NCBI RefSeq assembly: GCF_032854445.1
Contig: NC_088302.1
Coordinates: 38,628,191 to 38,692,190, forward strand
Length of the DNA: 64,000 bases
Direction of reading: 5' to 3'
Source: Liolophura sinensis
Taxonomy: Eukaryota > Mollusca > Polyplacophora > Chitonida > Chitonidae
Shown: positions 1 through 64,000 of the stretch, piece by piece
How positions within the stretch are numbered: the stretch's first letter is position 1
How the letters are laid out: every line of letters starts with the position of its first letter
The notes under the pieces: generated by a model
The model's input: the letters and a program-made list of their open reading frames with translations, nothing else
The model's database searches: none
What the model was told of the DNA's origin: nothing
Program-made: the position numbers and the translations under genes

Positions 1-309
1 GAAGCCTAGAATTTTTCGTGCTTTGTATCATCACCTTCCGAGAACCAATTACAACCAGACGCAGTTGTTCTACAAAACGGAATTTCGCAAACACAGGCTT
101 AAGGTTTTGAGCAGTTCAATATATTCATCGTTTTATGATATTATTTCGTGATTTAATTTGACTTTAACACCTTTGCTTCAACTTCGAACCTAAATTCAAT
201 TATCCACAAAAAACAACCAAACCAACAGAGTTACCAAATGTCATTAGATGTCTGGAGTCTGAGATCAATCCATCGTTCAAGTTGATAACAAATCTATTTC
301 AACAACCTG

Positions 310-403
310 TGGTTTTCCTTCCGGTTCTGGCCACCGTCGTATAAGTGAAATATTCTTGAGTATGGCGTAAAATACCAATCAAATAAATAAATAAACAGAT
401 CTA
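310..403 (+). mobile_element. V-SINE-like element, 3' half only
   Basis: This is the 3' part of the dominant SINE family in the window. It shows the conserved block 'gtcgtataagtgaaatattc', the end 'gcgtaaaataccaatcaaat' and a short (AAAT)n tail. The tRNA-like head is missing, which fits 5' truncation during reverse transcription. It lies just downstream of the 630-1599 exon and is probably intronic or intergenic. Confidence 0.8.
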
Positions 404-629
404 CTTTGCTTTGATTGAAAATGAATGAAAAGTCATGGCTTGATATCACCGAACTAGTATTATATGGTGAGAAATATAAAGATGGTGTGGCTAGTAAATG
501 TTATAGGCCAACTGCTGCTTGTAATTAAGAGAGTAACCAAGATTCCAAGCAACGCATCTCATAAAATCGTTTTACGCTAATGTGAAACGTACATGATAAA
601 TGTAGCTGTAGACCAAAGATAATAGGCTA

Positions 630-1553
630 CTAACCATAGTGTCCGAACACCCCTCTGCCATATAGCTCCCCGACTGACAGGATATCCAGGTATTTACCGC
701 TCCCCCGGGCCCAGATCCTCACAAAGAAGGACGGGACAGTTCTGCCATTCTGTATCACGACCGGTTTGTTCTGGTTCGTCTGACTCAGGTACTGCAGCTC
801 ATCCACGTGCAGGCTGCAGATCTCGACCAGTCCGATATTATCCACGAATGGATCACAGAGGTTTAGAGGGTGAATGAAATACGGCGCAATGTCGGCTGAT
901 GCTTTCACAGGGATGCTGCCTGGGGATATAGGCGTCAGAGGTATGGCGTCACCTTTCAACTGTGGACTAGATACGGATAATGGTGACGTCTCCGGAACTT
1001 TCCGTTCCGTTGCTGCAGCTGCTCGAGCTACCCCTCTTGATTTATCCTTGCCATCGAGGACACGGTGAGCTTTGACGGTGTTGCTTGTAACGTGGGCCAA
1101 ACCCGAACGGCTTGTCTGGAGGACACCGGACACCGGGGTTGACACCGGCTTCCTGGTGTGTCCAGTGTCCAATATACCACGCACTGACTTATCAGTAGAT
1201 GAACAATTGTTTATACGGGGGTTTGTTTCATCGCTTACAGGCAGAGGGTGAGTTTGAGAAAAGGTAAGCACGGCTTGGTGGTAAGCGGGAGGTGAGTGTT
1301 TGGCTGTTTTTTGGATGGACTGTATCCCTGACGACTCTTTGGACATCTTGGCCATGGATTCCTTGCTGGTCCTCGGTGACGGCTTTGGGGTGGCCCTGAC
1401 CTTGGTGAGGGGGATGGGCGCTGGGGATGGGACTGGAAGGTTCAGCTGACTAGATTTGGACAAGAAGCCTGGGATGATAACGGACGCATCGGCCATTGAC
1501 AGGGTTGAGGATTTACCGTCCGGCGCGGATCGTCGAGCTACGCGCACGGCCAT
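630..1553 (-). CDS. Unrecognised Ser/Thr/Pro-rich protein (307 aa if it ends here)
   Basis: I do not recognise this protein. The frame opens at an ATG preceded by an in-frame TAA. A strong 3' splice acceptor (pyrimidine-rich then ACAG) sits about 46 nt upstream, so the exon probably starts at 1599 with a short 5' UTR. Residues 1-220 are Ser/Thr/Pro/Lys-rich and look disordered. Residues 221-307 are more hydrophobic and look folded (around IAPYFIHP, LVEICSLHVDEL and FFVRIWARGSGKYL). GC content and codon use are richer than the flanks, which supports real coding sequence. The stop at 630-632 lies inside a good donor-like sequence (G|GTTAGT), and another donor-like site (G|GTAAAT) lies about 50 nt upstream. 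The gene may therefore continue to the left, beyond the window. No signal peptide or membrane segment is visible. Confidence 0.55.
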   Translation of the reverse strand: MAVRVARRSAPDGKSSTLSMADASVIIPGFLSKSSQLNLPVPSPAPIPLTKVRATPKPSPRTSKESMAKMSKESSGIQSIQKTAKHSPPAYHQAVLTFSQTHPLPVSDETNPRINNCSSTDKSVRGILDTGHTRKPVSTPVSGVLQTSRSGLAHVTSNTVKAHRVLDGKDKSRGVARAAAATERKVPETSPLSVSSPQLKGDAIPLTPISPGSIPVKASADIAPYFIHPLNLCDPFVDNIGLVEICSLHVDELQYLSQTNQNKPVVIQNGRTVPSFFVRIWARGSGKYLDILSVGELYGRGVFGHYG

Positions 1554-1599
1554 TATACCAATGATAAAGGATGCTTACTCACTTCGGATAAGGAACGGC

Positions 1600-3284
1600 C
1601 TGTAAAATAATAAAAATCATTTCCAGACAATTATCTTTATAATTTATTCCTGATTAAAATAGTAACTCCAAGAAGAAACAAAGTCTTCATTTTCGTATTC
1701 AATATTTCAACACTGGCTTTATGATGCTCTCTAGAAATACCTTTCTCTCTAGAGGTTGATACATTGAATGCCAACAGTAAGGTTCGTCTTCTCTTGGTGT
1801 TAAGTTTCTGCTCTACGTTGTGAAATGAGCCAATGATAAATCTACATGGATGATGGTAATCATCTATTCCTCTTAGCCTTTCTCATCTAAAATTAAACCA
1901 AATTATCAGTCGAGCCTATTGCCTGGTAGGCGCTCACCCGGTAGGCGCTATAGGCACTTGGCCATCGCAGTGGGGTTTGGAATACTAGTCAGAATTTATA
2001 AACCACACTCAATTTAATGCAAAGCAAATTTTATAGTTTATAGTCTGGACTAAAGGGTTCATAGCGGCTTTAGTTGCAGATACATATCATCTCAACCAAT
2101 TTGGATTGATTTCGGTTTTTCTACTATACACAGTCTCTTATATTGTGGGTTATTTGTCAGTAGCGTAGAATTACGTGAACGTATCACCCCCACCCCTAAT
2201 TATGTGTAGCCAACCCGGTGATCGACTACTCTGTCACAAACCTCTAGTTAACGCTTTGTCATTGTCACCCAGCTTAAAATTAAACCTATCTATTTGCAAG
2301 ATGTCACTATTTGTGTTCTTCGTTCGTAATAGATACACAGAGTCCAGTGATACCCATGCGTGTTATTTCATCACCAACTAATACAGGCCTATTTTTTTCT
2401 AATTATTTGTCGTAATAAATGCGAATGGATGGAATCTAACCAGTCATCTGAGTTTATATTATAATTGCTTGAGAGTCTTTCACAACCATCGTTCTAGATT
2501 AGATTAACAACAGGATTCATTTGCCTGTGAGATGGTTAGATTACACTAAATTGCATTCTGTGGGTTTTAACTATCTTGTGAAGTGTTTAACTGAATATCT
2601 TGTGAACGAGAAAAACTGTCATGTCCAACGTTATTCTTACTTATACAGAATTGGTACCACTACAAGATACAGATATATACAATGCCCCCGTGACGCATTA
2701 TAGATGCGTTGGCGATGCTATATGTAGGCGGATCTGTTGATAAGTAATAAGAGCCAGGCTAGTTTTACATAGCATGGCACACGATTTGAATACTGATTTC
2801 AATCATTCGACTAGAACATATCTGCGCCTTTCAAACATCACTTAAAACTGTTCACTGCTTCTCTTTACATGGTAAGATCCTAATTTCGTACTTTATATAC
2901 CTTGTTCTTTGGCGCTTTGTGTTAAACGTTGTTTTGAGAATTGGCCTTGCGATTATATTGACAGGGAGCGTCCATATTGGCTGGTGTACGAATGTCTGTT
3001 TCGATGCACAGATGCCTATAATTTAACTGTGTCACTAGAAAGTATTCCACCACGTATGCGGAAAATAGAATTCGGTGAAGGATCGCGACGTGTACTCTAT
3101 GAAAGCGGAAACACGATTGATATGTGTAACTATATATAGTATCTTGCTCGGGATGAGATACGGACCACAAACCTGAAGTATATATTTGATATCGAACCAC
3201 ATTGGTTTTACACCGGGGATTCTCACGACTGAGGAAAGAGTGAAATATCGGACACAGAAGTAGACCTAAATTCATGCAGATTAA
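1600..3284. other. Non-coding stretch, nothing recognised
   Basis: AT-rich sequence with no convincing coding exon on either strand. The short open frames have no recognisable content. A small local duplication of 'ggtaggcgct' occurs near 1924-1950. Confidence 0.5.
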
Positions 3285-3575
3285 GATGCGTTCATTGGGA
3301 ATTCGAAGTCAGGATAAGACGCACGCTATGGCAACTGGAACCAAGTCACGATGAGACACGTGCGCTGCGGAATCCGGAGCGAAGACAGGATGTTATACGG
3401 ACGCTGTGGCATCAGGAACGAAGTCAGGATGAGATATGCATGCTGTGGCATCAGGAACGAAGTCCGAATGAGATATGCATGCTGTGGCATCAGGAACGAA
3501 GTCAGGATGAGATTCGCTCACTGGGGCTTCCGATATGAAGTCAACTTGAGATACCTTCTTTGAGGCAATCGGAAT
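3285..3575. repeat. 39-bp tandem repeat (about 7 units, central ones well matched)
   Basis: The unit reads roughly 'gcatcaggaacgaagtcagg' followed by 'atgagatatgcatgctgtg'. The three central units (about 3408-3520) are nearly identical; the outer ones decay. Because 39 is a multiple of three, one plus-strand frame (3351-3563) stays open and gives a 13-residue repeat with CGIRNEVRMR. This is most simply a by-product of the repeat period, since no start context, splice sites or homology support a gene. Confidence 0.75.
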
Positions 3576-4079
3576 GAGGCAATATCAGTAAGAGATATAC
3601 CAATAGGATTTCCGAAACGAATCTATGCATCGAAATAGACAATCTATACCACCAACAAAATGGACGTTCCAGGTCAAAAATCGCAAGGCCAGTTCCCAAA
3701 ACGACATTTAACACAAACCATTTAACAATGTACATAAAAAGAAGTAGCCAACAATTTCCAGTGATCTTGGAAAGACACATGGAATGTTCTAGGCAAATGA
3801 GTGAAATCGTGTATCATGCTAGTATGAAAAATGTCGACATTAAAATATGTATCTCATGCTGAAGATAAGATGAGGTACTGTGTATGAGCCTCAAAATCTG
3901 ACGCCGAGATATGACACCTCTATACGGCTGCAAACCCCAGTGGAGTTACACTGTTGATAAGCTATGCCACTATACCTTTTACATCTATGAATAGATGCAT
4001 CAATACGACAAAGCTGGATTCCATAGCTGACACTACTTATTAGATCTGCAACGTTATACAAGTGCCTGTTACACGTAAT

Positions 4080-4339
4080 GATTTAATTATTTATTTATTT
4101 GATTGGTGTTTTACGCTGTACTCAAGAATATTTCACTTATACGACGGCGGCCAGCATTATGGTGGGAGGAAACCAGATAGAGCCCGGGGAAAACCCACGA
4201 CCATCCGAAGGTTTCTGGAAGACCTTCCCACGTACGGAGGAAGCCAGCATGAGCTGGACTTGAACTCACAGCGTTAGTGAGAGGCTCTTATGTCATTACA
4301 CTGCACTAACGCGCTATCCAACTGAGCCACGGAGGTCCC
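4080..4339 (-). mobile_element. Full-length V-SINE-like element with target-site duplication
   Basis: A complete 260-bp copy on the minus strand. The plus strand shows the (TTTA)n tail first, then the 'acgctgtactcaagaatatt' end, the 'ccagcattatggtgggagga' core and finally the tRNA-like head ending in 'gagccacggagg'. A perfect 10-bp direct repeat 'tacacgtaat' flanks it at 4070-4079 and 4340-4349, which supports insertion by target-primed reverse transcription. Confidence 0.92.
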
Positions 4340-4349
4340 TACACGTAAT

Positions 4350-7287
4350 AACGTCCATCCAATCAAGAAATGTATACAAATGGTAAAACGGACTATTTAT
4401 CCACAAATCTTCATATCCATATTTAACAGTGCATGGTATGTATTTTAACAAGCGTATTATTCTGAGAGTATGTATTATATTTAACGTTATGTATGCCATA
4501 TATGTATCTATACGTAAAAACTGTATACTTACCGTTCTGCACCAATACCACATATTAACGAATATCTAACTATAGATATATAGGCCTATATGTATATACA
4601 TATAAACTATATAGTCACCAAGTTGTGTTCATCATTCCATAATCAAATAAATATTCATGTCAGCCCTTGTAAACACACCAATGCAGAATCATGTATGTCA
4701 AAACATGTGTATTCGTTTGTTTGTTTGTTCGTGTGCATTCAAGGATGATCCCATATATAGTGTTCACACTCACCTATTACACTGTGCTCTGGCTGGGGTA
4801 TAATACAAGTACTGACAGAATCGGCAGTAGTAATACGTATAGTCTAACTTGAAGATCGCACAAACACCGTAGCTTCCTATCACGACAACCGTAAATTATC
4901 TGCACCCTACCAGGTTTGTCCCGGCTTTGAAGTCTGACATTTCGTGGACACGGCCTATAAATGCTGTTAGCCCACTGTCGAATCAATCAGGTACATATGT
5001 AGGTAGACACAAATGTGACACTGACCTCGTTTCCACAAGTTTGTTTTATCTTTTTTGCATCTCCTGTTAATGTTTGTTACTTGCTTTTTCTCCTCTTTAA
5101 GTATCACGACCTGGTTGTTTTTCTCACCCTTAGAAAATACTTGTCATCTGGGCGGCGTTCTTTTTCCTTGAAAAAAATGATACCCACTGAAATAACAGAA
5201 ACTGTTTTCTAAATCGGTGTCCCGAAATAACCCAGATATCTTGTAGGTACACGTATTTTTTCTTCAAAGCACTTAACCACGGCCATGCAGTCACTGTACA
5301 TGTCTTAACCATAGGGAGCCCCATCTAAAATGCTTTGTAGATTGGCGACAGGTATTAGTTCTACTCCTATGGACCCTCATGGCAGCGATCTGTATGCATG
5401 ACAAACGACAGTGATATTGTCAACGGACCACTGCTGGTATGCGGAGACCTCACCCAACAAAAAAGTTCGAGACCTTTGTAATAGCATTTTACTGGGATAA
5501 CTGGGGAGTATCGTTACCAGGAGTGACTGGGGAAAACTGTGCAGTATATGTGGTCTGCGATCTGTGATAATGAAATTTACCTGTTCTTACATTCCATTTA
5601 CTCGAGCTATACATAGACAGACTAGTCATGAATCACAACACTATGAAAGAGATAGTATGGGGTCGAGAACAGCAACGTTTCACCGACACCAGGCCTTGTC
5701 GGAGTCTGGCAAAGTGGAAAAACTGGATGAAACATTCGTAAAAATACCTCATTTACTCCGAGGGCACCCTAATTGGCTTTTCCTACTCTGTATATAGGGT
5801 TTAGGCCCTACACCTGATGCACGTGGGCGTTTGTAAAGTTATAAATATATCACGTATGCTAATGAAGACATAACGGGTCTAAAGATATATATGTACAGGT
5901 ACATGATAAAAGCTTTTATTTTATTTTTTTATTTATTTGTTATTATTGTTTTTGCATCTCTCAGTTTTTGCTTCGCATTCTTACGAATTTGAGAACTTAC
6001 TACTTTGTGGCCATTCACCTTTCATATTTCCATGTACCACTGTCAATGTTGCTGACCACTGATCTTGGGATAGAGTAAGTTCTTCACATTAACATTAAAC
6101 ATTACCCAAGCATTAAAATCTATATTTTTATACCTTAGTCATGTTTATAATATATGCATGTTGAATAAATACAATAAATGATATGGAACAGAACAGCGCG
6201 ATATAAATTGTTGTAGGTACGTGACAAAAAAAAGAAAGAAGATACATCGCCGTCATTCGGGATTTAACAAAGATGCCATCCTATATACAAGTAGTGAGTT
6301 TGAATGCTGTCAACTCAAACTAGCTACCGGCGCCACAGTTCTGCCTTTGTCGTAGACTAAACAATCAAGTTAACCCAGCTAATTACAGCATATCATTGAG
6401 GCTCATTGCTCCTGAAAATAGTTAAATATATTGCACCCCGCTTCTATAAATATGCAGAGAAAGGAAGAATATCATTTAGCCCACTACATTAAATGGTTTG
6501 CCGATGAGGCGTTATGTTTAAATTAGAAAGAAAGTCATAAGCCTGTATATTTTACTACGCCTGGAATGCATTAACACCATTAACAGGAGTAGATGTTAAG
6601 ATAGAAATAACCACGATACAAGCATACTTATAGGCATAGTGGACAGAAGTTGAAATGAAAACATATAAGAAAACTTATTCAGAAATTGTCACAGCACCAA
6701 TCTTTTGGCGCCATACAGGGATCTATAGGCCTATAGTTAAAAAAATAACCATATTTTCTGTACTAACTATGAAAGTTAGTTATACACACTGAGAGAATCA
6801 TCAGGTTTGTCTGCCCTTTACATTAAGACATTGACGTTGCACAGTGCGTGGTGATGTCTTCATGAACCAAGAAAAACTTATCCAGAATAAACAACAGCAG
6901 TCATTTTAAAACTCACGAGGAAATCAATCTTCATCATGTGCTACACTCAGGATTTGCAACACCAATCTCGTTCAAACCTTCGTCTTAATCCGATTTTGAT
7001 TTTAACTAACAGTTGCACATCAGATTTCGCTCTGAGCGTGGCAAAACCTCGTCGGAGTGTCGTCTGTTTAGTGATTCTCTTCAGAATGTTGCGGTCTTAA
7101 CGAATATAAGACGTTCAAAATGTTTATTGTTACGCTATTGTCACGATAACCGTAAACATGATGACTTGAAATCTGGGGGCTATTTTGCGCGTATTATATA
7201 TTTCTTCGTTATGTTGATTCACATTCTCTTATACACTTCACGCGGAGCAACTTTAAACATGGCCTCATCAACGCTGTAGACGTTGGT

Positions 7288-7291
<4 letters not shown>
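4350..7291. other. Non-coding stretch, nothing recognised
   Basis: AT-rich sequence. I found no exon with credible splice sites and protein content, and no clear repeat element. Open frames are short and compositionally random. Confidence 0.5.

Positions 7292-7358
<67 letters not shown>
7292..7358. repeat. (TA)n microsatellite, 67 bp
   Basis: An uninterrupted TA dinucleotide run, likely length-variable. Confidence 0.97.
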
Positions 7359-7360
<2 letters not shown>

Positions 7361-7814
7361 TGGAAATTCGATAGAAATACAATTAACACATGTTTACTAG
7401 TGAAGGCTGATGACCGGTCTCATCCAGATAAAAAGCATTTATAGTATTTATAGTCCGATACCATATAAATCTTTAAGATGATTTGCGCTTTTGCACTCGT
7501 TGTTTTGGAATCTTGAAATTGCAAAGTTTTCCTGTCCTTGTGATAGAATTGAAGGAAAATTTGTGGGTCGACCAATGCGTTTTACGATGCTTTATTGTAC
7601 ACTGATAAATGGGGTTTTGAAAACTGGACGGAAAACAATATGGTGCGAGAGTCGAAACATGGAGAATTTTTTGGGTCATAAGCCAAGTGTTTTTCGACAT
7701 ATTTTGAACATTTTTTTGGCAATAATTAGGTACGGTACTTTTGTGACATTAATACATGGCGTATTGGAGGTCTAATGTAAGTTTTTAATTTAAGGATATA
7801 TTTTGAGTATATCT

Positions 7815-8032
7815 GGGGCCGATTCCAAAATAAACATTTTTGACTAAAATCAAAATTTGAACTGCCATTTAAGAACTTATTTTTGGGCGTTGTAAATTAA
7901 AATTTTTATCACCTGACCAATGTTATCTTAAGACAAATGTGCCAAGATTTCATTTTCAATTACCGAAACCTAAGCATTGTGTCAAGGTATGAAACTTTGA
8001 CTCTGTCAGATCTCTCTTTTTGGAACCGGCTC
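7815..8032. mobile_element. MITE-like element with 16-bp terminal inverted repeats
   Basis: The left end 'ggggccgattccaaaa' (7815-7830) pairs with the right end 'ttttggaaccggctcc' (8017-8032) with two mismatches. The 218-bp interior is AT-rich and non-coding, as expected for a non-autonomous DNA transposon. No clear target-site duplication was found, so the limits are approximate. Confidence 0.55.
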
Positions 8033-9719
8033 CTGGTCAAGGGAATGAGAATTGTAGATCAACTTTTTCATTCATTTTAGAGACACCTTCAGATACTAGA
8101 TTGTTTTTTGTGTGTGGGTGTGCGTGAGTTTGTGTGTGTTTTAAACTACATGTGTTTTGCAGTTTGGCTGGTAGACTATATAAGGTGGACGCTAAGGAAC
8201 GATGTTCCGTTCCTATCTATAATCACCTAATAACTGCGAAAAGAATTGCTTCACCAAAATACACATGTATACAGTTTTGTATCACTTAATACAGTCGGAC
8301 AACTGCGTACACAACTGTAACATATCAAAACACGACACTCGTATTCAAAAATAAACAAAACCCGAATTCACCCAAAATATTTAATATCTCAGGATTGCAC
8401 AACATAGTCCCAGACGGGATAGATTGATGATGCAGAACATGACTGTGTTAATATAAACACCTTTATCGTTGATGGTGTCTCCTGGCTCAGGATGTATCGT
8501 GTTGTGTAGTTAGCCCTGTGTTACAATGATGTCATGCATACCACTGCATATACATGTACAATATGGCAGCATGTACCTTTGCTCACAAAGGTTTCAGTAC
8601 ATTGATACGATGGTTTCGGCATTGCTTGAAAACATTTAAGACATGATAGGTGTTGACTGTACAATACTGAATGCACTTGTAGCTGGTGTAAATAAATGTC
8701 TTAACTGTGGTGCAAACCGCTTTTTGATGTATAACTAACATTCAGATAAAAAGTGGGATTTATTAACTTAGATAAGGTTACTTTCGAATTCAGTTATTAT
8801 GAAGATAAAATATATCACAGATGTATAAAATACGGAATTGAAGTCTTTTCAACAGCCACGAAAAGCAAATATTTGAAAATTGTTTCGAAGTAGTTTTAAA
8901 ATTATATAATCACCATCGAACCATATACAATTGATCATTCTCCTTTCACGCTGAAAATGAATTTGTCTGTCTATTATACACTGTCCACATATATAAATGA
9001 AACCAGTTTTTACACGTATAGTGATACCTCTATCATAATATACATGAGGTTAAATTAATTTAAATCTTATTTATCGGAATGTGCATGTTAAAGCTGTAAG
9101 TTCTCATTGTTTTCATTGAAGAGCTGGTTATTGCGTGTAGATGGTTCATTCACAACCAGTTCATTACAACAGAAATAAGGCGATGGCCTCAGAGAAGTAT
9201 AGGTCTTACTTTTTCTTAAAGCATATATCTACTCTACGACGCTCTAAGATGTCTACCAAAAATGTCAGTTAGACTTGTTCATTTTCAGAAAATGAAACAA
9301 AATAATATACATAAATAAGCGAAAGGGACAAATCAATTAAAAAGGAAATTGTTCAAGCATTTGTTCTTTGCAGTTCATTTGTCTTATTTGGCAACTTTTT
9401 GTTTCGAGCTAAGAAATGCAATATGTTTTTACAATCTGGGCGCCTATCCATACATATATATTACTTTTCAGTGTCCCTTTTATCAGTTTCTTCTTGTGCC
9501 TCATTCGTCATTTCATAAGAGTGTCTTTCATCGTTTAGCTTTTCTTATCTCTATCATCCATCCCTCCCTTACTGGGCCTCAAGAATGACAAGCCATAGGC
9601 AGAGCTTCGCTATTTACATTTTTCAACACAAAACTACATTCGGACTGCGCAAGGAATGCCCGTTACATTGTTACGTTTTAGCAAGAATAACACTGTACAA
9701 AGCTAATTTGAGCAGACAC
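8033..9719. other. Non-coding; includes possible 3' UTR of the HSPA12-like gene
   Basis: No coding exon seen. The HSPA12-like gene ends at 9720 on the minus strand, so its 3' UTR runs leftward here. A minus-strand AATAAA occurs near 8758-8763 (read as tttatt) and is one possible polyadenylation signal. Confidence 0.4.
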
Positions 9720-10777
9720 TTAGGTAGAGAGGAAATCAATATAGGTTTCCCGACGGTTGTTGCTAGTGTGGTCGAATCCGATGACCTTGATTTCTGTGCC
9801 TCCAAAAACTACCTCTAAATCCACCGATCTCGACCTATCACCAGTCACGTCAGGCATCTCTATAATGAGAAAGCCACATTTCTCCACGCCCTCCTCATCC
9901 GTGTACATCACTCCCCGACGACTGGACCGATAAAACTCAAATATTATACCCTTCTGGTTACTGATGATAGGTGTGTAACTTTCTCGCCAAACCTCGTTAT
10001 GCCCGATTATCTCTCCTGCCTCTGCCCACAGCTGTAGAATGTTCTTACACAATGTCATACCGTCTGACTCGACTTTCAAGTCCTCCCGATGCACACCTTC
10101 TTCAAAGGGCAGGTAGGAGCCCACCCCGTAGGTGTATCGACAGATCCTCTGCCCTATGGCGCCGGGGTCGTGTCCAAACGTGACTGCCCCACGCACCACC
10201 GCCAGACTGGCCTCCTCCGGCACAAGAACCGTAACTCTGTCACTAAACTTGTCTTTCACTGCCGCCTGTAACCGCCCACATTCGGCAAAACCACCCACCA
10301 GGAAAATGTATTTGGTGTCCTTCATTTTGGGTTTTTCTAACAGCGATTCTACGTGGTCTGTTATTTGCTTGAGAGCATCATCAAAGAGAGCACTGACCAC
10401 GTCAGACGACAGGACGAGCTTTCCCGACGAAAACTTGACACCCTCTTTGGTGCTATCCGCGAATGTTTTAATTAACTGTGGCACCGTTTTGTCGTCATAC
10501 TTAAAATTACAGAAATTGTAAGGCAAAGATACTCTTACACTTTGTGACTCACTATCACTGCGTTTTTTGATTTCAAAGTCTTGAAGCAATTCCTGATAGT
10601 CCTTTTGGTATTCCCGTTGGAACTCATTCATGAAGTCCTCGCCAAAGACTCTGTCGATGAGATTTAGAAACTGTCTGTCTACAATGGTTCCGCCCCAGGC
10701 ACCACCGCTGGCCCGGAACATCTCACGGACACGACCGTCTTTCCGAATTTTGTGAGCCACTACGTCAATAGTGCCAC
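9720..10777 (-). CDS. HSPA12-like: HSPA12-like terminal coding exon 4 (residues 270-621)
   Basis: Acceptor TTCTAG|GTGGCA restores the frame from exon 3 to complete GGGTIDVV. The exon contains ASGGAWGGTIVD (292-303) and the adenosine motif (428-440). The C-terminal beta-rich region ends DFLST followed by TAA. Confidence 0.95.
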
Positions 10778-13700
10778 CTAGAAGGCAAAAACACAGCATG
10801 GCTGCTATTAAAGGAACGATATAATTTGTTCGTGTTGATTAATTATTTGTATCCAACACGCATATTCAGAACGAAAACATTGTTCTTTTTGTCACAAGAA
10901 TAGGTTAACTTACATCCACAAATGGACCACATTCCCTTCAGTTTAAAGACAAATCACAAACTGTATTCAAGAAAATTTGAATAAATACAGCTTATTTCGA
11001 ACGGGTCGAATCTTAAGATCGAATGTTTTTAAAAAACTATTTAAGAATCTAGATCTTAGACATACCTCCAGCGTCCACTACAAGATATTTGGTTCCAGGT
11101 TCGAAGCTTGGGTTGTTGGCGCCTTCTGATTCTGAGCCGATGAAAGTGTTGGCAGGAAGACTTCGGCAGTGAAGAGAGGCGGCTTCGGGTTCCAGGGCGA
11201 TCAACAGCTGATCACTGTGCTTCGACTCTATGATACCCGCCTGGTGAAACATATCAATAATTACAAGAGACTGAAAAGAAGTACTCATTAAATGCCTTGC
11301 TCGGCATAGATCCGATTGATGAATTCATTGATTGGTATTAAACGCCGTAATCAAAACATTTCACCTCTATAAAAGACGGTGATTAATCCCATGGACATAC
11401 AGGGGAAAATTTCAAGATACGACGAATCTAACGATATTTCATTGTCCCTCAATACATCACCTGATGGTCTGAATTTCAGGACATACCAGAATAATTTTCC
11501 TCATCTTGAAGCTATACATCTTATACACCAATGCCTTTTTTTTACATTTTAAATATAAATTTTTTTTACCAGAACGTCCATGTAAGCAATGATTTCGTTT
11601 GAACTTCCCGAACCTAACTTTGGACATTGAGTCCGGGTGCCGTTCCTCCAAGCAGTTGTTCTAGGCTAAGTTATTTGTAACTATCATTGTAACTACAACC
11701 CTTAATTACTACCACGTAACAAACTTAATTACCAAGGTAAACATAGATTTCCATGGTAGTAAGAGTCAATTTAGACCACGAGGGTTTTGTGCAAATAAAG
11801 AACATTGCATATGACAAGATGTATGACTAGGTTGCGTACCTTGAAGGCGGATTCCCTCATGAACTGCTTGGCGTTCTCGTCCCAGATAGCGGGCACGGTG
11901 ATCACCCACCTGACGGAACCTGGGTCGGGCTGATAGCCAACCTGAGCCTCGACGGCCTTCAGCAGATGACGCTGCATGAAGTAGAGGGAGTGAGCGAACA
12001 CGTCCACGGCGTAGATCAACTGTCCGTTAGCCGCTACCAGGGTCAGCTCTGTGTGTAGTTCCTATAAACAACCAAACAATGATAGAGTGATTGGGTGATT
12101 GATTAATTAACTGCATGTATTATTAAATTAAACATATAAATTGTAAATATGATAAGAGGATTTCGTTTTGCATTAAGTGATTAATTCGTTTATTAACTTA
12201 TTGTTGTTTATTATTTGTTGTTTATTGCTTTTTGGCTGATTTGATTTTTGATTAATTTGTTTATTAATTGATCAGCTGATTGGTTTATTTTTATTAAAAT
12301 TCTCTTACTGCTTGAACAGCTTATTTGTTCAGTGGTATATACGCTGCTTCTTGTTGAATTATTTGCTTATTGGTTGTGCTCTGCTCTGTTTCCTCTCACG
12401 GTAATACTGGTAGACGTCGTATAAGTGAAATATTCTTGAATAGGGCGTAAAACAAAATCAAGTAAATAAATAAATATTGGTTGATTTGCTAACTTTTGTG
12501 TCTATATATAAAAGTCTTATTGATTTATTTAAGTATAATTACTAAATGGTTTATTGAATTGCTAAATGCATTTATTGGCATGTATACAGCTTTTTATTAT
12601 CCTCATCGCGTATTGGTTGATTTCCGAACTGATTCACTGGTATGTGCACAGCTTCTTAGTGACTTATTTGCTTACTGGTTGATTGGCTGATTGACTTATT
12701 GGCATTATGCAGCTTCTAACTGACATATTCGCGTATTGGAAGATTTGCTAATTGTTTTATTGTTATATTGGTATGCACCTTCCTAATGTTTTAATTGCTT
12801 ACTGACTCATTTGCTTACTGAATAACCGGTATGGTTAGAGTTTCTTATTGACTTATCTGCATACTGACTGAATCGATTGACCAAATAAGTAGCTGACTGA
12901 TCTATAGATTGTTCAAAAATAATTACGAGGTTAAACAGCTGATTCATGTATGGTTACTCTCAGAATTACGACTCGGGTTTTGTTTACGTCGGGATGGACT
13001 TGCTGATAGATAAAATCTACGAAACGTGCGTTGATTTATATGGGCTAATTGATGTGTCAGCTGATTTAAACAAAAAATAACTATCCCATTTAGATCATTC
13101 AGCGAATGCTTTAAGCTTAATTGTCAAAAGTTGTGTCTATAAAGTGATACTTCCGACCTTCACCATCAGTAATAATATTTACCAAAACGTCGGCAATATA
13201 AATTTTCATCTATGCGAAGAAAACAAGAGACATCCGCCACATAATATACCAACAAGCCAAAGTGTGTCCGAAAATTGCAGTTGCAGCTCAACCGAGCACG
13301 TGAAAGCTGCACCGAGCATGCGAAGGCTGCACCGAGCATGTGAAGGCTGCGTCGAGCATGTGCAAGCTACACAAAGTAGAGAATAAAACTGATCAAAGAC
13401 CGGAAGAAAAAAGGGGGAAAAAAACGAAAAATAAGGGTCGAGACAACGTGAACAGCTATTGCCATCTGCGATAAACCAGGCTATAAATACGTATGTGTCA
13501 GCTATTGCTATCTGCGATAAACCAGGCTATAAATACGTATGTGTCAGCTATTGCTATCTGCGATAAACCAGGCTATAAATACGTATGTGTCAGCTATTGC
13601 CATCTGCGATAAACCAGGCTATAAATACGTATGTGTCAGCTATTGCCATCTGCGATAAACCAGGCTATAAATACGTATGTGTCAGCTATTGCCATCTGCG

Positions 13701-15463
13701 ATAAACCAGGCTATAAATACGTATGTGTCAGCTATTGCTATCTGCGATAAACCAGGCTATAAATACGTATGTGTCAGCTATTGCTATCTGCGATAAACCA
13801 GGCTATAAATACGTATGTGTCAGACCCACAGATACATTTAATGATATACATGTATGTTAAGTCACAAGTTTATACTCAAATATGTTAAAATCTGTGAAAA
13901 CAGGAAATACCACCCATTAATAGTGAATCATATACATAATTTGCTCTCCACTTCCAACTAAATGTAAGCACGTAAACGCTCACAATGGATGGTAGGTGTT
14001 ACATGTATATACGGATATCTATACGGCGAAGGCTATAAACTTAGAATTGTAATATGTGTGATATACACTTTGGCCGACGCAGTGGTTTTTCTGATTAATA
14101 ATAGAAGGATGTGTATTTATTGAAAACGTTTCACAGTTTAGCATTGTTCATTTCTGATGTGCTAATAATAGCTTGGGGTTTACGTCAGAGTTTTAGTGAA
14201 TTTAATCTGTATTATATCGATACAATGCGATGCTCCGTCCTCATTATAGCAGCACAATTCTAGAGTTTAGCACCCTACTGCTAAGTCTATCTCTAGACTA
14301 TCGATATAACATAGTTGTATTCTCAATCTCACACATAGGCCATTGTTTGGAATATACGGGACAGGTGGCGTTAACTGACCGCCGGTCAAACGTAGATCTC
14401 AGATTTCATTCACATTGAGCGCTTTGTTAGCCGTCTAACTGACCAGCTGATGGCCAGTCTATTTCTGTCCCATTAGCCGTCTCGACCATGCTGAATAGAT
14501 CGATAATGGTTTGTGAGTTTAACATTTCCAGATTATTCATGTACTGTATCGTCTTTAATACATAATGATTACATATCGACGGAATTGTGTCATCCTTGTA
14601 TGTAGCATCTTGACGCGTTGGTGTCAGTGCCAATCATTATGTATGTGTCCACATCTGTCATATTATTTTTGCATGATAGTGAAATCGCTCATCCGTGTAA
14701 TTATCTCCCGTACCAGCCCCCATCCCGTTGTAACATGATTTTCCTTTTAAGGAAACTGAGAGATGCAAGGCCCTGATGAAATGTTCTTCAGAGATCCATT
14801 CTTACCTCCACAGATTACGTCAAACAAATCCAAATTGTCTAATTGATCATCGTCTGGAGATGGTTAGGAGCATATATACAATGCATACAGAATCTCTCCC
14901 ATGATAATAATTTCGGATTTTAAGACAAACAGTGCAACATTATAGGCGTATTTTGGGGGAGAATGACATTATATTTGTTGCTGAGGTATCTATACCCACC
15001 ACGTATAGCCAGTGCCTTGCAGAATCATTGACATAACCATCCATCCACTCACCTTATTGTCATACAGCTTCATTTTGAAACGGTCAAAATAATAATGAGT
15101 GACCGCTTCTTCTTCGGACAGTTCGTTATATTTGGACACAGCTTCAAAACCGAATGCTGAGAATTTCCCGTCAGGATCCAACAATAAACACGTCGGCGTT
15201 TTCTGCAGCAAGAAACCCTGAGTCTGACCCCAATTTTTGTTCGTCCAGATCGCCTCTTTGTTTCCTGTGAAGGAATATGCATAGCCACTGAATGTCGTGC
15301 CGAAATCTATGGCTGCAATGATCTTGTATTCGTTTACGTCCACGGGACAGGACTCAAAACAGTGCTCCTCCGAGCCTTGATCTTCGGTGTCCGGATCGTC
15401 AGACACTTCCCCTACCCCACTCACAGGCCTACTCCTTTCCCCGTCGTCGCATTTCTCCGCCAT
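9720..15463 (-). CDS. HSPA12-like: HSPA12-like Hsp70-family ATPase, four coding exons, 621 aa
   Basis: Coding exons are 15053-15463, 11840-12061, 11066-11240 and 9720-10777, all with GT-AG introns and compatible phases (0, 0, 1). The joined protein is 621 aa, close to vertebrate HSPA12A/B. ATPase-fold motifs occur in order: phosphate-1 loop DFGTTFSGYA at residues 53-62, WVITVPAIW with KQFMRE at 189-207, LIALEPEAAS at 223-232, phosphate-2 VVDAGGGTIDVV at 265-276 and the adenosine motif FLVGGFAECGRLQ at 428-440. As in HSPA12 proteins, the canonical Hsp70 substrate-binding domain and EEVD tail are absent. The first 40 residues are acidic and probably disordered. No signal peptide is seen, so it is likely cytosolic. 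HSPA12 genes are known to be expanded in bivalves and linked there to stress and immunity; the role of this copy is not shown by the sequence. Confidence 0.95.
11066..11240 (-). CDS. HSPA12-like: HSPA12-like coding exon 3 (residues 212-270)
   Basis: A 175-nt exon entering in phase 0 and leaving one base of the Gly-270 codon. The acceptor is ACCAG|GCGGGT and the donor GGAG|GTATGT. It carries LLIALEPEAASLHC and the first part of the phosphate-2 motif, KYLVVDAG. Confidence 0.93.
11840..12061 (-). CDS. HSPA12-like: HSPA12-like coding exon 2 (residues 138-211)
   Basis: A 222-nt exon, phase 0 at both ends. The acceptor is TATAG|GAACTA and the donor AAG|GTACGC. It encodes LTLVAANGQ and RWVITVPAIWDENAKQFMRE, both characteristic of HSPA12. 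Confidence 0.93.
12379..12476 (+). mobile_element. V-SINE-like element, 3' fragment
   Basis: A diverged 3' piece of the SINE family in HSPA12 intron 1. It shows 'cgtcgtataagtgaaatatt' and an (AAAT)n tail. Confidence 0.75.
13297..13372. repeat. 20-bp tandem repeat, 4 copies
   Basis: The unit is approximately 'accgagcatgtgaaggctgc', with single-base differences among the four copies. It lies in HSPA12 intron 1, shortly before the 46-bp array. Confidence 0.8.
13450..13823. repeat. 46-bp satellite array, about 8 copies
   Basis: Near-identical units contain 'ctgcgataaaccaggctata' followed by 'aatacgtatgtgtcagcta'. A C/T difference in 'gcYatctg' gives the order C,T,T,C,C,C,T,T, which suggests growth by blocks of units. 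Every unit carries a TATA-box-like 'ctataaata'. The array lies in HSPA12 intron 1. Confidence 0.93.
15053..15463 (-). CDS. HSPA12-like: HSPA12-like coding exon 1 (residues 1-137)
   Basis: Starts at the ATG of MAEKCDDGER, the first ATG after the 5' UTR acceptor, and ends AAG|GTGAGT in phase 0. It holds the acidic N-terminus, the phosphate-1 motif DFGTTFSGYA and FDRFKMKLYDNK. Confidence 0.93.
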
Positions 15464-15585
15464 CTTTCCCCGTTACAGCTTTGTTTGGGTTTGCTGAAGG
15501 ACGATATTGTCACTGCGGCATCACTGCTCCAGGAACCGCTGGCTCAGACGGCCTAGTTCAGCCCGTGGAAGGATATGAGCAGAAC
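15464..15585 (-). other. HSPA12-like: 5' UTR exon portion of the HSPA12-like gene
   Basis: A good minus-strand acceptor (TTTCCAG|GTTCTG) sits just beyond 15585, about 120 nt upstream of the ATG. The translation start is therefore probably in a second exon, with a first non-coding exon further right. Confidence 0.55.
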
Positions 15586-15849
15586 CTGGAAATTAATAAA
15601 TTATCAGGCCAATGCGGAAAAACACACGTTATAGAATATACACAATAAACTGACATTTAGTATACGCCGTGGTACATTGATTTCTAGAATTACAAATGCT
15701 ACATAATACATTCATTTCGCAAGTGAGAAGAGAAAATCAGGGATTTACAATGGAACTGCTTTTGTCGTCTGCATTTACCGGGAAATGCGCGTAGGCCTTC
15801 TCACTCAATTTCGATCGATCGGAATAGCGTCTGTACAGTCGTGCATTAA

Positions 15850-16060
15850 TTACAGTGCGTGCTGAGCACGCGAGAAACACGCCAGCCGGCTGGTATAGGC
15901 CCATTGTCTACAGAGCCGTGGGACAGAGTCAGCATCCGCGCTCGTGCACACCCGACCCAGCCCGCCCGGCAGTATGCTCTGACACACCACACGGCCATAG
16001 GTCCCGAGCCCCGCAGAACTGGAATCACTGGGCCTCTGCCGCATCGCCCGATTTCTGGGA
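15850..16060 (-). promoter_or_regulatory. GC/CpG-rich region, probable HSPA12-like promoter and first exon
   Basis: GC and CpG content rise sharply against an AT-rich background (for example 'cccgacccagcccgcccggc'), just upstream of the 5' UTR acceptor at 15585. This is an inference from composition and position; no TATA box or start site is defined. The overlapping open frames on both strands (60-110 codons) are probably by-products of high GC. Confidence 0.4.
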
Positions 16061-17128
16061 AGGTTTGGTTCAAGGATTCTCGATTGGTAAGCCAGGTTTT
16101 TCTGAACGATTATGTCATGCTTTTTCTATGTATGAGAATGTGATGTTGAAGATTTTTGTTGAGCCGAGAACTTCTGTGTTCCAGTAAATTTCATTAATCA
16201 GAATGCTGGTTAAGTGAACCTTACGCATACATAAACCGTTATGAAGCTACTGATAATTCCCTGTATGTCTGTATGTTGCCTATTACAATGAACACAGCGC
16301 CCTGATTGGTGTAGTGTACAGTCAAACATCGCCAAAACAAAATATTGTCTTCCTGTTACAATTACTGCATTATAATCGCATATTAAAAACATCGGGTCTG
16401 CAAGGCTTCATTGCATTTAATATATGAACACTTGTTGTCAACGTTTTCAGTAATTCTGTATCGCTTTGATCGCCTTATGGTTATCCTTAACTCCAAACTG
16501 TCCATATTTTCAATAACATGTGCCTTCCTCCGAATGAGAGGCGTATATATTCCTTGGTTTGTTTAAAGTTCCTCTATAGCAGCCGGAAATGGCCACTCTG
16601 ACATCATCGAGACAGTGACTAATTCATAGATGGAGTATTGATCCGCCAACTATAGTTCCACAGTTAACATCAGCTATACCGCCGTCCTTAGCGTCTATCC
16701 ATTCGTCCTTTCAATTCCACTCCCATGAGAGTATGCACCAGTGCCGCAAGATCTAGATATGTGAATTGTATTTGGAAGGTACTTGCCCGAAAATGCAGTG
16801 TACACACCACTGTGCTGTAGGCTTAATGGAGTAAAACTACAGTATGAGCAGTGGAACTAGATCAGTGACGACACATGGCCTCACCTAACCGGTGAAATCC
16901 GGCTCCTAGATCAGTGACGTCTGATATATATTGCAACTAACATCAGTGCATATATTTTTACATAATTCTGCTTAATCCATGACGCGAGGGACGTGTAACT
17001 TGCTACTATTTAAGCATTTAAATGAACAGTTAGAATGAAACCCTAACTGGGGTAAATTGAAAAGAATCCCTATTCTACCGGTTTACCTGTGGCCATTTGC
17101 CAAGTAGGTTACCACAATTATCGCTTTT
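16061..17128. other. Non-coding stretch, nothing recognised
   Basis: No exon or repeat was recognised on either strand. Confidence 0.45.
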
Positions 17129-17262
17129 CAGGCGCCGGTTTCATGAATTATACTTAGTGTTAAATTGCCCAAAGCTAAATGCATTTTATATCTCTACAAC
17201 ATACGTCGTCATGGTAGTTAAGGGCAAACTTAGCTGAGTGAGCTTCATGAAACTGGTCCCTG
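17129..17262. mobile_element. Short MITE-like element with 19-bp terminal inverted repeats
   Basis: The left end 'caggcgccggtttcatgaa' (17129-17147) is the inverse of the right end 'ttcatgaaactggtccctg' (17244-17262), with three mismatches. The 134-bp element has no coding capacity. A related single end, 'gttttgtgaaaccggcctc', lies at about 17942-17960 and may be a fragment of the same family. Confidence 0.65.
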
Positions 17263-20200
17263 GTTTACTCTCTGTGCTGTAGTCTTTTGTTTTGTCAGTT
17301 TACCTCAGTTAAGGCTTTATTCTTACTGTTCATATAAATCTTTGGAAAGTAACAACTTATACAGGCCCTAAGACTGGAGCAGAATTAGATTTAAAAAACA
17401 GCAATATATTATGCTTCACTGTTCTAGAATTAGTCACAATGCTATGTTGTCATCACATTTTACATAGATTTACAAGAAAATAATGCATGTTTTTTCGGTT
17501 GATCTATAAACACTACAGTTAAAGCATTGCCAGGAACAGGTTACAAAACACGTCAACTCACACTGTAGGCCTGTCTCACAGGTTATGAAGAGTATTAACG
17601 AATACCGAATAATGCTGCCATTTCGATCGATATATTTGGATTAATACAATACTATTATTAAGACATAGGAAGTTAAATGTATGATCAATGCGTTTTTAAA
17701 CCACCATCACATTAGCATCACTGCTTTTGTTTAATTTATAAGTAACCGTATATGGAAGTTCTTCTGTATTGCATCCACATATATACAACCCTCATACTTG
17801 AATCCTATACTATAATGAATTAGGGTGCCAAACGTATATGTCAAAATCTGGAAGAATTAATCAAACAGACACTGTTCACAAGCACTTAACTTGGAAGCAT
17901 AACATTGCCTATACATCGTGTGTGTGTTGGTGATATGGTCAGTTTTGTGAAACCGGCCTCAGGTCATTATATGATTTATTGCTCTAGTGTGACTCTCTGT
18001 TAACATATATGCATATGTTAACAGACGTATTAACAAAAGATTTAGTGTTTGCATCGAATAATTCGTGTTTCCGTTAAGGCTAAGGCTGCAAAGGCTAAGG
18101 CGCAATATATCTGTGACCTATTTATAGCACCACACTCATAGTCACTGATTTAAGCTTGCTGTTTTTTTTTTTTTTTTGTTTTTTTGTTTTGCTTGTGAAG
18201 GTCATATTTAATGGATCCAGACCTGTAAACTTGTTTTTTTCCCGGATTTCCTATCCAGTACATAAGGTTAGACAGCGTACATTTCATTGCAGGCAATAGC
18301 CACTTCATCACTGTGTACCATATACCACTGTACTTGTGAAAATCTGCACGTGGAATGAATCTGTATATTATGACTTTACATTTTATAAAGCTTACCGACA
18401 GAACATTGAATACAAATACATGTTGTATGTTTAAATCTACTTGTCACAGCTTGGGATTTAACGTCGTACTTAACAATTCCCTGGCCTAATTCTTTGTATT
18501 GAAAAAAAACTTGTACATGCCAATATGCCGATATGATCAAAACATCATTGAAACAAGGTCAAGGTTTGTAGCACAGTTAATGTAATATTGAGAGTGTTTC
18601 ATGTGAATGTATATATACATCTTAAAATAATCCTGTTTGTCGTTGCTGTAAGCAGATGGTGGTGATCTAATGGTTCACATCATTTGGTGATAATTGCTCC
18701 CATGATGAGGCAATCAGTGTGGTAGAACCATCACCTACAGGTCAGATAGGAAGCAAATCGACTGAACATTCCTAGAAAACCAGTAAATTAATCAGTTACA
18801 GTGTACAAACATATCATGGTATATGTTTGTCCTATCCACATGGACATGGGCGTATACTTTGCACCTGTAAAGTTTCTTACCGTTATTTCTAAAACCGATG
18901 CAAAACCTATTGTAATACTTTGAGAGTTGCAACGAAAATCCCTGATTGCCCTTACCTGTGTAGCTTAAAGTACCGCAACGTGTGAAACGCTCTCCTATAT
19001 CCTGTTTAAAAAAAAAACACGGTGGCCTCTGAGCTATTAGCAGTCGTTCGAAGTACGATATACTTACATATAGAGTTCTTTCGTGCAAGCCCGTCGTGTA
19101 CGTCTGTTCCTGCCTTCATGAAATTCACTACTATTTTGAGGGTGTGTATCGTCTCCTTTCTGGGTCAAGCGTGCTTGTGGATCTGATATACAGAGTTGTT
19201 CTGCATGGAGTTGTTAGCGTACTTTCGGTTTGGAGTAACATTCCAGTGTATTTAGGATTATATTTCGGATTCTCCATAATCAAAACCTTCCACCATGGAG
19301 CTTGAAACAACGGTTATCAGGTAATGGAATATATTTATATATTTCTACATGATGAGATTAGGTCAGCCGTGTTCACCGCAATGGTATACGGAGGGATTTA
19401 CACAATATATTAACCTTATACACAATATCCTTATCTCACGCCCCATTCAATGCCCGCCTTTCACGAAACGCTATAGAGGACATTCCTTTGTCAGGTATCA
19501 TGGACCCTGTACCACGGCAGATGTTTTTCAAGCCGCACTCCTTTACGACCTTACTGCTTACCTGGAAATTATTTCACCCTAATTGGATATGTTGGGGTTA
19601 ATCCTCGAGTCTCTTTCGGCCCCTGCCCCTCCCTCCACCAAACTTCTATCCATGGGTCACGTGATTGTATTTCAGCATGGATAAGTCGTGTGTTTCGAAG
19701 TGGGTCAGTCGCCAAGACCTGAGAGAAGGAAGTGTCACACTGCCACACACACACTCACGTACCATATGCATATACTAAGTAAGGGAAATAAATCAGATTC
19801 CGTTGATAGTTTTATCAACGGAAGCCATCCCAAGGGTTGAAGGGTTGAAACAGTGATGCTGAGCTCTCACGTTAAGTCTGCTACAAAGGAAATCTCTTGC
19901 AAACTTGTTGTCATATGTAATGTATTCGTAGTTTCGTATGAGGCGAATCTTAAAGTTTAAAGTACTACAGGACATTGAAACTAAAAACTAGATGCAGTCT
20001 GATTACTTTTCCAGAAAGAAGTTTTTAGCTAAAAGCTGTATTGTTCATTTTTTATGCCAAATTCGTCTTCAATCTATCCCACCTGGGTTAAATTCGCTTT
20101 GTGTTCAGCGCCAGTACTTTTGTCACGTGACTAGTATGCTGATGATTGGCTCAGAGCTTCACTATAAAACCATGAATATGCGTCAGTTCATTTTAAACAA

Positions 20201-21440
20201 GGGTTTCACATTCAGAACGCCAGCCCAGAGGCAGTTCTGATGATATTTTTGTGATATAACGCAATTATAAACAGTATAAATTGTATAGGAAATTAATTTT
20301 TCCAAAGTGTGACAGATCCTATGAAATAAAGCGTTATTTTTTATCCACTTGCATGCACGTTTAGCGTAGGCATCTTCGTTCATGTTTGAGAAATAGTGCC
20401 TTGGACCTGACTGATAGTTAACTTTCATGTAATTGCAAGGACGTGGTAGTTTGCACCGCCTAGATTGCAAGTTTCAAACATACGCAACAGTCCAAGGAAG
20501 AACCAAAATACCAAGTAAGAAACTGGCATGGAATCATGCAAAGAGAAAGCAGTGAGCAGTTTAAAATGATGCCGGAAAGATATAAGGAATGTTAAAGGCC
20601 TATTAAGTTTATCAGTATCTTGTCTCAGATAATAGCTAGCATTTCACATGACACCCAAACCTAGTCAAAAATAAAGCCTCTGCATACACGGGATCTAAGC
20701 TTAAGCTGAATAACTTTCCCTATTCATATCAACCTGGCACCTATATCGTTATTGTCAGATTTGTTGCCGAATACTGAAAGATGGAATCATAGATAATTCA
20801 CAGGTCTGTTTTACATCTTGAGTGCTTTTAGTATATATTGTTCTGACCGTACTATCTGACGATCATTCTAGGGTGTGATCATGTTAAACTACATTGGGCG
20901 AAGGCTTCACCTACCGCCTGATGCCACCTCATTTGCTGACAACTCCGTGGTGCTGTGTTGTCTCTGTTTCTCGTCCTAGCGTTCCGGACGCCTAATGGTC
21001 TGGCTTCTAAACATATCTGACAGCACCAGTGTGACATGGTTTCTCTTCCATCCAACTGAGATTTCTAGCGCGACAATTTTTTTCAAATTTCAGGGTATAT
21101 GTTCGTCCAGTTTACTCATCATGTCTTTAAACTGATATATTTCTTTTTTTTCTTGGCATCCGTCCATTCCGAATGTCTATCTAAATGTCTTTATTTTTTG
21201 ATGTCCAGATCCGCCTAGTGTTCCAGACATGTGCAGAAGCTTTACGTCGAGCCCAAACCACAGTGTAATTAGAATACACGTGAACCTTTGTCTCTCTTTC
21301 CTGTCTAGTTTTCTGGATTTCTGGTTTAAATGCTTTTCAAACAAATGTGATGATATGCTCCTTACATCTATCTCTTGGTCGTCTTTGAAAGCCAATCTTC
21401 TTGTTCAAATGGCACGTTTGTCTTGAAGTCCAGCGTATTC
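17263..21440. other. Intergenic stretch between HSPA12-like and MIEAP-like genes
   Basis: No convincing coding exon. It includes a tail fragment of a second SINE family near 18463-18485 ('ttaacgtcgtacttaacaat'), a poly-T run near 18162-18185 and a perfect 11-bp hairpin at 19798-19823. Any upstream exon or promoter of the MIEAP-like gene should lie here, but I could not identify it. Confidence 0.4.
19798..19823. repeat. Perfect 11-bp inverted repeat with GTTT loop
   Basis: The arm 'ttccgttgata' is followed by a 4-base loop and its exact reverse complement 'tatcaacggaa'. It lies in non-coding DNA; no function is implied. Confidence 0.75.
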
Positions 21441-21442
21441 TT

Positions 21443-21647
21443 GATGTCTCTGTCTTGTGTTCGAGATGTCTATACATGCCTTGTGTTCGAGATGTCTATA
21501 CATGTCTTGTGTTCTTGATGTCTATACATGTCTTGTGTTCCAGATGTCTATACATGTGTTATGTTCCAGATGTCTATTCATGTCTTATGTTCTTGATGTC
21601 TATACATGTCCTGTGTTCCTGATGTCTGTACATGTCTTGTGTTTCAG
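21443..21647. repeat. 26-bp tandem repeat ending at a splice acceptor
   Basis: About eight units of the form 'gatgtctatacatgtcttgt' plus 'gttcNN'. Two units carry an acceptor-like 'gttccag', and the last carries 'gtgtttcag', which is the acceptor of the first recognised MIEAP-like exon. A frame stays open through the array but encodes only the repeat. Confidence 0.85.
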
Positions 21648-22286
21648 ACGTGCGCCCCATTCATTCGTGCGCCGAGCCCAATCTGAGTACGCGTACCAAG
21701 AATACACGTGGGCCATGTCGGAGGGAGCAAAAGACCTCATGTCCGAGGTCAAGTCCTTCTGTGCTCGTCTAGACCATGTCTTCTCTTGGAAAAAGAGGGA
21801 TCCGCAGACCCAGCGGCTCCTGGAGGAGGCCAAGTCCCTGCTGCAGAACCTCTCCACAGCTTACCAGAAGTTATCTTCTGGCCCTGGGACGCCAAGGCAG
21901 AGTCGAGGCGCTGGCATGGGACAAATGTGGGTGAAACTGGACGAGCTGAAGAGGGAAAACGACGATCTGAAGCGGCTGCTGAGTAAAAACCAGGACGAGA
22001 GGCTTCCACATATCGCTAACAAACCACAGGGTCCTGGCGAGGTGATAATCTCCGAGCTACACAAGGTGAAGAGTGAGAACGAAGGACTACGAGAAGAACT
22101 GGAGAAGGCACACAGAGAGATTAAGGAGCTGACGATGGTGAACGCTAATCTGCAGGACGAGTACAAGAGAAACAAAGTGGCACTGGAAACCATACAAGAC
22201 TCCCAGGAGCAGTTCCGGAGAGAGAAGAAGACGTTAGAAACAAACCTTAGTAATGCTCAAACGGAAGTAGACAGCTTGAAGAAAAA
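21648..22286 (+). CDS. SPATA18-like: MIEAP-like exon: coiled-coil region
   Basis: A 639-nt exon with acceptor TTTCAG|AC and donor AAAAA|GTAGGT; it leaves phase 2, matching the next exon. It encodes about 212 residues, starting RAPHSFVRRAQSEYAYQ, with ARLDHVFSWKKRDP and then a long coiled coil. An in-frame TAG at 22288-22290 follows directly if the donor is not used. Translation could begin at an internal ATG (MSEGAKDLMSEV) if no upstream coding exon exists. Confidence 0.82.
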
Positions 22287-23934
22287 GTAGGTAGCATTCC
22301 ATATCTATATGAAAGTTATACGAAAGATCCTTAGGCAGCGTTAGTGAAATGTAAATGTAAGAACAAAGCAACAATTGTGTGTGTGTATTCGTACTTGATC
22401 AATTCTGTAAGTACCTCATAAGGTATGACAAATGTGGTGTATATGTGGTCGTTTTTAGCATTACTAAAGCATTATATATGGGATACAGGGCTCATCTTTG
22501 ATGCAATGCACTTATACCTTGTATGCAATGTACATGATTTTGACCAGGTTAGCCTCAGCCCCAGACTCCAAACCTCCGCCTATCCCCGCCAAACCCGCCA
22601 TCAAACCGGCCGTCAAGCCCAAGTTCGTCCCAGACAAGCGAGCTTTCGAGAACATAAATGAGAAGTGTCGACCGAGTGTGATCGCCATGCGCTACAATGC
22701 TTTAGAAAGCGAAGAGTGGATAGATGCTAAAGAAGCTCTGGAAGATAATTTCGACAAAAACGAGGATGAGATTGTAAAATTTCTTAGCGACCTACTCATG
22801 GCAAGTAGTCAATGAAAGAGCTAGTAAAGTTATTCGCTTATTTCCAAGGCCGAACTTCCATATATGTCTTCCGAAAAAGTATAATAGCTCTATTTCATTT
22901 TCGTCGTAAATTTCGAAAAAACTATCCCTCATGTTTTCTTGAAAGCCAAGACATACTGGTAAAACATTTGTAGGACCTATCGTGATTCGTTAATATGGTT
23001 CACAAAAGCATCAATTCTGACCAGGTTTCTCATATGCCATATTTACCATGCTTATACCACGTGTGCATTTAAATAATGGAAATAACACTATTCATTTTCG
23101 GCACCCTTGGCCAATTTCTTCAAGGTTAATGGGGTCATTTGACATTTTTATTGGATAATTTTGACCTTGTGACAAGAGTGTTAACACGTTACCCCTTGAA
23201 GTAGCCTATGTAACATATTTTCATCAAACCTATGTCTCATGTGCATCTAATCATGCTGAAAAAACTCCTGTTGCGTTTAATTATCTTGGCCTATGTTTTC
23301 AAGGTTGTTTGACCTGTGCCTCCATTACCTTGTGAAGACTGTATTATGAACGCCTGTAGCAAGGTTTTTCAGGCTTTATTTATTTATTTATTTGTTTATT
23401 GATTTATTTTATTTATTTGATTGGTGTTTACGCCGTACTAAAAAAAGTATTAAGATAAAAATCAGGATAAGACATTACCTGAAGCGAAGGTGCATGCGTG
23501 CTCTTTGCCTCGACTAAAGTGTGTGTTTAAAGCCAATTAATATTAATAATTAAATTAATTATTAATTAATATACTGTATATGATCACCGGAAGGAAACAA
23601 GCTTTTAATACAAGTAAATTTGTATTCGGCAGTTACTCCAAATATTTGTACTGCTATGAATGCACATGTGTTGTTTCAGCACGTGACAGGTGAGACACTT
23701 TCCAAATTTCATCATCTGTCAGAAAAAGCTTTATTATGATATACTTAAGTATTTTTCTGTCTCCTTTGTAAATTTTGTATTCTTGATTTAGCATTCGGTT
23801 TTCTTCTTCAGAACACATACAGCAGCTGTAAAGACGTGTACAACAATATGATCGTCAGCTTCCTAGAGCGGCTCAAACAACCACAGTACTGCAGGTGAGT
23901 ATATGTCAATTGTTATAAGAGCCTTGAGAATGAA

Positions 23935-23979
<45 letters not shown>

Positions 23980-25936
23980 TATATTGAAAGATTTGTTCAT
24001 AATCGTTCATAGCTGCTCCCCTAGAGGAACTCATGGGGAATTCTTTCCCCGTATAGATTCATGCAGGTCCAAGCTGTGGAGTTATTCTCGTCGCTGAGAT
24101 GGCGTGTCTTGGAAGTCTGGTTATGCAGCACGAGTGTCTGGACGGAACCCGAGTCGCCAATGAGCGGGAATCGGTATCGACGATTGTGGCCCTTATATGC
24201 CAACCATATTGCTCAGATATCTCTGCTTTGGTGTAACTCAACCCATCTTACTCTAATTACCAGTATTAGACAGTAACCAATACATACATATATTCCTGTT
24301 GCAAGTAGCGAAACAACGTCTTTTGTCGGCTTCAGAAGGTCACAGAGTACGAGAACTGTTCCTCCGTAGACCAAACCACTACCTGACGATCTCAAAGAGG
24401 CCATCCATTCCGTGCTGAAGCAGAACTGGAGAACCTGGACACTAAACCCGTCACAGAGGTAACATTTTGTATAGCCCCTTGTGGGGCCCCATGACATGGA
24501 AGTGCTGAATTACCACACCCTGGTCTACAGGTTATTTAATTGTGGGTCATGATAAGGTGAAGTGATATCATGTATTAAAACTTGGTGGAATATTTCGCTA
24601 ATTAAGGGACTGAAAGCATTACTTGACCCAGTGGATGATGATTGTGAGCGAAGTATAGTTTTAGGTATGTTTTCGAGATTGTGCAGATCGGGACATTTTT
24701 GATGACGAACATGAAAGAATTTGAATATATCCCGCATCACTTTAAATTGACAGGTTCACACTACCGTATAATACAAGCAAAGCACCAGTATGCGCCCTAC
24801 TCGGGCAGTCGCGAGCGCTTAAAAAGATCCCACTTGACCCTTAATATATGGGTATATATATAGGTCTGAACGTATCAACAATTATTTAACAATGTTAGCA
24901 TAGGCGTGCTTGACCTCGTATTTTATTGTGAAAAAGAGGGGGGTTGTCTTTAAGTTGTTGATAAGACAACATAGCTCTTTTTCTAAATGATATATGAGGT
25001 GAAGCAGGATAGACTAACTTTGAATTGAATGAATGAATGCCTAGGGTTTAACGTCGTACTTAACACTATTTCAGACATATGAGGTCGAACTTATTGATGA
25101 TATATTTAGACCTAAACTTGAATAAAGTGGGTTAAACATTATCTAACTGTAAATATACAACAACTGAAATGGTCGACAGCGGGCATGCATTTGTATTGTA
25201 GCCTCATGTACATCATTTCTGGATTACCATAATTAATGTCTGTCTTTGGTGCCAAGGTTTGTACACAACGTCAGTTCACATACAAATATCGTTTAAGCTT
25301 AACTGCTTGAGACGTCTTGTAGGAATCTGTTTTAGGGATGCATTCATTATCGACATAAAATTGGTACTAAATGTTCTATTTTTAATCACATACTCACTAA
25401 ATTATTGGTCATCAGATGACCGGGTATATCATCCAGCACTAACCTCTCATGTTGTCTTAGTGTAAGAATATGCATGTCGTTCAAGATTCAGTTTACTTTT
25501 GCATGAAAACAATAAAAAAGTTTTGGCACAGCTGGGAATTTCAAGATATGTGCTGAACGACGGTGATCTTCATTTAGAAGATGCATATATATGCCAACAA
25601 GTCATGTTTAAGTGTCAAAAACTCTTTTTCTACAGATGGCGATCTCAAAAACTTCCGAAGATCACAGAGATCTAGTGGAAAGTGCATTATTAGAGAACAA
25701 GGCATTAGGTCGCTATCTTCATGAGAGCGCGCGGTTGACCTGGCAAATGGTGATCCAGCAGCCGGCCATGGCATTTATCCACGAGTGACGTCACCTATGA
25801 CGAGGAGAGACACAAGCTGTGGTGGTCATGTGACCAAAGTGGATCGGGACAAATCGACTATTTTGTATGGCCATCACTATATGACTGTGAAAATGGGAAC
25901 TTGTTGGTAAAAGGTTGTGTGTACACAAAACCGTAA
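21648..25936 (+). CDS. SPATA18-like: MIEAP/SPATA18-like mitochondria-eating protein gene (N-terminus not found; C-terminus disrupted)
   Basis: Recognised exons are 21648-22286, 22548-22800 and 23812-23894, followed by a candidate exon at 24336-24458 and the terminal exon 25636-25936. The protein has a basic, heptad-rich coiled coil (around KLDELKRENDDLKRLL and ENEGLREELEKAHREIKEL), a Pro/Lys linker (PPPIPAKPAIKPAVKP) and the MIEAP-type C-terminal domain: RPSVIAMRYNAL with SEEWIDAKEAL, then LTWQMVIQQPAMAF, IDYFVWPSLYD and LVKGCVYTKP before TAA. MIEAP family proteins are known to drive lysosome-like handling of damaged mitochondria; the function here is by homology. The first three exons join in frame, but the last two carry frame breaks and the N-terminal exon was not found. 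It may be a decaying copy or a functional gene with sequence errors. Confidence 0.75.
22548..22800 (+). CDS. SPATA18-like: MIEAP-like exon: Pro-rich linker and start of C-terminal domain
   Basis: Acceptor TTGACCAG|GTTAG, phase 2 in and phase 0 out, 84 codons. It encodes the linker and the conserved RPSVIAMRYNALESEEWIDA segment. The likely donor is the non-canonical GC type (CATG|GCAAGT). Read-through would stop at TGA (22813-22815) after four more residues. Confidence 0.82.
23376..23441 (-). mobile_element. V-SINE-like element, extreme 3' fragment
   Basis: A (TTTA)n tail followed by 'gattggtgtttacgccgtac', then unrelated sequence. It lies inside a MIEAP-like intron. Confidence 0.75.
23812..23894 (+). 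CDS. SPATA18-like: MIEAP-like exon, 83 nt
   Basis: Clear acceptor (CTTCTTCAG|AAC) and donor (TGCAG|GTGAGT). It encodes NTYSSCKDVYNNMIVSFLER and a few more residues, continuing the helical MIEAP C-terminal domain in phase with the previous exon. It leaves phase 2. Confidence 0.7.
23938..23976. repeat. (AT)n microsatellite
   Basis: About 39 bp of alternating AT immediately downstream of the MIEAP-like exon donor. Confidence 0.95.
24336..24458 (+). pseudogene. SPATA18-like: Candidate MIEAP-like exon with interrupted frame
   Basis: Good acceptor (CGGCTTCAG|AAGG) and donor (AGAG|GTAACA) bound a 123-nt exon. Frame 1 starts KVTEYENCSSVDQTTT, hits TGA, and ends AELENLDTKPVTE. The middle reads best in another frame as PDDLKEAIHSVLK. 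Two compensating 1-nt indels would explain this. The incoming phase from the 23812-23894 exon also does not match, so either an intermediate exon is missing or another indel is present. Confidence 0.4.
25026..25085 (-). mobile_element. Second SINE family, 3' tail fragment
   Basis: (GAAT)n followed by 'gggtttaacgtcgtacttaa' is the reverse complement of the 3' end seen in the longer copy at 36836-37153. Confidence 0.6.
25636..25936 (+). pseudogene. SPATA18-like: MIEAP-like terminal exon with 1-nt frame break
   Basis: Acceptor TTTTTCTACAG|ATGG. The first 50 codons encode ALLENKALGRYLHESARLTW then QMVIQQPAMAFIHE and run into TGA at 25786-25788. Skipping one base, frame +1 continues at 25787 as DVTYDEERHKLWW, then IDYFVWPSLYD and LVKGCVYTKP, ending TAA at 25934-25936. 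Both halves match the expected order of the MIEAP C-terminal domain. This is therefore one exon broken by a 1-base insertion or a 2-base deletion. Confidence 0.75.
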
Positions 25937-27002
25937 ATTAAACACAAGACAGCAGTCATGTTGTTAGAAAAAAACGCTGAAATCAAGAACCATTAAAAAG
26001 ATCAAAGCTACTATACTTAATGCAAGCAAATCTGAAGTGTCGCAAATATTACTCAGTGGCTCACGATGAAATCACACTGATATTGAATCCCGTCTTTACT
26101 TAAATATCGTTCCATATTGTCTTTTCTTCATTTCCAGCAACATTAATGACTATTGACCGTCTTAAACAATAGCAATCCAGTACCCAGTACTAGTAATTAG
26201 CGGAATAGAGCCTGTCTTGTGTTACCAAACGAATGACGTAAAATATTCCATGCATGTATTGAAAAGCCCGTGAGATGATAATGTAAATGTGGTATGAGTG
26301 AGCTACCATGTTTTTGACAGGTGCCAGATATCAGTTTCATAGCAGGGGCCATTACCATATCACTAAAGCTGTCTTCTGGTACGAACAACCTTACTTAAAC
26401 TGACGTGCTTCTTGGATAATTGGCTGCTTGTGGCTTTGCACACTGTGCAGTTCAGCTCAATCCTTTCCCTGTACCAGTGAGTGGAGACTTTGAGGCTTTT
26501 TCTGTCGTAATACTCGTGGAATTTTTAGAAAACATTAAGTATAGGCCTATGTATGTTAAGCACGTTGTCTGACTTATGTATAGCCTTGTTAAATTTCGTC
26601 TTTCCATTATGGCGCCATCCGTGCGAGCACTTCTGTATCTGTCAGTGCGGTGTTCATGCTTGTATACTTACCAATATATGAGCTATATATGCATGGATTA
26701 AGAGGTGCTTTGAAATTATAATTTCAAATTATGTTTTCATTAAACTGTCTTTTTACATTTGTTTTCAACGAAAGGAATCCAGAATTCTTTACTTATTGCC
26801 TTTGTGCAACAGTACAGTACATAGGAAGAATGGGCCCGGTCGGGCATGGCTGGGGTTGGTCATATGTCAGTATTATCACCTGACATGTCTTCGGCATGAT
26901 GCTTAGTGATATAAGACATAAGACGTCCCTTGTTCCAGGGCGACGTAAAAAACATAGCATAGGTTCACACATGGAAAGAATGGGCAGAATTTATAATGTG
27001 TG
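25937..27002. other. Non-coding stretch downstream of the MIEAP-like gene
   Basis: No coding exon recognised. It probably includes the 3' UTR of the MIEAP-like gene near its left end. A weak match to the second SINE family lies near 26870-26940. Confidence 0.4.
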
Positions 27003-27297
27003 CTGTTTCCTCCCACCATAATGCTTGCCGCCGTAGTATAAGTGAAATTCTTGAGTACGGCGTAAAACACCAATGAAATATTTATTTATTTATTTATTTG
27101 ATTGGTGTTATACGCCGTACTCAAGAATATTTCACTTATACGACTTATGCAGGTCAGCATTATGGTGGGAGGAAATCGGGGCAGAGCCCGGGAAACATCC
27201 ACGACCATCCGCGGGTTGCCGAGAGACCTTCCCACGTACGGTCGGAGAGGAGGCCAGCATAAGCATGAACTCACAGCCAATGAAATAAATAAATAAA
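27003..27297 (+). mobile_element. Older plus-strand V-SINE 3' part, split by a nested SINE
   Basis: The plus-strand 3' part runs 27003-27080 ('ccgccgtagtataagtgaaa', 'cggcgtaaaacaccaatgaa'). Its (AAAT)n tail resumes at 27277-27297 after an inserted opposite-strand SINE. Confidence 0.8.
27081..27276 (-). mobile_element. V-SINE-like element inserted in another SINE's tail
   Basis: A minus-strand copy, truncated in its tRNA head at 'gaactcacag'. It is flanked by a perfect 11-bp target duplication 'ccaatgaaata' at 27070-27080 and 27277-27287; this is the 3' terminal sequence of the older plus-strand SINE. Confidence 0.88.
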
Positions 27298-28140
27298 CTG
27301 CGATGATGGGTGGAAGAAAGAACATAACTTTTTAGTATCTGATTTCACCTCACTTCATCTGCGACCTCGTGCAGCCTTTGACCTTTACCGGTACTCTTAT
27401 AAAACAGAGTTAAGTGGAGAGCCAACTGACCCGATGAAAAAGAAAAGATACAATTGTTGACAGGAAATCAATTTATAGTTTCTTCCACCTGAACATCTCG
27501 ACAAGAGAAATGAGGAAATAATCGAGCCCTGCTTATAGGCACGGTAGGTCAAAATAGGTATAGGCTATTCCTTACAGGGCATGTGTCGCTCCTTACTGTC
27601 TCTTTACATCACTGCCACCACTGCACAAGCTTGACCTCTGGAGCCTGTGAGAAGTATGTAGGCTGGTTTACATTGTCTTAGTGTCTACCCCGATATCCTC
27701 GTGCGGACCTATAATCATCATTCATCAATAAAAATGTTTCAGATCTCTGTTAGAATCACGTGCTGCATAAACAGAATGCATATATATCAAGTATAAATCT
27801 GTACAAAATTTCGCAATGAATGTAAAACGAAAGTAGCGAGAGGCGCAGATGCTGGAGTATGCAAAAATAAGTCTACGTCGGAATGAAAAATTTGCACCAG
27901 GAATGTGTACATTTGGCCCTGATGATGGGTCTTCAGGGATACGGTGCCTTTGACGTTGAAGTGCCCTTGAGTTTTTGTGACTGAAGCCTCTGTTATTATA
28001 CATAGACCCATATGAACCCCATGTATTTTGCGACATATGACTTAGCCGTCCGTACTTAGGAGACAGTTCTAGACCACCCCAGTGTAAAATCATGCCTACC
28101 TCTTTACTAATGTATCAGTATTTGGAATTTTGACGAATAT
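27298..28140. other. Non-coding stretch, nothing recognised
   Basis: Open minus-strand frames at 27725-28093 show no recognisable protein content and no credible splice context. Confidence 0.4.
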
Positions 28141-28386
28141 ATTAATATTTAATTGTTGTTTTTTAACGATTTACTCAAGAATGCTCCACTTAAATTATGG
28201 TGGTTCAGTTTATTGTTGGAGGAAAACGGGGTGTCTGGAGTATAAAGCACTTCTCTCCACCAGGTAGGCCTATCAGACTACAACGGCTGTCGAAGTAGCG
28301 AGAGCTGGATTTGAACTGGCGACCTTGTGCCTGGCCATCCCATCGAGAGAGCGCAATTACCTGTTGAGATAGACGAGGGTCCCCGA
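28141..28386 (-). mobile_element. Diverged tRNA-derived SINE
   Basis: On the plus strand it reads as a decayed V-SINE-like 3' part ('gatttactcaagaatgctcc', 'ttggaggaaaacgggg'). Then comes a tRNA-like head with a B-box reverse complement ('ggatttgaactggcgac') and an end at 'gacgagggtcccc'. It is a different or much older subfamily than the other copies. Confidence 0.6.
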
Positions 28387-29384
28387 ATATAGTAGAGGAA
28401 TTGTTTGAGGAATTGTTTAGTTGGGTACAGCAGTATGTGCATGGTGTATCTCCTTGTGGCTAATGTTCGAGCAACATTAAAAAGTCCTAAGCCGATGTCG
28501 GAGATTTTTGACAAAAAAATCCATAATAACATAATATAATAATAAAAATAATAAAAGTAAAATTTTCCCTATTCACCACGAAAATTTCAAATGAATGCCT
28601 TTCAGACAATATCAGACTAGTACATGAATATTGTTTAAATGATTCATTAAACTGAAAATGGAACATTTATAAAAGGTATTCAGCGAACAGCGTTATATAT
28701 TTGACGAACTTTATTACTTAATTTGAAACGCGTTTGATTGGCTTTTTGCTCAAATCTTCGTTATAGCCCCTTTATACCAATAGTATATATTCCCCATATT
28801 TCCACTAGAGAAAGGGAGGTTTCAAGGGGAACTACTCTGAAAACCAACACCAATTGGCTAAAAACAAGGGAGAGCATTAAGAGTGATTCGGTAGTTGTAC
28901 AAGGTCATATAACACCAAAGAAATCAGTCAGAAACAGGGCTTAAGGCTATAGCCTTAGATCTTTGATTCATTACACTATTGCCACTGTTACTCATTGCGA
29001 GACTCGAGGACGAGCAACACAGACGGTCTAAAGGTAGCAGAACGCAACGTTTTCTTCTGTGACGTTGCAGTGCGTGTGTACTTAATATATGCTTTACAAG
29101 CACATATACACCGATACTTGTGACGAAGAAGATCAAATAGGTTCACAGTTTTTGAGTTTTACGAGTTCCCCATTCCCTACCCCAGTTAACTATGCTTCAG
29201 ACATCGTGACAGCAGAATTTGCAGAATCCTAGAATGGCAGAAACGTGATGAAACACAGAGCGATGATATGCGTGCACAGTGCATGCCAGAGCAAATCATA
29301 CAAGATAAACCGTGCGTTGAAGGGTGTTGATACAAAGAGCAGCCCGTTTCTGTCATAGAAATGAAACCGATCCAGTTATGACTA
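28387..29384. other. Non-coding stretch, nothing recognised
   Basis: AT-rich; no exon or repeat family recognised. Confidence 0.4.
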
Positions 29385-29772
29385 TGAGACGTTCGAATCC
29401 AGCTCTGGGATTATCAGCATACTCTATGGCCTGGTTTATCCACCCCCATTAGCAGTAACGGGCGTTCGAATCCTGCTGTGGCATAACCTGCACATTCAGT
29501 TTATTCCTTTCGTTATGCCCAACTTTTTGGTTGCTGATTCTGTAGCTATAGGGAGTTCGAATGTCGCTCTGGCATTACTGGCATATTCAGGTTCCAGGTT
29601 TATTTCCTTCGTTTTGCTTCAGGTAAAGTCTCTATATAACCATAGAAAGTTCGAATCCCGGTCTGACATGACCGGCATATTCAGTGGCCAGGTTCATCCC
29701 GTTCGTTTTATCCCACATTAAGCCTCAAAAACCACCGAGTTTGAATCTCGCTCTAGCCTTATCGACATCATA
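29385..29772 (+). repeat. Tandem array (about 5 units, 70-95 bp) with tRNA B-box-like motifs
   Basis: Each diverged unit begins with a GTTCGAATCC-like motif (29394, 29464, 29547, 29649 and a weaker one near 29739). It continues with 'gctctggcattaccggcata'-like sequence and a 'caggtttatcccttcgt'-like segment. Degeneration suggests an old array, perhaps derived from a tRNA-headed SINE. Confidence 0.65.
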
Positions 29773-29902
29773 AAATATATATATATAAGAAGTATATTTG
29801 ATACTTCTTTGCCTTCGTCAAAAATTGGGGTAAAAATTCAAATATAGAAAATAAACCTACTTTTGGGTTCTGAAATTGTATGCATTAAGAAAAGATTTTA
29901 GC

Positions 29903-29903
<1 letters not shown>

Positions 29904-29933
<30 letters not shown>
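29904..29933 (+). repeat. Poly-A run, 30 bp
   Basis: An uninterrupted A homopolymer. It could be the tail of a decayed retroelement; no recognisable body precedes it. Confidence 0.9.
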
Positions 29934-29936
<3 letters not shown>

Positions 29937-32037
29937 GAGGCACTTTAACGTGAATGCATGACAGCCTAACACAAAGTGACATTTGTTGTGACTATGTTAT
30001 TTTCCTTTAAATATCGCTTAACCGAGAAAAGCAAACATTCACTTATATACACTGTGACGCAATGAAAGGGCTCTCCAAACGAAGATATAACGTTTTGGGT
30101 TAGAGTTTTCACCTGTTAACCAAGGCAAAGACGCTCTGGGGATACCTCCGATAAGGCAGGTATATGGTGGCAAAGGCGGGTTGCTCGTGTAAGAGGTATA
30201 ATTGTCTTTGTCGGTAAATATGACGAGGCCTACGTAAAGTGACTCAAAAACACGTTCTGTGAGGTTGCGAACATTGCGTTATAAACATGACAAGTTGACG
30301 CGCCAAAACAAATGCTTTCGCTGAAAGAGCTATATCACGATCTTAGGGGTTTCATCACGAACGGTAAATACCGTTATCAGAGAGCTGTTTAACGAGTGAC
30401 TATATGTTGTCGGAATCTTCACATTGATATTTAATATCGTGACTTTATCGTGGAAATCGTAAGAGAGAGGGTCACTTTTCTACAACATCATTGCTTTGAA
30501 AACCATTTAATATTCAATTTAAGCGTTGTAGATTGTATGTTGCCGCGGCTGGCCTACAGTTAAACTGTTGTGATGCAACACTGGAATTGTTAATGCTTGC
30601 ATTCATGCCCTTTCCATCTTTATACTGCAGTCAAGTACGGGCATCGCGTCGTTTGGCGTTATAATCCATATAGTCCTGCAATAACCATACAGCGTATGTG
30701 CACTGGCAGCAGTCGTACATGGAGTACTTTTTTCACTGGATCCATGGGTTTGTGCTTGTGTGGGCTACGCAATAACCTATAAAATTTTATATGAGCCACA
30801 CCACTTTGGTTTTCGTGGATATTCAGGATAAGTATAGAATGTTGACCGATGTAAGATTCACGTCATCGGTTTCCCTCAAGGTGATGTCATACAACTAAAC
30901 AAAGAGATACAAATCGGATGAGTTACATCTCTGCTTCACAAACACCAGCTCTACGCATGGTACACTGCTGACCACGTGACTGACATGACGAATTAAACAT
31001 TAGCAGGACAGTCGGGTGACCCATGCAGTATAACGCTATATCCGGTCGACGAATTCTCGATATGCTTCTGTGGATGCTAACTTTGTGGGTACCAATTCTC
31101 TTACCGACAGACCATAACTAAGTAGCACGTTCAACGTATATTCTTGTTCTATAAAGTCACACAATGTATGTTGTTATTATAGCACACTATTCTGTCATAT
31201 TCAAAAGAACACTCTGTGAGTCTAACAGCAGCTTTATGTTAAATTAATAATAAGAATATGTGTACCATTGCTGAATACATTCTAGTATCTCTCAGACAAC
31301 AGACTGTCTCTTGAAAAATTAAGAGACTAATTCTTTGACTGTACTTTAACTATCTGACTGCTATTTAACGGCATAGATCCAGATTTTTTACGTACCGGTA
31401 CACGACGGCGGTCTAGTCTATTGGCTGAGGAAACTGGAGCTCCCTTCCCATCCTCACGCACTTGACAAAACTCCTTCCCCGAACGAATTCTGATCCCTCC
31501 TTGGTGAGCTGACGATCGCCTTCGTTAGAAATAACACTTTAGCTCATTAAGCCAGCAGACTGGGCTGTTGTAGACAGTAAGTTCAGCTACAATATATGTT
31601 ATTTCAACCAACTTCGGCTATATTTCGGTGGGGCGAAGCCGGCAGCAAGTTTGTTTCACCATGCCGTAATAAGTCAACGTATTAACAGATATACAGAATA
31701 GCGATTCCATGAGTTTCATGATGCGTGGAAATCGAGAACTAAGCTGGAGAAGGCGCTGGTGTAATATACTTTAGTCTGTTTCTCCTAGCCAGTCGCCTAT
31801 ACTCAGCTATATGTAACATCAGTCATACTCACTACCAAAGAGTCATCAGCATTTAGTCAGAGACACATGACAACACAAGTTCTAAATATATATGTGCTGG
31901 AAGTCCATTTTCTCGCACAGGATCACATGATCTTAGCCCGATCACGCGGTAGACTTAAAAATTGGTAACCTTGATGCTTCCATGCTTGGTCCTTATACAG
32001 CTTTATGTCCAGAAGCCTTTCACCACAGCTCTATATC
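29934..32037. other. Non-coding stretch, nothing recognised
   Basis: No exon or repeat family recognised on either strand. Confidence 0.4.
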
Positions 32038-32258
32038 CAGAAGCCTCTCACCAATGCTGTTGTTGTGAGTTCGTCCAGCTCATGCTGGCTTCCTCTCCAG
32101 CCGTACGTGGGAAGGTCTGACAGCAACCTGTGGATGGTCTTGGGTTTCCCTTGGGCTGTGCCCGGTTTCCTCCCACCATAATGCTGACCGCCATCGGGTA
32201 AGTGTAATATTCTTGAGTACGTCATAAAACACCGATCAAATAAATAAATAAATAAATA
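32038..32258 (+). mobile_element. V-SINE-like element lacking the first part of its head
   Basis: A plus-strand copy starting at 'aagcctctcaccaatgctg', with a B-box-like 'gtgagttcgtccagct', the conserved core and an (AAAT)n tail. Several substitutions ('gccatcgggtaagtgtaata') show it is older than its neighbour at 32278. Confidence 0.9.
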
Positions 32259-32277
32259 TACGGCTCTACATGATTGA

Positions 32278-32543
32278 TTTTTTTTTTTTTTTTGATTGGT
32301 GTTTTACGCCGTACTCAAGAATATTTCACTTATACGACGGCGGCCAGCATTATGGTGGGTGGAAACCGGGCATAGCCCGGGGGAAACCCACGACCATCCG
32401 CAGGTTGCTGGTAGACCTTCCCACTTACGGCCGGAGAGGAAGCCAGCATGAGCTGGACTTGAACTCACAGCGACCACATTGGTGAGAGGCTCCTGGGTCA
32501 TTACGCTGCGCTAGCGCGCTAACTGACTAAGCCACGGAGGCCC
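32278..32543 (-). mobile_element. Full-length V-SINE-like element with 14-bp target duplication
   Basis: A complete minus-strand copy (poly-T/TTTA tail, core, tRNA head ending 'gactaagccacggaggcc'). It is flanked by the perfect direct repeat 'ctctacatgattga' at 32264-32277 and 32544-32557. It lies tail-to-tail with the SINE at 32038-32258. Confidence 0.95.
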
Positions 32544-32557
32544 CTCTACATGATTGA

Positions 32558-33060
32558 GAAGTCGTCAAAGTTTCCTGATCTACCACAACTCCCAGTCAAA
32601 ATACATCCGCCAAGCAGAAAACTTTATTTTACGCCGATGAAGTTCACCGGTCCAGTGAATAAGTGTAAATGCGAAGGTCTTTACTGGGTGTGATTATTAT
32701 TGGCGCGTCCAGTGGTTAACTTATATAGCTACCAACACCCTTTAAAACTCATGTTAATTTTAACAGAATGTGTCATTTGAGTGATGCTAGACTGTTCTCG
32801 TTATAACATAATACCTTGTCCTATTCAACATAATATCTTGTTATTCTAATTGAATTCTTATGCTGAATCAATAGAATGTGTGCAGAATACATTCTAGTAT
32901 CACTGAAACAGCAGACCTCTGTTAAATTTAACAAATTTTTTTTTGGAGTGCATATCTGGTGTCTCCAGCATGGTGTTCCATGTCATGTCCAAACCCCAAG
33001 GAAACAAACCAACACATCCCTTGATTGGTAAAAGGACAACACTTTAAAGACTTTCATTTA
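32558..33060. other. Non-coding stretch, nothing recognised
   Basis: AT-rich. A short segment near 32945-33000 weakly resembles the second SINE family. Confidence 0.4.
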
Positions 33061-33560
33061 TATTTATTAATACTAGACTGATGTCTAATTTTGTCTTGAG
33101 GACAATTTCACTTATATGGACGGCCTTCAAGTTCATGGTTGAAGAAAACTAGAGAGCCTGACAAGACTTTGAAGTTTTAATGCCAATTGCTCTATTCGGA
33201 GAAGTCCCTCAGTTTCGTAACCACCACATTTGCTCTCTTGACTCTAGGGTCACACCACTAAAAGATTAAACCAAAATCATTCACGATCACCCACCTTAAG
33301 CCATACATGGTTTCCTTCCACCATAATGTTAGTCATTGTCGAATAAGACAGGGACTAATGTAACACGGATAGGCAACAAAGAAAAATCACGAAAAATTTC
33401 AATCTCCCTGAGATTTCCTGTCAGCCATAATAAACGGCAAGAGAGACCAGTGTGAAAAGCTGTATCATACAATTTGCAATGGCAATATCAGTCCTAGAAT
33501 AAGATAAATATTCTTGAAAACAGTATAAATCATCAATCAAATAAAAAGATAAATTAGGTC
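33061..33560. mobile_element. Possible highly diverged SINE fragments
   Basis: Scattered segments recall the V-SINE in both orientations: 'gacaatttcacttatatgga' near 33107, 'tttccttccaccataatgtt' near 33311 and 'gataaatattcttgaaaaca' near 33502. They are too diverged to set limits. Confidence 0.3.
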
Positions 33561-35406
33561 AGACAGAATGAATGTCAAACACTTAAGTATCACGGATCCA
33601 TGTTCTTCAAGAGGCAGACTGAAACTAGCACAATCAAAATTGTTCTGATCATATCTTTATTCTCTATTAGTTTTTATCTCACTTTCTCTCATTTTTTACA
33701 CTTTGGCAACATTTTCAGCCAGTTGGACAAATTCTTAATTTTTCACATCAACCATGATCGTTCAACTAAAGAGAGTTTAATAGGGCAGATTCTAAAACTG
33801 GAAACAATGTCTGAGTCAACCATAGCAAAGTTACACATTTAGGCATTTAACATCAGACAACCTTTTGCTACAAACAGTTATATATACGCATTTGGCATGC
33901 AAATTTTGAAATCCAAATATGAGACGTGAAAATGAAAAACAACCTGAAAATTTTACACCTGGCAACTGAGAAAGTCAGCACGACTTTACATAGAAACACA
34001 AAGTTAAAATGCACCAATTTGTTTTACCTATTAGAGAACTTAGTCCACACTGACTAACAAGATATATTTGGGAAATATATAACTTCTAATCCCATATAAA
34101 TCCGTCTAATAAGATTACCAAGACTGATCAGTTCATTTAAAGACTAATAGCTATCTAAAAACAAGATATAAAATTCTTCTTCAAAACTAATGAACTCCAA
34201 GCTTTTGTTTTTTACCTAGTACCTTTAACTTTTTAGATGATTTTAGATTTCATGCATACACTTCACAATACTGTGAACAACAGGTCTGTACTTGAAATAC
34301 TCTACTCAAGATTAACAGTACAAGCAAACTCCTATAAAACAAACTCAGAGGCCAACCAAATCAAATGGTCACTAGGATTTTTTTTCCCAGCAAGTGTGGA
34401 ATTTGCTGCAAGTTATGCATTGACAAAGCACATACTGATACAATGATTTCTGTGTCGAATGTACAGTTGCAGTACTTATACTTGAGAACCTTGTATACTA
34501 CCACTGTGATTACACAGAACAACCATCAAAATCTGCCGTATGCTACAATGGTGAAATGCAATTTTCAATCTCATAGCCATTTGAACTTTGATTGTGGACA
34601 ACAGTGAGTTAAAAAAAAGACTCTGAAGAATATTAAAAACAGAAATGTCTATAAAATAAATGTAGTGAGACTAATAACGCAATAGCCAACAAAATAAGAG
34701 AGAAAAAAATACGAAGACATAATGAGTTACATGTAACATATGCATAAGTGAAAAGCGATGTTTAGTTTGTTAATAAACGGAATAACGCAAGTCTAAATCG
34801 TTGAAAATTTACAACGTTACTGGTACCAAGTGTTGGGACCTAAGAGAATCATCTGTTTGACAGACCAGGGTTTAGAAGAACTATCTTGTTTTCTTTTTGT
34901 TTGGTATGTTTCGGCAATATGGTCCTCATTTCAGACAGACACAACTAAGATTATCATTGTTTTATTCCAAAATTTTCTTTGAGCAAAGTTTTAAATGTTT
35001 CCCAAATATCTTCGAAAGAATGTCCAAAATAGTAACTATAGGTCATACCTACTGTTTGCGCCACACTGAGAGTATCACAAATTTATAAAACAATAAATGT
35101 TTTACTTGATGCTTTCGTAAAACTAGAGTACAAAAATACTGAACAAATTTCTTAACAGAGTTAAACGATAGTGCACATTAAAATAAGATCAGCAATCAGT
35201 GATCTGAACTTTGGTTAGGTGAAAACCACAGAGATTTTCTTGCCAAGACAGTTGATGATATCACAATGTCCGAAGACTTGAGACAAATCACAAGACAGAA
35301 TCATCAGAGGTCGAGGTCAAGGTCACCGGCTGGTCATCAGATGTCAAAGGTCATCAACAATCATTACCTCAGTGGATACCGCAGCAACATGATGAACTCT
35401 GACCTT
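33561..35406 (-). other. Probable 3' UTR and downstream region of the beta-thymosin gene
   Basis: No coding exon seen. The thymosin stop codon lies at 35407, so its 3' UTR runs leftward. Minus-strand AATAAA motifs occur near 34963-34968 and 33657-33662; which one is used cannot be told. Confidence 0.4.
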
Positions 35407-35441
35407 TTAGGCCAAGGCTCCCTTTTTCTCAGCTTCAATTG
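35407..35441 (-). CDS. Beta-thymosin exon 8: C-terminal tail
   Basis: Acceptor CATTTCAG|CA, then IEAEKKGALA and TAA. This is the short C-terminal extension typical of beta-thymosins; with exon 7 it gives a final phase-consistent codon. Confidence 0.88.
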
Positions 35442-38400
35442 CTGAAATGAGAAGATTCAAAACATGCCTATGAATTATACAAATATAAGAAATAACCCTG
35501 CCAATGCGATCAGTACTCTGTTGTCGAGAATAAGTGTAGTGTCTGGAATATTACAAACTGGCAGGGGCATTTAAATGCACCATGACATACTGTACACCTA
35601 CCCCCTAAATCAAATAAAAGAAGTGCTTATTTCAGGATGTATTCTTAATTGTTGTAAACTGTACATAAAGACGACTGCACTTTTCTCATTTACAGATAAC
35701 ATCTAGGATTATAGCATAGAAAACTGGTCTCTATATACAAGTACATGTAGCTGTAAGCCATTCTGCCTTCCAGGTCCTACAGGCGGAAAGTTTCACAATT
35801 AGAACGTAAAACATGCTCAGCTCTTCTTTTCTCCATGTAATAATCTTCACAGTTCCTGATAACAATTCTCTCAGATCCAATTGCTCTACAGTCCACACAA
35901 AAGTGAAGAAATGTTACACTGTCATACATGTGCATGCAAAATGTACAAAAATATGCTTTAGTGTGCCATAGGTACGCCGTGCACATAGTTCTGATAATCT
36001 GCACTATTTTTCAGCTAAAAGTATGATTTATAGTTGGCCACTTCCGTGTAAACCCCATGTGATTTTCTGTATTTATTCATTTATTGGATAGCTATTAATG
36101 CCATGCTAAAGAACATTTCACCCACATCATATGGCAATCAGTATTGTGGGTAGATGAAACTGGAGTGTGAGATTAACCACTGATAAGTCACTGATAAACT
36201 TTCAAACATGCGAAGTGCAGATGTGAAAAGTCTGTGCAAACGATCACAAAAGTTTTGTAGACTGTTGATCCCCTGCAAGGCCTAGTCAGCAGTGAGAGCA
36301 GGGGGATTTGTAAGAAGAATACAACTCACCAGCTTTGTCTGGCAAAACATTCTTTTCTTTCACATCAGTGTGTTTGAGTTTGCCTTTGTCAAACCCGCTG
36401 ATTGCTCCCTGAAACTCCTTTTCTTTCTTCTCCATATCCACATCTAAGTGAAAACATAAAGTTCTTTCACAATAACTTTTACCCTGGATGATTTAAATAT
36501 TTCAGGTTAACACATGTAGTTATAAAGTATGGAATTCTGTTATATTCCGTTTCACTTAAGATGATTTAAAAAGTCATACAATCTTGAAAGATGTGAATAT
36601 AAGCTTTAATACATTTGTATTCATTATTTATTTGGTTGATATTTTATGCTGTACTCAAAAAAATTTCGCTTATATGATGGTGGCCAACATTATGGTGTGA
36701 GGAAACTGGGCAGAACCTCTAGTGAAACCCACGACCATCCACATAATATATTTGTACATACCTTGCCTCGTTTGCCGCAAGTACTATAAAAGATTTTTTG
36801 AAATAATTAAGAGGGGACAGTGCATGTATATATCTATCCGAGTGGCTTCAGTGGCCTAATGGTTAGAGCACACACCTCGAAGTCAGGGAGGCCCAGAACT
36901 TCTACAAATGGTATTTGTTGATGACTGGCTTGCCCCTAAGCACTGACAGGTTAGAGCACGGAAACAGGACTGGTTGGCCTGGTTTCAGTGTAATGTGACT
37001 AGATTGGGTGTCATATCTGGTGTCTTTAACATGATACTTCAGGGGCTCAGCACATTGGCGGGATGGACTCTAACTGACACAAGATGACACAGTGCATGTA
37101 TATGTACTCGTTGTCATATGACTGAAAAAAAGTACGTCATTAAAACCCAAGGATATATACCTGCACACATAAACTGTAATTAAGTTGATGTATGTTTTGA
37201 AAATGTTTGAATAGGATCACAAGCATGATATGATAGCTTGTTTCCTCTATCTACCTACAACTACCATGACAAAATCACATCTCACTTAATACAAGGCTGT
37301 GATTACAAGTACCTGTTGGAGACGGTAAAGGATTTTTCTCTTGTGTTTCCGTGTGCTTTAAATTGTCCCTGTTGAACTCGCTGATGTTGGTCCTCAATTC
37401 TTGTTCTGTCTTTTCAACCTGGATGGCTGCAGAGAGAAATCCAATTTAAACTAGAGCAAAAGTTAAACTTACAATGACAACAATTCACGTTGTATTTTAA
37501 AGAAATTAAAAGAAAATTAAAAAAAAAAGGAATGAATTAGCATTAGTGGAAACTGAACCCAAAAACACCTTTACTTAATTATTACATTTTTCTGACTGAA
37601 CATGGGACAAACTTCCAACGGAGACCAGACAGTTCCGTAAGGTATGGGCAAGGGACAGACATCCAGCCTTGAGACCACACAGTTCTGTAAGGTGTGATCA
37701 AGGAAAAGACTTCCAGCCTTGAGGCCAGACAGTTCTGTAAGATATCACCAACGGACAGGCTTCCAGCCTTGAGACAAGACAGTTCTTTAAGGTGTGAGCA
37801 AGGGACAGACTTCCAGCCTAGAGACAAGATAGTTCTGTACGGTATGACCAGAGGACAGACTACGAGCCTTGAAACCAGACAGTTCTGTAAGGTATGATGA
37901 GCAAGTGACAGACTTCCATCCAAGAGACCAGACAGCTCTGTAAGGTGTGATTAAGGGACAAACCGCCTTGATATGAGACAGTTCTGTTACGTGTGAGAAA
38001 GAGACAGACTTCCAGCCTTCAGACGAAACAGTTCTGTAAGGTGTAAGCAAGGAATAGACTTCCAACCTTTAGACGAGACAGTTCTGTAAGGTCTGAGCAA
38101 GGGACAGACTTCCAGCCTAGAGACAAGATAGTTCTGTACGGTATGACCAAAGGACAGACTACGAGCCTTGAAACCAGACAGTTCTGTAAGGTATGATGAG
38201 CAAGTGACAGACTTCCATCCAAGAGACCAGACAGCTCTGTAAGGTGTGAGCAATGAACCTACCCAGACTTTAGACCAGACAGTTTCTTTGATTAGACAGA
38301 CTTCCAGCCTTGAGATCAGACAGTCCTTTTGATAAGACAGACTTCCAGCCTCGATCATCTACCTTGTGACTGCTCACTATTCTAGTATCCCGATGGCCAC

Positions 38401-39679
38401 AAACTCACCTTCTGGGCTAGGCATCACATTCTTTTCCACAGTCTCAGCAGGCTTAAGGGCTTTCTTATCAAAGTTGCTGATTCCTTCCTTCAACTCCTGC
38501 TCAGTCTTCTCCCCTTGAATTGCTAAAGCAATACAAACAGGACAGTTTATTTCAACTTAAATCACTACAATCATAAATTATAGGGACACCAAATATACTT
38601 ATAAAACCAGACTTACAATTTCTTCTCAATGATGTATCCCAGTAAAGGTTTCAGTCTAGAACATTTTCTGATATCCATAATATAGTACTTAACAACCATA
38701 ATCACGACAGTATAAGCATGAAACTTGTAATACTAAGAATAACCCAGTGCAAAGAAGTAGAAAAATTGTTTAAATATATGAATGAGTCAGTACAAAGAAA
38801 ATGAAGTCATTTTCTCATCACTGGACTTTTACAAGTTATATTTGTTAGGTAAGTAAAGAAAACGCATGTAAAAAAAATTCACACACACACAGAAAATGTT
38901 AGCCATGTTTTACTACTGATAACAATATAACAAAGCATAACAGTAAAAATTTTAACTTCTTTTCTTCCTGAACTGAACAAAAATTTATGGTAAATTTATT
39001 CATTCAATGATATGCAAAACAACCTGAAATTTGAGCGAATGTGCAGGAAAGCTTCATGTTTCAACCAAACAATACAGAGTCATCAGTCTGTTAATCTCCA
39101 AATCCTGTCAGCAAGCTGTCAACGTTCTCATGACAAACTGATAAAACTGATGTACATGTAGCTATAGTACTGTCAACGCCTTCAAACAAGCCCACAGATC
39201 ATCACATGTTTAATGTCAACATCACAAAGTTTCATTGTGGCAACCAAGGACACACAGACAGGTTAGTCCTTCCTACAGATACCACGATTGCCTTATAAAT
39301 TCAAAATTAGCATTTATAGAAAGTGGCTTTACAGATAAAAATGTCAACTCATGCAACCAAAGCCAAACAGTGCATGTACAAATTATCAACCTGCAGAAAA
39401 TCAGTCCATCTCAGCCACCATGCTTTACATCCGACCTACTCTCTGCTGAGGGCAGTACAGACTTTTCCTGGGTCTCTGTTGGTTTCAGACCAGCTTTGTC
39501 AAACTGGCTTATGCTACTCAGAAGGGAGAGGTGTTTTTTCTCATCTTCTATGACTGAAAAGAAGCGATGTACATGTACATATAATTGCTACTCATCCTGA
39601 CTTACATGTACCTACCTTTACGCTCTAGACCTGATATATCACGCACAGATGTATATGTATATCAGAATGAAACAGATAT

Positions 39680-39722
<43 letters not shown>

Positions 39723-42700
39723 ACAGAATGATGATATGTACATAAAAGTATGCAATAGAAGAAGCATGCTGTAGACTGGAGATTGGGGCACTGTAATAGA
39801 GTTAATATTTGTCAGAAAATATATTGTTCTAAAAGAATCATCATTCAGCACATGCGCAAGTACATGTAAACCAATAAGGTTTCCATGCATGTTTCAATTT
39901 AATGTAAAGCAGAAGAACAGTGCTTCACCTTAAGTTTAGCATTTTTCAAGTGAAACGTTTTCCTTGACTGGTGGGTTCATCCAGAAGGTTCAATTTTAAG
40001 GCTTCTGAAAGTCCATTTTTGCACACCAAACTTCAGGTGAAATACTGTAATCAATTTTCTGACACTAAATCAATTAATCCTGCTTAAACTTCCATCAGTA
40101 GGCCCTGTCCCAAGTTCCATCAATTGGCCCTGCTGAACGTTCAATGAGCCCCAGGTGCCTGAAGTTCCTTGGGCCCTGTTTTAACCTTCATCAGTGGGCA
40201 CTGCGTAACAATCTATCAGTTGGCCCTGCTTTAAACTCCATCAGTGGGCCATGTTTTACATCATAAGATCTTGCTTAAAGTTCCACGTGTGGGCCCTGAT
40301 TTAGATTTCTATCAGTAGATCTTGCTTTGTACTTCCATCAGTGGTCCTTGCTTAAAGTTTCATGACACAAGATCACAAGTGCTACTGAAAAGTCTGCACA
40401 AGTTTTCTCTACAATGACCTACCATATAACTTTCGGTAATATCTTTTTTTATCACAAATCAGACACTTGGAGGGAAAGAAAAAATACTGCCATAAATTTT
40501 GTTAAAAAAAAAAAAATCATCACAGTCTGAATTGTTTGATTGCTTTTCCTCTAAATGCAAAGCAGAAATCTGTTTCCTGTTACGTAGAACACATTACATT
40601 ATGATATTTTGCCCTTGCAACTTCATTTAGTACCATAAGAGAGATATATTTTAATATAATATTTTATATTATAAACCACTGACAAGTTTAGTCTGGGCAA
40701 TCAACATAACTCAAAGGACGAGGCACTGCACCCATTTACTTGATAGCTGTAACACATAGGCACTTTGGGATAGCCTTCATTAGTTGACTGATCTGTCAGC
40801 TTTGTGAGAAAATAATAATTACAGAGCGATGATGATACATTTACACGAAACAGACAACATGAAATTGTGGCCCCGATATATTGGGAAATCGATAGTTCGG
40901 ATTTGCTCACAGCGAATGTCTGAGCGATTACCGGACACACTGCGGAAGCAGACCATGCATTAATCAACAATGTGTGTCAGATAGAGAGAACAGGAGGTTT
41001 ATTACTATTGTGTATGTATTAATAACAAGACACTGGGAGGGCTATGAGTCAGGAAATAGCCATTCAGGTGTGGTACATGTGATATTGTACTGCTGCTGGA
41101 ATACCTATGTATAGGCCATCCGCATCATGGCAGAATACAAAACAGGTGTTCTAGTAGATTCACAAAAGTGTAAAGAGATATAACATCTGACATATAAGCC
41201 AAAGAGCCTAATACAAGTACAAACACATGTACTCAGCTAATATTTAATCATACAGGAGTCTATAAAGGGAAGCTTTGGACTATTTTGGGTGCTCTACAAC
41301 AAGCAGCAGTGGCTACTAGGACTTCTCTTACTCTCGGAATCGGGTATTACTGATTTCTCTACAGTTTCCACTTTTTTCAAGCCGCCTGTATTAAACTGAC
41401 TGATACTGTTAAGATATGCTTGAACCTTTTTCTCCTGCTGGACAGCTGGAAATGAAAACGCTTGTTTTATGTCTTGACAGTGGACAAAATCACACATAGA
41501 CACAGATTAAACAAAAAGTTTCAGTGCTAGCTGTCTTTGACTAAGAAAGAAGGATACACATAAATTATTTTTGGGAAGCATTTATAACGTATGACAAAAA
41601 ACAGCGAATACGTTAGCTGTTCTTACAAAGAATTTAGATATAATGTTGCTAATCCTTTGTTTGCAAACAACAAGATAGTTCAATGGTTAGGTTTCCCTAT
41701 TTAAGGAAACTTGCTCAATATTATCACACATTACAACCTATGAGCTTTTATCAAGAGGTTCTGCATGCACTATGTTATTTGGCAAAGTAGTTTTAATTTC
41801 AGCAAATCAAAGCTGTATGGGGATTAAAACTATTCTTAGCAAATCTGAACTGTTTGAGCGATTTAAAGCACTTCTCAGCCAATCTGAACTGTTTGAGCGA
41901 TTTAAAGCAGTTCTCAGCAAATGAAAGAGCTGTTTGAGTGATTAAAGCAGTTCTCAGCAAATAAAAGCTGTATAGAGGATTAAAGCATTCTAGTTTCACT
42001 ATAAGTCAATGAAATTTCAATTATCTGATGGATAATTTGATGTTCTGAAGCAGGATTTTCTGTATATCTACCCGACTGGTTTACAAACCTGAAGAATCGG
42101 GTAAAGGATTTTTCTCTTGTGTTTCTGTATGTTTTAAACTGTTCCTGTTGAACTTGTTGATGTTTGCTCTCAATTCTTGTTCAGTCTTTTCAACCCTGAT
42201 GGCTAAAATCGTAGTGAACAAATAAAACAAAAGAAATGCACAGAAAAGAATAGAAAAGAATAAACACAACAAAACACAAAAGTGAAAAAATCGAAATGAA
42301 GGAATGGGAAACAACTGAAAAAAGTAGGATCGGATGGAAGAAAAACAAGCAAAATCAAATAGAACAACTGAAAGAAGGAAGTCAATACACCAGTAACGAT
42401 TGTATGTGTAGTAAAAGAACACTGGTGTCGATGCTGTTTCATGGCCAGTGTCATAAAAATGTGCAATGTCACAAGACAGTGTTTAGAGTTGTACGGTTTT
42501 CAAACTTTGATTGCCTGTCCCCTAAGGTCTACTCTTTAAGAGATCTTTAAGAGTACTTCAAGCATTGTTTCCTTCATACTCTGGCGCCAATGGTGTACCG
42601 TTCCAGAAATAATCAGTCCATCACAGTGGTGGTTCAGGAATGGTATTGCACAATTTTAGAGACTGGAAACAAATTACAGAACAAGTTCCTCATTACTCGA

Positions 42701-43437
42701 AACCACACATGGATGAAGCAACAATAAGTTGCATTTTGAGCTAATAAATGACAAGTGGCAGCTAGGCTGCAATCTGCTTTGTGTAACCTGCCACTGCTCT
42801 TGTGAAAATTGATTTAATTATTAATTTGACTGGTGTTTTTACACTGTACTGAAGAATATTTCACTTATGCGACGGCCACCAGCATTATGGTGGGAGGAAA
42901 CCGGGCAGAGCCTGGGGAAAACCCACGACCATCTGCAGGTTGCTTCAAGACCTTCCTACTAATGGCAGGAGAGGAAGCCAGCCTGAACCGGACCTGTGCT
43001 TACAGCTACGACATTAGTGAGAAGCTCCTGGGTCATTGGGATGTGCTTGTGTGCTAACTTCCTCGGACATGGACACCCTTGTAAAAATAATTCTGTGAAC
43101 ATTCAATCTCGTAAAAAAAAATAAGGCTTGTTACTTGTACAAAGCTTTATTAATGACTTTACACAATTTCTTATAAATAATGCTCCTTTACGGTATAACG
43201 TCCAAGGCAACATAACTTATCAAACAAAAAAAAAAAATTAATAAAGTTTTGTTGCACTTGCCTATGTCGATTCCATTGTACATATACACACTAATTGTAA
43301 ATCGCTACTGACAAAACAAAACTCACTTTCTTTGTCAGGCAATGGGTTTTTCTCCTGAGTCTCCACATGCCTCATTTTGTTTGGGTCTGTCTGGTGATGT
43401 CAGCAATGAATGGAGCTTTCTTGTCACCGTCGGCCAT
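35407..43437 (-). CDS. Seven-repeat beta-thymosin (actin monomer-binding) gene
   Basis: Eight coding exons: 43327-43437, 42089-42202, 41332-41445, 39440-39553, 38409-38522, 37313-37426, 36330-36443 and 35407-35441. Repeats 2-7 are each one exon of exactly 114 nt (38 codons) with phase-1 introns on both sides. Every repeat shows the beta-thymosin pattern: an amphipathic helix ending in (I/N)xxF(N/D), then an LKxTET-like actin-binding motif (MRHVETQ, LKHTETQ, LKKVETV, LKPTETQ, LKPAETV, LKHTETQ, LKHTDVK) and a linker EKNxLP. The expected protein is about 276 aa, ending IEAEKKGALA. Multi-repeat beta-thymosins are known in invertebrates (for example Drosophila Ciboulot and nematode tetrathymosin) and regulate actin assembly in the cytoplasm. 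Exon 1 has a 1-nt frame break at about 43388-43389; the other exons join cleanly. Confidence 0.93.
36065..36165 (-). mobile_element. Very diverged SINE-like fragment
   Basis: 'tttattcatttattggatag' followed by a decayed 'gccatgctaaagaacatttc' segment and 'ggcaatcagtattgtgggta'. It resembles the V-SINE 3' part and lies in thymosin sequence between exons 7 and 8. Confidence 0.4.
36330..36443 (-). CDS. Beta-thymosin exon 7: repeat 7
   Basis: 114 nt, acceptor ACTTAG|AT, donor GCTG|GTGAGT. Contains FQGAISGFDKGKLKHTDVKE and KNVLPDKA. The actin-binding motif is the most diverged of the seven (TDV in place of TET). Confidence 0.93.
36622..36742 (-). mobile_element. V-SINE-like element, 3' half
   Basis: Tail plus core ('tatgctgtactcaaaaaaat', 'cccacgaccatccaca'). 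The tRNA head is absent. It lies in the intron between thymosin exons 6 and 7. Confidence 0.85.
36836..37153 (+). mobile_element. Second SINE family, near full-length
   Basis: The head resembles a tRNA with an A-box-like 'tggcctaatgg' at 36852-36862 and 'ggttagagcac'. The body contains 'gtgtcatatctggtgtcttt', and the end 'aagtacgtcattaaaaccca' matches the tail fragments at about 18463 and 25026. The B box is decayed. It lies in the intron between thymosin exons 6 and 7. Confidence 0.65.
37313..37426 (-). CDS. Beta-thymosin exon 6: repeat 6
   Basis: 114 nt, acceptor CTGCAG|CC, donor AACAG|GTACTT. Contains LRTNISEFNRDNLKHTETQE and KNPLPSPT. It is strikingly similar to exon 2 at DNA level. Confidence 0.93.
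37600..38355. repeat. Minisatellite of about 49 bp with a higher-order duplication
   Basis: Units of the type 'agacagttctgtaaggtgtg' plus 'agcaagggacagacttccag' plus 'ccttgagac' run across the intron between thymosin exons 5 and 6. A block of about 155 bp at 37797-37951 recurs almost exactly at 38096-38250, so units have been amplified in groups. Long minus-strand open frames here only translate the repeat. Confidence 0.9.
38409..38522 (-). CDS. Beta-thymosin exon 5: repeat 5
   Basis: 114 nt, acceptor GCTTTAG|CA, donor GAAG|GTGAGT. Contains LKEGISNFDKKALKPAETVE and KNVMPSPE. Confidence 0.93.
39440..39553 (-). CDS. Beta-thymosin exon 4: repeat 4
   Basis: 114 nt, acceptor TTTTCAG|TC, donor GAGA|GTAGGT. 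Contains LLSSISQFDKAGLKPTETQE and KSVLPSAE. Confidence 0.93.
39678..39718. repeat. (TA)n microsatellite
   Basis: About 40 bp of alternating AT in the intron upstream of thymosin exon 4. Confidence 0.95.
39925..40065 (+). repeat. Dispersed repeat family B, copy 1
   Basis: Shares 'aagtttagcatttttcaagt', 'taaggcttctgaaagtccat' and 'caggtgaaatac' with 49902-50130 and, inverted, with 52180-52425. The element type is unknown. Confidence 0.6.
40085..40370. repeat. Degenerate tandem repeat, unit about 30 bp
   Basis: Diverged units of 'ccatcagtgggccctgcttt' plus 'aaagttt'. About nine copies lie in the thymosin intron between exons 3 and 4. Confidence 0.75.
41332..41445 (-). CDS. Beta-thymosin exon 3: repeat 3
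   Basis: 114 nt, acceptor TTTCCAG|CT, donor GAGA|GTAAGA. Contains YLNSISQFNTGGLKKVETVE and KSVIPDSE. Confidence 0.93.
41805..41990. repeat. Tandem repeat, about 38-bp unit, 4-5 copies
   Basis: Units of 'ctcagccaatctgaactgtt' plus 'tgagcgatttaaagcagtt', diverging toward the edges. The array lies in the intron between thymosin exons 2 and 3. Confidence 0.8.
42089..42202 (-). CDS. Beta-thymosin exon 2: repeat 2
   Basis: 114 nt, acceptor ATTTTAG|CC, donor TTCAG|GTTTGT. Contains ELRANINKFNRNSLKHTETQ and EKNPLPDSS. Confidence 0.93.
42811..43066 (-). mobile_element. V-SINE-like element, near full-length, diverged
   Basis: Tail, core ('ccagcattatggtgggagga') and decayed tRNA head ('gtgctaacttcctcgga'). 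It lies in the thymosin intron between exons 1 and 2. Confidence 0.9.
43327..43437 (-). CDS. Beta-thymosin exon 1: start codon and repeat 1 (frame break)
   Basis: Starts ATG in MADGDKKAPFIADITR. The frame then meets TGA after QTQTK, while the adjacent frame continues DPNKMRHVETQEKNPLPDKE to the donor GAAA|GTGAGT. The exon is 111 nt, whereas a 112-nt exon (37 codons plus 1 base) would match the repeat pattern and the phase of exon 2. One base therefore appears missing near 43388-43389. Confidence 0.88.
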
Positions 43438-43480
43438 TGTTGAAAACTTTGTGAGATTGATGTCAATCAAAGGTCAAATA
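43438..43480 (-). other. 5' UTR part of thymosin exon 1
   Basis: A minus-strand acceptor TTTGTAG|ATATTT just beyond 43480 suggests that the ATG exon is preceded by an intron. The transcription start would then be further to the right. Confidence 0.5.
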
Positions 43481-46400
43481 TCTACAAAGTTAAACCAAAG
43501 TCAAAAATGATACAACACAAAAAAGTCAAACATCTGTTAAGATAAGCCAAAGTCACCAATGATATAACATGACACAGAATCAAGTTCTCAGATACATGAA
43601 TAATGAACATTTTGTATCGGGAGTGTAATCACGCAGCTTTCGAGTCAAGAGCATCTGGTGTAGCAAAAAATAAGTTGTCTTCAAAGCAGGCTGATGTACA
43701 TTGCACATATGCTACCCGTACCACACAGTCAAGTCATTGTAAAGTCAAATGTAGTGGTTATCACTTTGGTGGATATTTTACAGTGCATTACTTTATATCT
43801 TAAGCAATTCATTTCTTCTACCAAAATTTAAAGAAAGGCTATAAAGCAATACATATTTTAATCAACTATTTTTCTCAAATGTGACTATAAACTTTCAAAT
43901 ACATGTATGTATCTTCCACCTGAAACAAGGATAACTAAAACATGCCTATCCTTTCCCCGTTCGAAATCTGAAATCATCCAGCTAAATACTGGGAAATAAG
44001 GGTCAATCATGAGCTAATCATGAACAATGTGTTTCCACCATATCATAACCATATATGGGTGCTAAATGTACATACTCCAAACTTGGCCACTGTTAAATTT
44101 TACGTGTGTGTAAGTGAATAAAAATACCTTTGTCTTTATCAGGATTTCCTTATTTGACATAGGACATATTTCCTCAGCACTGATACTATGCTGAAAATAG
44201 TCCCAATTATCCAGAATACTGGAGTTAAAATATGCGACACCAACAATTATCCGTTTTCATGAGAGTGGGAGATCAGTCCCTAAAGTAAGGTCTAACAGTC
44301 AAATGCAATGTACTGCATTTCACTAAAACACTTGCCCAAAAAGTGCATATTAGAATCAAATGAAGGTAATAAAATATTAATTTAAAATTTTGGTGCTGAA
44401 ACTTATAACTTTCAAGATGGATACTACCACGCAAACTTCAAACAAATTTTTAAGATCAACAGAGTCTCAAGGTCTGGCAAAATGCTAAATTAGTCATGGA
44501 GAAAATTTCAAGAAAACGGAAAACATGAAGCTGGGTTTAAAAACTGTACATATAATGAAAATATAGGACCATCACACAGCAAAGCTATAGACACATGAAA
44601 CCAGCAATTTGACAATTTACATGCAATATGAAGATCAATACATCTGAATCCATATATAATCTTTCAATCTGCGTAGTGTGGGTGTTTCGTTACTTGGTCA
44701 CAAAATTAACTAAATTACCATGCATGTTCTGAATTTCTCAATCAATACCACGAAATTGGATGAACTTCAAACAGTTTGTTACTAGTACGTCTATTTCACT
44801 GCTTCACTTTTAATATTGGCCGAACAACCCGCTTCCTAGGAGAGGAGGCTTACAAGCAATGCTGTCTCAGCTTCTCTTTTCAAAGTGGGTCTTAACAATT
44901 TAGGATACATCACAAATTACTGTATTACAGAACATACATTTACATGTACTGTAGTTCTTCGATCACATTTATTATGATCAATCACAAAATTGTTATATAC
45001 ACTTGGCCCATATTACTATACTCCTGACCAATTTAAAATTAAATTGATATAAATTTACCACCGAATGTCATCTATATTGAAGGGACCAAGTAAAGACAAT
45101 TAAGATTTGGATTTGGAGAGATGACCGATAAGGACCGCTGAGTCCTGGTCACTCCCTGTCTTACAACTTACAATAAATGAATCGTTTTTGACTACACAAG
45201 ACATGGAGCATTTCTACTGTTCAGATATGGTATGATATAGTATATGTCACACTGTATCCCAGAGTATCCCAACAACATAGCACTAACGACTGAACAACAC
45301 TGACCACTGGTCAGAATATATATGTGGTAGTACATCAGTACACAATATATCATACTGGGCACCATGTGGTATACAACCTATATCAATGAAAGGCTGAGTG
45401 TTATGACTATAGGAAGTACACGTAAACAAGATATCCCTCTAGGGGGGAAAAGCCTTATACACGTACATGTACACGTGCTTAAATTCAATATAAACAGCTT
45501 TCCAAACATACCCACTGCACGTTTATAATACTGTGCATGAAGTCATTCATATGCATCCACTTTACATCAGACACAGGGTGTGGTCAACGATGAACAAATC
45601 AACTGAACACACACAAAGCTCACAACATTAGCTGGCTTGCAGGTCGGTGAACTTACCCACTACATGTACTGCCCCACTAAAAGTCTGTATCACATTCCCT
45701 TTAAATCTAGTGGTTTCAAAGCAGAAAAGTAGGCCACAGCTACAATGTGCTGGCCACATATGTGATCTATGAGTCATCCAAGGCTTAAGTTAAACTTCAC
45801 ACTTAACTCTAACTGTGTTGTTAGGGGGTTATATACTTGCACCCAGAGGGAATCTGTCATGCTTTTGTCCCTTTTTTTCCTGTGAACTCAGGGCGGGGGT
45901 ACATTGTGCACCAAAGAGCACATTTTAATTTGCTACAAAATCAGGCTTTTAAGCTCTTTAGATCCACCGATTTCATACTTACGATGCATGTAACATGTGA
46001 AGTTGTATTATGTATATCGTTCATTTTATCATATATTATAAGGCACCCGTGTATATTTGTTTATGCTAAATATATACTGGATAGGTAAATGTAACGAAAA
46101 ATTAACCGCTAATATTTTATTTTTAAATGAGAATTAATTAACATGAAAAGAATGTAGATATTCTCAGTAGCTATACATGTAGCTTGTGCACAATTTGTAG
46201 CAGTTCACCAAAATGAACACTGTTTTTCTGTCTAGTTTCCAGTTTATACCAGGAAGCTCTGAGAATTCCAAAGTAAAGAACATGGGAAAATGTGACTGAA
46301 GTTTTGATACTTGACACCGATGTATGTGTCTGGACAAAAAGTACATATAAGCACTTAAACCTTGATGAAATTTTATGCCCGCTCCACCAGACACTGGAAT

Positions 46401-48530
46401 TGTAACAAGGCATCTAGTGTTCTATCCAGGATAAGATTGTAGTGGGAGCTGTTTACACAGAAACTCCATCTCTCTCCCACACAAAGATACACTCAAGTCA
46501 TTCTCCTGGATGTAAGAGCTTGGAGAATTTCCACGGCCTAGCCATGTTATTTCTATCCAGTGATTACTGTATAATACACCAAGTACCCAGACAGTGGCCA
46601 CTATCAACACTTCATGCATGCACACTCTTTTAAAAATCTCAAGACAGTTTAACCCAGCAGCTGCTGGGTATATAGGTTAAACTGTATTTGGTTACAGAGT
46701 GACAAAATATATCAGCCAAAGCAGACAGGTTGCTTTTCAGGATCAACACCATTAATTTTTCATGAATGTCGGAAACATTACCTATATAAATGTACCTGTT
46801 TCACACATAAAAATGTACCTGCACATGTCAGTAAGATGCAGGAAGGCTATGGTTTGGGATATCAAATCTCATCAAAGAATACCCTCCATAAATGTATAAT
46901 TCATGAATATATTTAAGTTTCTCACTGAATTAAACTCTACTATAAAATCAATGATTTGACCAACTGTGCCTGTCAATCAAAATAATTAATAACTGTCAAA
47001 ATATTACATCACCAAATCAGAAAACTTGACATTTGTTGATGCTATCTTTTAAAGGAATACATGTCTGAAGTCAAGTTTGTATGGAAACTCATGTGGTGGG
47101 CATGGTCATATCAGCAATTATTTATTATCAGCTTACTAACTGTCAAAGGCAAGGTGAAGAATTTGAAGTCAGCTGGAAAATTCTGATTCTTTACACAGGG
47201 AAGCTTTAGCAGGGAACAGGTAGGGTTAACCTGACATGAATTGGAGACAAGTCAACCTGGCGATTTGTCAGAACCCTAACGGAGTTAAACGCTAAAACAA
47301 TAAGGTATAACATTCACAACTGCCTTTTCGGCTTTGTCATTACCCAGCTCCTGGCTTCATCTGGAGAGTTGTGTTGGCAAACCAACAACGCTGCTAAAAA
47401 TATCTGCCAGAGGAATGTAGCTGGGATTTTGCAGAATTCTGAAGTTTACTGTAGACGATATGTGATGTCACAGCCATTGTCAGGCATGTGTCACCATAGT
47501 GATGTGAAGTCAGGGTAGCAAAGCCCTAAATTGACCACAGCTTCACAGGGTCATATATTATAAAACAATATCTCCATTATTACAGCAATATACAAATTCA
47601 GGGAATTTCTGTAAAATATTTGTTAGATTGTATATTCTATTCAAAAATTTCAACAATGATATCTACACTGTGTCATCATACGGAATCATTTATCTATTTT
47701 TTTTTAAAAATATCTTAATTTAAATGCCTTTGAAGTGCGAAATTAGAAAGAACAAGAACATCAAGAAGGCTGTCCAGTAAATGAAAAATAAACAGAACAT
47801 AACATGTCCATGTACTTTGCTGTGTAAACACAATAAACCTTGTTTACACGCAAGAGTACACAAAGCATAGACTGTATCAGACAAAGTGGGAGGATATTCT
47901 ATATTAAAACCACATCAACAATAACCATCTGTTAAATCGCTTTCAGAGCAAATGAATGCACAATGCACAAATAGTGTTTGATGGTGACAAATACCCTAAA
48001 TGACCATAAATTTCATCAATGACTAACTTGCCCATTTTTCCTGATTCTGAATGTTCTATTGATTTTAGAAAGGTAGTATTGAAGTTTGCTTGGAACATGG
48101 GATAATATTCTAATGGAAAATTTTGAGTTTCAGCACTGAAAATGATGTTTTGAGACATTTATTTGCCTCTTAAAATACAGCTTTGAGGGCGAAATTTGAG
48201 GTCAATTAGGGCAACCACTGCAGACAATGTCATATTCTACTGTAAATTGTAGCAGTGGTCTTCAAGATGTGTACATGTATGTTACCAAAAGCAAACACTC
48301 ATATAATACTTTTCAGTCCACATACATATAACATTACATGTACTTTCAAATAGTACATAGAATATAGATTAAAACAATTTAGTTACTTTCGCCATAAATT
48401 AAATGTATGAGGAAACACTTCATCGCATTAATGAAACAATGTCTATGTTATAAATTCTAATCAAGTCTTGCTGAAAGACAGTACTGTGGCAACTGCCGTC
48501 ACACCACTTACATATATGGCAAATATCATT
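43481..48530. other. Non-coding; possible long 5' intron of the thymosin gene
   Basis: No coding exon found. A donor-like GTGG|GTAAGT on the minus strand at about 45652 is one alternative for a non-coding first exon. One copy of dispersed family A lies near 44310-44450, and a small inverted repeat (ACAGTTTAACC and GGTTAAACTGT) near 46645-46690. Confidence 0.4.
44310..44450 (+). repeat. Dispersed repeat family A, copy 1
   Basis: Shares 'cccaaaaagtgc', 'ggtgctgaaactta' and a 'caaacttcaaacaaa' end with copies at about 49130, 58625 and 63560. This is the most diverged copy. Confidence 0.5.
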
Positions 48531-48795
48531 TACTTATTTATTTGATTGATGTTTTACTCAGTGCTAAAGAGAGTATTTCACTAATAGGACAGTGACTAGC
48601 ATTATGGTGGGAGCAATTAAATCGAGCTCGGAAACCCACGACCATGTGCAGGTTGCTGAAAGACCTTCGCACTTACAGACAGAGAGGACGCCATAATGAG
48701 CTAGACTTGAACTCGTATCGACAGCACTGGTAAGAGGTTCCTGCATAATTCAAATCATGCTGCACTTGCACCTAACCGCTAGGCCATGGCCGACC
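48531..48795 (-). mobile_element. V-SINE-like element, full-length but old
   Basis: All parts are present (tail, 'agcattatggtgggagcaat', 'acccacgaccatgtgcaggt', 'gagctagacttgaactcgta', head ending 'gctaggccatgg'), with many substitutions. Confidence 0.88.
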
Positions 48796-49129
48796 AAAGT
48801 AACTATGACTACTAAATTTACACATCCAGAAACATAAACATTTGCTCCACAAAATTCTGTTTTTTGTTTTTCAAAGAGACATCCCAATTCCTGTAATTTA
48901 AGCCTTAATGGTGACAGTCACTGCTGTCATTTGACAGTGCACACTGGTGACACACACAATCTATGCCATGCTGCTGTCCCATGTAAACTAGCAGTAAAAT
49001 CTGCATTACAGCTTTCACCATCCACTTCCTGTTAGCATGCATCCTGTAGTTTAAAAAGGATTTTCTTATCTCCCTCTTGAATTTAATGCCAATATTAATA
49101 GGAGCTATATGAAATGTGCTACCTATCGT

Positions 49130-49295
49130 CAATGAAATAAATTTACAAGTATCACCCCAAAAAAGTGCTTTTTTAGAAGCAAATATATCATTAAAATACT
49201 TGTTCAAAATACTACATTTGGTGCTGAAACTTACATTTTTCCTGTAGGACATCAAGTTACATGCACCTTCCAATCAAACCTCAAAACAACTTAGA
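49130..49295 (+). repeat. Dispersed repeat family A, copy 2
   Basis: 'ccccaaaaaagtgctttttt', 'tttggtgctgaaacttacat' and 'caccttccaatcaaacctca' match the other copies in the same order. Confidence 0.6.
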
Positions 49296-49901
49296 TTCAC
49301 ATAAAATGAGCAACACAGATAATAGGTATGATTTTTCTTATAGGTTATTTAATCTAGTTTAGCTAATTTTGGGGATAGATATTAGTAGTGTTGAAGGCAG
49401 AACACTGCACTTCTTTACCCGCCTGTTAGAAGGTGTGACCTATTTCGTTCATTAGATAGTCTAATACTCACACACACTAACATGCAAATTATACACATAA
49501 GGGCATAACTTTATCTGTCGGGGAAAAAAAAAACAAAAAAACAACAAAAAAAACAGGAAGAATTCTGATTACCAGTACATGTCTGACACATCCCGTCATT
49601 TAACAGTACCAATATGTGAAAACTTCTCTGTTTTCAGTAACTCTAATACTGAGCTTTTCACTTCCATCAGAAATATGAACACTTAACTAACATCATATAT
49701 TAATCTAGCATTAAGTAAATTTTAATAATGCTAATCCATGCATGTTTTTTTTTTTTTTTTTTAAACTTTGTGTGATGGATGAAAATAGCCTGAGGCTATA
49801 GAAATGCCAAGGAGAGACTACGATGAGCACAGGGGGGAAATAGCTAGAGAATGAGACTGACACAAAAACAATGAGGATAACCTTAGGGATATTGTATTTC
49901 A

Positions 49902-50130
49902 TCTAAAGTTTAGCATTTTACAAGTGACATGTTTGGCTTGATCCTGACAGATTCATCTGCCTTATACGACCATTGAAGACTTCTTTGTGAAGTCTGAACA
50001 AATTTCTTATCCGAAAAACTTAGGATTTGGCATCAAATGTAGAATTTTAGGGTATTTAAATGCTTCTGAAAGAGCATTTTTACAGGCCAAATTTTAGGTG
50101 AAATACAATAATACAACAATCTGAACTGGG
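49902..50130 (+). repeat. Dispersed repeat family B, copy 2 (longest)
   Basis: 'aagtttagcattttacaagt', 'aatgcttctgaaagagcatt' and 'ttttaggtgaaatacaataa' occur in the same order as in copy 1, with extra internal sequence. Confidence 0.6.
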
Positions 50131-50685
50131 TATCACTGTTTAAACAAGCCAGAACATTTGGTAACCTATCTGTAGATAAAAATCTGTCAAATTATGTTAT
50201 ATGGACACTCCAGCTTCTCTACAATGTTTCTTGCTGTTCAATATTAACATTCATGTTCTGACACAATGGGCAATACATGTATACTCTTACCACGTGTGTA
50301 CATATATGTATATATGTATACATGTACGCACATGGTACACCTCTCCCTCATTTTAACAAGCCTTGTTAAAACATGTTTCAATTAATATAAACATGATCAC
50401 AAATGTGCATGTTCTCTAATTTTTTTTCGCCAATTTGTTGCACGCATCTAAATTCATTTAGAAATATTGGTCAAGAAAAACCTTCATATTTTGAGCTACA
50501 TGTAGGTGCTATATTGCCTTTTCACGCATTATCAGGCAAGATTTGTAATATTGGTGCATAGACTGTAAACTGGAATTTGCGTATCACATGGTCTGTCTGG
50601 CCTAGAAAAGCCAATAGTGCACCTTAATGCAAATTTTGTACAATCTTTATACTTTACAGGTGTTATTATGTCACTCTTCCATGTA

Positions 50686-50796
50686 TTTATTTATTTATTT
50701 GATTGCTGCTTACGCTGTACTCAGGAATATTTATATTTATACGATGGCAGGCGGCATAGTGGGAGGAAACCGGGCAGAGCTTGGGGGAACCCACTG
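50686..50796 (-). mobile_element. V-SINE-like element, 3' half, with 9-bp target duplication
   Basis: A short minus-strand copy truncated at 'gggggaacccactg'. It is flanked by 'ttccatgta' at 50677-50685 and 50797-50805. The truncated copy plus duplication indicates integration of an incomplete cDNA. Confidence 0.85.
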
Positions 50797-50805
50797 TTCC
50801 ATGTA

Positions 50806-52179
50806 AGCTATGTGAGGGAGTGCCTTCCTCATTCAAAGTACATTATATATTATATATTTATATTACATATACGCCACATGTAATCAGTGGCTCACAGATT
50901 TCATACACTACCCACCACTTTAAATCACAACTTGGAAGGCAGATTTGCTCTGCAACGGTGTTGTGGATCAGCATTTTAACAGAATTTACACGTCTTTAAT
51001 TTACATATCTGTAAACATACATTTATGTTTTGGAAGGTGTTATGTATGCACACATCTACACTGACTTGTCACCATGTGATTATACATCTTACAGCTCAGT
51101 ACATAAAACTTCAACAGAACTGGGTGATAAAGACGTATCTGTATAGCATACTCAGACAAGGTATGTACATGTATGCTCAGCCTGACTGACACTTTAAAGA
51201 ATGAAATTCTGTGTAAATTATCAAGTGTACAAATTATCAAGTGTACAAACTATCATGTGCACAAATATCAACTTACTTAACTTATCACTGTCAGTTATTC
51301 AAAGACTTCTTTCACCACAACCTAAAAGGTTGGTAGAAGTAAACTTGTGTAGTTGATACACACGTACAAATGTATATACGAACCCGTTAAGTCAGTCTGT
51401 GTTAATCCAGTCGGAACACCAGCTAAAGATGTACTGATGGCTAAAATGTGCACCAAAGTGAGCAAAAACAGGTACACAGTAGGTGTGTGTCTATGAGCAA
51501 CTCAGACCTAAATATATAATCCACACAAGTCAGAGTTGAAAAAGGCTGGTAAAGAATCTATATTTATCCGTATTCTCACACAAACTACGTATGTTAAAAA
51601 GAATCATTGGAATAAGAAACAGGGAAAGCAACCCTCGCCCCCCTCAAAAAAAGATATATATCTTCCACAATGAGAATACCTTCAATCCCAAAAATAGTTT
51701 TTCATCACACTTTTTTTTGTAAGGAGGTGATGTCATTGCTTTTAATGTCTTCTGATTCACGCAGGTACTAGCAGAAAAAATGATTATGCTCTTTGTGTGT
51801 TTCCATGTTTATTACACACTAATTTGAGAAAACACTGGTAAAAATGATAGGGTAAAAGATTTTTGATCAATGACCAAATGACTTCTGGGCAGCAGAGCAT
51901 GATTAATGTATTCACATGTAGAGACTGTCGTGTTGTTGATGTTATATGTCTATGACATGATGAAATTAGGCATCATTAAGCTTGAATAAATACGGAAGAA
52001 CAATCTATTTATACTGATAGTCAGCAAATTATAGTAGTGAGTGACAGCAGAATGAACAAGTGTAACAAGGAAGTATATAGACCCCGAACCACAATTATAC
52101 ATGTAGCTAGGAATGAATCTCACATCCACCAATAGTTTTTCTAGTTTTAATACAGCCATCTTTTATATGGTGGGGGAGT
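50806..52179. other. Non-coding stretch, nothing recognised
   Basis: AT-rich, with many 'tacatgta' motifs typical of the right half of the window. No exon seen. Confidence 0.4.
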
Positions 52180-52425
52180 TTTTCTACTAACAGGATATTA
52201 CACTTCTGCAAAAAAGATCTAAGGCCCTTACTATACCCAAAAGTGGTATGTAAAAATGGGCTTTCAGAAGTACATAAAGGCCTTAAAATGATACCCCTGA
52301 TAAACTTTCCTGATAAGAAATTAATCAACTTCACCCAAAACTCTTAAGTGATCCTGTAAGGTGGATGAATCAATCAGAATCAAAATAAATGTGTTCCTTG
52401 AAAAATGCTACATGTAGGAGAAATA
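52180..52425 (-). repeat. Dispersed repeat family B, copy 3 (inverted)
   Basis: The reverse complement shows 'ctacatgtagcatttttcaa' then 'ttctgaaagcccatttttac', matching copies 1 and 2. Confidence 0.55.
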
Positions 52426-52611
52426 CAGTCAGGAATTATTTGTAATGTCCTTGATTATGCACTTTTATGTATATATGTCCATGATTTAATGTTGTTGGGG
52501 TTCTAGAACAAGTCTGGTAATTGGCACAATGGTGACACTTTACATAATTTGATTTCTAAGTAGAGTATATGGTGGTCCTATATGTACACGTTGTAATAGC
52601 TCCACATAAAA

Positions 52612-53215
52612 TGGGTGGATGAGGAAGGGGGTGGGGTGGGTGGTTAGAAGAGGAAGGGGTTGGGGTGGGTGGTTGGAAGAAAAAGGGGGTGGGGTGGGTG
52701 GGTAGAAGAGGAAGGGGATGAGGTGGATGGGTGGAAGAAAAAGGAGATGGGGTGGATAGGTGTAAGAGGTATTTGTTTATTTATTTATTTGATTTGTGGT
52801 TTACGCCGTACTCAAGAATATTTCACTTATACGATGGCGGCCAGCATTATGGTGGGTGGAAACCGGGTAGAGCCTGGGGGAACCCACAAACATCCGCAGG
52901 TTGCTAACAGACCTTCCCACGTACGGCCGCAGAGGAAGCCAGCATGAGCTGGACTTGAACTCACAGCGACCGCATTGGTGAGAGACTCCTGGGTCATTAC
53001 GCTGCGCTACTGCGCTAACCAACTGAGCAGGTGTAAGAGGAAGAGTGTGGGTTGGTGTAAGAGGAAGGGGATGGGGTGGATGGGTGTAACAGGAAGGGGG
53101 TGGGGTGGGTGGTTGAAAGAGGACGGGGATGAGGTGGGTGGGTGCAAGAGAATTTAAACACTATCAGGATGGATGGGAGAGGAAGGGGTCACGGTATGTG
53201 AAGAGTTAAGGTATA
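52612..53215 (+). repeat. G-rich minisatellite, split by a SINE
   Basis: Irregular units of 'ggaaggggatggggtgggtg' plus 'ggtagaaga' on both sides of the SINE at 52770-53028. Several stretches, such as 'gggggtggggtgggtgggt' near 52685, have four closely spaced G runs and could form G-quadruplexes. Confidence 0.85.
52770..53028 (-). mobile_element. V-SINE-like element inside the G-rich minisatellite, with target duplication
   Basis: A 259-bp minus-strand copy ending at 'ccaactgagc', slightly short at its 5' end. It is flanked by the 12-bp direct repeat 'aggtgtaagagg' at 52758-52769 and 53029-53040. Its sequence is close to the family consensus, so it is fairly recent. Confidence 0.94.
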
Positions 53216-53792
53216 GCAGGTCATATATGTATACTAAGAAAACTTGCCGTTCCACGAACAAGCTTGCAAACCTGTATTTTTTACATCGCACATACATATA
53301 CATAATACACCAGTTTGATATGTACACATAAGCTACATGTATGAGTATTATTCATATATATCTGCATGCATTTACATGTACACACATAGTAACATAATGT
53401 ATTACATGTGTTGTCGTGCCAGGCTAATCTATTCTGTACACGTAACATACATTCACACTGTATGTATCTATTAGTATGAGAACACTTATGTGCATGTATG
53501 TTTAAGTCCTTGAAAATCTGACAAGTAACTTCATCCCTGCAGGGTAGGTCACATATTGTTGAGGATCAAACAATACATGCTCTGACCTGTAACATTGTTT
53601 TTTGATTGATGCAAACTTCGGGCTCAACTGACAAAATTTCAACCATGGCATGATGACCTCCCTTTACTACCGATAGGTCTACATGCGCATGTACAGTACA
53701 CAGGCTCCAGCCATAAATTTAGCCACAATTTTATATCTGTCTCATTTCCATTTTTCTCCTATTATTCCTATCTGTCCTGTGGGGCACTGACA
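53216..53792. other. Non-coding stretch, nothing recognised
   Basis: AT-rich; no exon or element recognised. Confidence 0.4.
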
Positions 53793-53816
53793 CCCCCCCC
53801 CCCCCCCCCCCCCCCC
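53793..53816. repeat. Poly-C run, 24 bp
   Basis: An unbroken C homopolymer; its length in the assembly may be unreliable. Confidence 0.95.
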
Positions 53817-54536
53817 AAACCTACATGTATGGCTGCAGCTTTATTTGTAGGTGAAGTTTGATTATTATACTCAGGATTATTTCATTTACAGGACGACGGG
53901 TATTCAAAGTCCAATTATCAGAGTGAATGGGGAATACTGGTTGGAATAGGATGTTGTGGGACCCAATATACATTATAATACATGAAGCTGAGTAGAGCTG
54001 CCAACAACTGCTCTTTATCTATAGATGGCAGCTGGTAATAGTGAGGGTAGGGTCACTAAGCCTTACAGGGGTCAGGGATCAGAGGTCAGGCCATGCACTG
54101 CCAGGAAAAGAGAATAGAAGCAGGCAGTGTTCTCTGACATAGGACAGATGGTGACAAAAACACAATAGAGAGAGTGAGAGCCAGGCAGAGGACTGGGTTA
54201 CAACAAAATATGCAGGTTTGAACACTGCATGCAGAGTGAATGTCTGTACCAGGATGCCACTGTATAAAAAATATAATTTTTATATCTGCTACTACATATT
54301 AGACTGCACAGACCCCACGCTCCTTCAATAGGGTGCTCTTTTTATATTGAGCCCAACCCACTATACAACACTGTAAATGTTTACTTTTAGGGTATCAGCA
54401 TTTAAAATTATAATCTTGAAGAACTTATACAACCATGATACACTGCAATAATAATACAGTAGATTGGAAATCTCTCTTTGTCCTTCTTCATATACCAGTA
54501 CATGTATTTAGCAGAACAAGTATAAAGTAAAATTGT
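53817..54536. other. Non-coding stretch, mostly unrecognised
   Basis: A decayed V-SINE-like trace ('tatactcaggattatttcat') lies near 53868-53910. No exon is seen. Confidence 0.35.
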
Positions 54537-54664
54537 CTGCCAGCAACTTGCGGATGGAAGTAGGTTTCCCTCTCTGCCAGGTTTCCTCTCACCATAATGC
54601 TGGCTACCGTCGTATGAGTGAAATATTCTAGAGTACGGTGTAAAACACCAATCAAATAAATAAA
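54537..54664 (+). mobile_element. V-SINE-like element, 3' half (first of a pair)
   Basis: Starts at 'ctgccagcaacttgcgg' and runs through the conserved core to an (AAAT)n tail. It is preceded and followed by 'ataaagtaaaat'. Confidence 0.88.
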
Positions 54665-54673
54665 GTAAAATAG

Positions 54674-54810
54674 CCTGCCAGCAACTTGCGGATTTTCATG
54701 GGTTTACCCTTCTGCTCGGTTTCCTCCCACAATAATGCTGGCTGCCGTTTTATGAGTGAAATATTCTAGAGTACGCATAAAACACCAATCAAATAAATAA
54801 ATAAATAAAT
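54674..54810 (+). mobile_element. V-SINE-like element, 3' half (second of a pair)
   Basis: Begins at the same point of the SINE as its neighbour and is followed by a third 'ataaagtaaaat' at 54817-54828. Confidence 0.88.
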
Positions 54811-55071
54811 GACATAAATAAAGTAAAATACAGGACTCCTAACATTATCTAGTCCAGATCTATCCAGCAACTCTTCATCGTAACAAACGTGCAGTCTTAA
54901 CAGGTGCTCTCACAAAGCCAGATTTACCTGACTACCTGTATGTACACAGAAGTTAATCTCAAGCCAGACCTATGGTTCAATTTGAAACATGTTTTGGTTC
55001 AATTTGAACCATGTTTGCAAAATGCACTCTATAGAAAGAAAAGTTAACAGAGTCCACTGAGCAATACTTAC

Positions 55072-55230
55072 TTGCTGTTTGTCTGTGTGTAGAGGAAGTC
55101 AGAGGGTTAGTGTGACCCTGATTATAGCTACAGGCTATATCCACTCCCCCCTGTCAACTAACTAACTAATCACATGGTGGATCACTAAACATCAGACTCT
55201 GACAGTTCACCCCGCCCCCCAACCAGTCCT
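55072..55230 (-). promoter_or_regulatory. Candidate non-coding first exon and GC-box promoter of the thymosin gene
   Basis: On the minus strand a near-perfect donor (CAGCAA|GTAAGTATTG) ends at 55072. About 110-140 nt upstream lie a GC box (GGGGGGCGGGG, about 55209-55220) and G-rich sequence. No ATG frame of note lies between. The next acceptor on this strand that precedes a coding exon is at 43480, so this could be the first exon of the thymosin gene, with an intron of about 11.6 kb. This rests on splice and composition signals only. Confidence 0.3.
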
Positions 55231-56483
55231 GATGCAACACAGGCTTTAAATATTCAAGCCAGTTTGTCAGGCTTTAAATTTTGTACATATATATAAATTC
55301 ATTGCAAAATTACCCTTTTCACAATAAAATGTTTCAAGTCAGAGGAAAGTTGAAATAGCTGGACAATCCTAACACGCATCTATAGGTCAAACTGAACTTG
55401 AAATTATTTGATTTGTTTATAGATCGCCTGAGAAGTGACAACATGCCCAAGTGTCTACATGCATGTATGCGCAAAGAGCTAGGCTGGTGTTGAGGGTACA
55501 CCCAGTAAATGTACAATTATAAAATGGAGCCCACTGTTATACATGTAATAGGTTATAATGTGTGTCTATTACTTCAGTGAATCCAGGCTATGTCCACTTA
55601 CAACTAGATATACAATACATGGTATATATACAATATGTATACTTGTATAACTACATGTACACAGGGACGATACAGTTTGTCTCAGATTTCTAACTTTTAA
55701 TGCTATTTTACCGTATCAATCTGTGTATCAACTACACGTAGTGCCTTATATACATATATCCCTTTATCTCTCCACTCTCAACTCCTCAGATGACATTGTA
55801 AGAGAAGACAATGCTTCTAAAAGTACAGGTACATGCAGCTTCCATGTACCCTGCCTCTACACCTACTTTTAGTGTCCTTCCACTTATTCCACTTTTCCCT
55901 TCCACCAAGGGCTTCTTCCACTTATTTACGTTTTGTTGACCTACATGTAAGCATGCACTACAGATGTATTTTATAAACTAAACATTAAAGTGATCTTAAA
56001 CGTAACATTCTATAACATACTGAAATATGCAGAAATCAATTCCTGAAATTATTAGGGTGCATCAATCAAGTGACAACTCTTTCTGTATTGTTACTATAGT
56101 TTTGTCCGAGGCAAACACAAATCTATGCTGCACATGGACAACAGCTAAATGGGAATATCTACATGTATGAGCACTGTTTCCTTCTGTTTGTTTCTTTCTT
56201 AAGTTTAAGGTAGCTTTCAACATTATTTCAGCCCTACTACAATAGTATTTTCTTGTAAGAGGCAGGACTCAATGTCGACATATTAACATAGTGCTCCCTC
56301 ACTGGAACGCCATGCTGAAGACACTACAACAACGCTTCACCAAATAACATTATACTGACAGTGCAGACCAGTGGTTGGGCTAATCCTCTTAAACTGAGCA
56401 CCGAAGTACATGTAGTACCAGGATTACTGATGTTAAAGTCTTACTTAGGACTGGATTCAGAAATGAATCCAGCATCTACCACT
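55231..56483. other. Non-coding stretch, nothing recognised
   Basis: AT-rich, no exon or family repeat seen. Confidence 0.4.
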
Positions 56484-56495
56484 TACGAGGCAGGC

Positions 56496-56725
56496 GAGGG
56501 CCTCCGTGGCTCAGTCGGTTAGCGTGCTAGCGCAGCGTAATGACCCAGGAGCCTCTCACCAATGCGGTCGCTGTGAGTTCAAGTCCAGCTCATGCTGGCT
56601 TCCTCTCCGGCTGTAAGTGGGTTTCCCCCGGGCTCTGCGCGGTTTCCACCCACCATAATGCTGGCCGCCGTCGTATAAGTGAAATATTCTTGAGTACGGC
56701 GTAAAACACCAATCAAATAAATAAA
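56496..56725 (+). mobile_element. Complete, recent V-SINE-like element with target duplication
   Basis: The clearest reference copy. The tRNA head holds an A box 'tggctcagtcgg' (56507-56518) and a B box 'gttcaagtcc' (56577-56586). The body, the 'cggcgtaaaacaccaatcaa' end and an (AAAT)n tail follow. The 12-bp target duplication 'tacgaggcaggc' lies at 56484-56495 and 56726-56737. About 30 bp are missing between 'ctccggctgtaagtggg' and 'tttcccccgggc' compared with other copies. Confidence 0.96.
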
Positions 56726-56877
56726 TACGAGGCAGGCACAATCTACACATAACTGGATTCCTTTTTCATTCACACATCAGCATGTTTAAAGAAATACTAA
56801 TGTGATCCCTACTTTCTTTGGAATTCTGCAAGCACATGTAAATGTATGCTGTACTAATAATTACATGGTTACCCAGT

Positions 56878-56949
56878 GACAGGACACTGAACTATATGGT
56901 GTCAGTCAGCCAAGAGGGTTACGTACACCATATAGTTCCGTATCCTGTC
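56878..56949. repeat. 25-bp inverted repeat with 22-bp loop
   Basis: The left arm (56878-56902, starting 'gacaggacactgaactatat') pairs with the right arm (56925-56949) with two mismatches. It could form a strong hairpin or be a small fold-back element. Confidence 0.8.
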
Positions 56950-58389
56950 AACATACAATAAATTTACCATGTAGAAGACCCATCAGATCAGCTCAGAACA
57001 CTGATGTACATGTATAGGCAAATTGTTTCTGTGATATGATAATTTTTTTCACAACCAAACAAAGAGAGATAACCCAGTCAGCAGACACATACAAGGATTT
57101 ACATGTGACTGTTGCTATCCAGTGAAAGCCGATTTTATCTGATATCTGACAATGCATGTACCTGAACATACTGTAAGGTCAAAAGCCCATGGTCATATGA
57201 CAAGTTAGCGTCTGTATGCCCAGCCAATAAAAAAGAAGGCTTCTAAGTGGTACAATATTTACATGTATCAATGGGTAGTACACACATCTATAGATGTACA
57301 AGTGGGCACATGAAGCCTAATGTCCAAGTGACTCAAGCCAACAGCACACCAAGTGACCATAAAATCTTACTACAAGACAATAAACATCCCAAACTACTTG
57401 TATACTACGCAAGCATATTTCTTGAAATATACCGAAATCTGAACAAGCTGTAAAGGTTGTGCAAAAATGCTCAATTAAGGACAAAATCCTGACACTCATG
57501 GCTTAGCACAGGATATAAAACCTTACAATCTGAAAGACAATGATTTAGGGTCCTCACACAGCCCCACAAATCAATGCTTTACCTGAGGATGTATCTATAT
57601 TCAGAAACCTCGAATGACACTGCCCAAAGAACCATTTCATTTCATTATTCTGAGACATTTTCAAAACAATACACACACATAATCCATCTTTCATCTCCAT
57701 ATACAGTGTACTTATGTAAGGTCATCATAACATCACTTAAACCAAATCATCACTTAAACAAAGTCTCTATAAATTCATGCAAGGGGAAGTAATTGTATTT
57801 ATATGGAGAAATTCTGCAATGTATGCACAATTCTGAAGTTTCATTTATTAAGTATAATCATCTTGTGTTTGTAGGTGAACACAAAATCTTCAATTTTTAA
57901 TGCTTACATGTATATGCACAGTGCACTTGAGAATATGTAACTTGTATTCTGAAGTTAAACAAACAAATTTTCTACTTGGCCTGTAACATAAATTCCTGCA
58001 ATTTTAACCGTTCACTTCACCACATTGCACAGCAGGGAAATAATCCACAGAATCATGACCTCAATTAACTCCATATCTTCAGCCGGCTCTACCACTTTAA
58101 CTATGTGTTTTTCACCAGTTTACAAGTTTATATGCACCATTAACAGAATGCCTTGACACAGACGGTAAATCACTGCCACGTAGTATTTTGTTACAGCCCC
58201 AGGCAAGTTATGTTCCACCACACATACTAAATATACAATGTATTTCAGAAAACTGACACATATGCACATAAACATTGATCTCCTGATTAAGGTGTTGAAA
58301 TAGGTCAAAAAGGAGAAGTCAAGACCAACATTTAATTGCTTGTGTTATGTAAAAGTTTAATTTCATATTGATTTATTGCAATACATTGT
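56950..58389. other. Non-coding stretch, nothing recognised
   Basis: No exon or element recognised on either strand. Confidence 0.4.
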
Positions 58390-58600
58390 ATTTATTTATT
58401 TATTTATTTATTTGACTGGTGTTTTATGCCCTACTCAAGAATATATCACTTATACAATGGTGGCCAGCATTATGGTGGAAGGAAAGCGAGCAGAGCCCGC
58501 AGGAAACCCACGACCATCTGCAGGTTGCAGGCAGACCTTTCCACGTATGACCGGAATGGAAGCCAGCATGAGTTGAACTCACATTGGTGGGAGGCTCCTC
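58390..58600 (-). mobile_element. V-SINE-like element, lacking most of its head
   Basis: A long (TTTA)n tail, the core 'ccagcattatggtggaagga' and 'gcatgagttgaactcacatt'. The A-box part is absent. Confidence 0.9.
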
Positions 58601-58624
58601 TAAGTTCTGTAACTGTACAGATCA

Positions 58625-58800
58625 TTATTCACTTTATACTTGGAAGTACTGCAAATGACCTAAGTTTTTGCTCAAATTTACATATTTACAAGCAAATAAA
58701 TGTAATAAAATATTTGATAATTTCTGTGCCGAAACTCACATTTTATCACCTACCTTCCAAACACACCTCAAAACACCTCCCTTTCATAATTCCCCACTCT
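58625..58800 (+). repeat. Dispersed repeat family A, copy 3
   Basis: 'taataaaatatttgataatt', 'gtgccgaaactcacatttta' and 'ccaaacacacctcaaaacac' match copies 2 and 4. Confidence 0.6.
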
Positions 58801-61633
58801 CACGCCAGCATCTTTGATGTGCCGGATGAGAGGGATTCTTTTAGCAAACAAGGTCTTGTGGCGTCAAACCCACCCAGGATTGTTCCATACCATGGAACTT
58901 GATTATACATATTATGTTGAACCATCAAAGAGTCTTATGTTGATACATAACCATATATGGATGTACCAGGATGTGGTTCTTCCCTCCCTGGTTTCTGACC
59001 ACAGAGGATTGGTTTCAAAAGACGGCGGCTGTGTGTGGTCCATGGGTTTTATAACCCGGGACTACTTTCTTTGAAGATCACGTGCACGCTGACCGCTTGA
59101 TAATTATGCAATGTGACCCCGAAAGGACAAAGCTATGCATAAAAGAATCAGGAAAAGTAAGCAGTCATGGGTAAAATTTTAGGTCATTATGACATTTACA
59201 GTATAAGGTTCATATATTTAAAGCTAACTTTAACGGTCACATATTAGCATAAATCAAATTAATATTTTACCGTGTAGGCCCATCAGTTGGAAAGTGAATT
59301 AGGTAATATTGGCACTAAGCCACATCATAAGCATGTATCATTTAGCAAATCTAAAATATCTGTCATTTACAGGGTCAAAATCAAGTACAAATTGTTGCTG
59401 TCCAATATTACCAGTGTCTTCTGAAATCTGCTGATGCTCGATATTAGCTAGTCCTTCATTTAAATAACGGAAAATATTGTTAAACTGTTCTACAATTTAT
59501 TTTTATCTACATCAACAATATCTAGCAGAAGCCATATTGTAGAGGATTGTTCATAAATGTGGCTAGGGTCAGTTGTAATTGATAGTTGTACCAGTGTTTG
59601 TTTAACAACTCTACTAACTGTACCAAAATTCCACTGGCCTCTGATTCACTCAGTCTGACAAGCTGAATGAATTTTGATCCCTGCGTGTTAGATTAAAAGT
59701 AAAGACTTCACTTCATGTTAAATTTTATCTATTTAAAAACAATATTAAGCATACTAACAATATTAATTACACTTTGCCATGCTCTGTTACTTGTCTGCTC
59801 TCCATGACCCTTTCAACACTAGCGCCCTACATGGTACATTGGGAGTAGTAGCCATTATTCTGACATCACAGAAAGTCAACACACTAATTTAGAAACCAAA
59901 GTAATACTTTTACATATACAAAAAAAGTCTACACTGATGCAAAAACCTGAAAATCTCTTTAAAACATGAAACAGGCTTCTTCAATGTTTAAACGTCCTCT
60001 TAAGAATAACAAAATGACAGTGTCAAAACCTAGTAAATTTTCCTCTCCTGACAAAAAATTATTACATCCTGTAAGAAATAAAATATGCTCTGCCATCATA
60101 AATAGTTGTTTCATGAGCAGAAGAAATTTTTATCCAAGGTTGTCTGAGAATATAAAAATAAATCTTCTAAGCTGTGGGAATGTGCACTGTCCCATCAAAT
60201 CGTTCCTGTTGAAGGCACATAAACAGAATTAGAAAGCTTCAAAAAACAGAAAAATCATAAAAATCTCAAGACTGAACAAGGAAAAAAGCCGGATTTTCAG
60301 ATTTTTTCTTCAATTTTGAGATTTTTTCCTGTCAGCTCGCCTGTTAAACACGAAATAAAGTTGGTGTTGCCTTATACCAGACCTGACCCTCCTCTAACCA
60401 CACTGCACTTGTCTCCAAAATGGTTGTCCTGGGATGCTAATATGGGTCGAGCTTACTGAAGTAGTTGATGATGCTGTAACCAGGCTAGTTAGTGAGGAAT
60501 GTCAAGGTGCTGTTTACATAAGCCATGCCTCTATCTATATCTGACATTTCAACACTGATAACTAAGGCAGTGTGAATATGCTCTTCCTGTACAGTGGATA
60601 AGCTTTAGGAGATATCTGCCTTCACACACATGCTACAAATCTTCCAGGGCATGTACATGTATGGTCTGACAGTAACTAGTGCACCATTAAAGATGCATGG
60701 AACACAAAAACCAAAAAATATACATGTATAGCAAATATGCACGTAGTGGTTCACTTCTGTTTCAGTGTTACACCATTACCAATAAAAACCTGTTCTGGTT
60801 ATACCAATACTGGGAACTGTTCAATAATATCATTGGCCATTAATTACAAATGTTACAAAGTATTGATTTTATTCAAGGATTTGGTGACAATGCTTCCAGG
60901 GCATTGATCAATGAGGTCAGTACAGCAAATGTCATCTAAACAATAAGGCCAACTACAGGCCTTTCATTGTTTCCCCTTATGCAATTTTATCACACACAAC
61001 ATTTGATCTTAATTGCACTTGTTTTTTCAACATTTCCTTGTTTTTGTGTAGCTTGCAGCTTCCTCCACAAAAATATTACTTTACTGTCTTGTTTGTAGCC
61101 TGTTTCCTAAAACATACAATGAAGCTAATATTCCCTATGCAGATCCTTCTTAACAGAACCTCATGGTGTGATAGAGTATAATGAAAACAGACAGCCAGCC
61201 TGCTGGCATTTTTTAGAAAAAAAACAAAACCCCACAAGTTTCAATGGCCTAAACAGATAGCGTAACTGCAAAGACATACGAAACATCAGGTTTGACAAAG
61301 GTACTCTGGATTATTAAATGCCAACAGTTTATTAAAGATTGGAGCAATCTTGTGGCCTCAGACATGAGTAACTTTATTAAGTGACCAATCTGATCATCAC
61401 AAGGGCTTCAGCGTTGTTCTTATCATGACAATAATGACTTCTGGTTTTGGAAAGCCATGAACAGGTACATCCTGTGGATACACCTTATCTATTTCATGAA
61501 TACCCTGAACTTTTCTGCAAAAGCAATTAATGTTGGTTGCTCAGAGCGTAACATATTTGTATGTATCTGGACAAACATGTTCCAAACCACATCACATGTT
61601 GCCTATCACACTGAAGGATAATTCTGTTGGATT
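58801..61633. other. Non-coding stretch, nothing recognised
   Basis: Open frames here, for example 59966-60232, encode low-complexity Lys/Ser-rich peptides without recognisable motifs or splice signals. Confidence 0.4.
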
Positions 61634-61790
61634 TGTTTATTTATTTCATTAGTGTTTTACGCCATACTCAAGAATATTTCACTTATACGATGGCGGTCAG
61701 CATTATGTTGGGAGGAAACCAGGGCAAAATCCATGACCATCCGCAGGTTGCTGCAGACCTTTCCACTAATTGAGTTGGAGATAAGCACTA
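61634..61790 (-). mobile_element. V-SINE-like element, 3' two-thirds
   Basis: Tail, 'ttacgccatactcaagaata', 'gtcagcattatgttgggagg' and 'catgaccatccgcaggttgc'. The head is lost. Confidence 0.88.
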
Positions 61791-62374
61791 ATTATACAGC
61801 ACTTTTGCACTATCTGAAGTGTTACATGTAACTGTATGGGACACACCCCCACACACCATGAATCGGGTACCTCCACAGGAACACCTGTAATCAGATTGTC
61901 ACGTGCGAAGCCCTTTACACCTGGTTAAAGGTCACCTTCATAACACACAGACCTGTGCCTTGACGGATTAACGTACCAGAATTAATTCATGCAGTTTACA
62001 CTGACTCATGCACCCGTCTCATTAGCTATTCCATAATTAATACCTACATGTAGGATTTATACACATGCATATGCAATTTTAATAGGTACTATATGTTATC
62101 TGCTGAGATGGTATGATGTTTGTATACTACTGTAATTCTTCAACCTTTTTGCATGTTTGCTACGTGTTTAGGCATTATTCTGTGCAGACTGATAAAATCA
62201 TACTTTTTGTGCAGCCTTGAAACTTGCCAATCCAACCAATTTGGTTTTGCCTTCTGAATTAAATTAAAAATGCGCATAAGTTGCACTGAAAGTTAGATTT
62301 CAAATGCGAATACGTTGAGGAAATAGGGTACATGAAGCTTGTCTGTTATAACACTGCAATACTTGCATACTACA

Positions 62375-62440
62375 TGGATGAATGAATGAATGATTATGGC
62401 TTAACACCACCTCGGTTACACTTCAGCCACATCATGGCAA
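62375..62440 (-). mobile_element. Possible SINE tail fragment
   Basis: '(GAAT)n' followed by 'tggcttaacaccacctcggt' resembles the orientation and form of the second SINE family tail but is not identical. Confidence 0.35.
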
Positions 62441-63261
62441 TAGACCAACAGGACATTTTAAATAAGCTCCAAAAGCCTGACTGTTCTTAATTAAAAAACT
62501 TTTTACAGGCCTCAAATAGCAGTTCTAAAATATTTAAGGTCAAAGTGGCAAATTTATCAAGCATGAATTTAATTTGCGCACTTGGTGAATATATGAATAA
62601 TGCATATTTAAATTGGAGATCGCAATTAAATGACTGTATTGGTATGCATCTCAAATGACAATTACTCAGAAGTGGAGGCTTAATCACTGCATGTATGCAC
62701 CTGTCATGTAGTGATGTATTGTGCACTTCATAATATATTTAAGTGCCATTTTTAAAAAGAGAAGAAGTAAATTTTATTTGGACTTATGTGTACATGTACA
62801 CTACACTTTTAAAACACACTGAACATCTGGTGCCTAAGCTGTTTCATAATTAATACGCTTTCTTACTTTCCACAACTTATTATTGGTTTTGTCCAAACAT
62901 TTTAATACTTTTCTATCAAGGAATACCGGCAACTTCAACAATGACACACATGTACCTTATTATAAAACAGACTACTGAATGAAGTTACAACTATTCAAGC
63001 AATAGAGAACAAAATTTATTTCTCTTTTTGATTTTTTATGAAGTTCAGCTGCACGGTTAGTTTCCAGTGTCCAGCTAAGCAGTAGCTCCTGAATACCTAT
63101 AACACGGAGACCAGTTAGTGCATGAAGTAACACAAGGACCATTCAGGAAAGAGATAATGGTATCTACAGGAAACACCATTAAGTTTAGTCATCTGGGTCA
63201 TAGCTTTACCCGGACTATATATGTAAGTCTGTGTCAATACTAGGGTAAACTCATAAAAAAG
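62441..63261. other. Non-coding stretch, nothing recognised
   Basis: AT-rich, no exon seen. Confidence 0.4.
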
Positions 63262-63403
63262 CTGGACACGGCATTGCTTATGGATTTACAACTTCTTGGT
63301 TTATTGTCACGACTTTTCGATGCAGATACTAACATCATCATCCGCTTCGAAATGTCGTGACAATAAAACAAAGTTGTAAATCCATAAGCAATGCTTTGTC
63401 CTG
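63262..63403. repeat. Fold-back element, arms about 50-58 bp
   Basis: The left arm (63262-63320, with 'gcattgcttatggatttaca') pairs with the right arm (63347-63403), leaving a 26-bp loop and few mismatches. It would form a long hairpin. There are no coding features, so it is possibly a fold-back or MITE-type element. Confidence 0.85.
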
Positions 63404-63559
63404 TGTACTGCTGTGCCAACGTCTAAATGTCACTAAAACAAAACCTGATACATCTGCAAAAAAATTGTTAGTGAAATATGAGAAATTCTTATTGCTTTCT
63501 GTAGCTACCTGTACAGTTGTAAAAAAATATGTATAAGAAAATAAAATTGCTGTGTATGC

Positions 63560-63700
63560 CCTAAAAATTTGTCCAACAAAATGCATTTTTGTTGGACGCC
63601 ATAAAATATTACTTATGGTGCTATACCTTTCATTTTTCCAGTAGTTCACAATACCTTGCAAGTTTACAAACAAACCTCAAAACACCACTGTCATAATCAG
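63560..63700 (+). repeat. Dispersed repeat family A, copy 4
   Basis: 'ggtgctatacctttcatttt' and 'acaaacctcaaaacaccact' match copy 3 in order and spacing. It contains a local hairpin 'gtccaacaaaatgc'/'gcatttttgttggac'. Confidence 0.55.
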
Positions 63701-64000
63701 GTAAAATAAGTACTTTAGCCATGGATGACATTTTAGGCGATATATATGAAGATCATTTCTCCTTCATCCTAATTTTGTACTGTGGGTGCTTTAATCTTGA
63801 CGCATTAATTGTTTTGGTGACTGATTCATCAACTACACACTTTACTTGAGACAATATAGGCCCACTTTGCTGATGATAGAGATCTGACCAGACACAATCA
63901 GGGGGTCATTTTGACATGTTTAAATATGCACATATATTACTACATGTAACAAGTCAAAGGTCACGGAACACACTATAGGCATTGTTACAGGTCATGCATT
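63701..64000. other. Non-coding right edge
   Basis: No exon or repeat recognised. Confidence 0.4.

Follow-up and report, generated by a model that had tools for sequence, protein, structure and literature searches.

A putative multi-repeat beta-thymosin gene with six equal 114-nt internal exons in the chiton Liolophura sinensis

Thymosin exons in the window and elsewhere in the genome

The minus strand of the window, the 64-kb stretch of chiton DNA analysed here, holds the eight predicted coding exons of a beta-thymosin gene. Exon borders from E1 to E8 were chosen from splice consensus and homology; E2 to E7 all lie between an AG and a GT and are matched by a profile of the thymosin unit.

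43327 to 43437, minus strand: E1, first coding exon from ATGGCC, 111 nt, holding unit 1 and out of frame with E2
42089 to 42202, minus strand: E2, 114 nt, phase 1-1, near-twin of E6
41332 to 41445, minus strand: E3, 114 nt, phase 1-1
39440 to 39553, minus strand: E4, 114 nt, phase 1-1
38409 to 38522, minus strand: E5, 114 nt, phase 1-1
37313 to 37426, minus strand: E6, 114 nt, phase 1-1, twin of E2
36330 to 36443, minus strand: E7, 114 nt, phase 1-1
35407 to 35441, minus strand: E8, last coding exon, 35 nt to the TAA at 35407, completing the C-terminal helix of the last unit

The seven introns of this gene range from 643 to 1778 nt. Joined together, E2 to E8 amount to 719 nt and encode 239 residues in a frame that stays open to the TAA at 35407; the other two frames contain 14 and 18 stops, and none of 20000 mononucleotide shuffles of the same exons was free of stops. 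The translation of E2 to E8 matches the Pfam Thymosin family (PF01290) in six stretches, with a score of 203.5 bits (cut-off 24.8), and WH2 with 45.8 bits. Six complete units follow one another in one frame within the 239 residues, at least two such tandem units being the mark of a multi-repeat beta-thymosin. Protein identity between the units of E2 to E7 lies between 39 and 74% over the 15 pairs, and this homology rules out a chance equality of exon lengths. The array matches six solved sequences, all of which are peptides, chimeras or fusions of Tb4, Tb9 or Ciboulot.

Each beta-thymosin unit would bind one G-actin through a helix, an LKxTET strand and a C-terminal helix. From E2 to E7, the LKKTET-like actin-binding motif reads LKHTET, LKKVET, LKPTET, LKPAET, LKHTET and LKHTDV, and Ile9, Phe12 and Leu17-Lys18 (Tb4 numbering) are kept in all six internal units, whereas unit 1 as assembled is without an in-frame Phe. 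Residues 35-36 are RV in unit 1 and QQ, ED, QG, QV, DM and EA in the six internal units.

To delimit the array, a profile of the six units was run over the 64 kb against stop-to-stop frames of at least 10 residues. This search recovered E2 to E7 whole and E1 in part and, among the 30 best matches, yielded no further or decayed unit outside E1-E7 with an E-value better than 0.67. A search of the genome (609,464,459 bases in 632 contigs) with the Thymosin model returned six matches from 14 scored candidates, corresponding to E1, E2, E4, E6, E7 and a single-unit paralogue; the same search missed E3 and E5 and is thus not exhaustive, so that further thymosin genes may exist. The paralogue lies on the same contig, 6.5 Mb from the array.

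C8:32111224-32111125, minus strand: first coding exon of the single-unit beta-thymosin, 100 nt, phase 1; Thymosin match of 55.5 bits at C8:32111126-32111218
C8:32109527 downwards, minus strand: candidate second exon, TIEQEKTS followed by a stop, ~1.6 kb on, with a pyrimidine-rich acceptor

The second exon is the one candidate given by a narrow pattern over ~24.6 kb downstream of the first exon. The resulting protein, MADKPDL...TKE|TIEQEKTS, keeps Glu-Gln at positions 35-36, and its intron falls at the same residue and in the same phase, 1, as the exon borders of the array.

Several introns of the array gene contain tandem repeats: 39-nt units at 41799-41991 between E2 and E3, 25-nt units at 40079-40258 between E3 and E4, and, between E5 and E6, a minisatellite at 37608-38351 with ~13 copies of 50 nt followed by ~2 of 41 nt. 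Of the 13 TTACAG words present on the gene strand from 43326 to 35442, this minisatellite carries 8, which form a row of acceptor-like sites.

Exon symmetry and a putative cassette design

The initial annotation had described six consecutive internal exons of exactly 114 nt bounded by phase-1 introns, each encoding one full 38-residue unit, and had proposed that any of them could be skipped or duplicated without loss of frame. The lengths were borne out: all six internal exons on the minus strand measure 114 nt, with AG before and GT after them and phase 1 at both ends. To assess the frame, we joined subsets of E2-E7 to E8, E1 being represented by its final base, and found an open frame in 64 of 64 subsets and in 36 of 36 ordered pairs. 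The correspondence between exon and unit required amendment, since each exon does add 38 residues but does not hold one whole unit. An exon opens with the counterpart of T-I-x-x-E-K from the preceding unit and closes two to three residues past N-P-L-P of the next, so that its border lies inside the C-terminal helix and the exon combines the end of one unit with most of the following one. With its border within this helix, an exon corresponds to a circular permutation of the unit, and the joining of any two array exons yields a whole unit.

This arrangement suggests a mechanism. Each internal exon would supply the final residues of an actin-binding unit together with the bulk of the one that follows and, since all six are 114 nt long and phase 1-1, any spliced subset would be a chain of complete units, by which the number of G-actin sites could be tuned through exon skipping. 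Exon anatomy, frame behaviour, family membership and the paralogue are shown by the sequence, whereas exon skipping and actin function in this chiton are inferred. In the termite Hodotermopsis sjostedti, exons 2-5 of the ciboulot homologue HsjCib are reported to be 114 bp each, with mid-domain borders and skipping isoforms (PMC2896938). The cockroach Periplaneta americana gene Pa-THY is reported with exons of 139/114/114/114/114/26 bp and three isoforms produced by skipping (PMC6801668); its first exon of 139 bp is 1 mod 3 and its exons sum to the 621-bp coding length, which places the reported borders in phase 1. The silkworm BmTHY1/2 gene is described with two 114-bp exons, exon 3 being skipped in BmTHY2 (PMC4608725). 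With internal exons of 114 nt and borders inside the domain in six of six cases, the chiton gene falls into the same class of cassette exons as the termite and cockroach genes. It differs from HsjCib and Pa-THY in having six equal exons instead of four, from HsjCib also in being known from genome sequence whereas the termite isoforms have been demonstrated, from Pa-THY in a first exon that is out of phase, and from the silkworm gene in its larger number of units.

An alternative reading, which we deem unlikely, is that the equal exons are a side effect of ancient tandem duplication of exons and are always spliced in full to give a single isoform length. Duplication of a phase 1-1 exon would automatically generate the observed symmetry, and conservation at the protein level extends to all six units. 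Against this stand the skipping of 114-bp exons reported in the three insects (PMC4608725, PMC6801668, PMC2896938) and the variation in unit number described outside them. The crayfish variants Pl-beta-thymosin1-5 have one to five domains, ascribed to the splicing of one gene with exons 1-7 whose structure is putative and inferred from cDNAs (PMC3614969), and, in a mollusc, the sea slug Hermissenda, CSP24/29 are quoted with 4/5 domains (PMC2896938). The same literature quotes 27 units for Hydra thypedin (PMC3614969). Taking these lines of evidence together, we consider it very probable that the locus encodes a multi-repeat beta-thymosin of the ciboulot/tetrathymosin type, including the exon design and its reading as a set of cassettes. 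Complementarity of the donor sites to U1 was strongest at E5 (-10.7), followed by E7 (-9.2), E2 (-9.1) and E6 (-7.1), and weakest at E4 (-6.1), E1 (-5.7) and E3 (-5.3); the use of donor strength for ranking exons by their propensity to be skipped was rejected, the U1 pairing measure being too crude.

Regarding actin function, Glu35-Gln36 is reported as needed for sequestering in work cited by PMC3614969. None of the in-frame units of the array has this pair, which argues that the array supports actin assembly rather than storage. Its residues thus predict a ciboulot-like, assembly-supporting protein as more likely than a storage protein, and the single-unit paralogue, which keeps Glu-Gln, as a likely store of actin. 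Position 6 of the helix speaks against this indirect, residue-based assignment, as it is hydrophobic in just two of the six internal units (R, L, L, K, R, Q). The termite study judged its isoforms by N-terminal residues and called three of five sequestering-like, some of them multi-unit (PMC2896938). One chromosome carries both a single-unit form with a sequestering-type C-terminal helix and a multi-unit form with such a helix in 0 of 7 units, a pair suited to testing how unit number and C-terminal helix set the balance between actin storage and assembly.

The exon-skipping design is already published for insects, and the chiton gene is an ordinary mollusc example of it. New here are a mollusc gene with six 114-nt exons, as compared to four, four and two in the insects, its similar pair E2/E6, and a single-unit paralogue that belongs to the same family and shares the phase-1 intron site. 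Since the paralogue has the same phase-1 border and the insects have 114-nt exons, the cassette design appears to be older than the chiton gene. The gene extends the 114-nt phase-1 cassette architecture from arthropods to a chiton, arguing for an origin in the protostome ancestor and for a fixed exon frame on which the number of units changes. In the open-access literature searched, we found no description of a chiton beta-thymosin gene. The passages at hand of a database paper covering Polyplacophora contain a beta-thymosin orthogroup without gene structure (PMC8059625), and in a further paper that mentions chitons, thymosin appears in a reference title alone (PMC2040160).

The E2/E6 pair and the history of the array

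Comparison of the six internal units revealed one pair that is far more similar than the rest. E2 and E6 share 82% of their nucleotides and 74% of their residues, with 30 of 38 third positions alike (dN 0.14, dS 0.54, dN/dS ~0.26), as against 7 to 18 of 38 third positions in the other 14 pairs, for which dS is saturated in 12 and amounts to 1.69 and 1.24 in the other two. The likeness between E2 and E6 ends within ~2 nt of the exon edges. The comparison shows that, well after its other units had diverged, the array acquired a further unit or homogenised one, with E2 and E6 being either a younger copy and its source, three exons apart, or a homogenised pair. Evidence for a larger segmental duplication was sought in the flanking sequences, and this option was rejected, as flank similarity did not exceed that of shuffles: out of 200, the observed score was reached by 159 and 42 shuffles for the 150 nt upstream and downstream, and by 82 and 29 for the corresponding 600 nt. 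By our own arithmetic, a dS of 0.54 would leave unconstrained flanks ~62% alike before indels, and the flank test therefore cannot separate duplication from exon-limited conversion. The tandem arrays in the E2-E3, E3-E4 and E5-E6 introns might favour unequal exchange. The fully open frame of E2-E8, together with the E2/E6 dN/dS of ~0.26, suggests that, taken overall, the gene is not dead.

The first exon and other features of the window

E1 has a length of 111 nt, which is 0 mod 3, whereas entry into E2 at phase 1 requires 1 mod 3. Read from ATGGCC, its frame runs for 21 codons before a TGA at 43374-43372. Two stops, at 43426 and 43402, interrupt the frame that leads into E2. This frame contains a single ATG within E1, located midway through unit 1 at 43375, where it overlaps the stop of the 21-codon upstream frame. 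In the E2-compatible frame, the 3' half of E1 matches Pfam Thymosin with 42.5 bits (profile positions 12-37), the 21-residue 5' reading has no Pfam match up to an E-value of 1, and a read-through of E1, with X placed at the break, scores 45.9 bits (positions 3-37). The gene had been annotated as seven-repeat, but the exons as assembled, with E1 out of phase, encode in frame six complete units preceded by the latter half of another, so that seven is a count we infer across the break in E1. The wider interpretation thus keeps its frame tolerance and the gain or homogenisation seen in E2/E6, and loses the seven-repeat count and the identity of one exon with one full unit.

The most likely source of the phase discrepancy is an assembly error or an allelic indel. 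The published L. sinensis assembly comprises 609,495,693 bases in 632 scaffolds, built from HiFi reads at 14x coverage with a heterozygosity of ~1.24% (PMC11068029; the species name Liolophura sinensis follows the correction in PMC12441733), and such coverage and heterozygosity make an indel error or an allele in E1 possible. That E1 is instead truly broken or re-purposed, with translation starting at ATG 43375 to yield a 255-residue protein in which six full units follow the latter half of unit 1, strikes us as decidedly improbable. In favour of this reading, the ATG at 43375 is the only one in the E2-compatible frame of E1 as assembled; the reading also agrees with the use of HiFi reads and with a genome-wide DNA search in which E1 found itself alone, with no second copy. 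It is countered by the room that the reported coverage and heterozygosity leave for an indel error or allele, by the persistence of unit-1 coding similarity in E1, and by the E1 donor, which still agrees with the consensus in 8 of 9 letters in spite of its modest U1 pairing.

It is very doubtful that the N-terminus comes from an unseen upstream coding exon spliced to an acceptor-like AG inside E1 or straight to E2. AG dinucleotides do occur in E1 upstream of 43375, and E2 would accept any exon ending in phase 1, but a narrow scan of the window upstream, for ATG open reading frames that end in F followed by G|GT, brought up two candidates, both unlike thymosin, and the unit profile found nothing above noise outside E1-E7. 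Least probable of all is a combined reading in which E1 is really out of phase, the 255-residue protein arises by re-initiation at the ATG overlapping the stop of the 21-codon frame, a headless unit 1 precedes an array of six units, skipping determines the length of this array, and E2 and E6 are alike through exon-limited conversion.

Elsewhere in the window, open frames at 9723-10838 and 14993-15472 on the minus strand, which by appearance resemble an HSP70-like (HSPA12-type) protein, had no Pfam match at an E-value of 0.001. On the plus strand, G-rich 29-nt tandem repeats form two blocks at 52578-53181, separated by a dispersed repeat that is also present at 42.8 and 36.6 kb. A 138-nt unit occurs in ~2 tandem copies at 54522-54805, with related repeats at 56.6 and 33.5 kb.
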